This document shows positions 1 to 64,000 of a stretch of 64,000 nt of DNA, in pieces. The notes beneath the pieces are model-generated. The model searched no databases, was not told where the DNA came from, and worked only from the letters and a program-made list of their open reading frames with translations. The position numbers were made by a program, and so were the translations under genes. The stretch comes from a virus. Every line of letters begins with the position of its first letter. The stretch's first letter is position 1. The DNA lies in IMG/VR virus record IMGVR_UViG_3300028377_000003, positions 1 to 64,000 of that record. The stretch is one strand, 5' to 3'.

Positions 1-120
1 TAACACGCTCATCGCTAACACGCTCATCGCTAACACGCTCATCGCTAACACGCTCATCGCTAACACGCTCATCGCTAACACGCTCATCGCTAACACGCTC
101 ATCGCTAACACGCTCACCGA
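1..120. repeat. 15-bp tandem repeat (TAACACGCTCATCGC), 8 copies in window
   Basis: Seven perfect copies plus one variant (last bases CACCGA) sit head to tail and are cut by the window edge, so the true copy number is unknown. The unit is a multiple of three and stays in frame with the minus-strand gene, encoding SDERV. Confidence 0.98.
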
Positions 121-358
121 CCAGATTGAAAGCGTTGTAACCTAGCTTCTCACCGGTGACGACATGGAGGGCGTGACGTTTAGCATCGGCGGGGAGATAG
201 GTACGACATTTGCGGCATTTGCGGCAACGGGTAGCGGCGTGAGCGTTGTTATACATTTCGCCACAGGCGCATTCCCAAGCGTAACCGTCCTTGACGTTTT
301 CTTGCATGTACTCGGGAAGGTCAGCGAGTTGGGCTTCGGTGTAGTCGGCGTCGCTCAT
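1..358 (-). CDS. Zinc-ribbon-like protein with SDERV pentapeptide repeat tail (partial)
   Basis: The gene starts at 358 and runs off the left edge, giving 119 codons with no stop. Residues about 33-51 hold a cysteine cluster (ECACGE, then CRKCRKCR) that could bind zinc. From about residue 80 the protein becomes a pure ERVSD repeat, read from the 15-bp tandem array at 1-120. The charged five-residue repeat is probably extended or helical and its copy number may vary by slippage. A promoter lies at 420-448 and an ACGGAGA ribosome site precedes the ATG. No function is recognised. Confidence 0.8.
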   Translation of the reverse strand, partial: MSDADYTEAQLADLPEYMQENVKDGYAWECACGEMYNNAHAATRCRKCRKCRTYLPADAKRHALHVVTGEKLGYNAFNLVGERVSDERVSDERVSDERVSDERVSDERVSDERVSDERV

Positions 359-385
359 TGTTTTAATCTCCGTGATCGGATAGTC

Positions 386-410
386 GTGATCATGTGATCG
401 CCTGATCTCC
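386..410. repeat. 25-bp inverted repeat, copy 1 (partner at 7867-7891)
   Basis: The reverse complement of this stretch is found exactly at 7867-7891. It is rich in GATC/TGATCA palindromes. This copy lies in the 5' leader of the first gene, just downstream of its promoter, so it would be transcribed. It may be a protein-binding site or a leader fold. Confidence 0.9.
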
Positions 411-419
411 TTGCACTTA

Positions 420-448
420 CTTATACCCTAGTAACCGTACCCTGTCAA
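420..448 (-). promoter_or_regulatory. sigma70-type promoter
   Basis: On the minus strand: -35 TTGACA (443-448), 17-bp spacer ending CTAGGG, -10 TATAAG (420-425). Drives the SDERV-repeat gene. Confidence 0.85.
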
Positions 449-465
449 AACTATTTAGACATGCG

Positions 466-1380
466 TCAGCGCGACATGTCTTTAGTGATCACACGTGCGA
501 TGGCGGATTTAGGTATATGGGTGTAAGTGAAGACAGCACCGTCCGTGGGGTAAGCAGTATCCTCGTGGAACTTGGTACCCGGACGTAGTTCTGTGAGGTC
601 GATCATGAAGATGGATACGTGGGGTGTGCGGGTAAGAGTAATGCCGCCCATGTTTTCGCCTTCGAAAGTAGGGACGAAATCTTTGAGGGCATGTGTCAAG
701 TCCTGTCGCTTTTTGAAAAGGTAAACACGGTCCGGGTAACTGAAAGGGTGCTTTGGATCGTCGCCCCCACCAGACGAACGAGGGGTAAGGCCCTTGCTCT
801 TGATGCTGGAGGCGTTGGCAGAGTCGGTCAGGTGGTAGAGGTAAGGCATACCCTCGTTGATCAGCTTGGCAGGGGTCCAGTGGTCCTTGGGGTAGAACGG
901 CTGGAACTCAATCCACAGGGCTTGGGTAAAGAAAGCGTCGGGAGCTATTTTGCTTTGCGAAACGTCGTGGACCTTGAAACGGCGTACCCAACTCTCCAGA
1001 TCGTAAAGGGCGACATAGTAGCCACGGGCTTTAGCGAATTTGTCGAGCCTACGTTGTAGGGATCCGTTGATCTTACTGAGGGTAGCTTTATCAAAAGCCC
1101 GCTGTTGTTTGTCGGCATGTCCCTCAATGACGTGTTTCTTGGGGTCTGGAACAGCGGTGTAGAGTACAGAGTTGCCCCGATCACGGATATCAAAGCTACT
1201 GAAGGTGAGGTCTGAGAATTCTTTTTGCAACGCGCCGGTGATAGCTTGGGGGTCGGTGCTTTGTGGGCGTTTAGCGACCCTCTGTGAAGCGCTGAGGTGG
1301 TCGAGGATAGGTCGAAGGTGTCCTTGAAGGTTAGGCTGGCGGGCACCCAGACGGATAAGCTGTTCTTTGATGTTGGACAT
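466..1380 (-). CDS. ADP-ribosyltransferase-like protein with terminal LIRLG motif
   Basis: 304 aa. Residues 6-30 (EQLIRLG...LQGHLRPILDHL) carry a helical motif also seen at the ends of the proteins at 62257, 62991 and 47983. The C-terminal 130 residues look like the KptA/DarT/ART fold: LYHLTD with H183, a GLTP turn, DRVYLF with Y220, FMIDLTEL and a closing IPKSAIARV strand. That fold transfers ADP-ribose from NAD or uses a related chemistry. The start at 1380 is preferred because the motif begins there; an in-frame ATG lies 30 bases upstream. A 15-bp hairpin (1381-1424) abuts the start codon and would hide the ribosome site. If the motif targets the virion, this could be an injected Alt-like effector; that is inference. 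Confidence 0.6.
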   Translation of the reverse strand: MSNIKEQLIRLGARQPNLQGHLRPILDHLSASQRVAKRPQSTDPQAITGALQKEFSDLTFSSFDIRDRGNSVLYTAVPDPKKHVIEGHADKQQRAFDKATLSKINGSLQRRLDKFAKARGYYVALYDLESWVRRFKVHDVSQSKIAPDAFFTQALWIEFQPFYPKDHWTPAKLINEGMPYLYHLTDSANASSIKSKGLTPRSSGGGDDPKHPFSYPDRVYLFKKRQDLTHALKDFVPTFEGENMGGITLTRTPHVSIFMIDLTELRPGTKFHEDTAYPTDGAVFTYTHIPKSAIARVITKDMSR

Positions 1381-1424
1381 AATACCGGCACCTGTAGAGT
1401 GTAGATTCAACAGGTACCGGTATT
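1381..1424 (-). promoter_or_regulatory. Hairpin sequestering the ribosome site of the ART-like gene
   Basis: Arms 1381-1395 and 1410-1424 pair over 15 bp in minus-strand RNA (one U-G wobble) around a 14-nt loop. The 3' arm holds the only Shine-Dalgarno-like run (ACAGGUG) and ends directly at the AUG. T4 late genes such as e and soc use hairpins of this kind to block translation from long early transcripts. Confidence 0.7.
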
Positions 1425-1434
1425 TACAAAAGGA

Positions 1435-2248
1435 TTAGGAAGCTCGCACTTCGAAAGACACGAAATCAATCTCACCGTTGCTGGGGTGGAACCAGCCTTG
1501 GGCGCTGAAGCTGCCCTCTACCTCGTGGGTCTGGTCGTCACCCTGCAAGATAAACAGCATGGGCATATGTGGGCTTTTCCGACCTCACTGTCACAGCGGG
1601 TTTCGATGTTGTCGGGATCCGCGCTGAATTCGATGAGCTTGTCCCGGCTCGTATAGCGGAAAGGGGAGCGGTAAGCGTCTTTATCGAACATAGCGTCCAC
1701 ATCCAAGACCTCATATGTCTTGGTTTCACCGGTTGCCGTATCTTCGAGGTGGAAAGTCACGGTCGAAGCAGGCGTCTTCGTTGACGTAGTACCCCGTGGG
1801 TTCGGACTGGAACGTAGCGTCTACGCCGGTAACGATCCACGTGCGATACTTGACGGGTTCGAAGTAATCGTTGCGGATATCGAGGATCTCACCCTCTTTG
1901 GTCTGACGCACCCAATCAACCTCGTTGCCTTGGAACCAATTGGCAATTGCAGCCTGTGCTTCGTTGGCGTTCCAGCCTTCACCGGCTTCGATAGCGCCCA
2001 AGAGTTCGGTATTCGGTAGCAGCCTCTTGGATAGCCTCTTGAAGGGTGCCGACGACCTCGGTGTAGTCTTCGAAGTCGGAGTTCATTACGTAGTGGTACA
2101 TGCGAATGCCCAGCCACTTGTTTTTCCACTCGGGATACCAATCATCCTCTGAGCCTTCCAGATAGGACTCCAGCATATCCCGGACTTCAACCGGTTCGCA
2201 GTCCTCTACTTTCGCTTGCGTATCGTAAATCGTGTCTTCCCAACCCAT
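1435..2248 (-). pseudogene. Decayed gene with three frameshifts
   Basis: Four overlapping frames read as one protein of about 270 aa: start at 2248 (MGWEDTIYD, good GGAGG site), shift near 1995 into a frame with GAIEAGEGWN, shift near 1755 into TFHLEDTATGE, and shift near 1565 into MLFILQGDDQ, ending at 1435. Joins are one extra base, one extra base and a 2-bp AT duplication. The first two segments contain a related repeat (YLEGSEDDW and WFQGNEVDW), suggesting two copies of one domain. Its promoter also carries a 5-bp duplication, which supports real decay over sequencing error. Product unknown; it could instead be read as small overlapping ORFs, but these lack ribosome sites. Confidence 0.65.
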
Positions 2249-2301
2249 TGCATCCTCCGTCGTAAATTAAGTGGGGACCCGAAGGCCCCCGTTACCAATA
2301 A

Positions 2302-2335
2302 CCTATACCCTAGCCTAGTCGTGCTGATCCGTCAA
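2302..2335 (-). promoter_or_regulatory. Damaged promoter with 22-bp spacer
   Basis: -35 TTGACG (2330-2335) and -10 TATAGG (2302-2307) match the local consensus, but the spacer is 22 bp because CCTAG is duplicated in tandem. Such spacing should be weak or inactive. It precedes the decayed gene. A UUCG-capped hairpin (2273-2290) follows in the leader. Confidence 0.7.
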
Positions 2336-2365
2336 AAAAGCCCCGATCCACTTAGGGACCGGGGC
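2334..2365 (-). terminator. Rho-independent terminator
   Basis: In minus-strand RNA a 10-bp GC stem (arms 2356-2365 and 2340-2349, 6-nt loop) is followed by six U. It ends the transcript of the gene at 2374-2769 and overlaps the next -35 box. Confidence 0.8.
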
Positions 2366-2373
2366 CGTCCTAC

Positions 2374-2769
2374 TCAGTTGGTGTAGGATTCCTCGACTTC
2401 CGGGTTGACCCGGACGTCGCCGTTACCCTTGTGCTTGTTCTTGCGGCACGTGCGGCACCACGACTGCATGTAGACTTTGCCGCGATACTTGCGAAGGCCG
2501 AAGTCCGACTTGATTTCGTCGACGCCCACAACCTCGTGGCTGCAATTCGGGCACTCGTGAACCACCGTCTCCCAAGGCTTCAGGCGGCCAACCATGCCCC
2601 GGTGTCCACCACGGGTGACGTGCGGGAACTCCGTTTGAAGGCGATCATACAACGTCGAGGCTTGCTTGTCCGTGAAGCTCGGGTTGGCGTGTACCCAACA
2701 TATGAAGTCTTTTCGCAGGCTGACGTCGTTGTTGGCTTTGCGATCGTTGGCTTTAGTCGACTTGTTCAT
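2374..2769 (-). CDS. Zinc-ribbon protein, paralog A
   Basis: 131 aa. An N-terminal helical part (RKDFICWVHANPSF... ASTLYDRL) is followed by TRGGHRGMVGRL, then two cysteine pairs (CPNC and CRTC) around FGLRKYRGK and QSWC. Paralogs are at 4689-5072 (very close) and 12374-12955 (longer). The FGxR...SWCxxCR block recurs in phage HNH and zinc-binding proteins, but no HNH triad is present, so nucleic-acid binding is the most that can be inferred. The start at 2769 has an AAGGAGC site and lies downstream of its own promoter; the longer open frame upstream runs into the promoter. Confidence 0.8.
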   Translation of the reverse strand: MNKSTKANDRKANNDVSLRKDFICWVHANPSFTDKQASTLYDRLQTEFPHVTRGGHRGMVGRLKPWETVVHECPNCSHEVVGVDEIKSDFGLRKYRGKVYMQSWCRTCRKNKHKGNGDVRVNPEVEESYTN

Positions 2770-2809
2770 TTGAAGCTCCTTTCGTCTATCGTATTTGGTG
2801 TGTCGTCTC

Positions 2810-2826
2810 GGGGCGACCATCGCCCC
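2810..2826 (-). promoter_or_regulatory. 5' leader hairpin
   Basis: GGGGCGA and UCGCCCC pair (7 bp, 3-nt loop) about 10 bases after the transcription start. Unrelated sequences form hairpins at the same place downstream of several other promoters here. Confidence 0.65.
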
Positions 2827-2837
2827 CTCTACACTAA

Positions 2838-2866
2838 CCTATACCCTAGTGATCTAACTCCGTCAA
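2838..2866 (-). promoter_or_regulatory. sigma70-type promoter with TAGGG element
   Basis: -35 TTGACG (2861-2866), 17-bp spacer ending TAGGG, -10 TATAGG (2838-2843). Drives zinc-ribbon paralog A. Confidence 0.9.
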
Positions 2867-2945
2867 AACTTTCTGAGAAAAAGATCAAAAACTTTTCAAG
2901 TCGACCTGTGAGGCGCCTCCAAGGGGGTTTGGAGGCACCCTTTTG

Positions 2946-3313
2946 TTACTGGATCTTGTCGAGGCTCTTGATAGCATCGCTGGTGTGGGGGTAAACCAGA
3001 CCCGACCGTGCCCCGGCACCGGCTTCGATAGCCTTGGCAATGTCACGCAAGGCGTCCCGAAGGTGCAGGGTATTCATCTGTTGCTCACCGGGTGCCAACT
3101 GAAGGTCGTAGTCATCCGGTACGCTGAATGTGACGCCACCCGCAACCACTTCACGGTTCGTATCGAAAACACACGGCTTATCTTTGACCTCTGTGACCGT
3201 GAAGGGGGTATCCTCTTCGAGTTCGCGCCGTTGGGAGCCGTTGTCATAAACGACACAACCCGCTGGCATGGCAAGACGATTGTGATTCCGGGGGTGAGTT
3301 CTTCGACTTTCAT
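2946..3313 (-). pseudogene. Small unknown protein, one frameshift
   Basis: The frame starting at 3313 (MKVEELTPGITIVL) has a strong GGGAGG site but goes out of frame near 3270. The next frame continues as AMPAGCVVYDNGSQ to a stop at 2946, giving about 121 aa if one base is restored near 3270 (GTCTTGCC read as GTCCTTGCC). Either a one-base sequence error or a recent mutation. The sequence suggests a small beta-rich domain (about 75 aa) and an alpha-helical tail; function unknown. A hairpin at 2912-2940 lies just beyond the stop. Confidence 0.65.
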
Positions 3314-3342
3314 AGCAATACCTCCCTTCGTAAGGGTAATTA

Positions 3343-3549
3343 TTACAGGCGCTTGATTTTGATGTGAACAACCGGGGCATCCAGCCGCCCATCGTCACGG
3401 ATGGTGGAGGTTTCCCACCGGACACCCGTGACCTCGTGGGGGTAGCCGTCAATAGCGAGGGTCTGCCCTTCTTGGGGGACACTAGACCAGTGGCCTTCGT
3501 AATACTCCGCCCGGTCCGGCTCTTCGAACTTGATATGCGTGGTGCTCAT
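3343..3549 (-). CDS. Small unknown protein
   Basis: 68 aa, starting MSTTHIKFEE behind a GGAAGG site. Acidic N-terminus, then a short beta-like stretch (VVHIKIKRL). It lies between the genes at 2946 and 3562 and probably shares the promoter at 4058-4086. No family recognised. Confidence 0.65.
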   Translation of the reverse strand: MSTTHIKFEEPDRAEYYEGHWSSVPQEGQTLAIDGYPHEVTGVRWETSTIRDDGRLDAPVVHIKIKRL

Positions 3550-3561
3550 AGCGTTACCTTC

Positions 3562-4020
3562 CTAGTTACGGTCGATGGTGTAGGGTTCCAACACTTCAGC
3601 CAGCTTGCGTACAGTTGCTTGGATGCTCTTGCGCTTGGCGCGGTATGCGAATTCGATCTGTGCATCCGTCGCTTCATAGTCGAATTCCAGCGGGTCGATA
3701 TCAACATCGGCGTCCGTACCTTCAAGGCGTTCCCACGTGGACAGTAGAATGTCCACAGGGGCCTCCACATACGTCTTACCGTACTCGCAGACCTCTTCGG
3801 GGATACCAGCACCCTCACAGTACAAAGCGTTCGCCCAATAGATGTGGTCGATCTGAGCCTCCGTGAGGTTGCGTACCCTCACAGATTCACCACGTTTCCA
3901 CTTCTTGACGAGGTTGGCCCGCATCGCTTCGACTTTGGCCTCGCTATCCCAATAGCAACGCCACTCTACCCCTGCCGGGCTAGTGCCGATGTATGTGCCT
4001 TTTTCTAATCGCGTTGCCAT
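3562..4020 (-). CDS. Unknown acidic protein
   Basis: 152 aa. The start at 4020 is preceded by CGGAGACGACGAC, the leader and ribosome-site pattern used by many genes here. Contains WRCYWDSEAK near the N-terminus, an acidic middle (TDADVDIDPLEFD) and a basic helical end. First gene of a short operon with those at 3343 and 2946, under the promoter at 4058-4086. No function can be assigned. Confidence 0.75.
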   Translation of the reverse strand: MATRLEKGTYIGTSPAGVEWRCYWDSEAKVEAMRANLVKKWKRGESVRVRNLTEAQIDHIYWANALYCEGAGIPEEVCEYGKTYVEAPVDILLSTWERLEGTDADVDIDPLEFDYEATDAQIEFAYRAKRKSIQATVRKLAEVLEPYTIDRN

Positions 4021-4057
4021 GTCGTCGTCGTCTCCGTGTTCGGTTCGGGTTCACTAG

Positions 4058-4086
4058 TATATACCCTAATGATCCCGGTCCGTCAA
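4058..4086 (-). promoter_or_regulatory. sigma70-type promoter with TAGGG element
   Basis: -35 TTGACG (4081-4086), 17-bp spacer ending TTAGGG, -10 TATATA (4058-4063). Drives the 3562, 3343 and 2946 genes. Confidence 0.88.
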
Positions 4087-4688
4087 AAGGAATTTGTGTC
4101 ATAGGTAGGCAGTGCCCTGTTCAGCCAGCAATGTCTTAGAAGGTAGAGAGTTGACTGGGGACCCGACTGGGACCCTAAACCCTTGGCAAAGCATCGGAGT
4201 TCTAGGGTTAAGTGCATTCTGTAGACAGCCCCCGTTGCGTGACGCCGTGAAATATGATATGGGGGCCTGGGGGCCTGAGGGCCTGAGGGCCTGTGATCAC
4301 GTGAATTCTTGTATCTGGCCGTGAATTGTGAGCACAAAAGGGGTGGGTGCGTGAAAAACCGTTCCAAGAAATAGGTCCGCCCCCTTGGACCCGTGCTAAG
4401 GGGTAAGCATCCAAGGGGGCGGCCTGTCATTATATCTTTTAGGTGTAGTTACATATACTGCTTGTCGTTTTAGAACGCCGTATCTCTAGCAATTCGATGG
4501 GGTCGTGACCCTCGGAAGGGGTGCCCATCGGGCCTACCGTATCATGTGACGCTAGGGGGATGCGGAACAAGTAAGCTACCCGTCAGATAGGCCAGCATGT
4601 GTAGTAGAATCAACATAGGTCGTATCGTATTCGTTTCGTAGTGACTAAGCAAGGGGTGGGGGCCGAAGCCCCCTAGCACCCGTCTGGC
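4087..4688. other. 600-bp region without a convincing gene
   Basis: Open frames here are short, lack ribosome sites and do not resemble proteins. The region holds a G-rich run of 8-9-bp GGGCCTG(A/G) repeats at 4261-4293, a long hairpin at 4377-4422 (13-bp arms), and a GGGGGC-UUCG-GCCCCC hairpin at 4653-4672 just past the stop of the next gene. It could hold an untranslated RNA or a structural DNA site. Confidence 0.6.
4377..4422. other. Long perfect hairpin
   Basis: Arms 4377-4389 and 4410-4422 (CCGCCCCCTTGGA and its complement) pair perfectly over 13 bp; an inner TGCT/AGCA stem extends it. Neither strand has a U-run after it, so a simple terminator is not supported. Confidence 0.7.
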
Positions 4689-5072
4689 TTAGTTGGTGAA
4701 CGCTGCCTCGACGTCGGTCGGGTTGATGCGGGTGTGCTTGACACCGTTGCGCTTGTTACGGCGGCAACACTTGCACCAGCTTTGGACGTAAATCTTGCCA
4801 CGGTACTTACGCAGGCCGAAGTCGTGCTTGACGGCTTCGATACCGTGGACCGTCTTGTCGCACTTGGGGCACTGGTGCTCGATGTTTTCCCAAGGCTGCA
4901 TCCGACCGACCATGCCCCGGTGTCCACCACGGGTCATGTTCGGGAACTGACGCTCCATGCGGTCGTACAGCGCCGACGCTTGCTCTTGGGTGAACTCCGG
5001 GTTCGCGTGAACCCAGCAACGGATGAAATCTTTTCGGGTCGAAAGGTCGTTAGCTTTGGTCGCGGTCGTCAT
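4689..5072 (-). CDS. Zinc-ribbon protein, paralog B
   Basis: 127 aa, closely related to the protein at 2374 along its full length: RKDFIRCWVHANPEF, TRGGHRGMVGRM, CPKC, FGLRKYRGK and QSWCKCC. The cysteine pairs suggest zinc binding. The start at 5072 follows an AAGGAGA site and a leader (GACGACGAACTTACTACG) also found at the paralog loci at 7.7 and 13.0 kb. The open frame upstream of 5072 is only the translated promoter. Role unknown; nucleic-acid binding inferred. Confidence 0.8.
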   Translation of the reverse strand: MTTATKANDLSTRKDFIRCWVHANPEFTQEQASALYDRMERQFPNMTRGGHRGMVGRMQPWENIEHQCPKCDKTVHGIEAVKHDFGLRKYRGKIYVQSWCKCCRRNKRNGVKHTRINPTDVEAAFTN

Positions 5073-5113
5073 GGTCAATCTCCTTGATCGTCGTAGTAAG
5101 TTCGTCGTCTCTA

Positions 5114-5130
5114 GGGGATCCAATGTCCCC
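5114..5130 (-). promoter_or_regulatory. 5' leader hairpin
   Basis: GGGGA and UCCCC pair around a 7-nt loop at the 5' end of the transcript. The same block, promoter included, is duplicated at 5506-5562. Confidence 0.6.
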
Positions 5131-5141
5131 ATCTTCACTAA

Positions 5142-5170
5142 CCTATACCCTAACCTTGGGAACCCGTCAA
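5142..5170 (-). promoter_or_regulatory. sigma70-type promoter with TAGGG element
   Basis: -35 TTGACG (5165-5170), 17-bp spacer ending TTAGGG, -10 TATAGG (5142-5147). Drives paralog B. Confidence 0.9.
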
Positions 5171-5233
5171 AACTTTCTTCAAAAAGATTTCGACACGCTA
5201 CGTTAGGGTACCGTAGGACCCGACTAACAAAAG

Positions 5234-5479
5234 CTAAAGATCGCGTAGCGCAGTTCCGGCGCATCGTTTCATTTGCAGACTGTCGAGCATATCAATCTCA
5301 GAGTCCGTCATTTCGACACGATCTCCAGCTTCAAATGCGCATGGGAGGCGGTCAGAGTACGCACCGCCTGTCAACCCTAGCCCATCCTTAATAGCACACT
5401 TGTACGCAGTTCGGACGGAAGTGTGTCGATGTGTGCAAGCCCCACGAACATTTCCAACAGCTTTGTAATAGCGTTTCAT
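5234..5479 (-). CDS. Small unknown protein
   Basis: 81 aa, starting MKRYYKAVGNVRGAC. The larger open frame upstream covers the leader and promoter and is not coding. The sequence has CTHRHTSVRTAYKCA, which could hold a metal, and an acidic C-terminal half. Own promoter at 5534-5562. The ribosome site (AGGGA) is weak. No family recognised. Confidence 0.65.
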   Translation of the reverse strand: MKRYYKAVGNVRGACTHRHTSVRTAYKCAIKDGLGLTGGAYSDRLPCAFEAGDRVEMTDSEIDMLDSLQMKRCAGTALRDL

Positions 5480-5505
5480 ATCAGTCCCTAAGTTGAAAGT
5501 CTCTA

Positions 5506-5522
5506 GGGGATACAATGTCCCC
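5506..5522 (-). promoter_or_regulatory. 5' leader hairpin (duplicate of 5114-5130)
   Basis: GGGGA/UCCCC stem with a loop differing from the copy at 5114-5130 by two bases. Confidence 0.6.
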
Positions 5523-5533
5523 ATCTTCACTAA

Positions 5534-5562
5534 CCTATACCCTAGTGGTGGGAACCCGTCAA
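5534..5562 (-). promoter_or_regulatory. sigma70-type promoter with TAGGG element
   Basis: -35 TTGACG (5557-5562), 17-bp spacer ending CTAGGG, -10 TATAGG (5534-5539). Drives the 5234-5479 gene. Confidence 0.9.
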
Positions 5563-5568
5563 AACTAT

Positions 5569-5736
5569 TTAGTAAATCTCTTCGGTAGCGTGTTTCAACA
5601 GGGCATAGACTTTCTTGGTAGCCACTCTGACGGGGATACCCGCATCAATCATGGTATTCAGGAGGTCTTCAGCCTTATCACATGAACAGTTCAGATCCTC
5701 ATAGATCGCGTTCATAGTCTTTTTGAGGGTTTTCAT
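5569..5736 (-). CDS. 55-aa unknown protein
   Basis: Short gene with an ideal GGAGG site 6 bases before the ATG at 5736. Reads MKTLKKTMNAIYEDLNC, then CDKAEDLLNTMIDAGIP and a basic helical end, stopping at 5569. It is mostly alpha-helical in character. It has no promoter of its own and is probably read from the promoter at 6127-6155. Function unknown. Confidence 0.7.
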   Translation of the reverse strand: MKTLKKTMNAIYEDLNCSCDKAEDLLNTMIDAGIPVRVATKKVYALLKHATEEIY

Positions 5737-5751
5737 AGCTGCCTCCGTAGG

Positions 5752-5773
5752 GGGCGGGGGCCGAAGCCCCCTA
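5752..5773 (-). terminator. UUCG-capped hairpin
   Basis: GGGGGC-UUCG-GCCCCC stem between the genes at 5780 and 5569, matching the hairpin at 4653-4672. There is no U-run, so it may be a processing or stability element. Confidence 0.45.
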
Positions 5774-5779
5774 GCCGCT

Positions 5780-6073
5780 TCACATATTGCGAAGCATTTC
5801 TTCGACGTCCGAAAGTGTCCACTCGTCGCGCTTCAGGGTCGGGCGAAAGCCTTTGTCACTCTTGTAGCAATCGCTGTACGATTGCAGCGCCATTTCGAAC
5901 TCGTACTCATAGACGTTTTCGAACCGATCTGCGATGCCTTCGCTGGTCGTGAAACAGCACTGCCAACCTTCCGCCTTAGCGCGGGCCTTGCGCTGGGCAT
6001 TCTCTTCACGAATGTGCGAAAGCACGTCCGTGTCGTTTTGCATGGCGATTTCTTTTTCAGTCAGCGTCGTCAT
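5780..6073 (-). CDS. Unknown protein
   Basis: 97 aa beginning MTTLTEKEIAMQND, behind CGGAGATCACG. A basic helical segment (EENAQRKARAKAEGW) is followed by an acidic, tyrosine-rich region and a C-terminal helix. Own promoter at 6127-6155. No family recognised. Confidence 0.75.
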   Translation of the reverse strand: MTTLTEKEIAMQNDTDVLSHIREENAQRKARAKAEGWQCCFTTSEGIADRFENVYEYEFEMALQSYSDCYKSDKGFRPTLKRDEWTLSDVEEMLRNM

Positions 6074-6126
6074 CGTGATCTCCGTTTAGGCTCTGGCGTC
6101 GGGCCAATCCCTCCCGCCTTCACTAA

Positions 6127-6155
6127 TTTATACCCTAGTGGTCGGGATCCGTCAA
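6127..6155 (-). promoter_or_regulatory. sigma70-type promoter with TAGGG element
   Basis: -35 TTGACG (6150-6155), 17-bp spacer ending CTAGGG, -10 TATAAA (6127-6132). Drives the genes at 5780 and probably 5569. Confidence 0.9.
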
Positions 6156-6163
6156 AAGAAACT

Positions 6164-6475
6164 TTAGAAACTCAGGTACAGGCCGGTGTTCTTTTCGAAT
6201 GTGTCGACCAACTGGTCAGCGTAAACGTCGTTTGCTTCCGCTTTGACCTTAACGCTGGTGCCGTGGATCTTGATGAACTCCAGATCGTACAGGTCTTTAC
6301 CGTTCAGGCGGATACGCACATAGTTGATCTTGCGGTTGCCACTAAACTTAAACGTCACACCACCACCCGGCAGCATCAGGTAATCACGCCCCTTTACAAA
6401 GGCGCTCAGGCGGCGCTGCCCACCAAGCTGGCTCAAGATCGTTTCGGCAATTTGCTTTTCAGTCGCTTTGTCCAT
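6164..6475 (-). CDS. Unknown small protein
   Basis: 103 aa. A helical start (KQIAETILSQLGGQRRLSAFV) is followed by a beta-rich part (GGGVTFKFSG, YVRIRLNGKDLYDLEFIKI). CGGAGACAGGGACA precedes the ATG at 6475. Own promoter at 6524-6552. No family recognised. Confidence 0.75.
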   Translation of the reverse strand: MDKATEKQIAETILSQLGGQRRLSAFVKGRDYLMLPGGGVTFKFSGNRKINYVRIRLNGKDLYDLEFIKIHGTSVKVKAEANDVYADQLVDTFEKNTGLYLSF

Positions 6476-6523
6476 TGTCCCTGTCTCCGTCTAGCTTTGA
6501 GTTAGTCTCCGTCCTTCCACTAA

Positions 6524-6552
6524 CCTATACCCTAGTGATCTCCGCCTGTCAA
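6524..6552 (-). promoter_or_regulatory. sigma70-type promoter with TAGGG element
   Basis: -35 TTGACA (6547-6552), 17-bp spacer ending CTAGGG, -10 TATAGG (6524-6529). Confidence 0.9.
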
Positions 6553-6572
6553 AATTATTTAGTCCAAAGGGG

Positions 6573-6779
6573 CTATTTCTTTCGACCTTCTTCGAAGTAC
6601 CAATCGGTATGGAGCTTGTTCAACTCCGACGATTTCTTTTTGCACGCATCCTCATCAGAGAGTAGGTAGCAGTATCCTGTATCAGCACCAAACACCCCGT
6701 AATCGCTGTACCCCTCGTCAAACTCCACATAGAAACCTACCTTGCGATCCTTTTCCAGTGCTTCAGTCATGGTCGTCAT
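6573..6779 (-). CDS. Small unknown protein
   Basis: 68 aa, MTTMTEALEKDRKVGFYVEF, rich in aromatic residues (GYSDYGVFG, TDWYFEEGR) with a lysine tail. GGAGGCAG ribosome site. Own promoter at 6832-6860. Function unknown. Confidence 0.7.
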   Translation of the reverse strand: MTTMTEALEKDRKVGFYVEFDEGYSDYGVFGADTGYCYLLSDEDACKKKSSELNKLHTDWYFEEGRKK

Positions 6780-6799
6780 TGCTGCCTCCTCGCTGTGTC

Positions 6800-6820
6800 C
6801 GGGAAAGCCAACCCTTCCCG
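6800..6820 (-). promoter_or_regulatory. 5' leader hairpin
   Basis: CGGGAA and UUCCCG pair (6 bp, 9-nt loop) just after the transcription start of the gene at 6573. Confidence 0.55.
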
Positions 6821-6831
6821 TCTTACACTAC

Positions 6832-6860
6832 CTTATACCCTAGCGATCACCATCCGTCAA
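6832..6860 (-). promoter_or_regulatory. sigma70-type promoter with TAGGG element
   Basis: -35 TTGACG (6855-6860), 17-bp spacer ending CTAGGG, -10 TATAAG (6832-6837). Confidence 0.9.
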
Positions 6861-6866
6861 AAGTAT

Positions 6867-7100
6867 TTAGTCACTCTCACCAATGCGGCCTAGCATGTTC
6901 CCGTCTATCACCACTGACGACAGTACCTCCGCTTGGTCCGACCATGATGCGGTACTAGGGTCTACCAGCACCAACTGTACCTCTACGTGGCCCTCAGTGC
7001 CGTTCATGCCCCAAGAGTCCCCCTCTTCCACCCTCAACTGTAGGCGCTCACGTATGACCTCTAGTACACGTGCCTCTATGTCTTGCGATGCATCAGCCAT
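6867..7100 (-). CDS. Small unknown protein
   Basis: 77 aa starting MADASQDIEARVLEVIRERL, then a beta-rich part (GHVEVQLVLVDPST, SSVVIDGNML). It lies 10 bases after the stop of the gene at 7111 and is probably in its operon. No family recognised. Confidence 0.7.
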   Translation of the reverse strand: MADASQDIEARVLEVIRERLQLRVEEGDSWGMNGTEGHVEVQLVLVDPSTASWSDQAEVLSSVVIDGNMLGRIGESD

Positions 7101-7110
7101 TGCTTGTCTC

Positions 7111-7533
7111 CTAGACGTTTGTGCGCCGTCCCTTTGCCTTCAACCAAATCTTGTTGTCTTCGAAGCGCACCAGACCTTTCCTAGCCAGATCCCTGTAGAT
7201 TTTCCCCACAAGGGAGGCAGTCGACCCTACACGGTCTCCCAACTCTTGGCAGGTCTGTCCCGTGTTCTTTTGCAGGGCACGCAGTACGGCAGCCTGTTTG
7301 TCTGTCAGGTCCGGGTCCAGTTCATCTTGCATCTCACGCAGCTTGGCAGCCGCTGCCTCCAGACGTTCAGCCATGTCCCCAAGCTGGTCAGCTTCCGGTG
7401 GATACATGGAGGCCAACATCCCTCCTACCTCTTCATCCAAGGAACCGTACATGCCGTTGGCAGTCTTGAGCACATCACGCAAGCGGTCGTCGATCTTGTT
7501 GTGGTCGTCCGGGTCAATCGTAGAGAAACTCAT
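7111..7533 (-). CDS. Winged-helix DNA-binding protein
   Basis: 140 aa. Residues 40-80 form a coiled-coil-like helix (MAERLEAAAAKLREMQDEL). Residues 75-135 look like a winged helix: LTDKQAAVLRALQKNTGQTCQELGD, then STASLVGKIYRDLARKGLV as recognition helix and FEDNKIWLKAKG as wing, as in MarR/Lrp-type regulators. A transcriptional regulator or DNA-binding accessory protein is inferred. ATG at 7533 follows CGGAGACTAGGACC. No promoter of the common type is seen directly upstream. Confidence 0.7.
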   Translation of the reverse strand: MSFSTIDPDDHNKIDDRLRDVLKTANGMYGSLDEEVGGMLASMYPPEADQLGDMAERLEAAAAKLREMQDELDPDLTDKQAAVLRALQKNTGQTCQELGDRVGSTASLVGKIYRDLARKGLVRFEDNKIWLKAKGRRTNV

Positions 7534-7587
7534 GGTCCTAGTCTCCGTAGCTATGGGGGCAGGGGGTAGGCCCTCACCCCTAGTAGA

Positions 7588-7776
7588 TTAGTTTTTCGGC
7601 GCACGACATTTCTTGCACATGGTCTGCACGAACTCCGTGCCGTTGAGCTTGCGGGTGCCGAACACATGTCTCCGGGCGCTTGGCCCATTTACCACACATG
7701 TGTCGTTTGTTGTCCGCGTTCTCGATCGTCGTAGTAAGTTCGTCGTCTCCTTGCTCGTGTTGGGGATCATCTCCAT
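7588..7776 (-). pseudogene. Remnant of a zinc-ribbon paralog
   Basis: The C-terminal part (HVFGTRKLNGTEFVQTMCKKCR) matches the FGLRKYRGK...SWCRTCRK block of the proteins at 2374 and 4689. Upstream, the frame translates the shared leader (GACGACGAACTTACTACG) and no sensible start exists, because the available ATGs lie at or before the expected transcription start. The 5' part is probably lost or frameshifted. Confidence 0.45.
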
Positions 7777-7785
7777 CGTCACTAT

Positions 7786-7814
7786 CTTATACCCTAGTGT
7801 CCCTCACCTGTCAA
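7786..7814 (-). promoter_or_regulatory. sigma70-type promoter with TAGGG element
   Basis: -35 TTGACA (7809-7814), 17-bp spacer ending CTAGGG, -10 TATAAG (7786-7791). It precedes the zinc-ribbon remnant. Confidence 0.9.
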
Positions 7815-7866
7815 AAAGAATTTGTGTGATCGGTGAGGCCCTGCGAAAATCTGTGATCTGGGTCTC

Positions 7867-7891
7867 GGAGATCAGGCGATCACATGATCAC
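7867..7891. repeat. 25-bp inverted repeat, copy 2 (partner at 386-410)
   Basis: Exact reverse complement of 386-410. It lies in the non-coding stretch 7815-8151 between divergent transcripts, before a G-rich run. Confidence 0.9.
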
Positions 7892-7920
7892 AGAAAAAGT
7901 TGGGGGTGGGGGGGTGCGAA

Positions 7921-8010
7921 GAAACCGCTTGCTTAACTCGCCGGGGTCCCTGAAAAATCCAAAAAAGGCGAATTAGGTCTGCAGTAAAAATGTGGCTGAA
8001 AAAGGGTCAA
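7921..8010 (+). repeat. About 90-bp dispersed repeat, copy 1 (partner at 35258-35347)
   Basis: Starts AAACCGCTTGCTTAACT and keeps CGAATT-GGTCTGCA and TGGCTGA at the same spacing as the copy at 35258, without gaps. Here it precedes the terminase-like gene and is non-coding. The role is unknown; a replication, packaging or regulatory site is possible. Confidence 0.75.
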
Positions 8011-8151
8011 AAATCCCAGAGAATGCCGCAGCCCCCTATAATCCGTTTGTTTCGCGGGTCCAATACAACTAATCAACAAAATTTATCCCCACAATCCCAT
8101 ACCCACGACCCTCCGCTATGTATTTATGACCCCGAACACATAGGAGACGGT

Positions 8152-9063
8152 ATGTCCGATCTCAACGTCTTGCAATTTGTCGAATCGCCCCTTGGTCTTG
8201 GGTGCGACACCCTTTATCCCGTCCAACGCATCGTCCTGAAGCTCATCTATGGGCTTTCACTCGACGACCATGATCCCATCCCCATCCGAATCGACCATAC
8301 CGGCACGACCCGTGACTTCACCGAATTCGAATATGCCGAATGGCTCAAGGCCGAAGGTCGCTTTAGGGGAAAGGCCGGGTCGGAACAGGTGAACCTCGTC
8401 ATGTGTCGGCGAGGAGGCAAAACATTTATGTCGCATTTGATCCTCGCATACGAAACGTACCTTACGCTGGCGGCCAACCGAAACCAGTTGACGGATTTGG
8501 TCAGGGTCACGGTCAATAAGGATCTGGCCCTTCACCACCACACCGATTTGGATAACACCTGCAACAAGTGCCATTACCTCAAGGGCCAGTGTCATACGCA
8601 AACGCGCACGTCGCTTTATTTCAGTGACGATGATCGCAAAGACAAGGCCCGAGTGACCTCCTGTTCAATCCGATCGGCCCCCAACACGATCCGGGGACGC
8701 TGGCTCCGCACCGCTGTCCTCGACGAAGCCGCTTACATGAACGAGGAGGCCCTCCGCAAGACCATCACCACGGTTCGTCAAGCGTATTTCGCGTCCCCCG
8801 AAAGGCGTATGATCTTAACGTCCAGCCCCTCCTACGCCGAGGGTACGTTCTACGAGCATCACACAGGATATGCGGGACTTGCGCTACGAATTCCCACATG
8901 GGAAGCCAACGCGGATGTCGACAATGCGTTTTTGATCAAACAGCACGAAAAGGCCCCAGAAAATTTTGCCGTCGAGTATGGTGCCGAATTCAAAAAGCCC
9001 GAGCCAAAGCCCAACGCCTCAGAACCCTGCCCCACATGCGGGTGTGGTGGTTGCGCCAAATAA
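8152..9063 (+). CDS. Terminase large-subunit ATPase domain, nuclease domain absent
   Basis: 303 aa from ATG 8152 (AGGAGACGGT site; the longer open frame upstream is not supported). LYPVQ (Q25) is the adenine motif, CRRGGKT (85-91) the Walker A, TAVLDEAA (187-194) the Walker B and LTSSPS (222-227) the coupling motif, as in large terminases that pump DNA into the capsid. A cysteine cluster (CNKCHYLKGQC, 138-148) is inserted between Walker A and B. The protein ends at VEYGAEF with a cysteine-rich tail (CPTCGCGGC), where terminases normally continue into a RuvC-like nuclease of about 200 aa. No nuclease half is seen nearby. It may be a split terminase, a remnant, or a different ATPase. Confidence 0.75.
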   Translation: MSDLNVLQFVESPLGLGCDTLYPVQRIVLKLIYGLSLDDHDPIPIRIDHTGTTRDFTEFEYAEWLKAEGRFRGKAGSEQVNLVMCRRGGKTFMSHLILAYETYLTLAANRNQLTDLVRVTVNKDLALHHHTDLDNTCNKCHYLKGQCHTQTRTSLYFSDDDRKDKARVTSCSIRSAPNTIRGRWLRTAVLDEAAYMNEEALRKTITTVRQAYFASPERRMILTSSPSYAEGTFYEHHTGYAGLALRIPTWEANADVDNAFLIKQHEKAPENFAVEYGAEFKKPEPKPNASEPCPTCGCGGCAK

Positions 9064-9097
9064 ACCTTCCCCCTGAAAAGACCCCCTTCGCTGAGGA

Positions 9098-9128
9098 GGC
9101 CCCCTTTCGTGAGGAGGGGGGCCTTTTT
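9098..9128 (+). terminator. Rho-independent terminator
   Basis: GGCCCCC (9098-9104) pairs with GGGGGCC (9117-9123), followed by TTTTT. It ends the terminase-like transcript; the stop codon of the convergent gene overlaps the U-run. Confidence 0.85.
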
Positions 9129-9540
9129 AGGAAAGCCCTAATATATCGCGGACTTTCTGTGCCACATCGCCATTGTGGCCGTAACCCGATCGTGTGTCAG
9201 ACCCGTAGCCTGTTTCCAGCCACCACCCATCCTTTTGAATGCGCAGGAATCGGGACACCCAGAGGTCGAGATCAACGCTTTCAGCATGTTCGGCTTGGCA
9301 ATAGTCGCTCATCGAAAAGGTCACGTCCCCCTCGTACCCGAGCGTAACTTCCAGCCCCAAGAAAAGGCCCGGCCACGTGTCGTCAGGTGGGCAATCGGGG
9401 ACTTCCCATTCCCAAAACACCCATTTCATTTCGATTTCGCCACAACGTTCGTGGTTTATGAGTTTCGAAGGCGGAGGTATGTCCAAACGCCCTGTGACCG
9501 CGTACATATAATCGAGTTCATTGAGCATGTTCCTAAGCAT
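9127..9540 (-). CDS. MLRN-family protein 1
   Basis: 137 aa. Starts MLRNMLNELDYMYAVTGRLDIPPP and is tryptophan-rich (KWVFWEWEVP, DGWWLETG). The neighbour at 9540-9945 begins MLRNMLWEIEYMHHLTGRMDIPPP, a clear tandem paralog. MLRN/MIRN starts recur in at least eight other small proteins in the window. Function unknown. The stop is inside the U-run of the terminase terminator. Confidence 0.75.
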   Translation of the reverse strand: MLRNMLNELDYMYAVTGRLDIPPPSKLINHERCGEIEMKWVFWEWEVPDCPPDDTWPGLFLGLEVTLGYEGDVTFSMSDYCQAEHAESVDLDLWVSRFLRIQKDGWWLETGYGSDTRSGYGHNGDVAQKVRDILGLS

Positions 9541-9945
9541 TACAACCCCAGCAAGTTACGGATACCTGCAATCAAATCATCGGGATCCTTGAAACCACCA
9601 CCCCTTCCCACCCAGCCATAATTGTGCTCGACCCGATGCTCACTTTGCGTGTTCACAAAATCTTCAATCCATTGATCTTTGTCGACCCTGTAATCAACAT
9701 GGCGGTCCCTCATGTTCAGCACCCACCGCGTATCCTGTGTCTTCGACAGGTATAGGCGGAAGGTGCGTATTCTTTTCGGGTAAGAGGGGTCATCCTCAAA
9801 GTTTTTTTTGCGGTTCGTCTTTCCAGACCGTCCACGACAGTATGAAACCGTGTTCATCTCCAGTGATCTGTGTGGGCGGAGGTATGTCCATACGCCCGGT
9901 CAAATGGTGCATGTACTCAATTTCCCAGAGCATGTTTCTAAGCAT
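9540..9945 (-). pseudogene. MLRN-family protein 2, frameshifted at an A8 run
   Basis: The frame starts at 9945 (MLRNMLWEIEY) and stops early at LWKDEPQKKL-type sequence. Beyond an eight-A run (9793-9800 as T on the plus strand) another frame continues FEDDPSYPKRIRTF to a stop at 9540, ending GIRNLLGL, like the paralog's VRDILGL. Removing one A restores a protein of about 134 aa. It could be a sequence error, a mutation, or slippage on the A-run. Its stop overlaps the next start by one base. Confidence 0.7.
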
Positions 9946-10336
9946 AGGAAGTGACCCCTATCGTTGGTTTCTGGTCGAGCACCCAAAGCAATTGCTGGAC
10001 CAGAACCGAAGCCGTAAAGCCTCCATACCTTGCTGTGCCTTCGCGGGGGCTTTCGAGTTCGAGTGTGTTTTGGTATTTCAGGTGTTTGTCTTTCCAGTCC
10101 GATAGCGGAACGGATCTTTCGGTGAACATCGATGAACGCATGAAGCACGTTAAATGGCCGTCATGGTCTAGGTACGCTACCAAAACGATTGGCAAAATAC
10201 GCTTTCCCGGAGGCCACCAATACCATTCCATCTTGATGCTTCCCGGTCTTAGCTGCAGGGTCGTAGGGATATCTTGCCAGTCTTCGCCCAAAAGACTGCG
10301 CAACAGCACGTGTTCGTTGAAATGATTAGATAGCAT
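9938..10336 (-). CDS. MLRN-family protein 3
   Basis: 132 aa starting MLSNHFNEHVLLRSLLG. It shares with its two neighbours the short N-terminal helix, a KMEWYWWPPG strand, a DGHLTCFM strand and a late GGF. Possible starts 18 bases upstream are less like the family. First gene of a three-gene tandem family. No function recognised. Confidence 0.7.
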   Translation of the reverse strand: MLSNHFNEHVLLRSLLGEDWQDIPTTLQLRPGSIKMEWYWWPPGKRILPIVLVAYLDHDGHLTCFMRSSMFTERSVPLSDWKDKHLKYQNTLELESPREGTARYGGFTASVLVQQLLWVLDQKPTIGVTSYA

Positions 10337-10513
10337 AGGAGTTCCACGCATCAAAGCCGTTACGTATCGTACCCAAGCAGGACGCCAGCGTCAAGCTAAG
10401 GCCAATGATTCATTTATATACCGTTGCGTGTGTATCGAACCTTTCGATTCGGTAGGGGCTTTCTCAGGACTTCCACCTCCGAGTTAAGACATTTCAGATA
10501 AACAGGACGCCAC

Positions 10514-11563
10514 ATGCGACGTTTGATCAAGGAAAAGGACATGCGTAAATGGGCCGCTACAGACGGACGCCAGCTTTACCGTGAGTTCCGTGATCATTGG
10601 GAGAAGGTACAGCGGAAGGTGGAGGATCTCGATGAAAGTAAAAGGGGTTCCGCGAAAGCCGTCAGTCAGTACGTCTTGGTCCCTTTCATCAACAGGGGTA
10701 TTGAGCTTTCGCGGTTCGTGCTGGAAAACAAAGCGGTGCCGTCCAACAAGGCCAAGAGCCTAGAAATGGCCACGCGGGCTTTCCTTTCCGTTAGGAGGGC
10801 ACCCCGAAAGCCTAAGACGTGGGTCGAAAAGAAACGGCGTCGCGTCGAATTCCTCCTGAAGACCGAAGATTTCCCCGAAAAACAGATGGGCGGCGAACAA
10901 CTCTTCGAACTAGGCCCCTTTAAGATCCACAATACGGTAGGGGCCGAAGGCAAAGAGCTAGAACTCATTAAGGATCTCATCCGCAAGGCCACCAAGTTCA
11001 TCGGCAAGACCGACGTCCCCGAAGCGAAATCCCTCCTGTACGGCGATATCTATCTGGTCGGGCGGTTGCAACAGGCCCATACAATGGCTTGGTACAACAG
11101 GCGCAAGGACAATATTAGCCTCCGGGTGCGCAAAAACATCGGATCGGACGCCGTGCATTATTTGATCCATGAATTCGGGCACCGCCTCTGGGACAAGTCC
11201 CTCGATAAATCGAAAAAACAAAACTGGTCCCGCTGGCACGGTCGCTGTCAATACGGCTCGGACGATATGCCATTGCCCGATGTAGGTGATCCCCTCGGTT
11301 TCGATCTCAAAGGTCTGAAAGATCCCGTCATTCAAAAAATCGAAGGGCTTAAATTCTACGTCACAGACGACGGTTACCTGACCCTTCAACAGATCCGTGA
11401 CGCCTATGTTCAGGAGTTTGCTTACCCTTCCCAATACGCTGCAACCGATAGGGAAGAGCACTTCTGCGAAGCGTTCGGCATGTATGCGATGGGCGTCTTG
11501 GGTTCCGACCACGAACAGATGTTCACTAAGCTCATCGTCCGTGGTCAGGATATCGACGACTAA
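10514..11563 (+). CDS. HExxH metalloprotease-like protein
   Basis: 349 aa. Basic coiled N-terminus (about 1-110). A protease-like part has HEFGH at 219-223 (zinc-binding and catalytic residues) and HFCEAFGMY near 318-326, where the glutamate could be the third zinc ligand, as in gluzincin-type enzymes. Between them are a tryptophan-rich loop and a DGYLTLQQIRDAY helix. Substrate unknown; a prohead or tail-assembly protease is possible. ATG 10514 follows an ACAGGA site. No TTGAC-type promoter is visible upstream, but ATTTATATACC at 10413 may be a late element. Confidence 0.65.
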   Translation: MRRLIKEKDMRKWAATDGRQLYREFRDHWEKVQRKVEDLDESKRGSAKAVSQYVLVPFINRGIELSRFVLENKAVPSNKAKSLEMATRAFLSVRRAPRKPKTWVEKKRRRVEFLLKTEDFPEKQMGGEQLFELGPFKIHNTVGAEGKELELIKDLIRKATKFIGKTDVPEAKSLLYGDIYLVGRLQQAHTMAWYNRRKDNISLRVRKNIGSDAVHYLIHEFGHRLWDKSLDKSKKQNWSRWHGRCQYGSDDMPLPDVGDPLGFDLKGLKDPVIQKIEGLKFYVTDDGYLTLQQIRDAYVQEFAYPSQYAATDREEHFCEAFGMYAMGVLGSDHEQMFTKLIVRGQDIDD

Positions 11564-11566
11564 GCC

Positions 11567-11830
11567 CTAAGCACCGATGTGGTGGTAATAGCCCAGCGAT
11601 TCGATCTTGACCATTCCGTCGTCGAGCAATTCGACGTTATCGACGCCGCCGACGAAAAACGTGATAGCGTTCACCATTGCTTCAGATTCGTCCTGTTCGA
11701 CGACCACACGCACCGGCATTTTCCAGTTGTTTTTCCGGCTGTAAAGGCCGCCTTCACCTTGGAAACCACACCGTTTGAAAAGTTTGGTGTTGCGTTCGTG
11801 AGTCTCGTCTCTGTATTCGATCTGGCTCAT
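11567..11830 (-). CDS. Small unknown protein
   Basis: 87 aa starting MSQIEYRDETHERNTK behind AAAGGACC. A beta-rich sequence (PVRVVVEQDESE, AITFFVGGVDNVELL) ends HHIGA. The frame upstream of 11830 is intergenic. Follows the membrane-protein gene at 11874 and probably shares its promoter. Convergent with the protease gene, 3 bases apart. Confidence 0.65.
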   Translation of the reverse strand: MSQIEYRDETHERNTKLFKRCGFQGEGGLYSRKNNWKMPVRVVVEQDESEAMVNAITFFVGGVDNVELLDDGMVKIESLGYYHHIGA

Positions 11831-11873
11831 AGCGTTGGTCCTTTCCGTATCGTAAATTAGGTTAGTGCTGCGC

Positions 11874-12164
11874 TCATGCGTCGTTTTCGTAATTTTCGTT
11901 GAAATCGTCAATGTAATTGCGGGTTCGCTCGTTCGTATATTGCTTCACGAAATGGACAGCCTCGATGCTGGCCCCTAAGATCCCACCCGTCAAAGCCGTA
12001 AGGCCCGTGACGTCATAGCCGAAGAGGTGGTCGAGAAACAGGCCGCCAAGGGCAAACACGCCTACCCACAGGGCTAAAGTAAGGCCCCACAAAAGGATCC
12101 CACGCACAATTGTAGCTTTCCCACGGTACTTTTCGTTCGTGCGCTTGTCGTATCGGCTGTTCAT
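11874..12164 (-). CDS. Small membrane protein
   Basis: 96 aa, start MNSRYDKRTNEKYRG with a GAGGGTG site. Two hydrophobic segments, about residues 20-43 (LLWGLTLALWVGVFALGGLF) and 50-72 (GLTALTGGILGASIEAVHF), then an acidic tail. Basic N-terminus predicts an in-in topology. Function unknown. Own promoter at 12204-12232. Confidence 0.75.
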   Translation of the reverse strand: MNSRYDKRTNEKYRGKATIVRGILLWGLTLALWVGVFALGGLFLDHLFGYDVTGLTALTGGILGASIEAVHFVKQYTNERTRNYIDDFNENYENDA

Positions 12165-12203
12165 GGCACCCTCTTTATTCAGTAGTAACCTCGTCCTCAC
12201 TAA

Positions 12204-12232
12204 CCTATACCCTAGCGATCTCGGTGTGTCAA
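12204..12232 (-). promoter_or_regulatory. sigma70-type promoter with TAGGG element
   Basis: -35 TTGACA (12227-12232), 17-bp spacer ending CTAGGG, -10 TATAGG (12204-12209). Confidence 0.9.
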
Positions 12233-12253
12233 AATAAAATTTGGCCTTGGGTA

Positions 12254-12295
12254 CAAAAAAACAACCCCGGATGGCCGGGGGGGGACCATCCGGGG
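12254..12295 (-). terminator. Strong Rho-independent terminator
   Basis: CCCCGGATGG (12265-12274) pairs perfectly with 12286-12295; in minus-strand RNA it is followed by UUGUUUUUUU. It ends the SAP-domain zinc-ribbon transcript. Confidence 0.92.
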
Positions 12296-12373
12296 CTTAC
12301 GTACCCACATAGCGCTGGAAACTACGCAGGGACGATCCTTGGAAGACCGTCTATGTCGTGGGGCGGCTAGCCG

Positions 12374-12955
12374 TTACCCGGCAACCACAGCGTGGAGGCG
12401 CTCGGCCAACTCGGGCTTGTTGCCACCCACCTTGAGATCCAAGGCGTCGAGCTTGGCCTTGAGTTCCTTCTTGGTGAACTGGTCTTGGAGTTCGGCGACC
12501 GTCATTTCGGTCACCGATTTCTCTTCGACCGGCTTCTCGGCCTTTTTGGCCTTGGCCTTCTTCGCTTTCTTCTTCGGCTTGGCCTTGGCTTTCTCAGCCT
12601 TCGCCTCGGCTTTGGCCTTCTTCTTCCGACGCTTGCGGGCGTCCTCTTTGCGGCACTGACGGCACCACGACTGGACACGGCGCTTGCCATCCGACATGTT
12701 GCGGAAACCGAACGTAGCGTCGATCGCCTCCAGCCCCTGTGCCTCCACTTCGCACTTCGGGCAGGCATGGGTGCGTTCCCACGGGCGCTCCGCCTCGTCC
12801 AACTCACGGTACACCAGCGAACGGTGTCCACCACGGCTGACGTCAGGCCATTCCTTTTCGAGGGCATCGTACAACCCACCCGCTTCGCAGGTGGGGTGCT
12901 GTTTGATGAATGACTGAATGAAGTCTTTACGCGCTTCGAGGTTTCCGTTTGCCAT
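12374..12955 (-). CDS. Zinc-ribbon protein with Lys/Ala linker and SAP-like domain, paralog C
   Basis: 193 aa. Residues 1-95 match paralogs A and B (RKDFIQSFIKQHPT, SRGGHRSLVYREL, CPKC, FGFRNMSDGK, QSWCRQC). Residues 96-140 are an AKAEKAKAKPKKKAKK linker like a histone H1 tail. Residues 145-190 (MTVAELQDQFTKKELKAKL... GNKPELAERLHAVV) match the SAP fold, a short DNA-binding helix-turn-helix. DNA binding is therefore well supported; the process is unknown. The start at 12955 has GGAGAAAAG. Promoter at 13028-13056 with a leader hairpin at 12999-13014. Confidence 0.8.
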   Translation of the reverse strand: MANGNLEARKDFIQSFIKQHPTCEAGGLYDALEKEWPDVSRGGHRSLVYRELDEAERPWERTHACPKCEVEAQGLEAIDATFGFRNMSDGKRRVQSWCRQCRKEDARKRRKKKAKAEAKAEKAKAKPKKKAKKAKAKKAEKPVEEKSVTEMTVAELQDQFTKKELKAKLDALDLKVGGNKPELAERLHAVVAG

Positions 12956-12998
12956 TTGCTTTTCTCCGTTTCGTATTCGTAGTAAGTTCGTCGTCTCG

Positions 12999-13014
12999 GG
13001 AACGTCCTTGTTCC
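12999..13014 (-). promoter_or_regulatory. 5' leader hairpin
   Basis: GGAAC and GUUCC pair (5 bp, 6-nt loop) shortly after the transcription start, before the repeated leader sequence GACGACGAACTTACTACG. Confidence 0.5.
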
Positions 13015-13027
13015 AACATCTGTACCC

Positions 13028-13056
13028 TTTATACCCTACCGGATCCACCCTGTCAA
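13028..13056 (-). promoter_or_regulatory. sigma70-type promoter with TAGGG element
   Basis: -35 TTGACA (13051-13056), 17-bp spacer ending GTAGGG, -10 TATAAA (13028-13033). Drives paralog C. Confidence 0.9.
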
Positions 13057-13160
13057 AAGGTTTTTTAAGAAACGATCCAAATATCTCGGGTTCAGAACCT
13101 CAGACGATCCCCGAATCTCGCAAAATCTAATGTGTTCACGCGGGGTTGGGGTCAAATGAT

Positions 13161-13370
13161 TCAGGACTTTACGAACGTTCGAATCCGCTCAAAGTCTTCG
13201 GCCAACCCATAGGTGATGTTCATTACGCACAGGGTCAGGCCCCATTTCACACCGAAATAAACAGCCCCCACTACAGGGGCTCCCGCCAAGATGATGAGTC
13301 CTACAAGCAGCCGGAACACAACGGCACCGGCGACGTAAGGGACAGCGACAAGGGCTTTGAGGAAAGGCAT
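13161..13370 (-). CDS. Small membrane protein
   Basis: 69 aa, mostly hydrophobic: residues 3-25 and 24-50 form two predicted membrane segments (LLVGLIILAGAPVVGAVYFG), with a charged end EDFERIRTFVKS. AGGAGCC site before ATG 13370. A holin-like role cannot be excluded but nothing specific supports it. Confidence 0.65.
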   Translation of the reverse strand: MPFLKALVAVPYVAGAVVFRLLVGLIILAGAPVVGAVYFGVKWGLTLCVMNITYGLAEDFERIRTFVKS

Positions 13371-13441
13371 GTCAGGCTCCTAGTGTGGGGTTCATGGTTC
13401 ACTAGGTAAACGTTTGCGACCCGGAACTGGTGAAATTTTTT

Positions 13442-13885
13442 TTACGGGCCGTCGTAAAACACACCTTCCTGTCCTGTCGCTTCCAAGTAACGGTGAAGGT
13501 CTGCCACTGTATAATGGATGGTGCTTTCGTCGGGTTTGGGGTGGGAATAATAAGCCCGAAACAAGCAGCGTTCGATTGCCCTCAGCGTATGATCATCGTC
13601 CCGTAGCCAATCGGCTTGGACTTTGTGTTCATAGTTCGGCCCGTTGAACCGAACATCTTCGTATGCGATGCGGTCATCTTCGAGGTACCACGCGGCTACG
13701 ATTTCGTCGTATGCCCAACTCACATAGGCATCGCCTTCGTACATGAAACGCCATTTGATCTCGACCAAAAGCCCCGCCTCATAGAAATGCACGACGTTCG
13801 GCTTTCGAATCGCCGTCAGGATCTGCAGCTCTTCAGGCATGGCACCCCACAAGACCCCGAACACGCTGTGGTTGTGGATGGGCAT
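13442..13885 (-). CDS. Unknown protein, WGA family
   Basis: 147 aa. Its start MPIHNHSVFGVLWGAM resembles the protein at 40206 (MIIDKTVVGLIWGAF). A beta-rich middle (VEIKWRFMYEGDAYVSWAYDEIVAAWYL) resembles the layout of the MLRN proteins. AGGATCC precedes ATG 13885. No function recognised. Confidence 0.7.
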   Translation of the reverse strand: MPIHNHSVFGVLWGAMPEELQILTAIRKPNVVHFYEAGLLVEIKWRFMYEGDAYVSWAYDEIVAAWYLEDDRIAYEDVRFNGPNYEHKVQADWLRDDDHTLRAIERCLFRAYYSHPKPDESTIHYTVADLHRYLEATGQEGVFYDGP

Positions 13886-13892
13886 GTGGATC

Positions 13893-14462
13893 CTACTTGG
13901 GGTTCAAAAGCTGTTTCAGGATTTCGAAATGTTCATCGTCAAGCGAAAAGGAGCCTAGCCTTTCGGCATTACCGAACCGGTTAGGTCCGGCTGTGTTACG
14001 TGTCATGAGTTTGACGATCCGATGTCCCTTAGAATTCCGCCTGCCCGTATCTTCGAGCACGAAAGGCGTCGGTACCTTCGGTTCAGGTAGGTCTTTTGGT
14101 TCCCAATCGTAAGGGCCTAAGCGGGTCACGAGGTAATTTTTGGGGTCATCGACCGCTTCGATAAGCTCTTCGCTACTGTCGTAAGCGGCCACCAGCACAC
14201 CGGTATCCAGCGCTATCCATTTCCCGGCGTACTTAGGATCATCGGCGTGTTCCTTGAGCCATTCGCTATTTTTTCGTATGGCGTCACGTCTCTCATCGTT
14301 TGTTTCTACGACTTCCACAGTGGAACCTTTAGATCGCACACCCGAATGACACAAAGGGCATTTCCACGAGCCGCCCATCCAATTATCTGTGTAACGACTG
14401 CGCTGGGAAGTCTCGGAATCCCAATCGCAGTCGTCATTCATGCAGTAGAAAACGTAGGACAT
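13893..14462 (-). CDS. Zinc-ribbon protein with DUF5678-like segment
   Basis: 189 aa. N-terminal zinc ribbon (CMNDDCDWD and CPLCHSG, residues 7-39). Residues 70-115 (KYAGKWIALDTGVLVAAYDSSEELIEAV, then YLVTRLG) look like DUF5678, a small beta-alpha domain of unknown role. The C-terminus is basic. It starts 1 base after the stop of the gene at 14464. Function unknown. Confidence 0.7.
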   Translation of the reverse strand: MSYVFYCMNDDCDWDSETSQRSRYTDNWMGGSWKCPLCHSGVRSKGSTVEVVETNDERRDAIRKNSEWLKEHADDPKYAGKWIALDTGVLVAAYDSSEELIEAVDDPKNYLVTRLGPYDWEPKDLPEPKVPTPFVLEDTGRRNSKGHRIVKLMTRNTAGPNRFGNAERLGSFSLDDEHFEILKQLLNPK

Positions 14463-14463
14463 A

Positions 14464-14799
14464 TCAGTTCAGGATGGGTTGGTCATAAGGTTTCCCGAAA
14501 TTGCGCCAGAACTTGTCGCATTGGGATTCAATATCCCCGATGGATTCATTCTCCGCAGAGCATCGGATCGTACTTACCATGTCCCCCTCACCGAACTCGA
14601 CGAAAGGAGAAACGGACAATCCAGTTGGGGTTTCGTACACGTCGATGATAATCGTGTAGCGCAAGCCATACGAATCTTTGACGTCCCGGAGGTACGATGA
14701 TTTGTATTCCGGTATCGCAATGTCGTCGAGCCTCCGCATCGCTTCGTAGCGGTTATTTTGGCGCAACTGTTCGACTAAGATCCTCGGGTCAAGGCTCAT
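14464..14799 (-). CDS. Unknown protein
   Basis: 111 aa. Helical start (ILVEQLRQNNRYEAMRRL), then beta strands (RYTIIIDVYETPTGLSVSPFVEF) and an acidic helical end. First of a run of closely spaced minus-strand genes down to 13442. A TTATATATG element lies upstream at 14813. No family recognised. Confidence 0.65.
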   Translation of the reverse strand: MSLDPRILVEQLRQNNRYEAMRRLDDIAIPEYKSSYLRDVKDSYGLRYTIIIDVYETPTGLSVSPFVEFGEGDMVSTIRCSAENESIGDIESQCDKFWRNFGKPYDQPILN

Positions 14800-14844
14800 G
14801 TGACTTCCTCATGTTATATATGTAACTTATGAATGTAACATTTG

Positions 14845-15078
14845 TTACTCGGGTCCTGTATCCAACGCTTTCAGGTAAGCCCGCAATGCGTCTTCGGCTT
14901 TTAGCAAACGTGCCAACCGTTTCCGGTCGTCGGAAAATAGATGGCCACCAGCAGGCCCCGGTCCCGAAAAGAACAACTCGGCGCTTTCGTCACGCACCCT
15001 TTTCAGAAGGGACTCTGCCCGCTGGCGGCTCATTCGGCCCCCGCCCACTTCCCCTCCACTTTGCAAATCTTCGCTCAT
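14845..15078 (-). CDS. Small helical protein
   Basis: 77 aa, MSEDLQSGGEVGGG, then helices (RQRAESLLKRVRDESAELFF and DDRKRLARLLKAEDALRAYL). Possibly a small coiled coil. Function unknown. A CCCGC/GCGGG hairpin lies at 15131-15144. Confidence 0.6.
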   Translation of the reverse strand: MSEDLQSGGEVGGGRMSRQRAESLLKRVRDESAELFFSGPGPAGGHLFSDDRKRLARLLKAEDALRAYLKALDTGPE

Positions 15079-15168
15079 TGTGACTTCTATCGAGCGTGGT
15101 GTCTACACCCAAAAACCAATTTTACCCTAAGCCCGCTACGCGGGCGAACGAACTATCTTTGTCACTAC

Positions 15169-15197
15169 CCCATACCACAGGGTATAGAGTTCGTCAA
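15169..15197 (-). promoter_or_regulatory. sigma70-type promoter, variant
   Basis: -35 TTGACG (15192-15197), 17-bp spacer ending TGTGG, -10 TATGGG (15169-15174). It lacks the TAGGG element. Probably drives the gene at 14845. Confidence 0.65.
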
Positions 15198-15198
15198 G

Positions 15199-15558
15199 TT
15201 ACCAAGGTGTCTTCTCGGGCTTACGGCTCTTCCCGCTATAGTGGCGCTGGCATTTCCACTGGTCACTTTCTTTTCCGATAGCCCAGCCCTTGCAATCGGG
15301 TTTACAGCAAAGGTACTCGACGATGCGATCCGCGTCTTTCGTGACGGCACCGCCTGTTACCGCAGACCGTCGCCAGCCGAACGCTTTGCATTCGGTGCAT
15401 CGGTAACGCCCATGCCAACCGGGTCGAGGTTCCCACTTATGTACGTGGTCGCTGTACTTGGCCTTCTGTTCAACGATCACGGACCGGTCGATTTCGTTGC
15501 CTTGGGCCAGCCATTCTTCGACCGTGGAGGCACCTTTCTTTTCTGGTTCGTCAGCCAT
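15199..15558 (-). CDS. Zinc-finger protein
   Basis: 119 aa. Residues 40-110 contain HVHKWEPRPGWHGRYRCTECKAFGWRR and CCKPDCKGW, with WKCQRH near the end, so one or two zinc-binding knuckles are likely. The N-terminus is acidic. It directly follows the macro-domain gene (9-base gap). Role unknown. Confidence 0.65.
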   Translation of the reverse strand: MADEPEKKGASTVEEWLAQGNEIDRSVIVEQKAKYSDHVHKWEPRPGWHGRYRCTECKAFGWRRSAVTGGAVTKDADRIVEYLCCKPDCKGWAIGKESDQWKCQRHYSGKSRKPEKTPW

Positions 15559-15567
15559 GCGGCCCTC

Positions 15568-16059
15568 TTACAGGTAATAGACCGTCCAGTCCAGCCCACT
15601 GGCTTCGTACAACGGCTTTACGTCCGCTTCCCAATCCAACCCACCAAGGCCACAGCCGACTTGTACCGTGACGAACCCCCACCTATCGGCCCGGTCCCCT
15701 AACGTGCGCTCGATACCGGCCAGCGCCTCTTCGATAGCCTCGACGTCGGCTTGAGCTTTTTCCCGACTCCAGAACTCTTGGGTTAGGGCGTTGGCGATGT
15801 AAAGCGGGGGCGTACCCTCTTCCAGCTTTGGACTGGTGGGCGAGATCACGACACCTCCTAGAGTGACCTCCCCACCGGCTTTGCCGTCACAGAAATTCTT
15901 GTAGGTGTCAAAGACGTAGGGCCACTTGTCCTTGATGACCTTGGCGATGCCACTCCCCATGTGGCCCTGCATGTTGCACCCGTGCATAAGGAGTGTCGGT
16001 TGGGTACGCTCTTCCAGCGCCGCGAAAACGTCGCCTTGGATTTCGTTAGAGATCGTCAT
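15568..16059 (-). CDS. Macro-domain protein (ADP-ribose binding or hydrolysis)
   Basis: 163 aa, about one full macro domain. IQGDVF (7-12), LLMHGCNMQGHMGSGIAKVIKDKWP (23-47; the glycine-rich loop that holds the phosphates) and VQVGCGLGGLDWE near the end match the family. Macro domains bind ADP-ribose and its derivatives, and some remove ADP-ribose from proteins or from ADP-ribose-1-phosphate. The HGCNMQGHMGSG form is closest to Poa1p/ALC1-like or toxin-reversing macro domains. It overlaps the previous gene as TAATG. With a Tad2-like gene next door and NAD genes at 42.8 kb, a role in countering NAD/ADP-ribose defences is a reasonable inference. Confidence 0.85.
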   Translation of the reverse strand: MTISNEIQGDVFAALEERTQPTLLMHGCNMQGHMGSGIAKVIKDKWPYVFDTYKNFCDGKAGGEVTLGGVVISPTSPKLEEGTPPLYIANALTQEFWSREKAQADVEAIEEALAGIERTLGDRADRWGFVTVQVGCGLGGLDWEADVKPLYEASGLDWTVYYL

Positions 16060-16285
16060 TACATTCCCTCTTCAACCATCATAGTTTCCCATTCGTCTAC
16101 GTCGTCATCCGGTTCGAAATGGAACCGGGTCCATTCGAAATTGCCTTCGACCGTGGTGATGGTTCGGTCACATCGCCCGCAACGGAATTCCCGTTGACGA
16201 TGATATTGTTGCCTTGGACCGATACGTTATTGACCGACCCTTCGATTTCGATTGTCTTACCGTTAACGGTTATTTTCGTGCTCAT
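16059..16285 (-). pseudogene. Small CxxC zinc-finger protein, one frameshift
   Basis: Starts at 16285 (MSTKITVNGKTIEIEG) and reads NNIIVNG, then must shift by one base at a GGG run near 16188 to continue EFRCGRCDRTITTVEGNFEW to a stop at 16059. One missing G (GGGG read as GGG) explains it. The restored protein, about 75 aa, has a CGRC knuckle. The restored stop overlaps the macro-domain start as TAATG, which supports the join. Possibly a sequence error. Confidence 0.65.
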
Positions 16286-16472
16286 ATCTCAGGTGCTCCT
16301 CGCTACCGTAAATTACCCAATCATCGGCCAACAGTTCTTCGGGATCGTTGACCAGTTTCCATGCCATATCCCGGCTCTTGATAAAGAACCGGCTGCATTT
16401 CAAAAGACGCACGGAGGCTCGCGTTATCTTGTGGCCCTTATCCAGTTCACGTATGGCCTTGTCGAAAGTCAT
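16263..16472 (-). CDS. DUF2829 / Tad2-like protein
   Basis: 69 aa. MTFDKAIRELDKGHKITRASV at the start and EELLADDWVIYG at the end match the pattern of DUF2829 (MxFxEALxxLKxGKKVxRxxW ... DLLAEDWxxV), the family of Tad2, which sequesters the cyclic ADP-ribose signal of Thoeris defence. The tryptophan normally after the arginine is replaced (ASVRLL), so ligand binding is uncertain. It overlaps the next gene by 23 bases and sits two genes from a macro domain. An anti-Thoeris function is inference by family resemblance only. Confidence 0.55.
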   Translation of the reverse strand: MTFDKAIRELDKGHKITRASVRLLKCSRFFIKSRDMAWKLVNDPEELLADDWVIYGSEEHLRYEHENNR

Positions 16473-16487
16473 TGCGCACACTGTCTT

Positions 16488-16892
16488 TCAACTCGGAAAA
16501 AGGTATGGACGTTTTAGCTCCCCAATTCCCTTTGAATACGTAAGAGGGTTGCTTGCACGAGTCATCTTGCCATACGAACCAATAGGTTGCAAGGCGCGGA
16601 CCCGCGTTAAACATCGCAACGGCTTGATACCGAAAGGGTTATCGTCGTTTGGCTCACCTTCCGGGGACGGAGCCGCGTCACGAATGTTGCCGGGCACCCC
16701 AAACATACCCATGAGACCCTGCAACAGGTCTAAGCATTCTTCTCGGTTATCTTTTGCACGCTCAAGTTCGCACAAGTCTTCGCAAAAGTAACCGTAGGCC
16801 CGCTTCAAGGTCTTGGTAGGTTTCCCACACACAGAGCATTCAGGAAAGTCTTTATCTTCGATTTCGTAAGTGCCGTCTTCATTGTATTTCAT
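16488..16892 (-). CDS. Zinc-knuckle protein
   Basis: 134 aa. PECSVCGKPTKTLKRAYGYFC followed by EDLCELERAKDNR forms a C4 zinc knuckle (residues about 19-42). The rest is low in recognisable structure. Starts at the stop of the 431-aa gene. Function unknown. Confidence 0.65.
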   Translation of the reverse strand: MKYNEDGTYEIEDKDFPECSVCGKPTKTLKRAYGYFCEDLCELERAKDNREECLDLLQGLMGMFGVPGNIRDAAPSPEGEPNDDNPFGIKPLRCLTRVRALQPIGSYGKMTRASNPLTYSKGIGELKRPYLFPS

Positions 16893-18187
16893 CAGACCTT
16901 GTATTTGCGAGTTTCACCAGATGTACCTTCGTCGCCACCCCGGAGGTGGGGTTCAATCCAGATGCGTTCGTACCTCGGATCGTCTCGGGGACCATAAGGT
17001 TGCTTACGCCAGTGTCCACGTACCCAATGTGCTTTGCGTGAAACGCCTCCAGAGCCATTTCTAGCTCCTACATGGGCGCTGGGGTACAGAACACGACGGA
17101 TAGGCGTGTAGTCCAACTCAGCACGCCTACGAGACTTTTTGCGGCCCTTGCCTCTGTTGGTTTTACGCCCTTCGGACTTTACCTCGGGGCTACGGGTCGC
17201 CAGATACAGGCTCAGGTTGCACACCAAGTTAAACGCCTCTTCACAAGCCTGCGCGGAATCCGGGTGGTTTTTCCAGAACCCCTCGGGCAAACAGTCCCAG
17301 AGATCGCCCAAGGTCTTAGTGTCTTCGTCTTGCTTGAGGTGGACGCAACCGTATTCGACGTTATCGAAAATCCAAAGTGACCTTCCTGACGTCGCCGGGA
17401 TGTGCGTAAAGAACACCGTCCGGTCTTCAGTCATTAGCTGGAAAGCCGAATAGGGCAGGTCAATAGCGTCGATTTCGATTTTCAGGAGATCGGTTTTCAG
17501 GAACATCTCCCGAAGCGTGTCCGATATGACGAAGGCGTTGTTGCCTGTCGCAAACAACTCCGTCATGGTCGTAGCCCGGATGCGTTCGGTTTCAGGGTCT
17601 TGCGGAACCATTTGCTCGGCGGGCAAGGCTTTACAGATGGCGTACCGGTCAAGGGTGGTTTTGGCTACCCTGTTCACGCAACGGTAAATGGTCTGAAACC
17701 GTGACTGCTCGGTGGATAGAAACCGGAACACAGGTTCGTTTTCATAGGGTGCGTTACGGTTGCCACTCGACCCCGTGAAAAGAAACGCCGTTTCGAAAAG
17801 CATCCCCAACCGGTAAGTGAAATCCGCAACGGTAATCAGAGGCAAAGCCTCCATCGTATGCAAGGGTTTGTTCTCGTCGAAAAGGACTTCCTTTGCGCGT
17901 TCCCATCGGCTATCGAATTCAGCGGGGTCCTGCGGCCAGCCCACTTTAGGGACCAGTTCTTCATACAGGTCGATGACCGCCTTGCCGTAGTCCGTCTGGT
18001 AAAAGTCTTCGACGCCCAATTCATTTTGCGTCAAGAGATCGGCCACTGCGACGAGAGTCTGGTCGAAGGCGGTACCGTTATAAGGCCCTTCCAGAGATCT
18101 CCAGAACAACGGACGCAAAGCCGCCTTGAACTCGGCGGGACTCTGGCGTTGGGACTTACGGCGTTTTCGTCGTCGTTTCTTACCCAT
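16892..18187 (-). CDS. Unknown protein, possibly AcrVA2-like
   Basis: 431 aa. Very basic start (MGKKRRRKRRKSQRQ). The middle (about 30-330) is helical with IDLPYSAFQLMTEDRTVFF. The C-terminus VRGHWRKQPYGPRDD...RIWIEPHLRG resembles the end of AcrVA2 and its broad phage and plasmid family (RGHWxxxxxG...WxPxxxxG). AcrVA2 blocks production of Cas12a. The resemblance is limited to the ending and general layout, so anti-CRISPR activity is speculative. AT-poor, ordinary composition. Confidence 0.5.
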   Translation of the reverse strand: MGKKRRRKRRKSQRQSPAEFKAALRPLFWRSLEGPYNGTAFDQTLVAVADLLTQNELGVEDFYQTDYGKAVIDLYEELVPKVGWPQDPAEFDSRWERAKEVLFDENKPLHTMEALPLITVADFTYRLGMLFETAFLFTGSSGNRNAPYENEPVFRFLSTEQSRFQTIYRCVNRVAKTTLDRYAICKALPAEQMVPQDPETERIRATTMTELFATGNNAFVISDTLREMFLKTDLLKIEIDAIDLPYSAFQLMTEDRTVFFTHIPATSGRSLWIFDNVEYGCVHLKQDEDTKTLGDLWDCLPEGFWKNHPDSAQACEEAFNLVCNLSLYLATRSPEVKSEGRKTNRGKGRKKSRRRAELDYTPIRRVLYPSAHVGARNGSGGVSRKAHWVRGHWRKQPYGPRDDPRYERIWIEPHLRGGDEGTSGETRKYKV

Positions 18188-18196
18188 AGTTGGTTT

Positions 18197-18556
18197 TTAG
18201 ACGTCGTAGCCTTGTGAGATTGCTTTGCGGCCACACTCAGGGCAATGGGCCATACCTTCGTCGTCGTAATCCGGGGTGCCGCCGTCCGTGCCCTGCATCC
18301 AACCACAGTAAGCGTCTGAATCTCGAACCGCCTTGATATGCTTGCAATAGCGGTCTTGCTTCGGGTTGGGGCCACACCGGTATTCATAGGACGGACACGT
18401 ACACGACCAATCGAACTCTACCTCGTCCGTATACTTGTGGCTGTGAAGGTCACGCCGCACAGTGTACGTCTTGTCGCTGCTGCTTGATTCTACGACCTTG
18501 TGAAAGGCTTCCACGCTTGCACAGTGCCAATAGTATTCGGTGGTCAAATCGGGCAT
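18197..18556 (-). CDS. SWIM-type zinc-finger protein
   Basis: 119 aa. The core DWSCTCPSYEYRCGP...RYCKHIKAV fits the SWIM pattern CxCx(n)CxH, a small zinc fold that binds DNA or protein. A second knuckle, CPECGRK, is near the end. A start 15 bases upstream is possible. A second SWIM protein is at 61396. Partner unknown. Confidence 0.7.
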   Translation of the reverse strand: MPDLTTEYYWHCASVEAFHKVVESSSSDKTYTVRRDLHSHKYTDEVEFDWSCTCPSYEYRCGPNPKQDRYCKHIKAVRDSDAYCGWMQGTDGGTPDYDDEGMAHCPECGRKAISQGYDV

Positions 18557-18577
18557 ATCTTTTCCCAACAAAGGGGG

Positions 18578-18856
18578 TTACATGAACAGGGTCAAAAATC
18601 CACCCAAGGCCCACGTCAACGTGACCGATATGAACATCGCGGCCAGTGACGTTAGCACCCATGCAGGGTCTTGGGTATCCTTTGAACCCATCGAACGGTT
18701 AAGGGTAGTGGCCATGAGCGTCATGCCTACAGCCACCACGTAAGGCAGCTCTTGTACCTCAAACGTAGGGACGAGGTACCAACCCCAAAGTTCCATGAAC
18801 ACAAAGGCCGCGTAAAACCTAAGCACGTAGGCCGCGCCTAGAAAAACCAAACTCAA
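18578..18856 (-). CDS. Small membrane protein
   Basis: 92 aa with three hydrophobic segments: residues 3-25 (VFLGAAYVLRFYAAFVFMEL), 36-53 (LPYVVAVGMTLMATTL) and 65-91 (AWVLTSLAAMFISVTLTWAL). No signal peptide and no known family. Confidence 0.7.
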   Translation of the reverse strand: MSLVFLGAAYVLRFYAAFVFMELWGWYLVPTFEVQELPYVVAVGMTLMATTLNRSMGSKDTQDPAWVLTSLAAMFISVTLTWALGGFLTLFM

Positions 18857-18918
18857 GGCGCATCCCGCCTCATCCTTTTTTCACTCTGATAATCCAACAT
18901 GTTACCACTTTTTGAAGA

Positions 18919-19191
18919 TCAGTAAATTTGAATGGTCCATTCGTAGTCGGGTGCGCCTTGTATGAATAAAATCGAAATGACCCAGCCCCCTTCCCCGTAC
19001 TCGTCTCTGAGCCACTGACGAACGAACTCGGGCATGTACCCTTTGTATTCAATCCGAACCGGGGAATATTCGTTCAAGTCGTCGGGGTCGTATCTACCAA
19101 GGCTGGAGTCAATTTCCGATTCCAGTTCCTCGAACAGGCTGCGGTGCCTTTCCTTGGCTTTATCGTTTATGTCGTCTCGGCTCAATACCAT
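18919..19191 (-). CDS. Small unknown protein
   Basis: 90 aa. Charged helical start (DDINDKAKERHRSLFEELESEI), then beta-like (PVRIEYKGYMPEFVRQWL, GWVISILFIQGAP). AAGGGAAGTT precedes ATG 19191. Own promoter at 19221-19249. No family recognised. Confidence 0.7.
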   Translation of the reverse strand: MVLSRDDINDKAKERHRSLFEELESEIDSSLGRYDPDDLNEYSPVRIEYKGYMPEFVRQWLRDEYGEGGWVISILFIQGAPDYEWTIQIY

Positions 19192-19220
19192 CGTAACTTC
19201 CCTTTTTGGAATCCTCGACC

Positions 19221-19249
19221 TTTATACCACACTATATAAGCACCGTCAA
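19221..19249 (-). promoter_or_regulatory. sigma70-type promoter, TGTGG variant
   Basis: -35 TTGACG (19244-19249), 17-bp spacer ending TGTGG, -10 TATAAA (19221-19226). Confidence 0.85.
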
Positions 19250-19257
19250 AAGGCTTT

Positions 19258-19581
19258 CTAGTCTACACCCAGCGCTTTGCGCTCTTCGGGGGTCAGCTTG
19301 TTCAACGCCCTCTGACGAAGTGATGGTGGAACGTGAACACTGCCTCCGACATACCAGTGTTCATCTTCGCCGAACACCGCCACAGTTTCGTGGTAAGATC
19401 CCTCGGAACCATACCACCCATCCTTTTTGGCGGCTTCAGCTTTGGCCCGTTCCTCGTCGTCCGTGATAAGTGTGAATTCCATCGACCGCTCGCCCGTGGC
19501 TTTGCTTACTTTCCACACGGGACGTATTTCACCGGGCCTGTCAGAGTCTTCGATTTCGATCTTAGGGGTGCTGTTACTCAT
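19258..19581 (-). CDS. Unknown acidic protein
   Basis: 107 aa, MSNSTPKIEIEDSDRPGE. A mixed beta segment (SMEFTLITDDEE, YHETVAVFG) is followed by a helical C-terminus (LRQRALNKLTPEERKALGV). Follows the gene at 19652; the hairpin at 19612-19647 lies between them. Function unknown. Confidence 0.7.
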   Translation of the reverse strand: MSNSTPKIEIEDSDRPGEIRPVWKVSKATGERSMEFTLITDDEERAKAEAAKKDGWYGSEGSYHETVAVFGEDEHWYVGGSVHVPPSLRQRALNKLTPEERKALGVD

Positions 19582-19611
19582 AGGGTACCTCGCTGGCTAT
19601 GGAATCTACAA

Positions 19612-19647
19612 CCGAAGGGCAGGGTCTACCTAACCCCTGCCCTTCGG
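19612..19647 (-). terminator. Hairpin, possible partial terminator
   Basis: Arms 19612-19624 and 19635-19647 pair perfectly over 13 bp with a 10-nt loop. The following minus-strand bases are UUGUAGAUU, too few U for a strong terminator, so read-through into the 19258 gene is likely. Confidence 0.6.
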
Positions 19648-19651
19648 AACT

Positions 19652-20155
19652 TTAACTCTTGACGATCGTTTCGAGCAACTCTTCGAACTTGTCGAAATTC
19701 ATCGACACCTTACCGGTGCCGTAGCGGTGGCTGATATCGAGGTTGACACCACGGGGGACTTTATCCCCGTTGTAATTGGTGCGCATTTCGAGGCCCAATT
19801 CCTGAAGGTTGGAAGCGATCCGCTTGGCTTGGGCCTCGCTATCTTCCCGCTTGGACTGGAGTTCCTCAGCACGGCGCTTGCTGGCCTCTTTCTCTTTGCG
19901 CTGTTTCTCAGCGTAAGCGGCCCACGGCTCGATGATTTCTTGCGCATCGAGCACAGACTCGCCACCCTCGCTACCATCGCTGCGGATGTAGACCGCTTTC
20001 ACACGGCGGCGACGTGCTTTGCCCCAATTCCGACGCCCATGAGGCTTCTTGAACTTGTCGATAGCGACAACACGCCTACGATCGTATGTCCCGTACTTTT
20101 GGTTCGGGCTACCACAGGCGTATTCTTCTCCGATTTCGATCTCTTTGAGCTTCAT
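19652..20155 (-). CDS. Basic coiled-coil protein
   Basis: 167 aa. N-terminal beta-like part (IGEEYACGSPNQKYG), a very basic stretch (KKPHGRRNWGKARRRRVKAV), a long coiled coil about 78-125 (AEKQRKEKEASKRRAEELQ) and a short C-terminal domain. DNA or RNA binding is plausible from charge. Own promoter at 20202-20230. Confidence 0.7.
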   Translation of the reverse strand: MKLKEIEIGEEYACGSPNQKYGTYDRRRVVAIDKFKKPHGRRNWGKARRRRVKAVYIRSDGSEGGESVLDAQEIIEPWAAYAEKQRKEKEASKRRAEELQSKREDSEAQAKRIASNLQELGLEMRTNYNGDKVPRGVNLDISHRYGTGKVSMNFDKFEELLETIVKS

Positions 20156-20201
20156 GATGTATCCTTGTCGTTTGCAAAAGGGTTATCGTCGTCGTCAATG
20201 C

Positions 20202-20230
20202 CTTATACCCTAGTTGTACCAGAGTGTCAA
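20202..20230 (-). promoter_or_regulatory. sigma70-type promoter with TAGGG element
   Basis: -35 TTGACA (20225-20230), 17-bp spacer ending CTAGGG, -10 TATAAG (20202-20207). Confidence 0.9.
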
Positions 20231-20308
20231 AAAACTTCGGTATTGCTTTTGTAACCCGTTAAAGTGATCGGGTGAACTCGATAACCTTTTGCGGTTTCAC
20301 AAGGAAAA

Positions 20309-20719
20309 ATGATGGATGCTAACGCTATGCTTAATCGTATGCGCAGACTTGCGCAAGATCCAGAGCGCCGAAAGGAGCTTATGCCTTTGATCAAACAGGC
20401 GTTGAAAAAGACTGCGGCTTCCGTGGTTAACGTCGAGGTTGTTCGAATGGCAGGGACTTCGGGACTGGAAGTAACTATTGATCCAAGTCTTGCCATGTAT
20501 GACGGCAAGCTACCGGTAGAGGGGATCAATCTGGCAGCCAAGCGGGCAAAGAAAGCTGTGCGAAAAACCGCTGAAAGGCTCATGCGTGATCGCCTACTTG
20601 CTTCGGAAATGTCCGTTGATTTCGAACCCAAGACTCACCACATTGTGATCATCATCGAAGTTTCGAACCCCACCGAGGATGATGCTGAGGCTTTCAAAAA
20701 GAACCTTCGTGTTGGATGA
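20309..20719 (+). CDS. Unknown protein with weak RLA...PLIK motif
   Basis: 136 aa. Starts MMDANAMLNRMRRLAQDPERR with KELMPLIKQAL, a distant form of the LIxLG...HIxPVL motif of the proteins at 62257 and 62991. The rest is alpha/beta (VNVEVVRMAGTSGLEVTIDP, HHIVIIIEVSNP). AAGGA site before ATG. First of three plus-strand genes that may be structural. No consensus early promoter is seen. Confidence 0.65.
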   Translation: MMDANAMLNRMRRLAQDPERRKELMPLIKQALKKTAASVVNVEVVRMAGTSGLEVTIDPSLAMYDGKLPVEGINLAAKRAKKAVRKTAERLMRDRLLASEMSVDFEPKTHHIVIIIEVSNPTEDDAEAFKKNLRVG

Positions 20720-20737
20720 TCCACAGGGACGTCTATT

Positions 20738-21490
20738 ATGAGTGATCCACTACATGTACGGCTTGCGGGTGTTGCAAAGCGGCTAAAGAGATTTGCCGGT
20801 CAAAGCCAATATCTCGATGACACGCTGCGGAAAGTCCTTCAGGCTTCTGAGGATGGCCGTTTCTTATCCGAGCACTACAGACCTATCTCGAAGCTCACCA
20901 AGAGGTTTTTCGGTCCTGATATGGTGGTCTATGGGTCCAAGACCTATGAAAAGGGCGGCCATCGTCGGTTCGATTGGTATATCGCCGACGCCCCGAGCAA
21001 ATTAGATTTCACTGTTCGGATGCTTCGGGACGAAGACACTCAAGAATATGCCCTGCAGGTAGTTCACGGGGACCGTCGCACTACGATCCCCAAAGGCAGC
21101 ACGTTGGCATGGTTTGAAGATCCCGCCTATGCCTTTAAGCGACTTGATGACTACCTCAAACAGTACAAGCGCCAAGCCTCCCGTCGCCAATATGCTGCGG
21201 ACCGTCGCCAATATGCTGCGGATACCAAAGGCATCGAACGGGCTATCAAAAAGGCTTTGGAATGGGGTGGAGCCGAAGAGTTCGATGATCTCTTCACCTA
21301 TCCCGGTGGCCAGACAGTCGTAGGGATTGCCTTTATCCCTGCCGATGAAGTCAACACGTATTCCATCGAGCGCCGGGCCAAAAAGGAACTCCGCCGTTAC
21401 ATGGATTCCATCGACGAGATTTTCGTGGAAACCGCACCTTCACACCGAAGCGGGTACCACGACACTTCGATCACAGTAGAGTTAAAATGA
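20738..21490 (+). CDS. Unknown protein with internal 7-aa duplication
   Basis: 250 aa. N-terminal basic helices (VRLAGVAKRLKRFAG), then alpha/beta. RRQYAAD is repeated in tandem through a 21-bp DNA duplication at 21182-21223. The C-terminal half has IERRAKKELRRYMDSIDEIFVE. It overlaps the next gene by 4 bases (ATGA). No family recognised. Confidence 0.7.
   Translation: MSDPLHVRLAGVAKRLKRFAGQSQYLDDTLRKVLQASEDGRFLSEHYRPISKLTKRFFGPDMVVYGSKTYEKGGHRRFDWYIADAPSKLDFTVRMLRDEDTQEYALQVVHGDRRTTIPKGSTLAWFEDPAYAFKRLDDYLKQYKRQASRRQYAADRRQYAADTKGIERAIKKALEWGGAEEFDDLFTYPGGQTVVGIAFIPADEVNTYSIERRAKKELRRYMDSIDEIFVETAPSHRSGYHDTSITVELK
21182..21223 (+). repeat. 21-bp in-frame tandem duplication
   Basis: Two copies that differ only in the last base; they encode RRQYAAD twice. 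A recent in-frame duplication. Confidence 0.95.
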
Positions 21491-21978
21491 GTGACGTAAT
21501 TGACAACGAATACCGCACGATTGGAAGGGCCGGTTTCCATACCGGAAACAGCGGCCTTTACATGACCATCTTGGACAAGGGCTTTGGTCCTACCCTGAGA
21601 TGGACCGTCAGTTCCATGAGCTTGACCTCGTGTTCATTCGAGATCAACGTAGACCCCAGCGTCTTTGAACAGTTGATGTGGCTCTCGATTGGGGCCGCCA
21701 CCAACCCTAAAGACTACCCGGACAATATTCTGGACCCTCCCGGTGCTGACGTGAGCTTTGGCAACCGCGAAGCCGCTTTGCTTTACGACCAAATGTCTGT
21801 GATCAGCCCTACAGGGAAAGTCGTTATTGGCTACAAAGCAGATCCCAACCTTCAGTTTTACATCGAAGGAAAGTCGCACGGGGTCCCCAGCTTCGAAGCA
21901 CACATCAAAACGACCCGCATGGCTTTCGTTGATCTAGCCCAGCTTTTCTGGATAGGGCCAATCATGGCCCGGCCTTAG
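21487..21978 (+). CDS. Unknown protein
   Basis: 163 aa, MSDVIDNEYRTIGRAGF. Beta-rich (YMTILDKGFGPTLRWTVSSM) with a long flexible middle and ITARMAFVDLAQLFW-like end. Overlaps the upstream gene by 4 bases, so translation is probably coupled. No function recognised. Confidence 0.7.
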   Translation: MSDVIDNEYRTIGRAGFHTGNSGLYMTILDKGFGPTLRWTVSSMSLTSCSFEINVDPSVFEQLMWLSIGAATNPKDYPDNILDPPGADVSFGNREAALLYDQMSVISPTGKVVIGYKADPNLQFYIEGKSHGVPSFEAHIKTTRMAFVDLAQLFWIGPIMARP

Positions 21979-22079
21979 CACCACTTGAAAAGCAAAGCGA
22001 TAGCGATCATCACCAAGCAAGTTTTTTAAGAATCTGGAAGTCCGCTTTTCATACCACTTTTCGTTGAAGTGATTGCGTA

Positions 22080-22706
22080 TCATTCTGCGGCGTCGGCGGG
22101 TTCTTCGATCACTTCGGATTCTTCATCTACGCCAAGCACTTCATCGAGCGTGTATAGCGAATGGCAACTCAACCCATTCGCTTCCAAAAGTTCGGGACCG
22201 CCTTGCTGTCGATCAACCACGCATAAGGTCGCCGGAACATGATAGCCTGCATCCCGAATCCTTTGAACCGCTTTGAGCGTCGAATTGCCTGTTGTTATCA
22301 CATCGTCAACCACAAGAATCGAATCCTGACCCGGTTGGATTTCGCCCCCGACCTCCAGCCAGTTCATGGTCCCGTGATCTTTAGGTTTCTTACGTACCAG
22401 AATGCCAGCTAAGGAACCGTGGGCTAGCGCATGAGCCGCGAACAAGGTCGACGAGACGATGGGGTCAGCGCCTAACGTAAGGCCGCCAACTCCACGGCAC
22501 CCCGGAAACTGTTCTTGGATATAGGCTATGATCGCAGAGCCAATCAGGTACGACCCCCGCGAATCAAGGGCCACCTTGCGCACGTCCAGATACGTATCGC
22601 TTTGTTCACCCGAAGCTAGAATGAAATTGCCCTTTTGAAGCGCCACCGTTTGCAATAGGTGCAGAAGTGAAGCGCGTTGCGATACGTTAAGCTGGTGTGT
22701 ATTCAA
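22080..22706 (-). CDS. pyrE: Orotate phosphoribosyltransferase
   Basis: 208 aa, the usual PyrE length. It joins orotate to PRPP to make orotidine monophosphate in pyrimidine synthesis. Seen: FILASGEQSDTYLDVRKV (orotate-binding start), the flexible catalytic loop VRKKPKDHG (104-112) and the PRPP motif VVDDVITTG (132-140). The C-terminal 15 residues are acidic and extra. It overlaps the upstream gene by 4 bases. A phage copy would raise pyrimidine supply for DNA replication. Confidence 0.9.
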   Translation of the reverse strand: MNTHQLNVSQRASLLHLLQTVALQKGNFILASGEQSDTYLDVRKVALDSRGSYLIGSAIIAYIQEQFPGCRGVGGLTLGADPIVSSTLFAAHALAHGSLAGILVRKKPKDHGTMNWLEVGGEIQPGQDSILVVDDVITTGNSTLKAVQRIRDAGYHVPATLCVVDRQQGGPELLEANGLSCHSLYTLDEVLGVDEESEVIEEPADAAE

Positions 22707-22945
22707 GGCCAGTAATCCTTCGTTATGGGCTCTTCGCCAAGGATATCTTCTTCCGGGATCGATAGTGTTTGATAGTACATTTCGCCCGGAACGTCAACCT
22801 GAATATCAAAATGATCATAGCACGTATCGTAACTCCACGAACCCACACTGGCCTCGTCGCCATATTCCTCTTGGGCTTTCGCTTCCAGTAAGGACTCTAC
22901 CGTTTTGAAAGCCAGTCGTAACATGGCTTGGCTGCTCATATCCAT
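22703..22945 (-). CDS. Small unknown protein
   Basis: 80 aa, MDMSSQAMLRLAFKTVESLLEAKAQEEYG, acidic and helical in the first half, then HFDIQVDVPGEMYYQTL. Overlaps pyrE by 4 bases and the upstream gene by 10. Probably co-translated. Function unknown. Confidence 0.65.
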   Translation of the reverse strand: MDMSSQAMLRLAFKTVESLLEAKAQEEYGDEASVGSWSYDTCYDHFDIQVDVPGEMYYQTLSIPEEDILGEEPITKDYWP

Positions 22946-23334
22946 ACCCTCGATTCGTAGAAGTCAGGTTCGTGTGGTAGCTCCATGTACTCCTCGATGG
23001 CTTTGACCATCTCGACCCCATCTTTCGGGGCCGTCGAAGAGCGGGCTTGTCCCAGCGTCTCGTAATAACAGTAGAAGATAAGGGCCGCGTGGTTGCCCAT
23101 CTTGCCCGTCTCATCACCACCGGGGCAGTTGGCCTTGGAAAAATCAACCACCCACTCAGTGCCGCCGAACGTGACCTCAGCGTACAGCGCACCATCGTCG
23201 ATGTAATCGATATCGAAATAGGAAAAGCCGATCGTATCAGCCCTATCTTCCATCTCGTGGATCAAAGCCTCGGCCTGTTCCCAGCCGTCGACTTTGAAGT
23301 CCACGATTTCAGCGTCTTGCCAAGTATTACTCAT
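22936..23334 (-). CDS. Unknown acidic protein
   Basis: 132 aa, MSNTWQDAEIVDFKVDGWEQAEALIHEM. Rich in D/E and aromatics (YFDIDYIDDGALYAEVTFGG), ending HEPDFYESRVWI. Part of the pyrE-containing operon by 4-10-base overlaps. No family recognised. Confidence 0.7.
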   Translation of the reverse strand: MSNTWQDAEIVDFKVDGWEQAEALIHEMEDRADTIGFSYFDIDYIDDGALYAEVTFGGTEWVVDFSKANCPGGDETGKMGNHAALIFYCYYETLGQARSSTAPKDGVEMVKAIEEYMELPHEPDFYESRVWI

Positions 23335-23585
23335 GCGTCGTCCCCTCTAAGCCACGCCTCTACCTTTTCGGGGCTACCGTAACACCCAGCGGGAAGCTCC
23401 ATCGTGATGTAGCGCAGCGTGTCGTACAGAGCTTGCTGGTGTGCCTTATCCGCAAAGGGTAGGGCCTCGTGAACCTTATTTTTCAAAAGCAACTGTGTGA
23501 AGCGCCCCGGAGCCAGCCGACGCTCGACGTACCGGTCCAGAGTCGCTTTCATGTTGGGCGGCAGGTAGTAGCCTTGGTTGCTCAT
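23331..23585 (-). CDS. Small helical protein
   Basis: 84 aa, start MSNQGYYLPPNMKATLDRYVE with a GAGG site. Helical (RFTQLLLKNKVHEALPFADKAHQQALYDTL), ending EKVEAWLRGDDA. It resembles small phage internal-repressor-like helical proteins only in size. The frame upstream of 23585 is not coding. Overlaps the next gene by 4. Confidence 0.65.
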   Translation of the reverse strand: MSNQGYYLPPNMKATLDRYVERRLAPGRFTQLLLKNKVHEALPFADKAHQQALYDTLRYITMELPAGCYGSPEKVEAWLRGDDA

Positions 23586-23892
23586 AGGGGAAGACCTCAG
23601 TAGCTCGTTGTGTGGATCGTTCGTAGATGCGAAGACGGATATCCAATCGCCCCGTCTTTTCATGCAACAGGTGTAGGATCGGCCAAAACCTCGTCCGACT
23701 GTCACAGGTACCTTCGGCATAGAGACGGTCTTTGGCGTCATATGCCCGGAACCGCCAAGGGTGTTCCACCGAATCGAAATTTGCGCCTTCCTTTAGGATT
23801 CCATCGCCCAACAGATTGGCGGTCTGCAAAAAGAGATCGAAACCTTTATGCTGCACTGGCAAGGCGTTCGGGTGCTTCTTCACGGGATACAT
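23476..23892 (-). CDS. Unknown protein, doubtful C-terminus
   Basis: 138 codons as read from MYPVKKHPNALPVQHKG. The part up to about 23600 looks coding (DLFLQTANLLGDGILKEG, DSRTRFWPILHLLHEKTG). Beyond that it overlaps the well-supported 23331-23585 gene by 110 bases, which is unusual here; a frameshift near 23610 would end it at a stop just before that gene's ribosome site. The true end is uncertain. Confidence 0.45.
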   Translation of the reverse strand: MYPVKKHPNALPVQHKGFDLFLQTANLLGDGILKEGANFDSVEHPWRFRAYDAKDRLYAEGTCDSRTRFWPILHLLHEKTGRLDIRLRIYERSTQRATEVFPYEQPRLLPAAQHESDSGPVRRASAGSGALHTVAFEK

Positions 23893-24157
23893 CCTTACGT
23901 CGTAGTAGCTTGATTTCTGTAGCGTCGTATTTGCGGGGCTTGTTGCCGAAACCCGTCCATTCGGAAGTATCAACCACGAACCCGGCCCATTCCAAGGATC
24001 CCACTGCAGTCAGGGTATCGTCCACCGGGACCACGACGGTTTTGATAACGCCGGTGCCCGTGGTTTCCACAGCCACGACCGGCACTTCTACGGCGTCCAT
24101 CAATGACGAAAGCTCTTCCCATTTCATTGTGTACCCTTGTGCTTGTTCGTCATTCAT
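23846..24157 (-). CDS. Unknown protein
   Basis: 103 aa, start MNDEQAQGYTMKWEEL. A hydrophobic beta stretch (VPVVAVETTGTGVIKTVVVPV) is followed by a basic end. Own promoter at 24188-24216; the longer frame upstream is promoter sequence. It heads the operon to pyrE. Function unknown. Confidence 0.65.
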   Translation of the reverse strand: MNDEQAQGYTMKWEELSSLMDAVEVPVVAVETTGTGVIKTVVVPVDDTLTAVGSLEWAGFVVDTSEWTGFGNKPRKYDATEIKLLRRKDVSREEAPERLASAA

Positions 24158-24187
24158 AGTCTTAGCCTCGTATCGTGTGGTCAAAAA

Positions 24188-24216
24188 CTTATACCACAGA
24201 ACTAGCACAGCGTCAA
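24188..24216 (-). promoter_or_regulatory. sigma70-type promoter, TGTGG variant
   Basis: -35 TTGACG (24211-24216), 17-bp spacer ending TGTGG, -10 TATAAG (24188-24193). Drives the genes from 24157 down to pyrE. Confidence 0.85.
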
Positions 24217-24521
24217 AAGGAATCCTTGGTCAATACGGCCAATTCATCGAAAGGCTCCAGCGTCTTTTCGTCGTGGTCAACCACTACCCAATCCAATCCG
24301 CAACGACATTCGATAAGCGTACCGTGGCTGTGCTGTCCAAGGCTGTGAAGTTCACCACAGGCGCAGTCGTCGGTCACGCCTTGCCGTTGTGTCTGCTCGA
24401 TTGCGACTTCGAGCATGTGGTTAAGATCAGAGGTTCTATCTTCGGTGAGGTATTTGGCTTGGCCTACATTAGCAGACCGTCGATACAAAAAGGGGTTAAG
24501 CGGACCGGGTGTTTCAGCCAT
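24213..24521 (-). CDS. Small protein with cysteine cluster
   Basis: 102 aa from MAETPGPLNPFLYRRS (AGGGACG site). CACGELH and IECRCGLDW could form a zinc site, with HSLGQHSHG between. The stop lies inside the next promoter. No family recognised. Between it and 24652 is a hairpin (about 24617-24652) and no gene. Confidence 0.6.
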   Translation of the reverse strand: MAETPGPLNPFLYRRSANVGQAKYLTEDRTSDLNHMLEVAIEQTQRQGVTDDCACGELHSLGQHSHGTLIECRCGLDWVVVDHDEKTLEPFDELAVLTKDSF

Positions 24522-24652
24522 AACGTCCCTAGTGTTCAAGTAGTGTTACGTATTGCTCTGGAAACCAGATTGCCCTGTGCTGGGGGTTGCAAGCCAAGGC
24601 CCAGCCGGGCTCTTTTCTGAGTTAGAGGGCCAGCCCACCCTGTAACTCTACT

Positions 24653-25138
24653 CTAAGTCCCCTCGGAGGGGCCTCGGTCTTGGTCCTCATCTTGGAGGGC
24701 GTCGAGGGCCTCAAAGCCCTCTTTCCACGGCCCGATGTCGTAAAAGTCTTTTGCCGACGTGACCGAAGTGTAGCACCCCGTCTCGAACATGTTGTTGGTG
24801 ACGTCCTCGTAGCTGTAACCTATAGATTTCAGGTACGTCGGCGGCACTTCCCGGTCCGGGGCCAAGGTCAAATCCAACAGTTCACCCTTGTAAGTCAGCC
24901 AAGCGTGCTCAAAGGGGATAATCGCATGGACCCAGCCTTCACGGTATTCGAGGTCCAGACCAAACGAACGTCGTTCGTTTTCGATGAACAACAATTGGCT
25001 GTTGTAAAAACAGCCCTTGAGCTGCGGGCGGAAACCAATGGCCCGAATCAATTCCTTGACCGGCTCCGGGTGATGCGCCCAAGGTACGGGGCACCACCCG
25101 TGCTTCACGTAATGGCTGAAGCGGTCTTCGCTGTTCAT
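24653..25138 (-). CDS. Unknown protein with C-H-D triad pattern (transglutaminase/papain-like candidate)
   Basis: 161 aa. GCFYNSQLL (C43), EGWV...FEHAWLTYKGELLDLTL (H78, D89) follow the order and spacing of a cysteine-histidine-aspartate triad seen in transglutaminase-like and papain-like folds; similar uncharacterised proteins share a CxxNxxxL ... HAWL ... DLTL pattern. Activity is not shown. The last 15 residues are acidic. It overlaps the upstream gene by 4 bases. Confidence 0.6.
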   Translation of the reverse strand: MNSEDRFSHYVKHGWCPVPWAHHPEPVKELIRAIGFRPQLKGCFYNSQLLFIENERRSFGLDLEYREGWVHAIIPFEHAWLTYKGELLDLTLAPDREVPPTYLKSIGYSYEDVTNNMFETGCYTSVTSAKDFYDIGPWKEGFEALDALQDEDQDRGPSEGT

Positions 25139-25518
25139 CGGGCGTCCCCTCGGAGGGCCTCCTCAACGGCCATGTGTGCCCTCTGAGTCGCTTCCCATTG
25201 GGCAAGGTTGTTGCCCACGGCGTCGACAACACCCACGTTCAACCCTTCGTTTTCAAGGTACTCGACAAGCGCTTGCATATCTTCGTAGCTGTTGCCGCCC
25301 ACATTGAAACTGAAAAGACGGTCGGTATTTTCGGAGGGATGCGTCCACTTGCTGTAGATGGTGGCGAAATGGCCGTCATCGTCTTCGAGTTGGTACCAGT
25401 CCATGTACTGGTCATCGCAGAAACCATTAGGGTCGCCGAACAGTGCTTTCAGTTGGGCAGGGACCAGTTCTACATATCCCTGAAGGTGGCCGCCGTAGTT
25501 ATCAGTCTTTTTGAACAT
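25135..25518 (-). CDS. Unknown protein
   Basis: 127 aa, MFKKTDNYGGHLQGYVELVPAQ. Alpha/beta with FATIYSKWTHPSENTDRLFSF and a helix at NSYEDMQALVEYLENEG. Own promoter at 25568-25596. First gene of a two-gene operon with 24653. No family recognised. Confidence 0.7.
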   Translation of the reverse strand: MFKKTDNYGGHLQGYVELVPAQLKALFGDPNGFCDDQYMDWYQLEDDDGHFATIYSKWTHPSENTDRLFSFNVGGNSYEDMQALVEYLENEGLNVGVVDAVGNNLAQWEATQRAHMAVEEALRGDAR

Positions 25519-25567
25519 GCCGTGTCTCCTGTCGTTGTCAAGGGTTAGTCGTCGTCTCTTGCACTAA

Positions 25568-25596
25568 CCTATACCCTAACAACGGGGAGTCGTCAA
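25568..25596 (-). promoter_or_regulatory. sigma70-type promoter with TAGGG element
   Basis: -35 TTGACG (25591-25596), 17-bp spacer ending TTAGGG, -10 TATAGG (25568-25573). Confidence 0.9.
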
Positions 25597-25659
25597 AAGA
25601 AATCTCTGCAGAGGGCCTACAGGGGGAACGCCGGGCGGACTGGAGTGGAGTTAGAGGGT

Positions 25660-26037
25660 TTAGATGCGTTCAAACTCTCGTTTATCCCAATAATCGAGGT
25701 AATGCTGGACCTGTCCCTCGACGTCTAGGGACTTACCGTTTTTGTGCCGCCAATACGATAGCAGTACGATACCAGACATGTCATCCGCGTGGGTTATGCC
25801 ATAGTCGACAAACCACTCATACAAGGGGCCTTCCTTTTCCCAAAATTTCCACGTGTTCCGAAGCCACCCTCCCATCCGGTAAGATTGTGCCCGCCACATT
25901 TCTTCTGAGTATTCAAGCACAAGATCACGCTCGTCCGGGAAAATGATTTCATCGAGGACGTCGAAGGCTTCTTCCAGCGTAGTCGGAATAGGGGCTTCTT
26001 CAAACTCCCCATCTTTGAATCGGTTTATGATAGGCAT
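25660..26037 (-). CDS. DUF6794-like protein
   Basis: 125 aa. TLEEAFDVLDEIIFPDERD, GGWLRNTWKFWEKEGPL and ITHADDMSGIVL match the order of motifs in the small DUF6794 family (L...f...gi.HpDdMS), common in phages and bacteria and of unknown function. One base after the phosphoesterase gene, so in its operon. Confidence 0.65.
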   Translation of the reverse strand: MPIINRFKDGEFEEAPIPTTLEEAFDVLDEIIFPDERDLVLEYSEEMWRAQSYRMGGWLRNTWKFWEKEGPLYEWFVDYGITHADDMSGIVLLSYWRHKNGKSLDVEGQVQHYLDYWDKREFERI

Positions 26038-26038
26038 A

Positions 26039-26770
26039 TCACGTTTCCAGCACTGCGTAATCGTACTTCCCGTTCCCGCGCACCATGTCGATACACTGCC
26101 ACTTGCAACCGTCGATTTCCCCGGACCAATTGAAATGGTAATGCCCGAAGTACCAGCGCTCAGGTTTTACGACCGTGCGTACATGCTCTAGGAACTTCCG
26201 ATTGTTGTCGAAATTCTCTTTGGCACCCGACCCGTTGTGAATCCGTAAAGGCTTTGCCATGCTGAATCCAGCCGGACAATCGTGGCTGATCACGGTATGA
26301 ATGTTCTCGGCTCCCACCTCTTCGATGGTATCCATCACCCGTTCTTCGTCCTCGTAAGATATGTTTTCGCCGGGCCACCAATCTTTTCCAGCGGTGCGCC
26401 AGATTCGATCGATAGACGATGCCCCTCCGATGAACAGGATGCCGTCTTCGAAAGCACCACGCTCTTTGTACTCCCACCGTTTCAGGAAATCTTGCCATTC
26501 ACGAGGCCACAGGACATGGTACGGATCGTACCCAAAATTAGGATCGCCCCGATTAGAAAGCATCTCGTGGTTATCGTGATTGCCGTCGATAAACCAGAGG
26601 ATTTCTTCGTACTTGGTTTTCCACGGCTTGACGCCCGCAAAACCAAAGCCCATGTCACCTAGCTGAATGATTCGATCAAAAGGACCCTCCTTGCGGCGGG
26701 CGTGATCAATCAGGTCATCAGCGCTTCCCCATGCACTGTGTACGTCTGGTAGTAGCAATGAACGTGTCAC
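26039..26770 (-). CDS. Calcineurin-like metallophosphoesterase
   Basis: 243 aa. Two-metal phosphoesterase signature: PDVH (8-11), LGDMG (37-41), DGNHDNHE (62-69), VISHD near 160 and GHYHFN near 210. Such enzymes cleave phosphomonoesters or diesters of proteins, nucleic acids or nucleotides; the substrate cannot be told here. Adjacent to 26771 without a gap. Confidence 0.85.
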   Translation of the reverse strand: MTRSLLLPDVHSAWGSADDLIDHARRKEGPFDRIIQLGDMGFGFAGVKPWKTKYEEILWFIDGNHDNHEMLSNRGDPNFGYDPYHVLWPREWQDFLKRWEYKERGAFEDGILFIGGASSIDRIWRTAGKDWWPGENISYEDEERVMDTIEEVGAENIHTVISHDCPAGFSMAKPLRIHNGSGAKENFDNNRKFLEHVRTVVKPERWYFGHYHFNWSGEIDGCKWQCIDMVRGNGKYDYAVLET

Positions 26771-27028
26771 TTAAACACCTAAATCTTTGATTTCTTGCAA
26801 CATGTGGTCGAGAATTTCCGGTCCCCCACTCATTTGGTACTGAACGAGTTCATACAGATCACCCAACTGTTGCTTTTCTTGATCTGTTTCCGGTTGGTAA
26901 ATGTACGTAACCCCTGCATAGAGTGCTTGGATGCGTACAACAGGTTCTGGGACCTTGACATCGTTAACCTCAAGCAAGATAACGAGGTTAGATCCGTCTA
27001 AAGAAGGAGGTCTTGTGGTGAATGACAT
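26771..27028 (-). CDS. Small unknown protein
   Basis: 85 aa, MSFTTRPPSLDGSNLVILLEV, then beta-like with VTYIYQPETDQEKQQLGDL and an acidic helical end. It directly precedes the phosphoesterase gene and follows the methyltransferase gene by 16 bases. Function unknown. Confidence 0.7.
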   Translation of the reverse strand: MSFTTRPPSLDGSNLVILLEVNDVKVPEPVVRIQALYAGVTYIYQPETDQEKQQLGDLYELVQYQMSGGPEILDHMLQEIKDLGV

Positions 27029-27044
27029 GCTTAAGGAGCCTTGG

Positions 27045-30000
27045 TTAATCTGAAAATTGCGTTCTCAAGAAAGCACTTGGTAACCCTCCATACGCGGCCA
27101 CCACGTCGTCCACCCGGTCCATAAGGGCAATTGTTTCTTCAATGCGGCTTATTACGTCTATAAGGTGATCGGTGTCGCCAGCGGTGAGTTCTCTGTCGTC
27201 ACGTTTGCGGTAGTAAAGCCAGCGGCTCAGCACCTGGTGCCCACCCACATGAAACTCCCACACTTCTTTTGAAACGTCCGCGATATATGTTGAGTCGTTT
27301 ATGTACAGACGTCCCATGCCTTCACCTTCTTGGATGTACTTATTTCGTTCTGTTACTAAAAGGCTTTTCCCATGCTTGAAGCGCGCTTTCGTAGTTGGTG
27401 GCGCAGTCTTGCCTAGATGTAGGACAAAGAGGTGCTCGCCAAGGATTACCAACTCTTCAAAGAGGTCCTTTCTAAGAGCTGGTGGAATCCTCGGAAAGTC
27501 CAACTTGAGAGCCTCGAAATAGGCTTCTCTGTATGTGGGGGAGTGAAGGACGGCATAAATATAGTGCAGGCAGTCTAACGCCGGAACGTTCCAGCTTGAG
27601 GGCACAATATCATCCTGTGAAAGATTGCATGCTTTCTCTCGCGACTGATCGCCACCTTCCTTTGCCAAATGCAGTGGAAATGCATAACAATTTGTGCCTC
27701 TGCTCGGCGAAAGAAAGATGACATCCATGAATGTTTCGCTGATAAACGCATGAGCAAAGCTCTGATCACGAATGATTTTGGATGCTAATAATACAGGCCC
27801 TCTGCCGATATGTCCGTGTAACGCTGTAACACCCCTAGTCCAAAGATTGTTGTCGTAGTATGTCCATCTTAGATCAAATGGGCGATAAGCGTACTCGACT
27901 ACTTTCGCTGGGTCGAATTGGTAATCGACTGGATACTCAGCAAGATTACGTTCTGCTTCCGTGAGATTGAGTTCTTTGTCCTCTTGCGCAGCTTTAAGCT
28001 TTTGCCTCTCGATCTTCTGCCGGTGGGCCGCTAGTTTCGGAATTACATCTTCCCGGTTATAGCTGATCAACAAAGAGTCTTTCCCCGGCTTTCCAGCTAC
28101 GTTAGAGAATTTAAAAAGATCGTCGAGTTTCACAAAGGACTCATATACTTCTTCGTGATTAGCAACATAATCTTCGTCACGTGGAATGAACAACCAGTAG
28201 GGTGCGCGAAGGTCCAAATCGAAACTGGTGACTCCGTCAACATTTGAGCGGAGTAATGAGTACTTGGCTTCGCGTGTCCCAGTAATAGCGCGATAGTGAA
28301 CCGATGTACGAGATGAATCACCACCTGTTTTTACCGCAAGCGTTACAGAAGTAGCCTCAGTAATAGGGGGGAAGACATTGTCATCAGGCTGAACTCCATC
28401 TGTAGTGGCAGTTGTGAGTTTGCCGGTCTCTTGAAGGTCTAAGCAGTCTATGAAGTCAAATGTATCAAGATGATGTCGGCGGATCCCTCGGTGGATACGT
28501 CCAGAATAGAAAGTGTTATTACTCACTAAGGCCGCAATTCCGAGGTTGGTCAGCTCTATCCAGTGTTCAGCTATCCGCCAAAATTTTATGTAGTCGTCAT
28601 CTAGCGGCTGGATGTTACCTTCATGAGCACGGACGGGATCTTTATAAGCGGCAACGAGGGCATCGATGTGGGGGTTTTTGTTCTTTGTACTGCGGCTATA
28701 TGGAGGATTACCTACAATCACAGTGAGAGCTGTTTCCCCTTTGACTTTACTGGCCTCGCGAGATTCGTCCGTTAGATTAACTATCCTCGTCCAGTCAAGC
28801 TGAGGCGTGCTGGTCAGTGGGGCCTCTAGCGCATTCGTCAGGAATACATTTATACGGCTATCGTCGGTAGGTTCATATCCCGTTGCTTGCAGAGTAAGTG
28901 CGAGCTTGATGTGACATACGGCATATGGAGCAACCATTAGCTCGAAACCGTGGAGGCGAGGCAGTAGTGAGTCCTCCACGTATTGCGACCAGCTATCAGC
29001 TTCGAGCTTTTTGGTGGTGTCCTTCGATGCAGTACAGAATTCATGATGGATTACCTCAATCACATGCTTGAGGAATGTTCCCGTTCCCGCAGCTGGATCA
29101 AGGATTTGAACCAGAGGCGAATCCGGGTCTGCGACTGGAGGAATGGAGATTTTGGGGTGGCGTTCGACGTACTCCGCCCAGGTGGTGGTGTCAGCAAGCC
29201 CAAGAGGGAGGTGGAGGTTCTCTTTTAAGTGCTGATTTACGGACTCGACGATGTGATGGACCAGCGGATCAGGGGTATAGTATACGCCCCGTTCCTTTCT
29301 CGTTACTGGATCGTACTCCTGCAAAAATGGTTCATAAAAGTGTATCACTGGGTCGGTAGAGATCGTTGGTTCGCCATCTTTGTGGCCGAATATCTGCTCT
29401 ATTTGAATGCGATCAAGGAAGTTGGCGATATCCTCCAATAGCCATTTCTGCTTGGGATCGAAGTTCTCTTGCAGCACGGTCTGAAAGAAACTTCTGAGGA
29501 ATGGGCTGGTAGTCGGCATGTGGTCGAGAGCTGTCTCACGCGTAAAGCGATCCCCCGATACTTGAAATTGGTCTTTTGATATCCACCGAGCTGATAGAAG
29601 CCCATAGGCAAGTGTTTGCGCGTACGCATCGGCAAACTCCTCCTCTGTTTGGTTGTGGATAAGCGCAGCTGTAAATGCTTCATATAGCTTGCACATAGGT
29701 CCATCTTCTTTCTCCGCTTTAAGCTGACGGATAGCTAGGCGTCGAAGATAACGGGCCCTATACGCCAGTTCTTGAGCTAACTCGGTCTGGTTTTCCACCT
29801 CTGCCCGGCTTACCATAAAGAACCGCGAAAGCATGGAGATTAGCCGCGCCGGCCCGATGTAATTGGCTCCTTTCTTTAACAGCTTACCCCGGAGCTCTCG
29901 GTCCCCTTGCCAGAGACCGACCTCGAGCGATGTCTCATCCTTTTGGTCAGTGGTCGGGTAGATAACCAAGACGTTGTGGAAGCGATTGTACTTTTGAAGT

Positions 30001-31100
30001 CTATCGCGAAGTGTATCCGCATCTTCGCCATTTTGGGGCAGGTACACTATGTAACCGAGGAGTCTGTTGGCGACATCATGAATCAAAAAGCCCTTGAGTG
30101 GGTTTTCAAATCCATCCGGCAAGTTCCGGTCCGGATCGATCCCAATATCATGATCACTTAGCAAGTGTCTCCGCGTGACTCGTGCTTGATGGTCATCTGC
30201 TTCGAGACCAAAACTCAGAGCGATTTCCTCGAGGAGATTCGTTATCACATCTTCAAACGATTCTTCAGTCGCTTGACCGCTCAGGACATCCAGGAGCTTT
30301 CTAGCTTCGCGGCGCTCTTCTTCGCGCGCGAACGCCTGTGACCACTTGCCTTCTTGAAGCGGGGCTACGAATCGATGAAAGAGTTGTAGCGTGTAGTCCT
30401 GCTTTAGCTGTGGCTCCCAGGTCACAGCCTCTTGACGTACAGAAAAGCTCTCCATCGGTGGGTGGTCGATCTCAGAAGAGCCCTGAGCGTCCTCCCCTTG
30501 CCGCACGAAATGGACGAGGTGTGCGATGCGCTCGTCGGAAGCACGGTCGTCACGAACCGATAGAACAATCATCGTTTGTTCAGGTCTTCCTACGGGGACG
30601 TACTCTCCGCGTTTGTCCGCGAACGCTTTCTGCTCGTATTTGGCGAATCCCTTCAGTGCCGCTTGGCCAAAGCGATCGAGGGCGTCCTCAATTAGATCCA
30701 ACTTCGCTGCTTGAGGAAAGAGTCGCTTTGATTCCTGCAGCAACTCGCGGCCGGTGGAATCAAATTCGATGATGAGAGTGTGGAAATCGCGACCGTTATC
30801 CGACGGTGCTATATAGTGAACCTTTTCCGGCAGATATTGTAAGGCGCGGTGGTCGGCCTTTAACACCTTATCGCGAGGCCAACCGCTAGGTTCTGCACCT
30901 AGAAGTCGTCGTAGCAAATGACGCGCAAAACTGATCGAGTCCGCGCTGAGGTGCGAACCTCCATCGTTCCGCACCGGCTTGGCCCCTGGGCGTGCGAACT
31001 GTGTTGAGGATCGTGTTGGCCCATCTTCCTCATCTGGCGCAGGTGCGCCAGCGTCGGCAGTAGGATTCTCGAAAAATTGACGAAATTCTTGGAGGTTCAT
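27045..31100 (-). CDS. Large ISP/N6-adenine DNA methyltransferase with target-recognition domain
   Basis: 1351 aa from MNLQEFRQFFENP. The methyltransferase core has YYTPDPLVHHIV, DPAAGTGTF (668-676, SAM binding) and NPPY (798-801, catalytic), typical of N6-adenine enzymes. The C-terminal 400 residues (YRPFDLRWTYYDN, AHAFISETF, SPSRGTNCYAFPL) match the specificity domain of Type ISP restriction enzymes. The helicase of full ISP enzymes is absent, and the N-terminal 600 residues are unassigned, so it may be a methylase for self-protection or a Type IIG-like single-chain enzyme. Codon use looks less uniform than in neighbours, hinting at acquisition from a bacterial restriction system. Confidence 0.85.
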   Translation of the reverse strand: MNLQEFRQFFENPTADAGAPAPDEEDGPTRSSTQFARPGAKPVRNDGGSHLSADSISFARHLLRRLLGAEPSGWPRDKVLKADHRALQYLPEKVHYIAPSDNGRDFHTLIIEFDSTGRELLQESKRLFPQAAKLDLIEDALDRFGQAALKGFAKYEQKAFADKRGEYVPVGRPEQTMIVLSVRDDRASDERIAHLVHFVRQGEDAQGSSEIDHPPMESFSVRQEAVTWEPQLKQDYTLQLFHRFVAPLQEGKWSQAFAREEERREARKLLDVLSGQATEESFEDVITNLLEEIALSFGLEADDHQARVTRRHLLSDHDIGIDPDRNLPDGFENPLKGFLIHDVANRLLGYIVYLPQNGEDADTLRDRLQKYNRFHNVLVIYPTTDQKDETSLEVGLWQGDRELRGKLLKKGANYIGPARLISMLSRFFMVSRAEVENQTELAQELAYRARYLRRLAIRQLKAEKEDGPMCKLYEAFTAALIHNQTEEEFADAYAQTLAYGLLSARWISKDQFQVSGDRFTRETALDHMPTTSPFLRSFFQTVLQENFDPKQKWLLEDIANFLDRIQIEQIFGHKDGEPTISTDPVIHFYEPFLQEYDPVTRKERGVYYTPDPLVHHIVESVNQHLKENLHLPLGLADTTTWAEYVERHPKISIPPVADPDSPLVQILDPAAGTGTFLKHVIEVIHHEFCTASKDTTKKLEADSWSQYVEDSLLPRLHGFELMVAPYAVCHIKLALTLQATGYEPTDDSRINVFLTNALEAPLTSTPQLDWTRIVNLTDESREASKVKGETALTVIVGNPPYSRSTKNKNPHIDALVAAYKDPVRAHEGNIQPLDDDYIKFWRIAEHWIELTNLGIAALVSNNTFYSGRIHRGIRRHHLDTFDFIDCLDLQETGKLTTATTDGVQPDDNVFPPITEATSVTLAVKTGGDSSRTSVHYRAITGTREAKYSLLRSNVDGVTSFDLDLRAPYWLFIPRDEDYVANHEEVYESFVKLDDLFKFSNVAGKPGKDSLLISYNREDVIPKLAAHRQKIERQKLKAAQEDKELNLTEAERNLAEYPVDYQFDPAKVVEYAYRPFDLRWTYYDNNLWTRGVTALHGHIGRGPVLLASKIIRDQSFAHAFISETFMDVIFLSPSRGTNCYAFPLHLAKEGGDQSREKACNLSQDDIVPSSWNVPALDCLHYIYAVLHSPTYREAYFEALKLDFPRIPPALRKDLFEELVILGEHLFVLHLGKTAPPTTKARFKHGKSLLVTERNKYIQEGEGMGRLYINDSTYIADVSKEVWEFHVGGHQVLSRWLYYRKRDDRELTAGDTDHLIDVISRIEETIALMDRVDDVVAAYGGLPSAFLRTQFSD

Positions 31101-31223
31101 ATCACATCCTGAGTGAAGCAATTATCGAGCGTCGTACTGCTTATTGATTAGGAGTCGTTACATCGGCAGCGACGACACCAAGGCTGCGGAACTTTACCAG
31201 CTCAGTCACCGCTCCATATTCCA

Positions 31224-31252
31224 TACGTACCATAGAGCAAGGGGGCCGTCAA
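31224..31252 (-). promoter_or_regulatory. Candidate promoter for the methyltransferase
   Basis: -35 TTGACG (31247-31252), 17-bp spacer ending TATGG, -10 TACGTA (31224-31229). Spacing is ideal but the -10 is poor. Confidence 0.5.
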
Positions 31253-31257
31253 GTCTA

Positions 31258-31689
31258 TTACGATGCGTTCCGCATCAGTTTTGCCATCCGGTTGTTGCGT
31301 TTTTTCTCGACCTTGGCATGTTGACGGGCCTCAATAGACTCCCGGATCGAAGCTACCAGTGGGCTCTCCTCGTAGTAATCGCCCGCTGTAGATAATGCCC
31401 GGCCAATGCCAACGTGGCCTTCTCGTGTGCCAAGCACCCGTCTCCAGTGATCGTCTGCCGCCATAATAACGGCTTGGTCCAGCTTGAAGAGAAAGCGGTC
31501 TTTGACGAAATGATCAGAGTCAATATGAGTACCCACACTGATATTTATAGCCTCCTCAGGATATTCCCACGGTCGAAAGCTGATAGATACGGCAGGTTTC
31601 ACTTGGGCATCATTCCGTAAGTAGAGCACCTTCTCGACAATATCAAACAGGAGCTGTTGGATCTCTTGGTTGGCTTCTTCTTTAGTCAT
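31258..31689 (-). CDS. Unknown protein
   Basis: 143 aa from MTKEEANQEIQQLLFDIVEKV (GGAGTACG site). Beta segment (PAVSISFRPWEYPEEAINISVGTH) and a basic helical C-terminus (EARQHAKVEKKRNNRMAKLM). Overlaps the upstream gene by 8. No family recognised. Confidence 0.7.
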   Translation of the reverse strand: MTKEEANQEIQQLLFDIVEKVLYLRNDAQVKPAVSISFRPWEYPEEAINISVGTHIDSDHFVKDRFLFKLDQAVIMAADDHWRRVLGTREGHVGIGRALSTAGDYYEESPLVASIRESIEARQHAKVEKKRNNRMAKLMRNAS

Positions 31690-31975
31690 TTTCGTACTCC
31701 ACGAAAATCCAGTAGCCACCACGGGGCCGCTGTCCGTTGAAAGAGGGGGATAGATTCTTTCTCTCTACCTTCCCACATAAATTGCAGACCCGGTGCCGTA
31801 CGTCGGCACTGAACTCCTCATTTTCAAGCCTACGCTTTTGGGTCTTCCTCTGCTCGGGGGTACCTGTGATCACAGAAGGCATGTGTGCCCTCTTGTAATG
31901 ACAAAGCCGATACTCATACCTCCAGCTATGGAAGTGGAGGCGTCGATAAAGCCACTGTTTGATCTCTTTCCACAT
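31682..31975 (-). CDS. Basic zinc-knuckle protein
   Basis: 97 aa, MWKEIKQWLYRRLHFHSWRYEYRLCHYKRAH, with HRVCNLCGKVERK near residue 65, a half zinc ribbon. Highly basic. Possibly nucleic-acid binding. Function unknown. Confidence 0.65.
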   Translation of the reverse strand: MWKEIKQWLYRRLHFHSWRYEYRLCHYKRAHMPSVITGTPEQRKTQKRRLENEEFSADVRHRVCNLCGKVERKNLSPSFNGQRPRGGYWIFVEYEND

Positions 31976-32009
31976 ATAGAATCTCCTTGTATCGGAGGTA
32001 GGACCTAAC

Positions 32010-32330
32010 TTACCTTACGGAGCATGGATCTTTGGAACTAACAAGCTGTTGTGAAACGTGTCGTTGATGCAGATACCATTGACGTTGATCTCGACTGCGG
32101 ATTCCGCATTTACTTGAACCTACGGCTCCGACAAGTAACGCTGCAGCCTGTTCGAAGTGATAGCACGACCACGACGACCCCTCAAGGTCCACTGTATGTT
32201 GGTCAACCGTTAGCACGACCCCCACCTCATCGTGCGTGTAGGTGTAGATACGGTCGCCGTACTCATCCTTGCTCGATTTCCGCTGGTAATCGTACCTGCG
32301 GAGTATCTTGTTGAATTCTTTGCGATCCAT
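32010..32330 (-). CDS. Small unknown protein, C-terminus possibly altered
   Basis: 106 aa. MDRKEFNKILRRYDYQRK and VLTVDQHTVDLEGSSWSCYHF look coding. After about residue 68 the sequence (SSKCGIRSRDQRQWYLHQRH) looks unlike protein and runs antisense across a thermonuclease-like fragment on the plus strand, so the tail is probably read through inserted DNA. Confidence 0.55.
   Translation of the reverse strand: MDRKEFNKILRRYDYQRKSSKDEYGDRIYTYTHDEVGVVLTVDQHTVDLEGSSWSCYHFEQAAALLVGAVGSSKCGIRSRDQRQWYLHQRHVSQQLVSSKDPCSVR
32045..32140 (+). pseudogene. Thermonuclease (SNase) fragment
   Basis: The plus strand encodes AVVKRVVDADTIDVDLDCGF followed by RIYLNLRLRQV, which matches the N-terminus of phage staphylococcal-nuclease-like proteins (VxDGDTxxVxIDLGFxxxxxxRLRLxGI). 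It is preceded by a stop and breaks off after about 32 residues, with no remaining active-site region. A remnant of an insertion or a rearranged gene. Confidence 0.45.
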
Positions 32331-32589
32331 CTCGGCCTCTCAGACGCCTCCAGAGACGTCGCAGTAGGGAAGGCTTACGTTCGGTCACGTACAGGGTTAC
32401 GAAACAGTCTAGGGCCTCTGGCTGGTCGCTGTACGTCCACATACGTTCGACCACGCGGTACGGATTAGCTTTACCGGGAACCCGGATGAAATCACCCCGG
32501 TCGGGTAGGGTGTTGGGGATTTTGTTGTATCCCCGTATTTCCAAAGTTGGTCCCCCGACCCGTTCGATATAAACTGCGCAAACTGTCAC
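32263..32589 (-). CDS. Unknown protein
   Basis: 108 aa, MTVCAVYIERVGGPTLEIRGY. Beta-rich core (CFVTLYVTERKP), basic helix (SLLRRLWRRLRGRDG). It overlaps the next gene by 68 bases, more than usual, so the true end may be earlier. Overlaps 32586 by 4. Confidence 0.6.
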   Translation of the reverse strand: MTVCAVYIERVGGPTLEIRGYNKIPNTLPDRGDFIRVPGKANPYRVVERMWTYSDQPEALDCFVTLYVTERKPSLLRRLWRRLRGRDGSQRIQQDTPQVRLPAEIEQG

Positions 32590-33077
32590 TGGTTATCCAT
32601 CATGTGGTGTTCGCAAATCTCGTCGTACATTTCACGGGGAATCCGTTCCCGCACGGCGGTATCCAGCCGTCGCATATTTGAATACGCCAAATTCCAGTGG
32701 CCGTCACGGGCATTCGTGAGGACGTATTCCAGACTGTCCGCATCATCCTCGTACATCTCAGCCAAGTCCGGGTCCTTTTCCTTTTCCCGGACGTCGTGGG
32801 CTTGTTTACGGAAATGCGTAACCACCTGTTCGAATTCGCGGAAAATATCTTCCAGCGGAACCGCCTCTTTGCGGTACGGACGCCACGGGATATCGTCGAC
32901 GGCTTCATCTTCTTCGAAGAACAACTGCGGGCTTGCATCGCGGTCGGTACTCACCGCATTGAAAAATACCCATTCGTTGCCCTCATTGTTCCAGAACTTC
33001 GACTTGGGGATGCGACGATAGCGGTGGCCATCCTTAACGAAAATGCCGTTTTTAACAACGTTGCCGAATGTGTACAT
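32586..33077 (-). CDS. Unknown acidic protein
   Basis: 163 aa, MYTFGNVVKNGIFVKDGHRYRRI. A start domain of about 60 residues is followed by acidic helices (FREFEQVVTHFRKQAHDVRE, LAEMYEDDADSLEYVL). CGGAGATTCGACC before ATG. Own promoter at 33114-33143. No family recognised. Confidence 0.7.
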   Translation of the reverse strand: MYTFGNVVKNGIFVKDGHRYRRIPKSKFWNNEGNEWVFFNAVSTDRDASPQLFFEEDEAVDDIPWRPYRKEAVPLEDIFREFEQVVTHFRKQAHDVREKEKDPDLAEMYEDDADSLEYVLTNARDGHWNLAYSNMRRLDTAVRERIPREMYDEICEHHMMDNQ

Positions 33078-33113
33078 GGTCGAATCTCCGTGTGTCTTAT
33101 GTGTTACCAGTAA

Positions 33114-33143
33114 CCTATACCCTAAGTGTACCTACTCCGTCAA
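33114..33143 (-). promoter_or_regulatory. sigma70-type promoter with TAGGG element
   Basis: -35 TTGACG (33138-33143), 18-bp spacer ending TTAGGG, -10 TATAGG (33114-33119). Confidence 0.88.
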
Positions 33144-33230
33144 AAGTCCTAGAGAGCAAGTAGGCTTCGGAGCGCTGGAGGTCAAGGTCGAATAGCCCCA
33201 CTACTGTGGGGCATTCGAAGGGGCCTTGAT

Positions 33231-34088
33231 TTAGCGCTTCGCGGATCTGTGCGGCTGGTACTTCACGTTTTTGGCACGGTAGCCAGCAACCAACTGGTCG
33301 TAGGCGTCTTCGCCCATGAAGTGTCGCACAAGGTCAAGGTAGATGGCGCAAAACAGACGACCGTGGCCAGCGTGCGGCTTCGGAACCAAGGCGTGCGTCA
33401 GTTCGTGAATCAGGATGCGTTCGCACATGTGGTTTTTGGTGCTGAGGCGGATGCTACCGTTGCTGTAGCAAGCGCTGCCGCTACCTCGGCCCGGTCGAAG
33501 CGTGACGTTCGGGTTGTTGAAACGGCGGTTGAACCATGCCGAATTCAACATCTTGTCCAAGTAGCGCTCCGCCTGACGGAAAGTTTTGAACTCGGTGCCA
33601 CGGGTGCATTTCTTTTCAGCATCGTACAGCTTCTGGCGCTGACCATCATACTCATCGCCACGCTTACGGATCGTGGTGCCGTCCAAATAGCGCCTCGACG
33701 CTTTGATGTACGTGGGCGGGTTGCTCAGGTCACAAGCGGCTTTCAACACATCAGCGGACCGGCCAGCGGCTTCCCTCGCCCGTCTGTTTCGAACCTCTTT
33801 GTTGTTGGACCGGTACGAATAGCTGGTGGTGGTTTTGATTTTCACCCGGCTGGCCTTCGGCTGCGGGGCCGATTGGCGGCTAGGCTCGGCACTCGGGGCC
33901 GGTTTGCAAAGCGAAGGCGGCACGTTCCATCGGCCACCCTTGCGATGCGTCTTTTTGGTACCGCGCACTTCCAGCGTCTCTACTTTGAAATTTTTGCGGT
34001 TGATTTTGACGATCTTGCCGAGGGTTTTCTCACCGCTGCCTCGACCGAACAGCACTTTCATTCCAACTTTTCCATCACTTTTAAGCAT
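33231..34088 (-). CDS. SprT-like zinc metalloprotease
   Basis: 285 aa. Residues 1-60 form a small KOW/SH3-like basic domain (GMKVLFGRGSGEKTLGKIVKI), 60-110 a basic linker, and the C-terminal 140 residues a SprT-like domain with HELTH (228-232) and HAGHG (H242, third zinc ligand) in the usual spacing. SprT/Spartan proteases degrade DNA-bound proteins. Starts at 34088 behind CGGAGACGACG; the frame upstream is the promoter translated. Convergent with nothing; a GCCCCAC hairpin (33195-33213) follows the gene. Confidence 0.75.
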   Translation of the reverse strand: MLKSDGKVGMKVLFGRGSGEKTLGKIVKINRKNFKVETLEVRGTKKTHRKGGRWNVPPSLCKPAPSAEPSRQSAPQPKASRVKIKTTTSYSYRSNNKEVRNRRAREAAGRSADVLKAACDLSNPPTYIKASRRYLDGTTIRKRGDEYDGQRQKLYDAEKKCTRGTEFKTFRQAERYLDKMLNSAWFNRRFNNPNVTLRPGRGSGSACYSNGSIRLSTKNHMCERILIHELTHALVPKPHAGHGRLFCAIYLDLVRHFMGEDAYDQLVAGYRAKNVKYQPHRSAKR

Positions 34089-34136
34089 CGTCGTCTCCGT
34101 TTGGTTCGTAGTAGGTGTCGTCCCTTGCTTCACTAA

Positions 34137-34165
34137 CCTATACCCTAGTGTCATAGGTCTGTCAA
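34137..34165 (-). promoter_or_regulatory. sigma70-type promoter with TAGGG element
   Basis: -35 TTGACA (34160-34165), 17-bp spacer ending CTAGGG, -10 TATAGG (34137-34142). Divergent from the plus-strand promoter at 34181. Confidence 0.9.
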
Positions 34166-34180
34166 AAGTTTCTTTGAGTT

Positions 34181-34210
34181 TTGACAGAAGGCGTAACCCT
34201 ACGGTATAGG
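34181..34210 (+). promoter_or_regulatory. sigma70-type promoter
   Basis: -35 TTGACA (34181-34186), 18-bp spacer, -10 TATAGG (34205-34210). Drives the HD-hydrolase and kinase genes. Confidence 0.85.
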
Positions 34211-34244
34211 GGAGTAGAACATAACGTGACTGTAGGAGATCGAA

Positions 34245-34736
34245 ATGCTACTGATTAAAGCTGTCCAATTCGCCAGTGAAAAACACAAGGGTCAAACCCG
34301 CAAGGTGTCTGGGTTGCCTTACGTTATCCACCCCATCACGGTGGCGTTTCTGTTGGCGGACAACAAAGAGTCCAAGCGGCTTGAAGAATTGATGGTCGCC
34401 TGCCTCCTGCACGACACGCTGGAAGATACGGACACAACCTTCGAAGAGTTAGCCAGTGAATTCACGCCGCTGGTAGCGTCGTTGGTTCACGAACTGACGT
34501 CGGACGACGATGAGATTGAGCGTATCGGCAAAAACGAATATCTCACCAAGAAAATGACCGGCATGTCTAGCTATGCGTTGGTCATCAAACTTGCCGATCG
34601 TCTGTCAAACATCATGGACAGTCCGACTGAATCGTACCGTGAAGATACTGCGGATATGCTGAACACGTTGGAAACGAAACGCAATCTATCCGGGAGCCAA
34701 GTCAAGATCGTCGGTGAGATTCGCAAACTGCTGTAG
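34245..34736 (+). CDS. HD-domain (p)ppGpp hydrolase-like protein
   Basis: 163 aa, the size of single-domain alarmone hydrolases (MESH1/SAH). HKGQTRK (H14), YVIHP (H29), CLLHDTLEDTD (HD 56-57, ED 60-61) and KLADRLSN (D118) match the catalytic set of SpoT/RelA hydrolase domains, which remove pyrophosphate from (p)ppGpp with manganese. A synthetase domain is absent. It would lower the host stringent response. AGGAGA site, own promoter; the kinase follows 8 bases later. Confidence 0.75.
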   Translation: MLLIKAVQFASEKHKGQTRKVSGLPYVIHPITVAFLLADNKESKRLEELMVACLLHDTLEDTDTTFEELASEFTPLVASLVHELTSDDDEIERIGKNEYLTKKMTGMSSYALVIKLADRLSNIMDSPTESYREDTADMLNTLETKRNLSGSQVKIVGEIRKLL

Positions 34737-34744
34737 GGTCGGAC

Positions 34745-35293
34745 ATGATTTTATTCATACAAGGCGCACCGGGGGTGGGTAAAACCACCCTCGCACATAG
34801 CTTGCTAGAACACTTCAGGGATAGCGTGGTGATCGAGGTCGATCACATCCGCCAAGCATTGCCAGAAAACGACTGGACAGACGACTGGCAACATACCGAA
34901 GCTATCCAACAGGCTCTTGTGGGCGCTTTAGAGCGTCAAGGGCGTGATCTGGTGATGCTTGTGGACACGTTTTACCAAGGCAAGATCGTCGCCCCCGTGG
35001 ACGTTATGAAAGAGGAGGGGGTGACGCATAGGGTAGTGTCTCTGGTTGCGAACCGGGAAGCGCTACAGGCCCGTATGGCCCGTATGGACCGTCGTGACCA
35101 CGGGTTCACAGACATTGATGCGGCGGTTGAGGTCAATGCCGATATCTGGGAGTTCCGGTGTGATAGCGAGATATGTATTCACACAGGGGATCTGGATGCA
35201 GATCAAGTGTTCAACATGGTGGCGGGGATGCTTGAGCGGGGGTTCGGCCTGATCCCTAAAACCGCTTGCTTAACTTCCGAAGCCCCCGAATGA
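34745..35293 (+). CDS. P-loop kinase-like protein
   Basis: 182 aa. FIQGAPGVGKTT (5-15) is a Walker A loop; LVMLVDTFYQG the likely Walker B region; RREALQARMARMDRRD supplies arginines as in zeta-toxin, polynucleotide-kinase and APS-kinase-type enzymes. Substrate unknown; with an RNA ligase 1 kb away, a nucleic-acid end-repair kinase is possible but not shown. Its last 12 codons overlap a 90-bp dispersed repeat. Confidence 0.7.
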   Translation: MILFIQGAPGVGKTTLAHSLLEHFRDSVVIEVDHIRQALPENDWTDDWQHTEAIQQALVGALERQGRDLVMLVDTFYQGKIVAPVDVMKEEGVTHRVVSLVANREALQARMARMDRRDHGFTDIDAAVEVNADIWEFRCDSEICIHTGDLDADQVFNMVAGMLERGFGLIPKTACLTSEAPE

Positions 35294-35347
35294 AATCAAA
35301 AAAATCGAATTTGGTCTGCACCAAAAATTTGGCTGATTTACCCTCAA
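35258..35347 (+). repeat. About 90-bp dispersed repeat, copy 2 (partner at 7921-8010)
   Basis: Same layout as the copy at 7921: AAACCGCTTGCTTAACT, CGAATTTGGTCTGCA, TTGGCTGA. Here it spans the end of the kinase gene and the gap before a convergent gene. Confidence 0.75.
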
Positions 35348-35357
35348 AATGAGGGCC

Positions 35358-35954
35358 TCATTCGTCTTCCATAAGCTCATTCAACTTCGCCCACATCCCA
35401 TTGCGCTCTATGCCTGCAAGGAATTCTTCCTCTGCGGACTTAACATACCCCGCGTCCCTGTGCGACATTTCTAACGACGCACGCCCTTCCACCCCTCTTA
35501 GCAACTCAGCTACTTGCGTCCTCCGGTCACGCCGAACCGAAGGCGATGAATAACCGTCACCATCGAGGTCGAGGCCCTCCATAGATTTCAATTGGGGTTC
35601 CTCGGGTTCCATAGGTTCCTTCCCCTCGGCGCGGTCGTCGTGATCACGGGCCATTTGCATGATTACGGACCGGTTCACATGGAAATCCTCTTCCACCTCT
35701 TCCACCTCATCCTCAGTACGCCCCAGCTTGACGAATTCGCTCAAGAGAAGGCGGGATTGGACAGAGGTGAGCGTCCTATCTTTAAGGGTTTCTACGTTAA
35801 CCTCGATTCTGATCTCTTCGCCTTCGATAGACACTTGATTGAGGCTATACACATACATCCCCTTAAAGAGGATATCTTCGTTGATAAGCTCCGCCACTTG
35901 ATCCTGTAACTTGGTCTGTAAAGACGATAGCCATTTGAGTTCGCGCAGGTTCAT
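35358..35954 (-). CDS. Unknown acidic protein
   Basis: 198 aa. MNLRELKWLSSLQTKLQDQVAELI, then a beta part (EEIRIEVNVETL), an acidic low-complexity stretch (EDEVEEVEEDF) and a helical end. It overlaps the RNA-ligase C-terminal gene by 4 bases (ATGT). Function unknown. Confidence 0.7.
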   Translation of the reverse strand: MNLRELKWLSSLQTKLQDQVAELINEDILFKGMYVYSLNQVSIEGEEIRIEVNVETLKDRTLTSVQSRLLLSEFVKLGRTEDEVEEVEEDFHVNRSVIMQMARDHDDRAEGKEPMEPEEPQLKSMEGLDLDGDGYSSPSVRRDRRTQVAELLRGVEGRASLEMSHRDAGYVKSAEEEFLAGIERNGMWAKLNELMEDE

Positions 35955-36661
35955 GTAAGTTCCGTTCCGTTTTTTCGAAGCAGGTAATCGTCGCTGACGC
36001 TTTTGAGTTGGACCCGGCCAATCAGGAGATCACGCCGCTCCTCTGTAGGTCTAACTACGACCCCTTCCCGGATATGCGCCTCTTCACCACTGACTGTTTC
36101 AGCGCCGGTAGTTAGTTGAAGCATTTTGGCTTTCGAAAAGGGGCCACGGTAAAGTACCGGCACCCGTTCGAATCCGCGCTCTTCACAAAACTGCGTGAGT
36201 TCGTCGTCGTTGAGGTACCGACCGTGTTGAGGTTGACCCTCGTACACATCGAACACGCGGAAACCTAACGTCTCATCCGATTTTGTGTGTGCCCCGTAAC
36301 CCAAATCTTGGACCCCTGAGCCAAACACCTCGCCAATAACGAAGATCGGCACCTCGTAATCGGCCAACCTTTCCAGTGCGTTGAGGTGCCGGGCTACCCG
36401 AAGGTACAGGTTGTTTGCGTTCTGTTCGGCCTCCGGTTTGAAAGCCAGCCCTTTCGACCCCAGCCCTTTCGAACATACGACGAGACGCCCGTAATCTTGG
36501 TAGGTCAACTGCTGAGGGATCACACCAATCTGGCACCATGAGTTATGAACTAACACACCATTGGCGAAAAAATTATGATTCCCACGGACCTGTAAGTCAT
36601 ATCGATCCGAATCATGACTTTCCAGTTTTCTGATACTCTTGATCTTGACCTTTTTAGGCAT
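35951..36661 (-). CDS. Split-intein C-half fused to RNA-ligase C-terminal part
   Basis: 236 aa. Residues 1-40 are an intein C-terminal domain (YDLQVRGNHNFFANGVLVHN, ending at N40) followed by S41, the splice nucleophile. Residues 41-236 are the rest of an RNA ligase: WCQIGV right after motif I, FVIGEVFG (motif III), EGVVVRP (motif IV) and LKSVSDDYLLRK (motif V). Together with the protein at 37622 it would give a ligase of 357 aa by protein trans-splicing, close to the DRB0094/Rnl5-type ligases that seal nicked RNA. It overlaps the homing endonuclease gene by 8 bases. Confidence 0.9.
   Translation of the reverse strand: MPKKVKIKSIRKLESHDSDRYDLQVRGNHNFFANGVLVHNSWCQIGVIPQQLTYQDYGRLVVCSKGLGSKGLAFKPEAEQNANNLYLRVARHLNALERLADYEVPIFVIGEVFGSGVQDLGYGAHTKSDETLGFRVFDVYEGQPQHGRYLNDDELTQFCEERGFERVPVLYRGPFSKAKMLQLTTGAETVSGEEAHIREGVVVRPTEERRDLLIGRVQLKSVSDDYLLRKNGTELT
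36542..36661 (-). other. Intein C-terminal half (40 aa)
   Basis: Block F (GNHNFFANGVL) and block G (VHN then S) at the start of the 35951-36661 gene. Short free-standing C-inteins of this length are typical of naturally split inteins such as gp41-1 and NrdJ-1. Confidence 0.9.
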
Positions 36662-37556
36662 CTTTTACTCCTATATATTCATCTAACTTATCGCAACAAT
36701 CTTCCCAATCTTCGTTAATAATATCCTTCTCCCACAAAACCAGAACGTCGAATCCAGCTTCGTTTGCTAAAGTTACACGTTCGGCATCATAATCCCATTT
36801 CTCTTGAGCAGTCATACTCTCTTGAGGGTAATTAAAAACATCATCCGCATTGTAAATTTCAGGGTTGGCGTGCCAATAATCACCATGCACCTCTATCAAC
36901 TTGGTAGTTCCTTCTACATGGATGTCGAAAAACGCCTTTTTATCGCCATCTTTATCTAAGTGAAACTCCACGGAACAAGGGATTCCTATTTTACTCAAGT
37001 ATTGGTACACTTGTTGGTGGATGGAAGAGAATACCATTGACTGAGCAATCTTGGAGCGATACCAGTCTAGAGTCCATAAGTTCCTAGTACCATACCTTTC
37101 TTCATAAGATTGCTTAATCTTCTCCTTAACGCTTTCCCTTTGAAAAACATTGGTAATACCCTCTTCTTCTAGCAGCCTTGCCTCCCACTCGTGTCTAGAA
37201 GGGTGATCAGCACAAAAATTATGAGGGGAACCATATTTATCCAAGTGTGTGTCTTTAGCCCTCTGCCTAGCTTTAGGCATCTTTTTAGCTGCGGAGATGG
37301 ATCTGGTTTCGATCCCAAATTCTTTCATTTTCCTATTAATAGTAGCCACTGAAGATAATCCCAATTCTTGCGCAATGTGTGACATGGCTTTCCCTTGTTG
37401 AACATAATGTGCGTAAAGGAATTCTTCGGTTAGGGTGGAGTCTCGCCACTCCTTCCAAGCTGAACATCTAGATAAATGTCCACTTTTTGTGTATTTGCTT
37501 TTTAGAGGTAAGGTAGTATTACAATAAGGACAATTCCAATCTTCATAGTCTGACAT
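36654..37556 (-). CDS. Vsr-like (EDxHD family) homing endonuclease
   Basis: 300 aa. N-terminal zinc finger (CPYCNTTL...HLSRC, 10-31), an HTH (MSHIAQELGLSSVATINRKM), a middle DNA-binding region (KYGSPHNFCADHPSR) and a Vsr-like nuclease at the end: FFDIHVEGTTKLIEVHGDYWH, YDAERVTLANEAGFDVLVLWEKD. It sits between the two halves of an intein-split RNA ligase, the arrangement described for fractured genes, where the nuclease copies the whole cassette into intact alleles. The gene and intein halves are clearly AT-rich relative to neighbours, supporting transfer. Confidence 0.85.
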   Translation of the reverse strand: MSDYEDWNCPYCNTTLPLKSKYTKSGHLSRCSAWKEWRDSTLTEEFLYAHYVQQGKAMSHIAQELGLSSVATINRKMKEFGIETRSISAAKKMPKARQRAKDTHLDKYGSPHNFCADHPSRHEWEARLLEEEGITNVFQRESVKEKIKQSYEERYGTRNLWTLDWYRSKIAQSMVFSSIHQQVYQYLSKIGIPCSVEFHLDKDGDKKAFFDIHVEGTTKLIEVHGDYWHANPEIYNADDVFNYPQESMTAQEKWDYDAERVTLANEAGFDVLVLWEKDIINEDWEDCCDKLDEYIGVKDA

Positions 37557-37621
37557 GGTTCCCTTTTCCTGTAGTCAATGAACTACAGAGAAAATCCACA
37601 AAAGGATAACCATGCGTCTTT

Positions 37622-38407
37622 TCAGTCCCGATCAAGCAAGCAAATCTCATCCCCTTTTAATTGATCAACTCGACGGTAGCATTTCAACTCAGGCAACCAC
37701 ACAGGATGATTCCCCGTTAAAACCACAACAGCATCTTCCATCTCCAATTCATACCAATCACCCTCATTAGGATCTTGAGAGTAACCCTCAACAGACTCAA
37801 AAGAGATATCTCCGGTCTTCACATTCATACTTTTAACATGACAAGGGATCTTGTTTTCTACAATCTCTGAGATAGTTAGAGTTCCATGTTCCAACGTCTC
37901 TATTTCGGTGTCCTTGTCCGCACATCCGTGGATCTTCTCCGTGATCACGACTTCTTCACCCTCTTTGAGGACACCGGGATACCGTTTGATATTTTCGATA
38001 TCGTATTTCATGCACCGGCGTCCACCCGCAGCATAGACTTCACCCGACATGGAGGCGGGGATAGGCGGCTCATATTTCGTGATACCCAAATCTTCGGTCA
38101 CGTCGTCGCCCTCTTCCCAACCGTCCTTTGCCGGGTAACAGATACCTTGCGACAGGACGCCTCGGAGTCGGATAGCTTTGACGCGGTTGTGATCTGAACC
38201 GGCAAGGCGGCCCTCAAGTCCTAGCTCCTTCAGTATGTCTTGCGGCACCAAAGATGCTTCCGGGATGTAGGCAGCCAGATCACCCGTTTCGAACTGGTCT
38301 TTCATCACGATGGACTGGTAATCCCCCACCTGCGCTACCTCCAGACGATCCGCATCAGGATGTTGTTGGATGGTTAATCGTTCTACGAGTACTTTGTGCT
38401 CAGACAT
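37622..38407 (-). CDS. RNA-ligase N-terminal part fused to split-intein N-half
   Basis: 261 aa. Residues 1-161 match DRB0094-type RNA ligases: HPDADRLEVAQVGDYQ (OB-like start), AAYIPEASLVP, GGRRCMKYDIENIKRYP, and motif I EKIHG with K158, the lysine that takes AMP. Residue C162 begins an intein N-half (CADKDTEIETLEHGTL ... block B VLTGNHPVW) ending at D261. The break falls inside the nucleotidyltransferase motif: EKIHG joins SWCQIGV of the other half. Ribosome site GGAGGCC; an 8-bp GTACCAAT hairpin and a TTGACA box lie just upstream. Confidence 0.92.
   Translation of the reverse strand: MSEHKVLVERLTIQQHPDADRLEVAQVGDYQSIVMKDQFETGDLAAYIPEASLVPQDILKELGLEGRLAGSDHNRVKAIRLRGVLSQGICYPAKDGWEEGDDVTEDLGITKYEPPIPASMSGEVYAAGGRRCMKYDIENIKRYPGVLKEGEEVVITEKIHGCADKDTEIETLEHGTLTISEIVENKIPCHVKSMNVKTGDISFESVEGYSQDPNEGDWYELEMEDAVVVLTGNHPVWLPELKCYRRVDQLKGDEICLLDRD
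37625..37924 (-). other. Intein N-terminal half (100 aa)
   Basis: Starts at C162 of the ligase N-terminal protein. Block A (CADKDTEIETL) and block B (TGNHPVW, with the TxxH-type histidine) are present; no internal endonuclease. Confidence 0.9.
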
Positions 38408-38477
38408 ACGGCCTCCATTTTATCAATACGTACCAATCTTAATTGGTACCGTAAGACCTAAGAGGCTGTCAAGGGTG

Positions 38478-38801
38478 CTACTTTTCGATAAGGTAAGCGA
38501 AGCGGTCGGAAGGGGACTGAATCTTTAGGGGCTTGTAAACGACGCTGATACTGCACGTGGAAAGGCTTTCCCACACACGTGAAGCCTCGCGTCCAATGAG
38601 GTCTTCGATGCCCCCAGCGCCCATATACGTAATGTAATCGCACACGTCGTCGCCGGTTGGTTCAGACGGGAACCGCTCTTTGTGGTAGGAACGTAAGCAA
38701 GACAGAGCATCCTTGTAATGGACGTCATATTCGTAGACGCCGCCACTGTCCCGCAGCATCTTGATCACGACCCTGTGGGGTATCTTACTCTTCGTCGACA
38801 T
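38478..38801 (-). CDS. Unknown protein
   Basis: 107 aa, MSTKSKIPHRVVIKMLRDSGG. Alpha/beta with DYITYMGAGGIEDLIGREASRVW and a beta ending. Overlaps the upstream gene by 17 bases. No family recognised. Confidence 0.7.
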   Translation of the reverse strand: MSTKSKIPHRVVIKMLRDSGGVYEYDVHYKDALSCLRSYHKERFPSEPTGDDVCDYITYMGAGGIEDLIGREASRVWESLSTCSISVVYKPLKIQSPSDRFAYLIEK

Positions 38802-39108
38802 CTGAAAACTCCGATATCTCGACTTCAGATATATCTTCGAACAACGTCTTGATAGGCCCTAGCTGTTTTTCGATACGGTCGAGGCTTGCATCAGCAGCGC
38901 TTTGCAACGCTTCTAAGTCGTTCTGAAACGACCCTTGCAAGAGGTCCAACTGAACGTCCCTCATGGTTGTGTGCAAGCTACGGATGTATTTCAGGAGGGC
39001 GATCAATTCTTTGGTAGATAGCTTCAGCGCCTTTTTGCCCGATTCATGGGCCTTCAGGGCGCGAGCTAATATCTGATCACATTTCTGAAGCGATAATCGG
39101 TCCGACAC
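38785..39108 (-). CDS. Coiled-coil protein
   Basis: 107 aa, almost all helix: LSLQKCDQILARALKAHESG, STKELIALLKYIRSLHTTM, LDRIEKQLGPIKTLFEDI, with an acidic end. Probably a coiled-coil structural or adaptor protein. No family recognised. Confidence 0.7.
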   Translation of the reverse strand: MSDRLSLQKCDQILARALKAHESGKKALKLSTKELIALLKYIRSLHTTMRDVQLDLLQGSFQNDLEALQSAADASLDRIEKQLGPIKTLFEDISEVEISEFSDVDEE

Positions 39109-39150
39109 CGTACAGCCCTCGCTTGGGGTAGGCGTCGATTATGCCTCGGG

Positions 39151-39453
39151 TCACGTATCGTAGTCAACTCCCCTCCGTAACACGACCAGTAACAGCCCAC
39201 TAGCTACGGGCACTGCCTCATCGGATACGGGGTAAGTGTCCCGGATTATTTGCCGGATGCGTTCGATATCAGCACCTTCTACTTTGGTATCCAACCGACC
39301 AAAACCTTCGTTGTACACATCATACAGGTCTTGGTCGTCAGATGCTTCCCAAACCTCGTAAACCATCCCGGAACCCGCTAGGTTCCATCTGGCGGTCACT
39401 AGCAGGTCCGTTTCGGGGTGAGTCCTCTTGAGTGTCTTGCCTTCCGTGGCCAT
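39151..39453 (-). CDS. Unknown protein
   Basis: 100 aa, MATEGKTLKRTHPETDLLVTARW. Alpha/beta with MVYEVWEASDDQDLYDVYNEGFG and VASGLLLVVLRRG at the end. AGGAGCAG ribosome site. In the operon from the promoter at 39836. Function unknown. Confidence 0.7.
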   Translation of the reverse strand: MATEGKTLKRTHPETDLLVTARWNLAGSGMVYEVWEASDDQDLYDVYNEGFGRLDTKVEGADIERIRQIIRDTYPVSDEAVPVASGLLLVVLRRGVDYDT

Positions 39454-39463
39454 CGCACTGCTC

Positions 39464-39787
39464 CTAGCTGTACATCATTTCGAAAAAGTTGTCGGGCGAC
39501 ATGCCCTTGGGTCCCACTTGTTCTTCACCGGTCAATACATTGACCAACACGGGGCGCTTTTCTTCTTGTTCTTCGAGAAGCTCTTTGACCCGACGAAAAA
39601 CAGCACCTTCAAGGTGGGGGCGGCTGTATTCCAGAACGCCCGGAATCTTGGCGGCGCAAAAATCGAATTCGTAAATGAGATCCATGTGCCCCTCAACATG
39701 ACTCCGACTCAATTGGCGGGAGGTCACATCTTGGATGTCCACAAACTTGTTTGCAATCTCTTCGATGATTTCTTGTCGCCTTGTCAT
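39464..39787 (-). CDS. Unknown protein
   Basis: 107 aa, MTRRQEIIEEIANKFVDIQDV, with EYSRPHLEGAVFRRVKELLEEQEEKR and a short GMSPDNFFEMMYS end. Mostly helical. GGAGACACC site. Own promoter at 39836-39864. No family recognised. Confidence 0.7.
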   Translation of the reverse strand: MTRRQEIIEEIANKFVDIQDVTSRQLSRSHVEGHMDLIYEFDFCAAKIPGVLEYSRPHLEGAVFRRVKELLEEQEEKRPVLVNVLTGEEQVGPKGMSPDNFFEMMYS

Positions 39788-39835
39788 GGTGTCTCCTGCA
39801 GATCAAAGGAATTAGGACTATCGCCGCCTCACTAA

Positions 39836-39864
39836 CTTATACCCTAGCGGGGCGGCGGTGTCAA
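39836..39864 (-). promoter_or_regulatory. sigma70-type promoter with TAGGG element
   Basis: -35 TTGACA (39859-39864), 17-bp spacer ending CTAGGG, -10 TATAAG (39836-39841). Confidence 0.9.
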
Positions 39865-39866
39865 AA

Positions 39867-40148
39867 TTACTTTTGCAATTTGGGGTGGACATTGTAGAAA
39901 CGGCGACTTGGGTCCGGGAATTGGTGGTCTTTCGACACGCTGTGGTCGAAAACGATGCCCGGCTTTTCCCCTTCCGGGACGTCCTTTTCACGGAGGTAGT
40001 TGAAACCCGAATAGACGCCAGCCCCGTGTAAAGCCGATTCCAACAGGGAGTTCCAGCCCTCACGAACTTCGGGAGCGACTTTCGAATTGCGGTTGCGGTA
40101 ATTGACAGTCTCGATAAGACTTGTCAGGTCAATCGTTTTGCGGGCCAC
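39867..40148 (-). CDS. Small unknown protein, GTG start
   Basis: 93 aa from GTG 40148, which has a TTGGAGG site; the frame further upstream is leader and promoter. Reads MARKTIDLTSLIETVNYRNRN, then EVREGWNSLLESALHGAGVY and a basic end. Own promoter at 40191-40219. No family recognised. Confidence 0.65.
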   Translation of the reverse strand: MARKTIDLTSLIETVNYRNRNSKVAPEVREGWNSLLESALHGAGVYSGFNYLREKDVPEGEKPGIVFDHSVSKDHQFPDPSRRFYNVHPKLQK

Positions 40149-40190
40149 CAGTGCCTCCAAGGTCGTAGGGTCTTGTCCTCGTCTCACCAA

Positions 40191-40219
40191 CCTATACCCT
40201 AAGATTTAGGAGCCGTCAA
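40191..40219 (-). promoter_or_regulatory. sigma70-type promoter with TAGGG element
   Basis: -35 TTGACG (40214-40219), 17-bp spacer ending TTAGGG, -10 TATAGG (40191-40196). Confidence 0.9.
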
Positions 40220-40586
40220 AAATCTCTTGGAGGTCCGACAGGGTGTATCGCTGGGGGCCGTGGATGGATAGCAAAGCTAAAATCCCAAATTCATCCGCCT
40301 GCATCCACCGCATATTGTAATAGCCGGAGTCCAGCATCTCGTACTTGAACATGTCGGTTTCAGGGTACCAGTAACCCGCTATGATCACCTTTTGGAGGTG
40401 TTCATCTACAGTATCTCGGACGGAGTAGAGGATACAAATAGAGTGTTCATCATCTTTGGCGGGTTCAGCCCTGTAGAAAGCATTCGAACCGGTCCCGAAA
40501 ATTTCGGCGGGGAAGGGTAAAGACATGCCGGTATCCTGCCGGAAAGCCCCCCAAATCAGCCCTACAACTGTTTTGTCGATAATCAT
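40206..40586 (-). CDS. Unknown protein, WGA family
   Basis: 126 aa from MIIDKTVVGLIWGAFRQD; its start resembles that of the protein at 13442. Beta-rich middle (HSICILYSVRDT, KVIIAGYWYPET). The ribosome site is not clear. It ends inside the promoter of the next gene. Function unknown. Confidence 0.65.
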   Translation of the reverse strand: MIIDKTVVGLIWGAFRQDTGMSLPFPAEIFGTGSNAFYRAEPAKDDEHSICILYSVRDTVDEHLQKVIIAGYWYPETDMFKYEMLDSGYYNMRWMQADEFGILALLSIHGPQRYTLSDLQEIFDGS

Positions 40587-40730
40587 GGTGGAAAGCCGGG
40601 GTGGGTCAGCAACACTCTTATGGGTACCGGAAAGGTGTTTTAGGTGCAACGGGAATTTGGTACGGCTACCGTTTGTATGTACTGATACGAAATGCAACCT
40701 ACCTCACACGTACCAAACCCTGTTTTATGT

Positions 40731-40759
40731 TTGACGGGGGAGGTGTCCTGTGGTAAAGG
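40731..40759 (+). promoter_or_regulatory. tmRNA promoter
   Basis: -35 TTGACG (40731-40736), 17-bp spacer ending TGTGG, -10 TAAAGG (40754-40759). The start would fall about 8 bases before the mature tmRNA 5' end. Confidence 0.8.
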
Positions 40760-40773
40760 TGGTTGTACCATTT

Positions 40774-41180
40774 GGGGACGCACTGGTTTCGACCGGAGCT
40801 GACGAAAATGGACGTCGCGTTCTGGCGGGTGTATGTGACCGCCACAAACAAAGACATACTCGTTCAACTGACGAAACTCAGTACGCAGCGGCAGCATAGC
40901 CGTTCGTCCCACCTCGGACTCCGATAAAAGGACCGGGACGTAAATGGTCGGAGATCCCGCTTTACCCTTCGGTGACTAGGGTACCTCATAGAAGCCAGTC
41001 TATAGGTGGAGGTTGTAATCACTAACCCCTTGAGGGTAGTAGACTAGAGGCAAGCAAAGACGACCGCTCGACTTGCCATCAAATCCCTTCGCAGGGTAAT
41101 AGAGCAAATGGTCGCTATGTACGTAAGACGACGTTTGTGAGTAGAGTTCCGACACGAGGGTTCGACTCCCTCCGTCTCCA
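40774..41180 (+). ncRNA. ssrA: Transfer-messenger RNA (tmRNA)
   Basis: 407 nt one-piece tmRNA, which rescues stalled ribosomes and tags the unfinished protein for proteolysis. The 5' end GGGGACGCACUGGUUUCGACC is the family signature. GGGGACG pairs with CGUCUCC at the 3' end to form the acceptor stem, next to a T-arm GAGGG-UUCGACU-CCCUC. The tag frame ends STDETQYAAAA before UAG at 40897, aligning with the E. coli ANDENYALAA tag but ending AAAA. CCA is not encoded after the discriminator A. Its own promoter precedes it and a strong terminator follows. A free-standing HNH nuclease gene directly follows. Confidence 0.95.
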
Positions 41181-41181
41181 T

Positions 41182-41227
41182 AATCCCCTTGTAGAGCTTC
41201 TCTTGTAGAGGTTCTACAAGGGGATTT
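41182..41227 (+). terminator. Strong Rho-independent terminator of tmRNA
   Basis: AATCCCCTTGTAGA pairs with TTCTACAAGGGGATT, followed by a U-run; about 14 bp stem. Confidence 0.92.
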
Positions 41228-41230
41228 TTT

Positions 41231-41783
41231 GTGTCCGAAGTATCTGTAAAATGTGATCATTGTGGCGAGGAGTTCCTCCGGCGCTTGGGGGAGCATAACC
41301 GCGCAGTGAAACGGGGATACCAACAGTTCTGTTCTAAGCCCCGCTCCAATAAAGGGAAAGATCCCGTAACCAACCTAAAAGGCAAGCCGGAGAACCTGAA
41401 AGTAGGCTCCCAGCGGGACGAGTATTCTCCTTTTAGGTACTTCACTGCAGCTATACGCAGACGCCATAAGTCCAAGGGCCATAAAGTGTCCTCGCAAGAT
41501 AAAGCTGTAGACCTTCCCTACCTCAAAGCCTTATGGGAAGACCAAGAGGGGAAGTGTGCGATTTCTGGCGTTGAACTTTACCTCCCTGCATCAACAACAG
41601 AATGGGAGGGTAGGGAGATCACCCCTCGCACAGCCAGCCTTGACCGAATCGACTCAAATAAGCCAGCCCTACGTACAGTCAAATGTAAGGTACGTGAGCT
41701 ATATAGCTAACATATGCCGCAATAAGTTCACAGACACAGATGTAATAGCCTTCTGTAAGGCCGTTGCTACGTATCAGACTTGA
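41231..41783 (+). pseudogene. HNH homing endonuclease broken by a 4-bp duplication
   Basis: GTG start at 41231. N-terminal zinc finger (CDHCGEEF...QQFCS) and HNH core (GKCAISGVEL, ASLDRIDSNK). After SNK the frame is lost through a tandem AGCCAGCC near 41660. Removing one AGCC restores PYVQSNVRYVSYIANICRNK and FTDTDVIAFCKAVATYQT to the stop at 41783, a full HNH ending of about 180 aa. The lesion is a duplication, so decay is more likely than sequencing error. It lies right behind tmRNA and may once have spread with it. Confidence 0.8.
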
Positions 41784-41828
41784 CAGGACACACAAAGTCA
41801 GTAAAATAGCCACTGGTCTGGGGGTGTG

Positions 41829-41857
41829 TCCTTCAGCTTAGCCTGAGGACCACCCCT
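41829..41857 (+). terminator. Possible terminator hairpin
   Basis: GGGGTG...GTCC pairs with GGACCACCCC around TTCAGCTTAGCCTGA (itself able to pair), with a T-rich tail a few bases later (CATTTTAATTT). Confidence 0.5.
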
Positions 41858-41894
41858 AGACTCATTTTAATTTACTACGAGCTACACTACGATC

Positions 41895-42257
41895 ATGAAC
41901 CTGTTTATCCCCACCATTGGAACCAAGCTCCGTCTTACCCAAGACTGGAGTCTTCGCGTACAAAACGAGCGCCGGAATAAAAACCTGATCGAAGGGGCAA
42001 TGGACGTCCCTTACGACAAAAGGTACGGTAAAGGCATCAAATATGACCTCACCCTGCCTGAAGGGACGGTGTTGACCGTCGACCGGATCTACATCCGCCA
42101 AAAAGCCGGGGACTACGATTCTGTCACCTTCTTGATTGACTCATGCCCGGATGAAAATTACGAATCAAACCGCCACCTCTTCGGTAAAAGAGGCTATCGG
42201 TTCTGGGCCGAACTCGAAGACGTCAACACAATCGAATGCGATGTGGTGGATGAGTGA
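41895..42257 (+). CDS. Unknown protein
   Basis: 120 aa, MNLFIPTIGTKLRLTQDW. Beta-rich: GTVLTVDRIYIRQKAGDYDSVTFLI and YRFWAELEDVNTIECDVV. It overlaps the next small gene as TGATG. No family recognised. First of three genes before the NAD operon. Confidence 0.7.
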   Translation: MNLFIPTIGTKLRLTQDWSLRVQNERRNKNLIEGAMDVPYDKRYGKGIKYDLTLPEGTVLTVDRIYIRQKAGDYDSVTFLIDSCPDENYESNRHLFGKRGYRFWAELEDVNTIECDVVDE

Positions 42258-42388
42258 TGAATCCCAAAATCATCAAAGAAGCAGCCCGTCAGAAACGACT
42301 AAAAGAGGAAACCCGTTTCCAACGGTGGCGTCGGGTCAGTAAGGAGTACGCTATCAAAGCCTTGCGCAAAGTTGTTACGGTTTTTTGA
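42257..42388 (+). CDS. 43-aa basic protein
   Basis: Starts ATG 42257, overlapping the stop of the gene before, and ends TGA 42386-42388, overlapping the next ATG. MNPKIIKEAARQKRLKEETRF, then RWRRVSKEYAIKALRKVV. Highly basic helix; possibly binds nucleic acid or is a small inhibitor. Unknown. Confidence 0.7.
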   Translation: MNPKIIKEAARQKRLKEETRFQRWRRVSKEYAIKALRKVVTVF

Positions 42389-42810
42389 TGATCTGCGGTA
42401 TCATCTTGGGGGCATTCCTCAACGCATTTGACTGGACCAAAGATCAAGTCAAAGAACTCTGGGAAACCGGTACGGGTCGGGTAGTGCTCATTTCTGTGGG
42501 GTGCTGCATCATCATGTGGTCCACTTTATTTGGTCTTCAAGAGGCTGGGGTCGTTTCGTCTGAACCAGAAAGCGCTCTTGTAATTTCAGGGGACCGGTGC
42601 TGGCTCCTGTATGGTCAAGAGACGGTTATTAGTAGCTCGAACCGCCTCATGTTCGATGTGGAAGACACCGAACTGTGGGTTGATAATTGGGATGTGATCG
42701 AATTTAAGGGGTCCGATTGGGAAAAAGCAAAAAACACGATTGGCCGCGCAAACCTCGACCTCGATAGTTGCATAAAAGACGGAAAGGTTTTTGACGAATA
42801 CGAGCATTAA
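42388..42810 (+). CDS. Membrane protein with acidic cytoplasmic part
   Basis: 140 aa from ATG 42388. One membrane segment (residues about 33-55, VVLISVGCCIIMWSTLFGL). The rest is acidic, ending GKVFDEYEH. A promoter for the NAD operon is embedded in its last codons (TTGACG at 42791). Function unknown. Confidence 0.65.
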   Translation: MICGIILGAFLNAFDWTKDQVKELWETGTGRVVLISVGCCIIMWSTLFGLQEAGVVSSEPESALVISGDRCWLLYGQETVISSSNRLMFDVEDTELWVDNWDVIEFKGSDWEKAKNTIGRANLDLDSCIKDGKVFDEYEH

Positions 42811-42819
42811 GGGTATAAG
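42791..42819 (+). promoter_or_regulatory. NAD-operon promoter inside the preceding gene
   Basis: -35 TTGACG (42791-42796), 17-bp spacer ending TTAAGGG, -10 TATAAG (42814-42819). Gives the operon its own start besides read-through. Confidence 0.88.
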
Positions 42820-42855
42820 GGACCAGTACGAAAGCTAACCCATACGAAGGACGTC

Positions 42856-44340
42856 ATGTATCTGAGTAAGCTCTACGGTCATTCGCTTACGCTCCTAACC
42901 GACCTTTACCAACTCACGATGGCCTATGGCTATTGGAAACAAGGGCGGCAACACGACGAAGCGGTCTTCCATCAGTTTTTCCGACAGAACCCTTTCGGGG
43001 GAGGTTACGCAATCGCTGCCGGGCTAGGCACGCTCGTCGAATACATGCGTGATTTCCATTTCGATTCCGAAGACCTCGAATACCTGTCGAGCCTTCAAGG
43101 GAACGACGGCAAGCCCCTGTTCGAACAGGGATTCCTCGATTACCTCAAACACCTCACTTTCACCTGTGACGTTGACGCCGTACCAGAAGGTTCGGTCGTT
43201 TTCCCACACGAACCTCTGGTCCGCATTCGTGGCCCGCTCATTCAGTGTCAGTTGTTGGAATCGGCCCTCCTGAACATTATCAATTTCCAAACGCTTATCG
43301 CCACCAAATCAGCCCGCATCTGTGAGGCCGCCAAAGGTGAGCCGGTGCTGGAGTTTGGGTTGCGTAGGGCGCAGGGGATTGACGGATCCATCATGGCGTC
43401 GAGGGCAGCTTATATCGGAGGCTGCTCTGCTACGTCCAACGTACTCGCTGGAAAGCTACTGGATATTCCGGTCAAAGGGACACACGCTCATTCGTGGATT
43501 ATGTCCTACGACTCGGAAATGGAAGCCTTCGAAGAGTACGCTGAGGCCATGCCCAACAATTGCGTGTTCCTTGTGGACACTTACGACACGATCGAAGGTG
43601 TCAAAAACGCTGTGAAAGTGGGCAAGAAGCTCCGTGAACGCGGCCATGAAATGGTCGGTATCCGGTTGGATTCCGGGGACTTGGCCTACCTCAGTATCGC
43701 GGCTCGTCGCATCTTGAATAATGCCGGGTTCGAAAACGCTAAAATCGTGGCGTCGAATGGATTGGATGAGCACACTATCAAGTCGCTCAAGTCACAGGGC
43801 GCTTTGATTCGCCTCTGGGGTGTAGGCACCAACCTCGTCACAGCGAAGGGACAACCGGCGTTGGGTGGTGTGTATAAGCTATCCGCTATCAAGCGGGAAG
43901 GGGGCGAATGGGAACCCCGCATCAAGCTGAGTGAACAACGTATCAAAATCAGCAATCCCGGTTACTTGCAAGTGCGTCGGTTTTTCGACGGCAATGAGTA
44001 CCGGGGCGACATGATTTACAACGAGCACCAAGGCGATCCCGGTACGACTATCGTCGATCCGATGGATAACACTCGCCGCACGAAATTGGATTTCGACCAA
44101 TCCATAGACATGCTACAGTCGGTCTTTAGAGGCGGCTTGGGCGATTCTGTGGTTGAAACGTACCAAGAAGAACCGTTGGATGCTATCAAGCAACGTGCCC
44201 AGCGTGAAAAGGCGCGTTTCCACGGTGGTGTCCGCCGTTTCACCAACCCGCACCAATACCCGGTCGGTCTGTCTAAGCCGCTCGACGAATTGCGTACCCA
44301 ACTTATTCTTGAAGCCCGTGGTCACGGAGACGACGAATGA
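42856..44340 (+). CDS. pncB: Nicotinate phosphoribosyltransferase
   Basis: 494 aa, full length. It joins nicotinate to PRPP with ATP to make nicotinate mononucleotide. Seen: [18 protein letters not shown] (N-terminal signature of this family), [28 protein letters not shown] (with the histidine phosphorylated in the reaction), and [11 protein letters not shown] and [21 protein letters not shown] (substrate pocket). AAGGACG ribosome site. It overlaps nadE by 4 bases (ATGA). First enzyme of the operon. Confidence 0.95.
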
Positions 44341-46283
44341 AGTACGTCCGTATAGGAGCCGCTTCCCTCAACCAGACACCTCTGGATTGGGAAGGAAATA
44401 TCGACCGAATCATCAAAGCCACGGAAGAAGCCTCCGCCAAAGGCGTCCAGATGCTGTGCCTCCCTGAGCTTTGCATCACGGGCTATGGTTGTGAGGATAT
44501 GTTCTTATCCCCCCACGTCCATCAACGAGCACTTAAAGCCTTGGATAAACTCAAGGATCTCGGGGACTTCGGGATGCTTACGGTGGTGGGTCTTCCGGTC
44601 GTCTACGGCAACGGGATCTACAACTGCATGGCCGTGATACAAAATGGCCGCATCGAAGGTCTTGTCCCCAAGCAAAATCTCGCCAAGGATGGTGTGCATT
44701 ATGAGCATCGCTGGTTCAAGCCGTGGCCTCCGGGGCAAATAGGTTCTGTTTACATCCCCCAAATAGGGAAAGTTCCTATCGGGGATTTCGTATTCGAAAC
44801 GCGGAACGGGATTCGGCTTGGCTTTGAAATTTGTGAAGACGCATGGGTCGCTGACCGGCCCGGATCCCACCTTGCTCAAAGAGGTGTGGATGTGATTTTC
44901 AGCCCGTCTGCTTCCCACTTTGCTTTCGGCAAACAAAAAGTGCGGAGGCAATTCGTGGTTGAAGGTTCGAGGGCCTTTAGTTCGGCCTACGTCTATGCCA
45001 ACCTCCTTGGCAACGAATCCGGGAGGCTAGTATTCGACGGTTCCACTTTCATCGCATCGGGTGGTGAGGTGCTTGTGGAAGGTGAGCGGTTCTCGTTTCG
45101 GGACCACACTACCGTATGCGCAGATGTGGATCTTGACACACTCCACATGCAACGTTTCAGCCGGGAAGGTTTTAGGCCCGAGGATGAAGACGAACGCAAC
45201 GTTTTGTCGATCGGAGGTACGACCACCGAAAAACTCCGACAAAAGGCGCAGCCTGCTGTCCCCCAGAACCTGTCCAAGTTCGAAGAATTCAGCCGCGCCG
45301 TGACCTTGGGTATGTTCGATTATTACCGCAAGTCCGGCGTCCGGGGCTACGTCGTATCCCTGTCCGGTGGTGCTGATTCTTCGGCGGCTGCCGTACTGGT
45401 ATACCTCATGAGTAAGTACGCAAAAGAGGCATACACCAAAGAGGAACTTGCCGCCAAGCTGGCGCATAACGGCTATACAGGCATGTGGCCCGAGCGTCTT
45501 TTGACATGCGTCTATCAAGCAACACACAACTCCTCGGAAACAACCCGTGAAGCCGCTGAGATGGTCGCTAAGGCTATCAACGCCAAGTACGTAGAGCTTG
45601 ATGTAGACCCTATTGCTATGGCTTACGAGGAGCTAATAGGGGACGCCTTGGGTATCGAATGGGAATGGGAAAAGCACGATGTGGTTCTCCAGAACATTCA
45701 AGCGCGCACCCGGAGTCCCTCAGCGTGGATGATAGCCAATGCCGAAGGCAAGATTCTGTTGGCGACCTCCAATCGTTCGGAAGCGGCGGTCGGATATGCT
45801 ACGATGGACGGAGATACTTCGGGCGGCCTGTCACCTCTCGGAGGCATTGACAAAGCCTTCTTGCTTGAATGGCTGCAGGAAATGGAAAAAGAAATCCCGG
45901 AACTTAGGTACGTCAACAACCAAAAACCTACGGCGGAACTCAAGCCGGAAGAGTACGACCAGACTGACGAAAGCGACCTCATGCCTTACGAGGTGCTGGA
46001 CCTTATCGAAAAGCGAGCTATCCGGGACAAGCTAAGTCCGGTGGAAATTTTCGAATGGTTCCAGTACAACACGGAACACGAAGCGGTGAAGCTCGTGGAA
46101 TGGATCGAAAGATTCTTTCGACTGTGGTGCCGCAACCAATGGAAACGCGAACGCTACGCACCGTCGTTCCATTTGGACGACGAAAACTTGGACCCCAAGA
46201 CGTGGTGCCGTTTCCCTATTTTGTCAAGTGGTTTCGAAGAAGAACTAGAAGCCCTTCGATCGAAAATCAAAACCTCTGATTAG
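44337..46283 (+). CDS. nadE: Glutamine-dependent NAD+ synthetase
   Basis: 648 aa. It makes NAD from nicotinate adenine dinucleotide, ATP and glutamine. The N-terminal nitrilase-type glutaminase has [11 protein letters not shown] (E44), [10 protein letters not shown] and [10 protein letters not shown] (Cys nucleophile); the C-terminal synthetase has the PP-loop SLSGGADSS (342-349) and [13 protein letters not shown]. Full length and intact. It overlaps pncB and is followed 9 bases later by the nicotinamidase gene. Confidence 0.95.
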
Positions 46284-46292
46284 GAACGCCCC

Positions 46293-46916
46293 ATGAATGC
46301 ACTCATCGTAGTCGACATGCAAAACGATTTTATGGATGACGGTGCCTTAGCGGTTCCGGGATCTCGTGACTTGGTAGAAACCATCAACGAATTGATGGAA
46401 AGCCCCGTTTTCGATCTCGTCGTTGCCACCCAAGATTGGCACCCCGCTGACCACGGCTCCTTCGCTTCGAACCACGAGGGTAAGGAACCGGGGCAAGTTA
46501 TCGAACTCGACGGTCTGGAACAGATTCTCTGGCCCACCCACTGTGTTCAGGGTTCGGAGGGTGCGGAATTCGTCGATGGTTTGAATACCGACCGGTTCGA
46601 TACCGTGTTCGAAAAGGGTATGAATCCGCTGGTCGACTCGTACAGCGGTTTCTACGACAACGGGCACCGTGAAGACACCGGCCTTGCGGACTACCTCCGT
46701 GAGCAAGATATCAAATCGGTCTACGTCTGTGGCGTAGCAACCGACTACTGCGTCAAGTTCACGGTATTGGACGCTTGCAAAGAGGGCTTCAACACGAAGC
46801 TCATTTGGGATGCCACCGAAGGCGTCGAGTTAAACGAAGGCGACGTCGGTGTTGCCTTGTCACAGATGCTGGACGCCGGGTCCGGGATCGTCAAGAAAAA
46901 GCTGGTATTCAAATAA
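46293..46916 (+). CDS. pncA: Nicotinamidase
   Basis: 207 aa, isochorismatase fold. It hydrolyses nicotinamide to nicotinate. Catalytic triad D8 (VVDMQNDF), K108 (FEKGMNP) and C153 (VATDYCVKFT); metal ligands D48, H50 and H54 in TQDWHPADH. The stop overlaps the next start as TAATG. The pathway step before pncB. Confidence 0.95.
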   Translation: MNALIVVDMQNDFMDDGALAVPGSRDLVETINELMESPVFDLVVATQDWHPADHGSFASNHEGKEPGQVIELDGLEQILWPTHCVQGSEGAEFVDGLNTDRFDTVFEKGMNPLVDSYSGFYDNGHREDTGLADYLREQDIKSVYVCGVATDYCVKFTVLDACKEGFNTKLIWDATEGVELNEGDVGVALSQMLDAGSGIVKKKLVFK

Positions 46917-47596
46917 TGGAACACGTCAACGACGAAAACCACATTTTGAAATGGGTGGATATCGATCCCGATGAACGGGTTGGAATCGTCGGAACAGCGA
47001 GACGAAAGGGTCATCGGGTTGGGATTTACGGTGGCAGTTTCAACCCCCCGCACATGGGGCACGTCTATATGCTGTTGAGCGTGCTTCAGACGCAAGATTT
47101 GGACCAGCTATGGATTTTGCCGTGTGCTGACCACCCGTTCAAAGACCACCTTGCTCCGTTCGAGCAGCGGGTCGAGATGTGTCGTCTGGCGTTCGAACAT
47201 TTGAATGGCGTTCATGTCCTCACCGTCGAAGAGAAACTCCCACAACCCAACTACACGGTTCAGACGCTCACCGCGCTCAAAGAGGCGTGTCCCGAGGTGG
47301 ACTTTTCTTACATCATCGGTGGGGATCTGGTAGAGGAAATCCCCGAATGGAACAATGCGGAGGGTCTGTGTGACTTGGCTCAAATCATCGTGGTTCCACG
47401 ACAAGGGCATCCGGTGGTTGATGCACCCGACATTCTCGGGGACTATACCGAAGTGGATCTCGGCTTTCAGTTGCCTGCTATTTCGTCGTCAAGGATCATC
47501 AAAATGATGCGGCGAAAGGCTTCAGTGGCGGGGTTCCTCGACAAGATGGTGCTGGGATACATCAATTATTACGGTGTGTACGATGATTCGAAATAG
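46916..47596 (+). CDS. nadD: Nicotinate mononucleotide adenylyltransferase
   Basis: 226 aa starting at ATG 46916, overlapping pncA. GIYGGSFNPPHMGHVYML is the HxGH nucleotidyl-transfer motif, IIGGDLVEEIPEW the substrate loop and LPAISSSRII the closing ISSTxIR motif. It joins nicotinate mononucleotide to AMP. A 35-residue N-terminal extension (MEHVNDENHILKWVDIDP) is unusual for NadD. It completes nicotinamide to NAD in four steps. Confidence 0.92.
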   Translation: MEHVNDENHILKWVDIDPDERVGIVGTARRKGHRVGIYGGSFNPPHMGHVYMLLSVLQTQDLDQLWILPCADHPFKDHLAPFEQRVEMCRLAFEHLNGVHVLTVEEKLPQPNYTVQTLTALKEACPEVDFSYIIGGDLVEEIPEWNNAEGLCDLAQIIVVPRQGHPVVDAPDILGDYTEVDLGFQLPAISSSRIIKMMRRKASVAGFLDKMVLGYINYYGVYDDSK

Positions 47597-47978
47597 GGCG
47601 CTCACAGGACACTTTTTGGGCCGCCTATCCAAGCAAGTACATATAGTGGCAAAACGGATAGGCGGCCCTACTTCTATTCGTCGATCTGGATACGACATCC
47701 AGATCATATTCAAATACGAGCGACCTTTTGTAAGCATCTACGGGGATATGAGGACCCACGAACGTGATCTGATTGTGAAATGTTCCCCGATAGGAAGTGT
47801 AGAAAGTATCGAACTCCGTGAAGGTACGAATCTCACTAACTATACCAGTCTTTTCAAGCTCATAAAAATTGGGGAAAATGCAGCCAATTACGGTTGGCGG
47901 CGTGTACCCGGCAAGGGCATGAGCTATCAGTTCTACAAGAAACTGGTAGAAGGGTTAACCTCTTTGTGCTCAGTCTGA
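47583..47978 (+). CDS. MIRN-family protein
   Basis: 131 aa from ATG 47583, overlapping the end of nadD. MIRNRALTGHFLGRLSKQ, basic and beta-rich (YDIQIIFKYERPFVSIYG). It shares only the short N-terminal signature with other MIRN proteins. Function unknown. Confidence 0.65.
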   Translation: MIRNRALTGHFLGRLSKQVHIVAKRIGGPTSIRRSGYDIQIIFKYERPFVSIYGDMRTHERDLIVKCSPIGSVESIELREGTNLTNYTSLFKLIKIGENAANYGWRRVPGKGMSYQFYKKLVEGLTSLCSV

Positions 47979-47982
47979 GCCT

Positions 47983-48951
47983 TTATTTCTTGCCCTTGAC
48001 GTCATCCTCAAAATCACCGGCTGTTTTCAACAGGGGCAAAAGGTGGGGACGTAATTCGGGTTTGTTATACGCCAGTTTGATCAAGTCGTCTCTGAGTTTT
48101 TTGTCCATAGCTCTTACATTGCGGGGGTTGATTTTGGAACGGTCCACTTCACCATCAAGGTCATAATTGTCTGGAACGGCTTCACCACTCTTGACGGAAA
48201 TCAAGAAATGCTTGGTAAGCTCGGTGGCGACGTTTTTAATCTCGTCGACACTGAACATGTCTTTCCACGACTTGGGGGCGTACTCTTTGAAATAACCCTT
48301 CGCTGCCGTTTCAACTACGGGAAGCATCAGCCGGGCGCTGGGTTGCTTGCCTTCAAGGAGGGCTTTCATCAAATCCTTCTCCTGTTCTCGAACCGCCTTG
48401 TGAAGATCGTAGTTGTTTTCAATATGCAACAGCAGGCTATTAGCCTCGGGGGTGTCCGGGCGTGCAGTCTTGACCGAAGCAACGCGCTCAAATCCAACCT
48501 GATCAACCATGTAAAGCTGGTTGCCGAACTGAATCACATCACCCACATTCATGCTGGTATGATTCAGCTTTTTGGACCGGATCAACGAATTAGCTTGGCC
48601 TCTAGGACTCCAGATTGTCCCTTGCATCATCTGGAAAACCTCGTCCGGGTTGCCCTCGCCCACTTCACCAAGAAGGACATGCGTCTCTTTCAAGTCTTGG
48701 AGGGACGAAGGGATCAACTCCGGCATGTTTTTAGACAGCCAATCATGCCCCATCGTAATGTCTCGACTGTAATCCCGCTTGTAATACCAGATTTTAGCAC
48801 CACGACCACCGTAACGGGGATCCCCGGTTACCTCGGTAGCATCAGCTATTGTGCGGTAGCCATCCATCGCCTTTTTCACAAAGGCTTTGAGTTGGCTTTG
48901 ACCTTTGGCGGTCCGATAGGCGCGGTCAATTAAGCGGTCGTATTTGGACAT
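47983..48951 (-). CDS. Unknown protein with PELRPHLLPLL C-terminal motif
   Basis: 322 aa from MSKYDRLIDRAYRTAKG (AGGTAATTTCC site). The C-terminus reads LRDDLIKLAYNKPELRPHLLPLLK-like (LIKLA then PELRPHLLPLL), the same helix motif seen at the N-terminus of the proteins at 62257, 62991 and 1380. Middle with GRGAKIWYYKRDYSRDI and a long helical part. A virion structural role is possible. It converges with the MIRN gene. Confidence 0.7.
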   Translation of the reverse strand: MSKYDRLIDRAYRTAKGQSQLKAFVKKAMDGYRTIADATEVTGDPRYGGRGAKIWYYKRDYSRDITMGHDWLSKNMPELIPSSLQDLKETHVLLGEVGEGNPDEVFQMMQGTIWSPRGQANSLIRSKKLNHTSMNVGDVIQFGNQLYMVDQVGFERVASVKTARPDTPEANSLLLHIENNYDLHKAVREQEKDLMKALLEGKQPSARLMLPVVETAAKGYFKEYAPKSWKDMFSVDEIKNVATELTKHFLISVKSGEAVPDNYDLDGEVDRSKINPRNVRAMDKKLRDDLIKLAYNKPELRPHLLPLLKTAGDFEDDVKGKK

Positions 48952-49027
48952 GGAAATTACCTGTACAGTATCCAACGGGACATTTTTGATTCACATTCTC
49001 ATGCACTATCAAAGGAATACCGCCCTC

Positions 49028-49056
49028 TTGACGGAAAGGTGACGTTAGGGTATAAG
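49028..49056 (+). promoter_or_regulatory. sigma70-type promoter with TAGGG element
   Basis: -35 TTGACG (49028-49033), 17-bp spacer ending TTAGGG, -10 TATAAG (49051-49056). Drives the genes from 49078. Confidence 0.92.
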
Positions 49057-49077
49057 GAAGTATACTAAGGAGGAACT

Positions 49078-49425
49078 ATGAAATTCGATCTGAAAAAACC
49101 GTGCAAAGAGTGCCCGTTCCGCAACGACAAATCAGCGTATTTGCGCAAAGGCCGGGTTCGTTCGTTGCAAGAAACTCTGCAGGCCGATAAATTTTCTACG
49201 TTTAGCTGCCACAAAACCGTGGACTACAGCGAAGAGGATGGCCGCAACACCGAAGACACCCAGCACTGTGCCGGGGCGCTCATCCTTATGGAAAAGCTCG
49301 AAACACCCACTAACTCAATCCGGGTCGCCGAACGGTTAGGGATGTACGACCGCCGTGAACTCGACATGGATTCGCCGGTGTTCGATTCGTGGGAAGAGAT
49401 GGAGGACGCCTGCAATGGGGAATGA
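49078..49425 (+). CDS. DUF6283-like protein
   Basis: 115 aa. PCKECPFRND, TFSCHKTVDYSE and HCAGALILM follow the DUF6283 pattern (CxxCPFR ... CHKT ... CAGxLI), a small cysteine- and histidine-containing family common in phages and actinobacteria, function unknown. AAGGAGG site. It overlaps the next gene by 11 bases. Confidence 0.75.
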   Translation: MKFDLKKPCKECPFRNDKSAYLRKGRVRSLQETLQADKFSTFSCHKTVDYSEEDGRNTEDTQHCAGALILMEKLETPTNSIRVAERLGMYDRRELDMDSPVFDSWEEMEDACNGE

Positions 49426-49789
49426 AGACCTTGTGGTCATTCGGTATCCGATAGGTGACTTGGATGACCACCGGCACCACCAGATACGTGATGATGAGGG
49501 TGATGTTCTGGCTTACGCCGTCATCTTACCCGACACACCGGAAAAAGGATTCACATATCTTGTTGGGTTGTACGTAGAGCCGGAACACCGTCAGAAAGGG
49601 ATGGCGAAGGCCATCCTACAGAGCGTTGAAAAGGACTTTGAAGGGTATACGATTATTCTTCAAGCACATCCCTATACTGATTGTCCGCTGTCGGAAAAGG
49701 AACTCCAGCACATGTACGAGCGCTGGGGCTTCCGAATCTATGACGAAGATGGATGGATGAAAAAGGATCTAGGAGAAAACTATGAGTAG
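49415..49789 (+). CDS. GNAT-family acetyltransferase-like protein
   Basis: 124 aa from ATG 49415. VGLYVEPEHRQKGMAKAIL is motif A of the GNAT fold (acetyl-CoA pyrophosphate loop R/Q-x-x-G-x-A) and MYERWGFRI is motif B. Substrate unknown. It overlaps the next gene by 8. Confidence 0.75.
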   Translation: MGNEDLVVIRYPIGDLDDHRHHQIRDDEGDVLAYAVILPDTPEKGFTYLVGLYVEPEHRQKGMAKAILQSVEKDFEGYTIILQAHPYTDCPLSEKELQHMYERWGFRIYDEDGWMKKDLGENYE

Positions 49790-50137
49790 CGGGCGGATTC
49801 ATAAAGTGCGTAGCTACCAACGCCGCGTTCCTGTTGCTAATCCCGAGCATTACTGCATCGTGGCACCTGCACAGGATCGGCGGCGAGACATTCGGGAGGG
49901 CGTACCATCCGAACAAACGGAGCCGGATGGGTGCCTCATCCTGTATGTGGTGCAATGGTTTTATGAGGGTGGGGTCTTGCTGATATCGCTCTGGTTGTCC
50001 GAGACGACGACGATATGGAACTAGAACGCCACTATCCGCCCGGTACGCCGTTCGATTATCTTGTCCGTCTCATCAATGGGGTTGCTATTTTGGACCGCCC
50101 TACGTTTCTTCAGCTAGGTCTGGCTGGGTATCACTGA
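49782..50137 (+). pseudogene. Unknown protein, one frameshift
   Basis: Starts MSSGRIHKVRSYQRRV and reads to WFYEGGVL; then a one-base shift at a GGGG run near 49972 is needed to continue DIALVVRDDDDMELERHYPPG and PFDYLVRLINGVAIL to a stop at 50137. One missing G would explain it (about 119 aa). Possibly a sequence error. It overlaps the convergent gene at 50100 by 38 bases. Confidence 0.65.
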
Positions 50138-50777
50138 CTTGGATGGCCAGTTGCAGTTGGGCAGGTGAACAACATCTTTCCGTGCGATCCCGGAGGTCTT
50201 TTGGAGGGTTGGTATCACACGATAGCCCTTCCGGTTCTCTGATATCTACTTTCCCGTCAGCCACCACGAATTCCACAAGTGGTCTGCATTTGTGCGCTAG
50301 CTCCACCGGTTTGTTTAGTATCTGTGACCGCAACTTGAGGTAAGGGAAGGTCTTGGCGATCAGGATCCAATCGGCCATGAGGTCCCCAGCGGACACCCTA
50401 TCCAGATTGTAACTGTTGCACCCGACTGTCCCGTCCCAACCACACCAGCCCCTAGACCCTTCCCAACAGGGCGACATGATTCGGTAATTGTGCAAGACCT
50501 TCAGGTCTAGGATCTGGTACCGTTCATGAAACTCAGTTTCGTAAACATCCCAAGGTGGTTGTCGCTGATAGCGTCTATTCCGCTCGGGCCGCCTTGTGTA
50601 AAGGTGATTCTGAATAGTTTCGACCCAATCAGTGTCGTTACACCACGTCTCGAAATCGGAGGTTCTGAAAAGGATCTCCGCCCGTTGTAATTCGGTGACG
50701 GGTTCCCCTTTTACGAGGAACCCGGCCCACATAGGAAAGGACTGTAAAACGCCTTCGATTTGTCTGTTGCGAATCAT
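50100..50777 (-). CDS. MIRN-family protein
   Basis: 225 aa, MIRNRQIEGVLQSFPMWAGFL. Tryptophan- and cysteine-rich middle (DGTVGCNSYNLDRV, GSRGWCGWD) and a flexible tail. It overlaps the upstream coiled-coil gene by 4 bases. No function recognised. Confidence 0.7.
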   Translation of the reverse strand: MIRNRQIEGVLQSFPMWAGFLVKGEPVTELQRAEILFRTSDFETWCNDTDWVETIQNHLYTRRPERNRRYQRQPPWDVYETEFHERYQILDLKVLHNYRIMSPCWEGSRGWCGWDGTVGCNSYNLDRVSAGDLMADWILIAKTFPYLKLRSQILNKPVELAHKCRPLVEFVVADGKVDIREPEGLSCDTNPPKDLRDRTERCCSPAQLQLAIQVSDTQPDLAEET

Positions 50778-51295
50778 GCGTTTTCGTCTTCCGGCTTGAC
50801 CCTGAAATCGTACTTACGACCTTTCGCTTTAGAAAGGCGACGTTCGAGGTTGTAGCGGTTTTTGACTTTCCCGGCAGCCATATTATGGACGTAGCCGGTC
50901 GACAAGTCCAGTACGTCCGCAAGCTCGTTGGCTGATTGCCATTGGTACTTGGCAGGGTCGTCACGCTCGGTGATGATTGCCCGCGCCTTGGGTTGCGTAG
51001 CGCCGCCTTCTCGAATCCCTTCGGATTCCCGCACCAGATTACGATACCGGCCCACGGTATGCTCCAGCACGTTGAGTTGGTTCTGGAGGTTCTCGACTTG
51101 GGTTTCCAGACGCCCCTCATACTCCATGCGGCTTTTCAGGATTTCCACGGTTTTGATTAACCGGGGCACCGCCACTTTCGTCATTTCCTTGGTAGGTGGA
51201 CAGCCCGCATTAACCCATTGACCATAAAGGGTCTTGACCAGTTCGAGTTCCTCAGCCGTCAGTGAACCGCTTTTTCTCAGGGTCGTGATATTCAT
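50774..51295 (-). CDS. Coiled-coil HTH-like protein
   Basis: 173 aa. Residues 45-90 (ILKSRMEYEGRLETQVENLQ, NQLNVLEHTVGRY) form a coiled coil. The end (QSANELADVLDLSTGYVHNM, then RYNLERRLSKAKGRKYDF) resembles a helix-turn-helix. Possibly a DNA-binding dimer. Own promoter at 51332-51360. Confidence 0.65.
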   Translation of the reverse strand: MNITTLRKSGSLTAEELELVKTLYGQWVNAGCPPTKEMTKVAVPRLIKTVEILKSRMEYEGRLETQVENLQNQLNVLEHTVGRYRNLVRESEGIREGGATQPKARAIITERDDPAKYQWQSANELADVLDLSTGYVHNMAAGKVKNRYNLERRLSKAKGRKYDFRVKPEDENA

Positions 51296-51331
51296 AGTCG
51301 TATCCTCGGAGTAGTTAGTTGATACTACCCA

Positions 51332-51360
51332 TTTATACCCTACTTACGTCCTCACGTCAA
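51332..51360 (-). promoter_or_regulatory. sigma70-type promoter with TAGGG element
   Basis: -35 TTGACG (51355-51360), 17-bp spacer ending GTAGGG, -10 TATAAA (51332-51337). Confidence 0.9.
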
Positions 51361-51537
51361 AACATTTTATTGTGCAGAGGGTATGACACAAAAGTCAGAG
51401 GTGTTTTAGAGCACAGGTTGGAGGAGAGTCCCAGAGAGATCTGGGCTAGAATCAGGGATATAAACGTCACGAGACTAATTTATTTTATAAAATCCGGCGA
51501 ACATCGAGATCACGAATCTCTCTAAGTGCTCTCTAAG

Positions 51538-51915
51538 TCACGAGTACTTAGCCTGCACCCTATCCCACAGGTGCCGCAGGAGGTTTTCCGGTAAGGTCGT
51601 GTCGCCGTCTGAAATCCACGGACCCTTGCCTTGCACCTTTTGAAACTCGGATATCCACTTGGCCGCCTTGCACGGGGAACCTTCATGGTAAGTCTGGATC
51701 TGATCGGTGTCGACATACCACCGCAAGCCAAAGGTCGTGGTCCCCGCCCAATCATTCAATTGGTAAACCCATTTCACATGGACGTTTTCCCCGTGGTTGT
51801 ACACTTTGAATTCCCGTGGCAAGGGGAAGTGTGTTTTGGTGAGGAAATCTGAAACGCCCCCTGTCGGAGGTAGGATTTCTAGGAACATTCGGTCTGCAAA
51901 CCGGTTGATGATCAT
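51538..51915 (-). CDS. Unknown protein (MIIN start)
   Basis: 125 aa, MIINRFADRMFLEILPPTGG, beta-rich with VKWVYQLNDWAGTTTFGLRWYV and a C-terminal helix. The layout (short start helix, tryptophan-containing strands) resembles the MLRN family. 10 bases after the gene at 51926. Function unknown. Confidence 0.7.
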   Translation of the reverse strand: MIINRFADRMFLEILPPTGGVSDFLTKTHFPLPREFKVYNHGENVHVKWVYQLNDWAGTTTFGLRWYVDTDQIQTYHEGSPCKAAKWISEFQKVQGKGPWISDGDTTLPENLLRHLWDRVQAKYS

Positions 51916-51925
51916 AGCCTAGCCC

Positions 51926-52351
51926 TCACCTTTCAATGATGTTCTTGAACCTTTTAGCCAGACGGCGAACCTTTCCGCTGTCTTCATCGGGGTTTTTAGG
52001 TGCGGGTTGGTTGGGGGCCTCGACGACCGTAGCACCGGCCCAATCATTAACCCAATCGTAGGTATAGATGCTGTCTTGAAAGGGCCACACGGGATACTCA
52101 GACCCCTCTTGACCTTCGAACTCCACCTTGATGCAAAGTTCCTTAGCTTCGGGACGGTTCAGGACAGTAGACTCTGTGTCCTCACCTGTCACGGACTCGA
52201 ACACTTTCAAGATGGTGGCCCGGTGAATCATCGCCGACTGTTTCATGAGCCTCACCAGTACCGCGTCACCTTCCCGGACCATCTGACCTTCCGGCATGAT
52301 GTTGGGCAGATAGACAGCGAGATCATGCATTGTCATTTCTTCATGATTCAT
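51926..52351 (-). CDS. Unknown protein
   Basis: 141 aa from MNHEEMTMHDLAVYLPNIMPEGQ. Beta segment (DAVLVRLMKQSAMIHRATILK), a proline-rich linker (EAPNQPAPKNPDEDSG) and a basic end. Overlaps the next gene by 11 bases. No family recognised. Confidence 0.65.
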   Translation of the reverse strand: MNHEEMTMHDLAVYLPNIMPEGQMVREGDAVLVRLMKQSAMIHRATILKVFESVTGEDTESTVLNRPEAKELCIKVEFEGQEGSEYPVWPFQDSIYTYDWVNDWAGATVVEAPNQPAPKNPDEDSGKVRRLAKRFKNIIER

Positions 52352-52601
52352 GTTCGGCCTCCCATACAGCGATCCGGTCACGGAGCAATTCCTTGTCCGC
52401 TTCCAGTGTACCATAATCTTTCCACATACCCATAACAATTCGGGCGGCAAAAATGACTCCCAACACGTGAAGCCCCTGCAGACTCTCCGCCCGGTAAAGG
52501 TCGGATAGGACCAGCAAGGGTAACACCACCGTTATGGCTATTGATTGAACCTGCATCCTCTTGGCACTGCGAAGCAGATACCGGAGGTCTTGTAGGTTCA
52601 T
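52341..52601 (-). CDS. Small membrane protein
   Basis: 86 aa from MNLQDLRYLLRSAKRMQ. One long hydrophobic stretch (SIAITVVLPLLVLSDLY, residues 19-35) and a second weaker one (LHVLGVIFAARIVMG, 43-57). Acidic helical tail. Function unknown. Confidence 0.65.
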   Translation of the reverse strand: MNLQDLRYLLRSAKRMQVQSIAITVVLPLLVLSDLYRAESLQGLHVLGVIFAARIVMGMWKDYGTLEADKELLRDRIAVWEAEHES

Positions 52602-52621
52602 ATTTTTGATTTTCGTGGGCG

Positions 52622-53473
52622 TTAGGCGCTCCATGCTAATGCGTACCTCGACGGGTCGTCTTGCTTGAGCACATATTCGATCGTCTCAACCACGATTTCC
52701 AGTGCGTGAATGTACCAGTCGAAAGAGGTTTCGTCACCTTCCGCCACCTCATTTTTGTACACGACGTAAGTCATCGGGTCCCCGGTCATTTCGCTGCGAC
52801 CTTCGATGAAACCGTGAACCGTGACGCCCTCTTGCAAAAAGAAATGGCCCCGGTGGTTCATATAAGGGCCGCCGTGGATGCTGTTGGCTTGTCTCTTTTG
52901 CTCTTCCGCGAACACTTCGAGGGCGATCTTTTCGTTTGTGACGTCTTCCTCTTCGATGTTTTTGAAAGGGTTGTACTCCATCTTCATCACGTTGAAATCA
53001 CCCTTCGTCTCGATGTCTTTTTTGAAGTCATCAAGAAGTGCTTTGGCCTTGGGGAGCACGGTTTCCCAATCCACCTCGACGTAATAGTCACTTTCCTTTT
53101 CGAACACGTCGTACAGGTCCCGCCCAATACGCCGTTGGAGCGCTTGGTTCAGGCCGCCGCTGTTGTAGCTTGACCTCCAGTACCCAATCTTAAACATGTG
53201 GTCCGGGTAAAGCTCAGAATCCTCGGTGATTTCTATGCGGCTGTCTTCCAAGGGGTTACCGTATTCGTCAACCACATACTCTTCACGCAATGCGGTTAGC
53301 TGGTCGTCCAATTCGGCTTTCATGCCAAGGGGCAAATCCCGCCGCTTTGAAACACCGGCTTTTTTGAAAAAGGTGGACAACAGCCCATCTTCCGCTTCGG
53401 TAAAGGAACGCCTTCGGCCTTTGAATTCGCTAATTGGTTCGGTGAACCGGTACAGGTATACGTCGAGTCCCAT
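52622..53473 (-). CDS. Unknown protein (MGLDVYLYRF family)
   Basis: 283 aa from MGLDVYLYRFTEPISEF (GGAGTGGTCC site). GYWRSSYNSGGLNQALQRRIG is a motif I associate with a family of phage proteins of unknown role. The middle is acidic and helical, and the C-terminal part has DWYIHALEIVVETIEYVL. The promoter at 53526 is probably its own. Confidence 0.7.
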   Translation of the reverse strand: MGLDVYLYRFTEPISEFKGRRRSFTEAEDGLLSTFFKKAGVSKRRDLPLGMKAELDDQLTALREEYVVDEYGNPLEDSRIEITEDSELYPDHMFKIGYWRSSYNSGGLNQALQRRIGRDLYDVFEKESDYYVEVDWETVLPKAKALLDDFKKDIETKGDFNVMKMEYNPFKNIEEEDVTNEKIALEVFAEEQKRQANSIHGGPYMNHRGHFFLQEGVTVHGFIEGRSEMTGDPMTYVVYKNEVAEGDETSFDWYIHALEIVVETIEYVLKQDDPSRYALAWSA

Positions 53474-53525
53474 TTGGACCACTCCAATTCGTAAGTTAAT
53501 GCTACGTATCAATAGTCACTACCAC

Positions 53526-53553
53526 CTTTTACCCTAACTATCCCCTTTGTCAA
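53526..53553 (-). promoter_or_regulatory. sigma70-type promoter with TAGGG element
   Basis: -35 TTGACA (53548-53553), 16-bp spacer ending TTAGGG, -10 TAAAAG (53526-53531). The short spacer and weaker -10 suggest lower activity. Confidence 0.75.
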
Positions 53554-53651
53554 AAGACTTTGACGTAGGGAACACTGGATGTTACGTTATATATAGTGGT
53601 AATCCACATGGCTATCGCTACCAAAACAACTCATAATGAGGTTATATACCG

Positions 53652-53963
53652 ATGTTCATGACGGAAATTGAATCTGACAAAATCACCGATCTGATGATTG
53701 AAGATTACTTCAACAATGTCCGGTCCTTTTGTACGCAAGACCTTTCCAAAAAGGAACTGGACACCGTTGAACGGACCGGCATCTTGTTGATGCAAACGAT
53801 GGTACAGGCAATCCTCCAGTCGGCGACGCCCGACAGACAGGTTGAGATTTTCCATCGTATCCAGATGCGGTTCATGATGGTCCTTCAGGACTATAACCGC
53901 GATTGGATCTGGGCAATTTTCAGTGAGTTCTCGGACCGGCTGCCCGAAAAGATGCTCAACTAG
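53652..53963 (+). CDS. Small helical protein
   Basis: 103 aa, MFMTEIESDKITDLMIEDYF. Helical throughout (KELDTVERTGILLMQTMVQAIL, IFHRIQMRFMMVLQDYN). TTATATATAGTGG lies 60 bases upstream and could be a late promoter element. It converges with the gene at 53956 with 8 bases overlap. Function unknown. Confidence 0.65.
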   Translation: MFMTEIESDKITDLMIEDYFNNVRSFCTQDLSKKELDTVERTGILLMQTMVQAILQSATPDRQVEIFHRIQMRFMMVLQDYNRDWIWAIFSEFSDRLPEKMLN

Positions 53964-54678
53964 AACTGTAGTTGTCGTCGTCTTCCAAAAACTCAAGCGG
54001 AACCCCTAAGCTCCTATACATCTCTTCTTCGACAAAGCCTATTTCTCCGCAGGGGTTCCGCAAGGTGCTTGGCCCCATCAAAGATTCCGTCTGTAAGCTA
54101 CTGAAAGCCCGGTTCATTGAAGACATAGCGTCCGCTGTGTCTTCAATCGCTACACCTACCCGCCGCATTTGATTGGTCAATTGGCTACGAATTTCGAAAA
54201 AGGTGTTGTTGTTCCGGGGATGTCCGACGAAATGTTCAACTAGTTGGTGGACGCTACGGCCAACCTCCAAAGCGCTTCCGCCACCCCGCATCGCCCTTTC
54301 GACAATTTTATCGACGGGTATGAACTCCAGATCACCATGACCTTCCACCCAGAAACCTTCTCCGTTCAACTTCAGCCGGTTGTTGTATAGTCGGCCCAAC
54401 ACAGTATCAAGCGCCTTAGCGAAGCTCTCAGGCGTCCAGCGACTAAACTGCAGATGAGAACCGAGGATAGGAATCCGGGCCATATAAATGCCCCGGTCCA
54501 TGTTCACATCGGCTTTGGGGTTGCAGTATATTTCAACGTCCCAATCGCCAAATTTGCAAAAGATGTTCGTGGCGGACGTCCACATCTCACCTTCGCCTTG
54601 ATCATAAATGTGAAGGACACCCTCGAAAGCCTCTTCGATGATAATTTTCGGGGGGAGCGTAAAGTAATTACGGATCAT
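53956..54678 (-). CDS. MIRNYF-family protein 1
   Basis: 240 aa, MIRNYFTLPPKIIIEEAFEG. Beta-rich first half (DWDVEIYCNPKADVNMDRGIY), a helical second half. Tandem with the related protein at 54675, with ATGA overlap. No function recognised. Confidence 0.7.
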   Translation of the reverse strand: MIRNYFTLPPKIIIEEAFEGVLHIYDQGEGEMWTSATNIFCKFGDWDVEIYCNPKADVNMDRGIYMARIPILGSHLQFSRWTPESFAKALDTVLGRLYNNRLKLNGEGFWVEGHGDLEFIPVDKIVERAMRGGGSALEVGRSVHQLVEHFVGHPRNNNTFFEIRSQLTNQMRRVGVAIEDTADAMSSMNRAFSSLQTESLMGPSTLRNPCGEIGFVEEEMYRSLGVPLEFLEDDDNYSSS

Positions 54679-55259
54679 CCTTCACCTCGGAAAATCATGG
54701 CCACAGCCTTGCGCGTTTTTGAGGTAACACCCCACAAAGTGAGATCCTCTATCTTCACGACCCCGGAGGGGCTAGCAAGGCGCATCTTGAAAGATTCCTT
54801 GTCCGCAGGCCGGTAAGCGATAACCGCTTTCACAAGACCACCTATCAAAAGCTGTGCGACCTTTTTGTTATTGTCCCGCTTCACCACGTCCACAGTGTGA
54901 TAAGTGTAAGGTGTCTTGAACGTGTTAGCGACGATGTACGTCACGTAATTCAGGAAAATCTCATCTTCGAAATGGTTGATCCCATGTTCCACCGCATCCA
55001 GCAAGGTGTCGGCGTTAAAATAAGGGAGCACTGTCCGTTCGAAACCATATTGCATCGGGAACACGACGCGGAACGCATCATAAGCGGGGTTGTATTCAGC
55101 CCGATATCGGAAACCACGGACGGTAAACTCAATCCCCCGGACTTTCCGGCTGGCCTCGTCACGAGGCATCGAGACCTCGGAAACTTGTACGGCGGGTTCT
55201 AGAGTCTTGAGGTGCTCAGGATGAAAGCGGATAGTTTCGTGAAAGTAGTTTTTGATCAT
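54675..55259 (-). CDS. MIRNYF-family protein 2
   Basis: 194 aa, MIKNYFHETIRFHPEHLKTL. Beta-rich: GIEFTVRGFRYRAEYNPAYD, FRVVFPMQYGF. Shares the opening and layout with the protein at 53956. Function unknown. Confidence 0.7.
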   Translation of the reverse strand: MIKNYFHETIRFHPEHLKTLEPAVQVSEVSMPRDEASRKVRGIEFTVRGFRYRAEYNPAYDAFRVVFPMQYGFERTVLPYFNADTLLDAVEHGINHFEDEIFLNYVTYIVANTFKTPYTYHTVDVVKRDNNKKVAQLLIGGLVKAVIAYRPADKESFKMRLASPSGVVKIEDLTLWGVTSKTRKAVAMIFRGEG

Positions 55260-55274
55260 CGTAATACCTTATTT

Positions 55275-55715
55275 TCACTCCTCGGCGGTTTCGAAACGCT
55301 GCAGAAAATCGTCGAAATTGTTTTCGATGTAGCTATCAAGGAATTTGATCCTTGACCTCACGCATTCCCAACCCCCGTGATCCAGAAGGGTTCGGATTTC
55401 GATGAACCAAGTCATATCGTTGAGGTGTCTCTTGTTCGAACTCGAACTACGTCCCGTCCGTTTCGAGAGGTAATACTTCAGTGTACCCTCGACCGTATCC
55501 CATACTACAACAAAAGACTGTTCGCCCCTAGAGCGTCCGTTTTCTTGAAACCGAAATTGAAACTCCACCTGATCATTGATCTGATCCTTGCGTATCCCCG
55601 TGATTCGTGTCGGCGTACATCGATGTTCGAACAGGGTCTTACGCAAAGGACTTTCGGGTATCAGGCTGAGAAACAACCCGAGGTGGTATAGAGGGATGAT
55701 CTTCGAATCAGACAT
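55275..55715 (-). CDS. Unknown protein
   Basis: 146 aa, MSDSKIIPLYHLGLFLSLIP. Beta-rich (QVEFQFRFQENGRSRGEQSFVVVWD), then a helical end. AGGTGTG site. The start of a block ending at 53956. Function unknown. Confidence 0.7.
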   Translation of the reverse strand: MSDSKIIPLYHLGLFLSLIPESPLRKTLFEHRCTPTRITGIRKDQINDQVEFQFRFQENGRSRGEQSFVVVWDTVEGTLKYYLSKRTGRSSSSNKRHLNDMTWFIEIRTLLDHGGWECVRSRIKFLDSYIENNFDDFLQRFETAEE

Positions 55716-55783
55716 AGCACACCTAGTATACGTGTAAAATACCCCCTTACCATACCGATCGAAAGTCGCAATAGCAAGGAGAA

Positions 55784-55815
55784 GAAAAGCCCCAGCAACA
55801 TAGCCGGGGCCTTCT
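55784..55815 (-). terminator. Rho-independent terminator
   Basis: GCCCCxGC pairs with GCxGGGGC around a short loop; minus-strand RNA continues UUUUCUU. It ends the gene at 55835. Confidence 0.75.
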
Positions 55816-55834
55816 TAGTGGTCTGGAAAATGCG

Positions 55835-56605
55835 TCACTCGTCGGAATCGTCCAAGTTCGATATATCCGAAGGCGCATTGATAGTAGGGGATGACCCACT
55901 AAGGTCACGTACTCGGGTTTCCGTATGAACAGGGCCGCTAGCCCGAACACCGATAGGCGCTTGGTGTTGCTTCGGGAAAGGATGCTTCGGTTGAAGCTGT
56001 CGGATTTTATCCATATCAGCGCTTGAAGCCATATACTCCCGTACCTTCTCAATCGCCTCTTCGATCAAGTGGCCCGTCTTTTCTGCCGCAGGGACGCCTG
56101 ATACGAACACACGTGAAAAGACGTAATAGGCTTGGAAACGTGTGAGGTCGTTTTCCTCTTGGATGATATCAAGGAGGGCTAAGGCCGAATCCTTGACTTC
56201 CAGAGACTCTTTGGTGGGCGGCGTCGGGTTATCAAACGCATCGTCCACCATCGCCTTGGTCATTTTCTCTTCTTTGCGTACCTGTGGGCCTACGTCAAAA
56301 AGGTCTTCGAGCGCATCATCAATGCTACGGCCCTTTAGGGTCGTGATCTCAAAATAAGCGTCATCGACGGCTTTGCGAAGAGCTTTGACATTCGACGGGT
56401 ACTTGTAACTTGCCGTGTACGTCTTTTTCAGGAAAGGGACGGACAAACGGACAAGGTTTTCATTCTCCGTGTAGCTGTGCTCGGTCAAGTCCAAACTCAG
56501 TGAATCGTTATCTGTGCGGCGTCGTGTCCGCTTACTGAAACGCTTGGTGAACACGTTACGGTAAACAGCGTCGCCAACTTTCTTGATCTGATCTCGTAAA
56601 AACAT
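55835..56605 (-). CDS. Unknown protein
   Basis: 256 aa, MFLRDQIKKVGDAVYRNVFT with a basic patch (KRFSKRTRRR). A middle with acidic helices, and a flexible C-terminal tail with repeated S/P/D. GGAGGTTAT site at ATG 56605. It follows the Ro60 terminator, so it is probably transcribed separately. Function unknown. Confidence 0.7.
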   Translation of the reverse strand: MFLRDQIKKVGDAVYRNVFTKRFSKRTRRRTDNDSLSLDLTEHSYTENENLVRLSVPFLKKTYTASYKYPSNVKALRKAVDDAYFEITTLKGRSIDDALEDLFDVGPQVRKEEKMTKAMVDDAFDNPTPPTKESLEVKDSALALLDIIQEENDLTRFQAYYVFSRVFVSGVPAAEKTGHLIEEAIEKVREYMASSADMDKIRQLQPKHPFPKQHQAPIGVRASGPVHTETRVRDLSGSSPTINAPSDISNLDDSDE

Positions 56606-56613
56606 ATAACCTC

Positions 56614-56648
56614 CAGAAAATAGCCCCCGGTCAAAGCGACCGGGGGCT
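56614..56648 (-). terminator. Strong Rho-independent terminator
   Basis: AGCCCCCGGTC pairs with GACCGGGGGCT (11 bp, 5-nt loop) followed by UAUUUUC. It ends the Ro60 transcript. Confidence 0.88.
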
Positions 56649-56656
56649 TGATGGGT

Positions 56657-58279
56657 TTACAGATTCCCGTTGATGAACTCGTTGAGCAATGTAGGCACCG
56701 AAGTGTTACATCCCACGATATCAATCATACCGGGATCCTTGGGGTCTGCGATGGTGTTGCGGCTGGCTTCCATCGCCACAACAGCTACCCGTGACCCATT
56801 GTTCCGGGACTGCCGGTACTGATCAAGCGCCTGCTTGGGGTGGATATCCCCATACCACGTTTCGCTATCCGTGTAAATAACGAAAGCGTCGAAGTCCTTT
56901 GCCGTCCGCTTTGCCCATACCATCGGAAGGGCACAGTCGGTACGTCCGAAAGGAATGCCAGAGATGCTTTTGATCACATCGTCCAGTCGCTGACGGGGCG
57001 AAATGTTCAGAGGGATGAAATCGTGGGAAAAGCCCATGATTTCATAGTTCTCTTCGGTCCGCATCACCGTCATCGCCATCGCGGCACTTACTTCACGGGG
57101 CGTCAGACCTTCCAGTCCTGCCACCGATCCCATACCCATCGAACCGGACACGTCGAGAGCAAGGCAAATGTTCTTGCCGGTAGGCTCCACGAAATCGAAA
57201 GCGGCGTAGAACGCATCGTCCAGAGCATCCGTGATCTTCGGAACCGGATTCCATGTCAACGAACCCCGGAAACCTCGGCCCCTAGCGTAAGTACGCTGGG
57301 CATTCAAAAGATTGAGAGGGTGAACCCGCGCACGCTTGAGGTATTCCCGGTCCGTTAATCGCTCGACAACAATTTTCGTAGCATCCGACGTGTTCGTCAG
57401 GAGGCCCAAAGAGGTCATCTTGGACAGGTTACGGATCGTCGCCCACAGAGGCATTTTCTGTAGGAGTTGCTCCCAGACTTTGACGTCGTTGAGGAACTCC
57501 GTGGGGATGCACTCACGAGGCAAATTATGGTTTTCAATCAAACCGATAAGCTGCTCGACCGAACCCGCTTGCTTCGCACGTTCGAAAGCCCACACCCTTT
57601 TGAGGACTTCATCGGATTCCGCGTCGGAAACCAGTGTCCCCTGTGCCGCCCAATGATATAGGGCGTCACGGGTATCGTTTTCCGGCTTGACATGCGCCTT
57701 GAGCAACATGTCACGGTGTGACCAACCATTGCGGTTCTGATATTTGATCATCTGATAGGCCACGTCATCGTCAGACTTAGCCTTGTACCAGTTCTCAAAC
57801 GCCCGCATCGTGACACGTCCCCACCCGCCAAATGGCTTGATGAACTCTGCCAGTTGCGTGAGGTGGTAAAAAGTACGGCACACTTGTGGGACTGCTTGGG
57901 CCGCAGCACGCCGGGTTTCAACGGATTGCTCCGTGCCGTCATTGAACTTCAGCGCCAAAGCCAGTGCAAAGATGGCCGGATCGTTTCGGACAGCGCGACC
58001 GCTATCGGAAATATCGACGATGCGTTGTACCGTTGCGGGGCCAGCTACCCGGAGGCAATCGTTCACGGCTTTCGCATTGTCCACCGTCAGGTTGCGCTCG
58101 GTGACGTAATACGACCCACCTTCGGAACCGAGAATCAAAAACCGATCAAGTCGCTGCTGCATGTCGACTTCGTAACCAAAGCCTCCAGCATTGTTCTTGA
58201 TCTGGTCTGCGCTAATCGGCTCATCTTGGGGAGTCGCACCCGTCTTCTGGTCTGTCTTGAAATGCTTCGAATAATCCAT
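56657..58279 (-). CDS. Ro60-like (TROVE plus von Willebrand A) RNA-binding protein
   Basis: 540 aa. Residues about 25-350 form the TROVE HEAT-repeat ring (RFLILGSEGGSYYVTERNLT, AVRNDPAIFALALALKF, GWGRVTMRAFENWYKAKSDD); 370-535 a vWA domain with the metal site DVSGS (376-380) and YTDSETWYGD. Ro60 binds the ends of misfolded RNAs and Y RNAs, and in bacteria (Rsr) works with exoribonucleases. The leader holds a structured Y-RNA-like element (58289-58386). The ribosome site GGAGG directly abuts the element's closing stem. Terminator at 56614-56648. Confidence 0.92.
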   Translation of the reverse strand: MDYSKHFKTDQKTGATPQDEPISADQIKNNAGGFGYEVDMQQRLDRFLILGSEGGSYYVTERNLTVDNAKAVNDCLRVAGPATVQRIVDISDSGRAVRNDPAIFALALALKFNDGTEQSVETRRAAAQAVPQVCRTFYHLTQLAEFIKPFGGWGRVTMRAFENWYKAKSDDDVAYQMIKYQNRNGWSHRDMLLKAHVKPENDTRDALYHWAAQGTLVSDAESDEVLKRVWAFERAKQAGSVEQLIGLIENHNLPRECIPTEFLNDVKVWEQLLQKMPLWATIRNLSKMTSLGLLTNTSDATKIVVERLTDREYLKRARVHPLNLLNAQRTYARGRGFRGSLTWNPVPKITDALDDAFYAAFDFVEPTGKNICLALDVSGSMGMGSVAGLEGLTPREVSAAMAMTVMRTEENYEIMGFSHDFIPLNISPRQRLDDVIKSISGIPFGRTDCALPMVWAKRTAKDFDAFVIYTDSETWYGDIHPKQALDQYRQSRNNGSRVAVVAMEASRNTIADPKDPGMIDIVGCNTSVPTLLNEFINGNL

Positions 58280-58288
58280 GAAACACCT

Positions 58289-58386
58289 CCATTGTTGGGT
58301 GCGGACTTACAAACGAGCAAGTCCAATGAGTTACGTAACGGCTCGTATAGGTACGAGCGAAGATACGTAGTAGCACCCAACAATGG
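58289..58386 (-). ncRNA. Y-RNA-like structured element in the Ro60 leader
   Basis: 98 nt on the minus strand. A perfect 14-bp terminal stem (CCATTGTTGGGTGC with GCACCCAACAATGG; 58373-58386 and 58289-58302) encloses a hairpin GCTCGTA-CCTA-TACGAGC (7 bp), supported by outer TACGTA pairs, and a second hairpin GGACTT-(10)-AAGTCC (6 bp). A long closing stem with internal arms next to a Ro60 gene is the arrangement of bacterial Y RNAs (YrlA-like). It could also be a cis element that controls Ro60 translation, since the stem ends at the ribosome site. A TTGACA box at 58391-58396 lies upstream, but no good -10 is found. Confidence 0.6.
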
Positions 58387-58405
58387 GAAGTGTCAAACGT
58401 ATTCC

Positions 58406-58996
58406 TTACCAGTAGAACCCTTCAATGTCGCCTTTGTAGATTTTATCGCGGGTTTTTTCGAGGATGCTTCTGATTTTGCTAGGGAAAGGGAACATCCAAA
58501 AATACATCCCACCCGTGAATTTTTTGGCGATAAACGAAATCATCCATTCCGGGATGTTCCCGTTGAGTTCATAGTGGGCTACCATCGTCGCCGTGTAACC
58601 GCGAAGCTCCCAATAGGCCCGCATCGTAAAAATGACGGGCAACACACAAATGAAACTCAAAGGGAACCAGATAGGATGCTTTCGTTGGTCGAGCAAGTGC
58701 ATCACTTCATGCCGCACGATTTTGTATACGTTGGCGTCCGTCCAATCACCGTAAGTGGATCGGCTCGGCAATACGAGGGTGTTCCCTTGCAAGCCGTTCG
58801 AATAGCGTTCGTTGAACTTTTTCTTGAAAGAGGCGACGAAAAACCCCACGAAACCAACAAAGAGCCACGCAACAAACGTACTGAAATTCGTCTTGTGCCA
58901 GCCCGGTTCGTCTTTGTAAACCACTTTGAAATCAGGGATTTCCCGATCAATAAAGTCGCGAAGTTCTTGGACCTTTTCTAACGGTACCTTTGACAT
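58406..58996 (-). CDS. Membrane-anchored HExxH metalloprotease-like protein
   Basis: 196 aa. KIVRHEVMHLLD (HExxH 96-100) and AYWELRGYTA (E130, possible third ligand) around two hydrophobic segments (residues 40-57 and 108-125). The form resembles small membrane-bound M48/M56-like proteases, but the family is uncertain. GGAGATACG before ATG. It ends 20 bases before the Y-RNA-like element. Role unknown. Confidence 0.65.
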   Translation of the reverse strand: MSKVPLEKVQELRDFIDREIPDFKVVYKDEPGWHKTNFSTFVAWLFVGFVGFFVASFKKKFNERYSNGLQGNTLVLPSRSTYGDWTDANVYKIVRHEVMHLLDQRKHPIWFPLSFICVLPVIFTMRAYWELRGYTATMVAHYELNGNIPEWMISFIAKKFTGGMYFWMFPFPSKIRSILEKTRDKIYKGDIEGFYW

Positions 58997-59051
58997 ACGT
59001 ATCTCCGTGTGCGAAAATTATCTGGTACGTACCACGACAGGTAAAACGACC

Positions 59052-59429
59052 ATGCTACGCAACTATTTCCTATTACATGGCGCTTATAAGCGGATAACCC
59101 ACACGAAAAAGGTGGAAATAGGGGATTGGGTCCTCATCAAAACCCGTGGTAAAAAGAGCCCTAGCACCACCATCTATGTGGGTCAGGTGCTAAACACCAC
59201 GAAAAGCGATTCGGTCGATTTGCAAGTCGGTGAAGAAGACGTCTATCTGGTGGACACCGAAGGTTTGCTCAAGGTGCCTCGTACCAAAGCGGGCAAAATG
59301 AGGGCGAGGGTCAAAGACCCCGGAACACAGGCTTATCTCTGGCAATCCCAATGGAGGCTTTTCCGGGAATCTGACAGGCCCAAACTCACCGAAACGGTTT
59401 TGTATTTCATTTTCACGGCCCTCAACTGA
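59052..59429 (+). CDS. MLRN-start protein, beta-rich
   Basis: 125 aa from ATG 59052, MLRNYFLLHGAYKRITHTKK. KVEIGDWVLIKTRGKKSPST and STTIYVGQVLNTTKSDSVDL suggest an SH3/OB-like barrel. First of a plus-strand cluster to 61.4 kb. Function unknown. Confidence 0.65.
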   Translation: MLRNYFLLHGAYKRITHTKKVEIGDWVLIKTRGKKSPSTTIYVGQVLNTTKSDSVDLQVGEEDVYLVDTEGLLKVPRTKAGKMRARVKDPGTQAYLWQSQWRLFRESDRPKLTETVLYFIFTALN

Positions 59430-59431
59430 AC

Positions 59432-59866
59432 ATGCCCCTATTTATCAAAAACCCACGACCCCGGCCCGGTGATCTTTTACTATTCCGCGCTGATAGATTC
59501 TATTTTCCGGCTGAGGACACGAATTTAGCGCTTGAATTCAACATCTATGTTCCTGAGATCGTGCTAGCTTTGGGGACGTATGAGTCTTTCAAAAAACAGA
59601 GCGAAGCGAAAATTAGACTGTACTATGACGTTGAATACCAAGCCAACCAAATTCAGCCGCGTAAAAGTGCCCATTTCCTCGGTGAATTCGCCCGGACAAA
59701 AGGCTGGGTAGTTCCTGAACACTTGGACCATCTGTATAAGTTGGCCGGAAGTGTAGTTGGACGCCTTAACCTCACCGATGAACATGAGGTCTGGCAATAT
59801 TTGACGCAATGTGCCCGGTCACTTAAACACATGGAACGGGTGTCGAGATACCATTCAAAGGATTGA
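59432..59866 (+). CDS. Tandem paralog 1 (MPLF family)
   Basis: 144 aa, MPLFIKNPRPRPGDLLLFRADRF. It shares with the next gene a GDLL/GDLV opening, a VVGRLNLTDEHEVWQYLTQCAR segment and a similar length. Two bases after the previous stop. Function unknown. Confidence 0.7.
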   Translation: MPLFIKNPRPRPGDLLLFRADRFYFPAEDTNLALEFNIYVPEIVLALGTYESFKKQSEAKIRLYYDVEYQANQIQPRKSAHFLGEFARTKGWVVPEHLDHLYKLAGSVVGRLNLTDEHEVWQYLTQCARSLKHMERVSRYHSKD

Positions 59867-59872
59867 TCCCCC

Positions 59873-60283
59873 ATGCCTCTGTTTGCGCGAAAAAAGCGCT
59901 ACACGGAAGGCGATCTGGTTGTAGTATCCCAAATATCACTACTTGAATTTTCATCACGATTTTCATACCTCAACCGGCTCAACCTGTTCGTGGGCCACTA
60001 TGAACCCCTCCGGGAATACAAAACCAACCGAAAACTCCCGGCCTTCGTCCCTTACTGGCAACTTTGCTGTTACCTCAACAGCAGTTTTTCGTTCTACGAC
60101 GTGTATGACACCGCTGAGTTTATCCTAGAAGACCATCGAGAAACGATTGAAGGCGTCGTAGTGGGTAGACTGAACGTCAACGACCGCTACGATGTACGCT
60201 CTTACTTGAAGCTGTGTGCCAAGCGTCTGACTCCGTACTACCGGGATCAAGTATTCAGTCATGCCGTTTCCCGTATCGGTTGA
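59873..60283 (+). CDS. Tandem paralog 2 (MPLF family)
   Basis: 136 aa, MPLFARKKRYTEGDLVVVSQ. VVVGRLNVNDRYDVRSYLKLC matches the paralog before it, a recent duplication with strong divergence elsewhere. Function unknown. Confidence 0.7.
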   Translation: MPLFARKKRYTEGDLVVVSQISLLEFSSRFSYLNRLNLFVGHYEPLREYKTNRKLPAFVPYWQLCCYLNSSFSFYDVYDTAEFILEDHRETIEGVVVGRLNVNDRYDVRSYLKLCAKRLTPYYRDQVFSHAVSRIG

Positions 60284-60357
60284 TCGGACTGGCATGAGAT
60301 CGCAAAATACTTTACTATGTATGAAATGAATTTGGACGAACCCAAATAGGAGATCAC

Positions 60358-60909
60358 ATGAAAAGACTGACAGTTGCATTCGTAGCCCTCACCGCCTTAG
60401 TAGCCTGTGAAAATGAGGAGTTACTTGAAACCCAATCCCAACTGGCGGACGCCCGCCAAGAGATCAGTGACCAAGAAACTACCATTGCCTTGTGCGAAGA
60501 CACGGCTCAGAAAAAGCAAGCCGAACTTTGCGAAAAACTGAAAACGGTCGTCGAAACGTACCATGTCCAATACTTTGAAGTTGGTGACGAAGATGTAGAC
60601 GTTCCGTGCAATCCTGCTGGCGGGGATTTCAGCGTGCGGGTACACAAAGACGACACCCAACGAGGATGGGCGTACCTTCGTTACGATATCAATGGCAACA
60701 CCCGTTTCAGTGACCGACTCGTCTATGCGGTCAATGGTGGGACGGCGAACTACGACGGGAAAGCAGATCGAAACTCCCTCCGTGTGATCGACCCCACATT
60801 CAGCGATTCGGTTTTGCTGTCCGTTGAAAGCTGTGACGCCGACACGGATACTTGCTCACTTAGCTGCCGAGTCCTTGCAAACCACCACGAAACGACATGC
60901 ACGCAATGA
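60358..60909 (+). CDS. Lipoprotein
   Basis: 183 aa. Signal peptide MKRLTVAFVALTALVAC with lipobox LVAC; mature start C17. Then a helical region (LLETQSQLADARQEI) and a C-terminal domain of about 110 residues with cysteines. Lipidated phage proteins can block superinfection or act in lysis (Rz1-like); neither is shown. AGGAGAT site. It overlaps the sigma gene as ATGA. Confidence 0.8.
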   Translation: MKRLTVAFVALTALVACENEELLETQSQLADARQEISDQETTIALCEDTAQKKQAELCEKLKTVVETYHVQYFEVGDEDVDVPCNPAGGDFSVRVHKDDTQRGWAYLRYDINGNTRFSDRLVYAVNGGTANYDGKADRNSLRVIDPTFSDSVLLSVESCDADTDTCSLSCRVLANHHETTCTQ

Positions 60910-61424
60910 ACGGCCTTGATCTTACAAAGCACTACGAAGACGTAGTTCGAATCGTTTACGCTAAATTCGGAGCCGAGGCCGAAGACCCCGACGACTTGGT
61001 GCATGACGTGTGCGAAAAGATCCTCAAGCTCAACCAAGGGTCCAGCCCGTATGTAGCTTCGAGGTGTGCGCCCTCGACCTACATCTATATGGTGGCGAGG
61101 GGTGTCCTGATCAAGCAACTGAACCGGGACAAAGTTCCCGAAGGCGCGGATACTGCGTCTTTAATTCCTAGATCCGGGCACCGAAAAGTGTGCTTGCTTG
61201 AATGGAATGAAGAGTTGCTCAAAGGCTTCGAACAGCACCTGAAAGATTCACTCACTTTCGAAGATACGCTACCACGGCGTGTGTTCCTTTTGCTTCGCAT
61301 GGGCTACACACGAAAGGAGATTTGCAAACTCCTTGACGAAACCCTCTACCAAGTCAAGAAGCAAAAGGGGAGGCTTCGGGACCTTGCTGAGGACTTCATC
61401 GACGACCTGCATCCGTCCCGATGA
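60906..61424 (+). CDS. ECF-like sigma factor
   Basis: 172 aa from ATG 60906. Region 2: EDPDDLVHDVCEKILKLN, then STYIYMVARGVLIKQLNRDK, the pattern that binds core polymerase and the -10. Region 4: LPRRVFLLLRMGYTRKEICK, LLDETLYQVKKQKGRLRDL, an HTH that reads the -35. The linker is short and there is no anti-sigma nearby. It could switch host polymerase to late genes; the plus-strand genes lack the common early promoter. It overlaps a convergent gene by 29 bases. Confidence 0.7.
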   Translation: MNGLDLTKHYEDVVRIVYAKFGAEAEDPDDLVHDVCEKILKLNQGSSPYVASRCAPSTYIYMVARGVLIKQLNRDKVPEGADTASLIPRSGHRKVCLLEWNEELLKGFEQHLKDSLTFEDTLPRRVFLLLRMGYTRKEICKLLDETLYQVKKQKGRLRDLAEDFIDDLHPSR

Positions 61425-61707
61425 AAGGGAGCACAACCAACACTTGATGCTTGCAGGGGATGTCCCGGTAATTGTGGTGGGCCGGGCAAGAGCACTTCCG
61501 GGTTCGCTCTTTCATGTCGATCTCGACATAATAAGGTTCCGGTGCTGTCCCCTGCACCCTCGCTTTCAGTACACCTTCGCCCGTGATATTGAGCGACTTG
61601 ATGCGGTCTTCGGAAAAGTAACCCTTGGCCCGCATCCGTATCCGGTCTGGAGCTTGCTTGTACAAGGCCCGCATAACTTTACTGTAGTCGTAATGGCCCA
61701 TAGGCAC
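61396..61707 (-). CDS. SWIM-type zinc-finger protein
   Basis: 103 aa. KCSCPAHHNYRDIPCKHQVLV fits the SWIM pattern CxCx(n)CxH. The N-terminal half is basic and beta-like (VQGTAPEPYYVEIDM). Own promoter at 61755-61783. Its partner is unknown. Confidence 0.72.
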   Translation of the reverse strand: MPMGHYDYSKVMRALYKQAPDRIRMRAKGYFSEDRIKSLNITGEGVLKARVQGTAPEPYYVEIDMKERTRKCSCPAHHNYRDIPCKHQVLVVLPFIGTDAGRR

Positions 61708-61754
61708 CTCGTCGTCGTCGTAATGGAATCGTAGTAGGTTCGTGCCTGCAGTCT

Positions 61755-61783
61755 CTTATACCTTATATACTATTCACCGTCAA
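61755..61783 (-). promoter_or_regulatory. sigma70-type promoter, AAGG variant
   Basis: -35 TTGACG (61778-61783), 17-bp spacer ending TAAGG, -10 TATAAG (61755-61760). It lies in the 3' end of the upstream gene at 61770. Confidence 0.85.
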
Positions 61784-62183
61784 AATGTTTTTCCAGCACT
61801 GACTCAAGCTGTTGAGCGAACTTTTCGGTAATGGACGGGGTGCTCTTGCTTTTGCGTTGGACCTTGGCGATTTGCCGCTTGTAATAGGCGGCCCACATGA
61901 GCGTGTGGTTTCCGGGGTTCTTGTCGTAACCGTCTAGCACTTCGATCAGCCCTTCCTTGCGCCACATCCACAGATACGACCGTATCGACTCCCACTTGTA
62001 ATAGTAACGCCCCGGCCTCAAATCCTGTAGCTCATCGTGGATTTCCCGGACATCCTGATACGTGAAAGGGGTGGACTTGATGTACGTATCTCGGATCCAC
62101 AACACATACCGTGCCACGTTCGGGAAAACAGGTTCCCCGGAAGCAGTAAGGCCCTCCTCGTATTCAACAATTGGGGGGAACAT
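61770..62183 (-). CDS. Unknown HTH-like protein
   Basis: 137 aa, MFPPIVEYEEGLTASGEP. A middle with helices typical of winged HTHs (FTYQDVREIHDELQDL, SIRSYLWMWRKEGLIEVLDG) and a basic coiled end (AKVQRKSKSTPSITEKF). Divergent from the gene at 62257; the gap holds TTTATATGGTGG. DNA binding inferred. Confidence 0.65.
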   Translation of the reverse strand: MFPPIVEYEEGLTASGEPVFPNVARYVLWIRDTYIKSTPFTYQDVREIHDELQDLRPGRYYYKWESIRSYLWMWRKEGLIEVLDGYDKNPGNHTLMWAAYYKRQIAKVQRKSKSTPSITEKFAQQLESVLEKHFDGE

Positions 62184-62256
62184 AGCAATAAACTTTTTAT
62201 ATGGTGGTTGAAGTGAATCCTTTTGATCTCACGTCAGACATAATTAGGGTAACTCC

Positions 62257-62970
62257 ATGTCGCTAAAAAAGCAACTGATCAAATTGGGCAAGGTGCGCAA
62301 AAACCTTCGTCCCCATATCCGACCGGTTTTGGCTGAACTGAAAAAGCTGGCGTCCGTCACCGTAACTCCGAAAAGGGGTTTGCCGGATTCGCCACGCTTT
62401 GCCCAGCACCTGTCTGGCCTCAAGAGTGATCACCACTCTTTTCAGTTGGTTGAGATATCGACGGAAAGCAAAACAGTTGAGGCCGCATGGGTCACATCCA
62501 CACGTCCCGGAAGACTGGATGTAGCGATGGGAGGCATGGTCTACCAATTTGAAGGCCGCAGCCCTGAAGATGCAGCTAAAGATTGGGCCAGAAAATATGC
62601 CACGACCCGGAAACAGGCAAACAACGGCCTGTATGAAAAAGCATCGGAGCTTGCCCGCAAGCATGTCGGGGCGATTGAGCAAGGGTTCGAAAAGCTCCTG
62701 AAAGACGCCAAGAAAAGCCTTGCGAAACAAGACCTAGAGATCAACATCTTTGGGCGCAACACATCATGGCTGAGTTATCGTAACCACGGTAGCGACGGGC
62801 TTCTTGTCGGCGGGCAACTCAAGATCACAGATAATGCGGAATATCCCCGGTCCAAAGAGGAGATCGGCGATGCTGTAGTAGCCTCCGGTGTCACTGATTG
62901 GGCTTATGTCCGACGTGGGAAAGGGGCAGGACAATGGATCGTGGAAATCGGCAATTCCGACCGTATCTAA
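62257..62970 (+). CDS. Protein with N-terminal LIKLG motif
   Basis: 237 aa. MSLKKQLIKLGKVRKNLRPHIRPVL is the shared end motif. The rest: VEAAWVTSTRPGRLDVAMGG, a basic middle (DWARKYATTRKQANN) and a C-terminal part with YAYVRRGKGAGQWIVEIG. Probably a structural or injected protein. Followed 20 bases later by a protein with the same start. Confidence 0.7.
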   Translation: MSLKKQLIKLGKVRKNLRPHIRPVLAELKKLASVTVTPKRGLPDSPRFAQHLSGLKSDHHSFQLVEISTESKTVEAAWVTSTRPGRLDVAMGGMVYQFEGRSPEDAAKDWARKYATTRKQANNGLYEKASELARKHVGAIEQGFEKLLKDAKKSLAKQDLEINIFGRNTSWLSYRNHGSDGLLVGGQLKITDNAEYPRSKEEIGDAVVASGVTDWAYVRRGKGAGQWIVEIGNSDRI

Positions 62971-62990
62971 TCATTTCGTAGGAGATCACA

Positions 62991-63413
62991 ATGGATTTGA
63001 AAGACCAACTCATCAAGCTAGGCTCCGATAACAAGAGCCTTCGAAAGCATATCAAACCGGTACTCGCTACCTTGTACAAGGTGGACGGTGATTCCCTTGC
63101 GGCAGTCGTAGGGGACGCCAAGCGTAAGTTTGCTACGGATCTAGCGGGCTTGATGGAAGAGAGGATCAAGCGAGAATTCGACGTCAATACAGGTCGTTCT
63201 AGGGACGGCGGTCGCATCGACACTGACGGTGGCTGGTCGGTTACCATCACCCTTGATCCAAGAAATAAGGGCAACGGTATTATTGCCTACCTCGAAGATA
63301 TCGACGGTAGAAATATCAGCACGGTGACTTTTGCCTCTACCGACCTCAAGCGAAAAATCATGAAAAAGGTGGTAGCGGAAATCAGAGACAATATCACGGA
63401 TTACTACCTCTAA
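62991..63413 (+). CDS. Protein with N-terminal LIKLG motif
   Basis: 140 aa. MDLKDQLIKLGSDNKSLRKHIKPVLATL is the motif; then helices and a beta-rich C-terminus (WSVTITLDPRNKGNGIIAYLE, ISTVTFASTDL). AGGAGATCACA site. It lies between the 62257 gene and a lytic transglycosylase. Function unknown. Confidence 0.7.
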   Translation: MDLKDQLIKLGSDNKSLRKHIKPVLATLYKVDGDSLAAVVGDAKRKFATDLAGLMEERIKREFDVNTGRSRDGGRIDTDGGWSVTITLDPRNKGNGIIAYLEDIDGRNISTVTFASTDLKRKIMKKVVAEIRDNITDYYL

Positions 63414-63423
63414 GGGTTAGATT

Positions 63424-64000
63424 ATGAGTCTTTCAGACTGGCACAACAAGTTCGGGGGCCGCTCTTGGCGGATCACATCCGAGGGTATCGAAACAAAGGA
63501 CGAGGGACTTCTTCGTAGCCGTGGTGAGCCTATCACCATGAAAACCTTGTGGGAAGATTTCGGTGACGAGATCTATTACGCCTCAAAAGAGCTTGAAGTC
63601 CCGGCTGATATGATTGCGGCGATGATTCCCATCGAAGCTGTTCGAAAAAGTGACGGGCATTACGACCCGAAGTCAATTCGCGAAGAGCCGGGCTACACTT
63701 CCGATGAGGAAACACCTCACCGGGTATCTCCGGGCCTCATGCAGACATTGATTTCAACCGCGAAGTCAATGGCTTCCAAATACGACCTAGTGCCCGAAAA
63801 TGAGGTCGACCGCGAATTTCTGTTCGACCCGCACTACAGCATTTTGTTAGGCGCGGCCTACATGGCTCACCAGATCGAAAAATACGGGGTAGATCCACCT
63901 CTTATTTGTTCAGGATATAATGCGGGATCAGTGCGAAAAACCACACGAAATAGTTGGCACTTGATCGCCTATGGTAAAACTCGAATTGACCGGTATGTAT
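63424..64000 (+). CDS. Lytic transglycosylase (SLT domain), partial
   Basis: The frame from ATG 63424 is open to the window end (192 codons). MIPIEAV places the catalytic glutamate at E71; DPKSIREEPGY, VSPGLMQTLISTAKSM, DPHYSILLGAAYMAHQI and LICSGYNAGSV are the other SLT motifs, in order. It cleaves peptidoglycan glycan strands. With MSLSDWHNKFGGRSW at the start, it is likely a virion-associated or tail lysozyme; a holin-type lysis role is also possible. Confidence 0.85.
   Translation, partial: MSLSDWHNKFGGRSWRITSEGIETKDEGLLRSRGEPITMKTLWEDFGDEIYYASKELEVPADMIAAMIPIEAVRKSDGHYDPKSIREEPGYTSDEETPHRVSPGLMQTLISTAKSMASKYDLVPENEVDREFLFDPHYSILLGAAYMAHQIEKYGVDPPLICSGYNAGSVRKTTRNSWHLIAYGKTRIDRYV

What the first reader, a model, noticed from the sequence alone, without database searches (positions are those of the whole stretch)
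56657..58386. Ro60 protein with an adjacent Y-RNA-like element
Seen: a TROVE plus vWA protein, and a 98-nt element with a perfect 14-bp closing stem and two inner hairpins, 10 bases before its start codon. Known: bacterial and mycobacteriophage Ro60 genes are often next to Y RNAs. The closing stem's 3' arm abuts the GGAGG site, so the element could act in trans (Y RNA), in cis (autocontrol), or both.
Basis: partly seen in the sequence, partly recalled or inferred. Interest (0 to 1): 0.88.

Follow-up and report, generated by a model that had tools for sequence, protein, structure and literature searches.

The report
Promoter-embedded translation switch before phage Ro60
The structured RNA just before this phage's Ro60 gene is probably not a free Y RNA but a switch in the gene's own leader that hides the ribosome site unless transcription starts at a promoter inside it; related Ro60 genes led to a second, apparently unreported element, a small hairpin at the ribosome site that copies the part of Y RNAs bound by Ro60.

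Summary
A 540-aa Ro60 (TROVE + vWA) is preceded by a 98-nt element with a perfect 14-bp closing stem and two inner hairpins. The 3' arm overlaps the GGAGG site. The Y RNA reading fails: a covariance model of 44 Ro60-adjacent Y RNAs matches neither the element nor the rest of the 129.7-kb phage record, and GGYCG, GGUUAYC and the 3' CUUG strand are missing where they should be. Better supported: the 18-nt strand that masks the ribosome site is exactly the spacer between TTGACA and TACTAC, a variant of a promoter (TTGAC[AG]-N12-TAGGGTATA) found 32 times in this phage against 0.6 by chance. Read-through RNA would hide the site; RNA started here lacks the masking strand. The nearest relative (58% Ro60 identity) has the same layout with unrelated stem sequence, as in T4 lysozyme control. 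Hairpin 1 resembles a second element found here: a hairpin reproducing the Ro60-binding helix of Y RNAs with strands in swapped order, at the ribosome site of 24/88 phage and 8/71 bacterial ro60 genes against 7/640 controls, a candidate autogenous operator. For the window that match is only suggestive. No expression or binding data.

The parts
56657..58279 (-). ro60 (TROVE + vWA Ro60 protein, 540 aa)
   Evidence: Pfam and PDB matches; Y-RNA-contact residues K179, R183, H196 invariant among 7 relatives; MIDAS-type DVSGS motif read in the sequence
58391..58396 (-). -35 hexamer TTGACA of the putative ro60 promoter
   Evidence: 6/6 match; phage-wide promoter family TTGAC[AG]-N12-TAGGGTATA, 32 sites against 0.6 expected; relative L018 has TTGACT at nearly the same distance from the ATG (113 against 117 nt)
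58367..58372 (-). -10 hexamer TACTAC with TGC before it (extended -10), spacing 18
   Evidence: weak hexamer (3/6), a variant of the family
58373..58390 (-). masking strand CUUCCCAUUGUUGGGUGC: 5' arm of the closing stem (58386-58373) plus CUUCC that can pair with GGAGG; coincides base for base with the 18-nt promoter spacer
58341..58358 (-). hairpin 1 GCUCGUA-CCUA-UACGAGC, flanked by CUUC and C-G; resembles the swapped-order Ro60-binding hairpin of other ro60 leaders
   Evidence: second-best match of model R2 in 64 kb, both strands, 10.4 bits; about 6 matches that good in the whole 129.7-kb record
58303..58324 (-). hairpin 2 GGACUUGC-UCGUUU-GUAAGUCC; contains ACUUGCUCGU, a second strand complementary to ACGAGC of hairpin 1
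   Evidence: the alternative pairing costs about 18 kcal/mol
58289..58302 (-). 3' arm of the closing stem GCACCCAACAATGG
58286..58290 (-). Shine-Dalgarno site GGAGG
   Evidence: sequence; pairing about 1.0 in read-through RNA; cost of opening 12.9 kcal/mol in read-through against about 6.3 in own-promoter RNA
58406..58996 (-). upstream co-directional gene (196 aa, no Pfam or PHROG match), source of read-through RNA; its last residues resemble those of the gene upstream of ro60 in L018 (KGDIEGFYW / SGEISGLYF)
56622..56648 (-). terminator-like hairpin after ro60
   Evidence: consensus scan only

Best explanation
The element is the cis-acting leader of ro60, a translation switch that depends on where the transcript starts. 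RNA that reads in from the upstream gene carries the 18-nt strand 58390-58373, which pairs with the region around GGAGG and hides the ribosome site. A phage promoter lies exactly over that strand (-35 58396-58391, -10 58372-58367); RNA started there (about 58360, inferred) lacks the strand, begins at hairpin 1 and can be translated. Hairpin 1 may in addition be an operator that Ro60 binds to limit its own synthesis. Shown by computation: the stem, its overlap with the ribosome site, its coincidence with the promoter spacer, the promoter family, the same layout in the nearest relative, and the absence of Y RNA motifs. Inferred: that the promoter works, that read-through RNA exists and is silent, and that Ro60 binds hairpin 1.
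For: Stem and energy: z=-9.55, ribosome site about 100% paired in read-through RNA, cost of opening it 12.9 against 6.3 kcal/mol without the arm. Promoter family TTGAC-N12-TAGGGTA: 32 sites in G000 against 0.6 in shuffles; the ro60 site TTGACA-N18-TACTAC with TGC before the -10 is a variant, and the spacer is exactly the masking arm. Nearest relative L018: TTGACT-N12-TAGGG-TACCAC at the same place, one of only 3 such sites in its 437 kb; in its fold the TAGGGTACC of the promoter pairs with the ribosome-site region, and the opening cost is 6.1 against 2.4 kcal/mol: same layout, unrelated sequence. Precedent: T4 gene e and I-TevI, where early read-through RNA hides the ribosome site and late promoters lie in the 5' strand (PMC3014915). 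Y RNA model negative in the element and the whole record.
Against: The ro60 -10 is poor (3/6) and its spacing is 18, not 17. The own-promoter RNA still has a weak hairpin between the ribosome site and the start of the coding region. The layout rests on two genomes; the L018 inner leader by itself is not unusually stable (z about -1.5). Other genes with this promoter do not show the masking as a rule. No transcript data.
Confidence: 0.62

Rival explanations
1. Autogenous operator: Ro60 itself binds hairpin 1 in the ro60 leader, as a mimic of the Ro60-binding helix of Y RNAs, and blocks or locks the ribosome site when Ro60 exceeds Y RNA. Compatible with the best explanation (a second layer).
For: A hairpin CUU-G...C-C-GA at the ribosome site, equal to the Y RNA Ro60 helix with its strands in swapped order, lies before 24/88 phage and 8/71 bacterial ro60 genes against 7/640 control genes with a ribosome site (Fisher p 6e-18 and 2e-5), with covariation above all of 500 shuffles; the sister locus L025 has one. 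Window hairpin 1 shares GCUCGU...ACGAGC-C-G and is the second-best R2 match in 128 kb of strand. Ro60 keeps the Y-RNA-binding residues.
Against: Window hairpin 1 has C instead of U next to the stem and GUU instead of GAA after the bulge, lies 62-79 nt before the ATG rather than at the ribosome site, and scores 10.4 bits (E about 1 in 64 kb). The R2 match in L018 is weaker still (7.1 bits).
Confidence: 0.35
2. Divergent trans-acting Y RNA: the 98-nt element is cut out or transcribed on its own and binds Ro60.
For: Same place as the Y RNAs of many related loci; closing stem and inner hairpins; no other Y RNA detected in the 129.7-kb record.
Against: No GGYCG with bulged C at the inner end of the closing stem, no CUU[GA] strand before the 3' arm, no GGUUAYC; Y RNA model negative with filters off. 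Its 5' arm is promoter spacer, so that promoter does not make it. The nearest relative has a similar leader and, separately, a Y-RNA-like sequence between tRNA-like sequences.
Confidence: 0.12
3. Simple mRNA stability or temperature-dependent stem, with no promoter dependence and no Ro60 role.
For: A long perfect stem over a ribosome site fits any masking device.
Against: Does not explain why the arm is exactly the promoter spacer or why L018 repeats the layout with other letters; about 13 kcal/mol is needed to open it, much for a thermometer.
Confidence: 0.1
4. DNA-level inverted repeat: operator for a dimeric repressor or activator overlapping the promoter.
For: Perfect inverted repeat, one arm in the promoter.
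Against: Arms are 70 bases apart; no second copy of an arm elsewhere in the record.
Confidence: 0.06

Closest known systems
T4 gene e (lysozyme) and I-TevI leaders (PMC3014915)
   Same: Ribosome site hidden in transcripts from upstream; a promoter encoded in the 5' strand of the stem gives transcripts that lack it
   Different: Different gene (ro60) and promoter type (TTGACA-like, not T4 late); not tested experimentally; a further hairpin remains in the own-promoter leader
Bacterial Y RNAs (YrlA class) next to rsr/ro60
   Same: Position before ro60; ends joined by a long stem
   Different: Lacks GGYCG with bulged C, the CUU[GA] strand, the UUAYC loop and the tRNA-like module; model negative
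T4 gene 43 operator and other autogenous translational operators (PMC3014915)
   Same: Hairpin tens of bases before the start codon, bound by the gene's own product: the layout proposed for hairpin 1
   Different: Binding not shown here; the ligand mimicked would be a Y RNA
Swapped-order Ro60-site hairpins of other ro60 leaders
   Same: GCUCG...CGAGC-C-G hairpin in a ro60 leader
   Different: In the window it is farther from the ribosome site and two flanking positions differ

Membership tests
Ro60 / Rsr proteins | TROVE HEAT-repeat ring plus vWA domain over the full length | tested here: met
Ro60 / Rsr proteins | Residues used for Y RNA binding (vertebrate H187; K170 and R174 from memory) | tested here: met
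   H196, K179, R183 invariant in A1; H187 named in PMC4030889
Y RNA | Terminal stem joining the two ends | tested here: met
   14-bp stem
Y RNA | Conserved helix end with bulged C: GG[CU]-C-G opposite CUU[GA] | tested here: not met
   Closing stem ends GGGUGC-UAC / UCC-GCACCC; model R1 negative
Y RNA | GGUUAYC after the second stem | tested here: not met
   Only GUAUC present; no GGUUAYC in the element
Y RNA | tRNA-like module (YrlA class) | tested here: not met
   No T-arm-like GUUCRAAUC in the element (sequence read); no tRNA or Rfam match
Y RNA | Discrete RNA of about 100 nt bound by Ro60 | not testable with these tools
   No expression or binding data
T4 gene e type switch | Structure that hides the ribosome site in read-through RNA | tested here: met
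T4 gene e type switch | Promoter inside the 5' strand, so that its RNA lacks the strand | tested here: met
   Spacer equals arm, 58390-58373; promoter predicted, with a poor -10
T4 gene e type switch | Difference in translation between the two transcripts | not testable with these tools
   -
Swapped-order Ro60-site hairpin | Stem, bulged C then G, U next to the stem, at the ribosome site | tested here: inconclusive
   Stem and C-G met; U is C; 62-79 nt from the ATG; R2 10.4 bits

The most novel reading that the evidence does not exclude
Ro60 genes of phages and of some bacteria are under autogenous translational control through a hairpin at their ribosome site that is a strand-swapped copy of the Ro60-binding helix of Y RNAs; Y RNA and ro60 mRNA then compete for Ro60, so the cell or phage matches Ro60 to its Y RNAs. 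The window element is a diverged member in which the hairpin is combined with a promoter-embedded masking stem.
Probability: 0.4. Interest if true: 0.85.

Novelty: new variant of a known kind. Interest (0 to 1): 0.68.

Why it matters
No account of control of Ro60 synthesis at the level of translation was found in the papers searched. If the switch is real, a phage meters Ro60 by transcript origin, as T4 meters lysozyme. If the strand-swapped hairpins bind Ro60, they answer how cells match Ro60 to Y RNA, give a second natural ligand of Ro60, and can be tested with one gel shift and one reporter in any of about ten independent lineages, including cultured Sorangium cellulosum and Streptomyces phages.

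Tried and rejected
Rfam scan of the window and of the element at E up to 10: nothing relevant. Search for element DNA in annotated phages and for its hairpin in viral contigs: only the twin record carries it next to a Ro60 gene; none of the other six hits encodes a Ro60 relative. Strict Y RNA motif hits in the record (25488, 27079, 98319, 118012): those read in detail (27079, 98319) lie inside long ORFs; none scores with the Y RNA model. Alternative pairing ACGAGC (hairpin 1) with GCUCGU (hairpin 2), which would give Y RNA strand order: 18 kcal/mol worse, set aside. Protein scan with window + L018 alone found no third close relative. Top R2 hit at 58815-58867 (+, 21.8 bits) is antisense inside the upstream gene, has ACCA instead of CCG and a 20-nt loop insert; taken as chance although its rough E-value is low. 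A general masking rule for all genes with this promoter was not seen. Structure prediction of Ro60 was not run: the sequence match to solved structures is full length.

Full report
What is there. The window is bases 1-64000 of a 129,690-base virus record. The minus strand carries ro60 (58279-56657, 540 aa) with TROVE and vWA domains. Between the upstream gene's stop (58406) and the ro60 start lies the element. Its 14-bp arms are perfect, it folds at -53.3 kcal/mol (z=-9.55), and the 3' arm overlaps GGAGG. A second record (L002) is identical over 7.6 kb and adds no comparison.

Y RNA test. Loci of Ro60 relatives from phages, viral contigs and bacterial genomes show what phage and bacterial Y RNAs next to ro60 look like: a closing stem ending GG[CU], a bulged C, G, a second stem, GGUUAYC, then ACUUG or ACUUA before the 3' arm. 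A model of 44 such RNAs (R1) finds them in many loci but finds nothing in the element, the window or the rest of the record, with filters off (best 13.5 bits, E=1.5, inside a gene). The element has the position and the closing stem and none of the sequence features. The record may be incomplete, so the phage may have a Y RNA not seen here. Phages with Ro60 can keep Y RNAs far from ro60: the 465-kb and 462-kb records of L043 and L058 have matches elsewhere. The closest relative's record (L018, 437 kb) has a weak match (E=0.385) between tRNA-like sequences whose features (GGGUUAUC, CUUGACC, long closing stem) read as a divergent Y RNA.

Promoter. TTGAC[AG]-N12-TAGGGTATA occurs 32 times in the record (mostly upstream of minus-strand genes) against 0.6 in shuffles. 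Before ro60 stands TTGACA, 18 bases, TACTAC, with TGC just before TACTAC. Those 18 bases, CTTCCCATTGTTGGGTGC, are exactly the strand that pairs over the ribosome site. L018, the only close relative found (58% identity in Ro60, supported clade), has TTGACT-N12-TAGGG-TACCAC at 113 nt from its start codon (117 in the window), one of three such sites in its 437 kb, and in its predicted fold the TAGGGTACC of the promoter pairs with the region of its ribosome site. The stem sequences are unrelated; the layout is the same. Opening the ribosome site costs 12.9 kcal/mol in read-through RNA and about 6.3 without the arm in the window, and 6.1 against 2.4 in L018. This is the arrangement known for T4 gene e and I-TevI (PMC3014915).

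A second element, found on the way. Directly at the ribosome site of many ro60 genes is a short hairpin such as ACCUUG-CUCGUG-GGUUU-CACGAG-C-C-GAAUAAGGAG. Its two flanks and stem base are the two strands of the Y RNA helix bound by Ro60 (GG[CU]-C-G / CUU[GA]CC; the bulged cytosine is the primary Ro60 site and is kept in bacteria, PMC4030889), joined at the other end: a strand-swapped Y RNA site. With stem of at least 5 bp, U before and C-G after, it stands within 70 nt of 24 of 88 non-redundant phage and 8 of 71 bacterial ro60 starts against 7 of 640 control genes with a ribosome site (Fisher p 6e-18, 2e-5). The jumbo-phage clade accounts for 11 of the 24; the rest lie in about nine other lineages of the tree, and bacterial cases include Sorangium cellulosum. 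In 3 cases the G-C pair at the stem base is A-U with GGGUCG (L020, L037, L212), the same exchange seen in Y RNAs. Covariation in 14 leaders exceeds all shuffles. At least 17 of 32 such loci also have a Y RNA motif, so the hairpin does not replace the Y RNA. Caveat: the pattern was first seen in some of these leaders, start codons were re-chosen by rule, and identity clustering at 92% does not make the loci independent.

Is the window's hairpin 1 one of these? It has the same stem and the C-G, with C for U beside the stem and GUU for GAA. Model R2 gives 10.4 bits, the second-best site in 64 kb on both strands, with four more that good or better in the other 65.7 kb: about 0.0025 expected by chance in a 107-nt leader. 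Suggestive, not established. It would be the first structure in the own-promoter RNA.

Protein. The residues that bind Y RNA are conserved, so the protein should bind a Y RNA or a mimic.

Verdict. Most likely a promoter-embedded masking leader (0.62), possibly with a Ro60 operator on top (0.35). Nothing here was tested at the bench.

Noticed in passing
L069, L058, L062, L057, L046, L087, L028, L005, L010, L204, L212, L020, L037, L025, L123 and others, last 20-40 nt before ro60: Short hairpin CUU-G/A...C/U-C-GA at the ro60 ribosome site, a strand-swapped copy of the Y RNA Ro60-binding helix; 24/88 phage and 8/71 bacterial leaders against 7/640 controls.
   Followed up: yes
window 448, 6552, 7814, 12232, 13056, 20230, 34165, 39864, 40219, 53553 and others (- strand), and the rest of the record: Phage promoter family TTGAC[AG]-N12-TAGGG-TATA[AG]G, 32 sites against 0.6 in shuffles, often followed by TTAGTG.
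   Followed up: partly
window 40774-41183 (+): Phage-encoded tmRNA (Rfam E=6e-21; tag DETQYAAAA), followed by a strong hairpin at 41182; no tRNA found in the whole record.
   Followed up: no
window 42856-46283 (+): Adjacent nicotinate phosphoribosyltransferase and glutamine-dependent NAD synthase genes, an NAD salvage pair.
   Followed up: no
window 27045-31121 (-): 1358-aa type ISP restriction-modification-like protein (N6 methylase + Type_ISP_C) in a phage.
   Followed up: no
L223 460-540 (-), record of L018: Y-RNA-like sequence with a long closing stem, GGGUUAUC and CUUGACC between tRNA-like sequences of a 437-kb phage; A strand GGGUGGUAUGCCG departs from GGYCG.
   Followed up: partly
window 60897-61424 (+): Protein with a weak sigma-70 region 2 match (Pfam E=4e-5, just under the cut-off), a possible phage sigma factor.
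   Followed up: no
window 58815-58867 (+): Best match of model R2 in the window (21.8 bits), antisense within the gene upstream of ro60, with a large loop insert; probably chance.
   Followed up: partly
window 38472 (-): Another promoter of the family whose read-through RNA is predicted to hide the ribosome site (0.99) and whose own RNA does not (0.41); GGTACCAATTAAGATTGGTAC inverted repeat at the -10.
   Followed up: no
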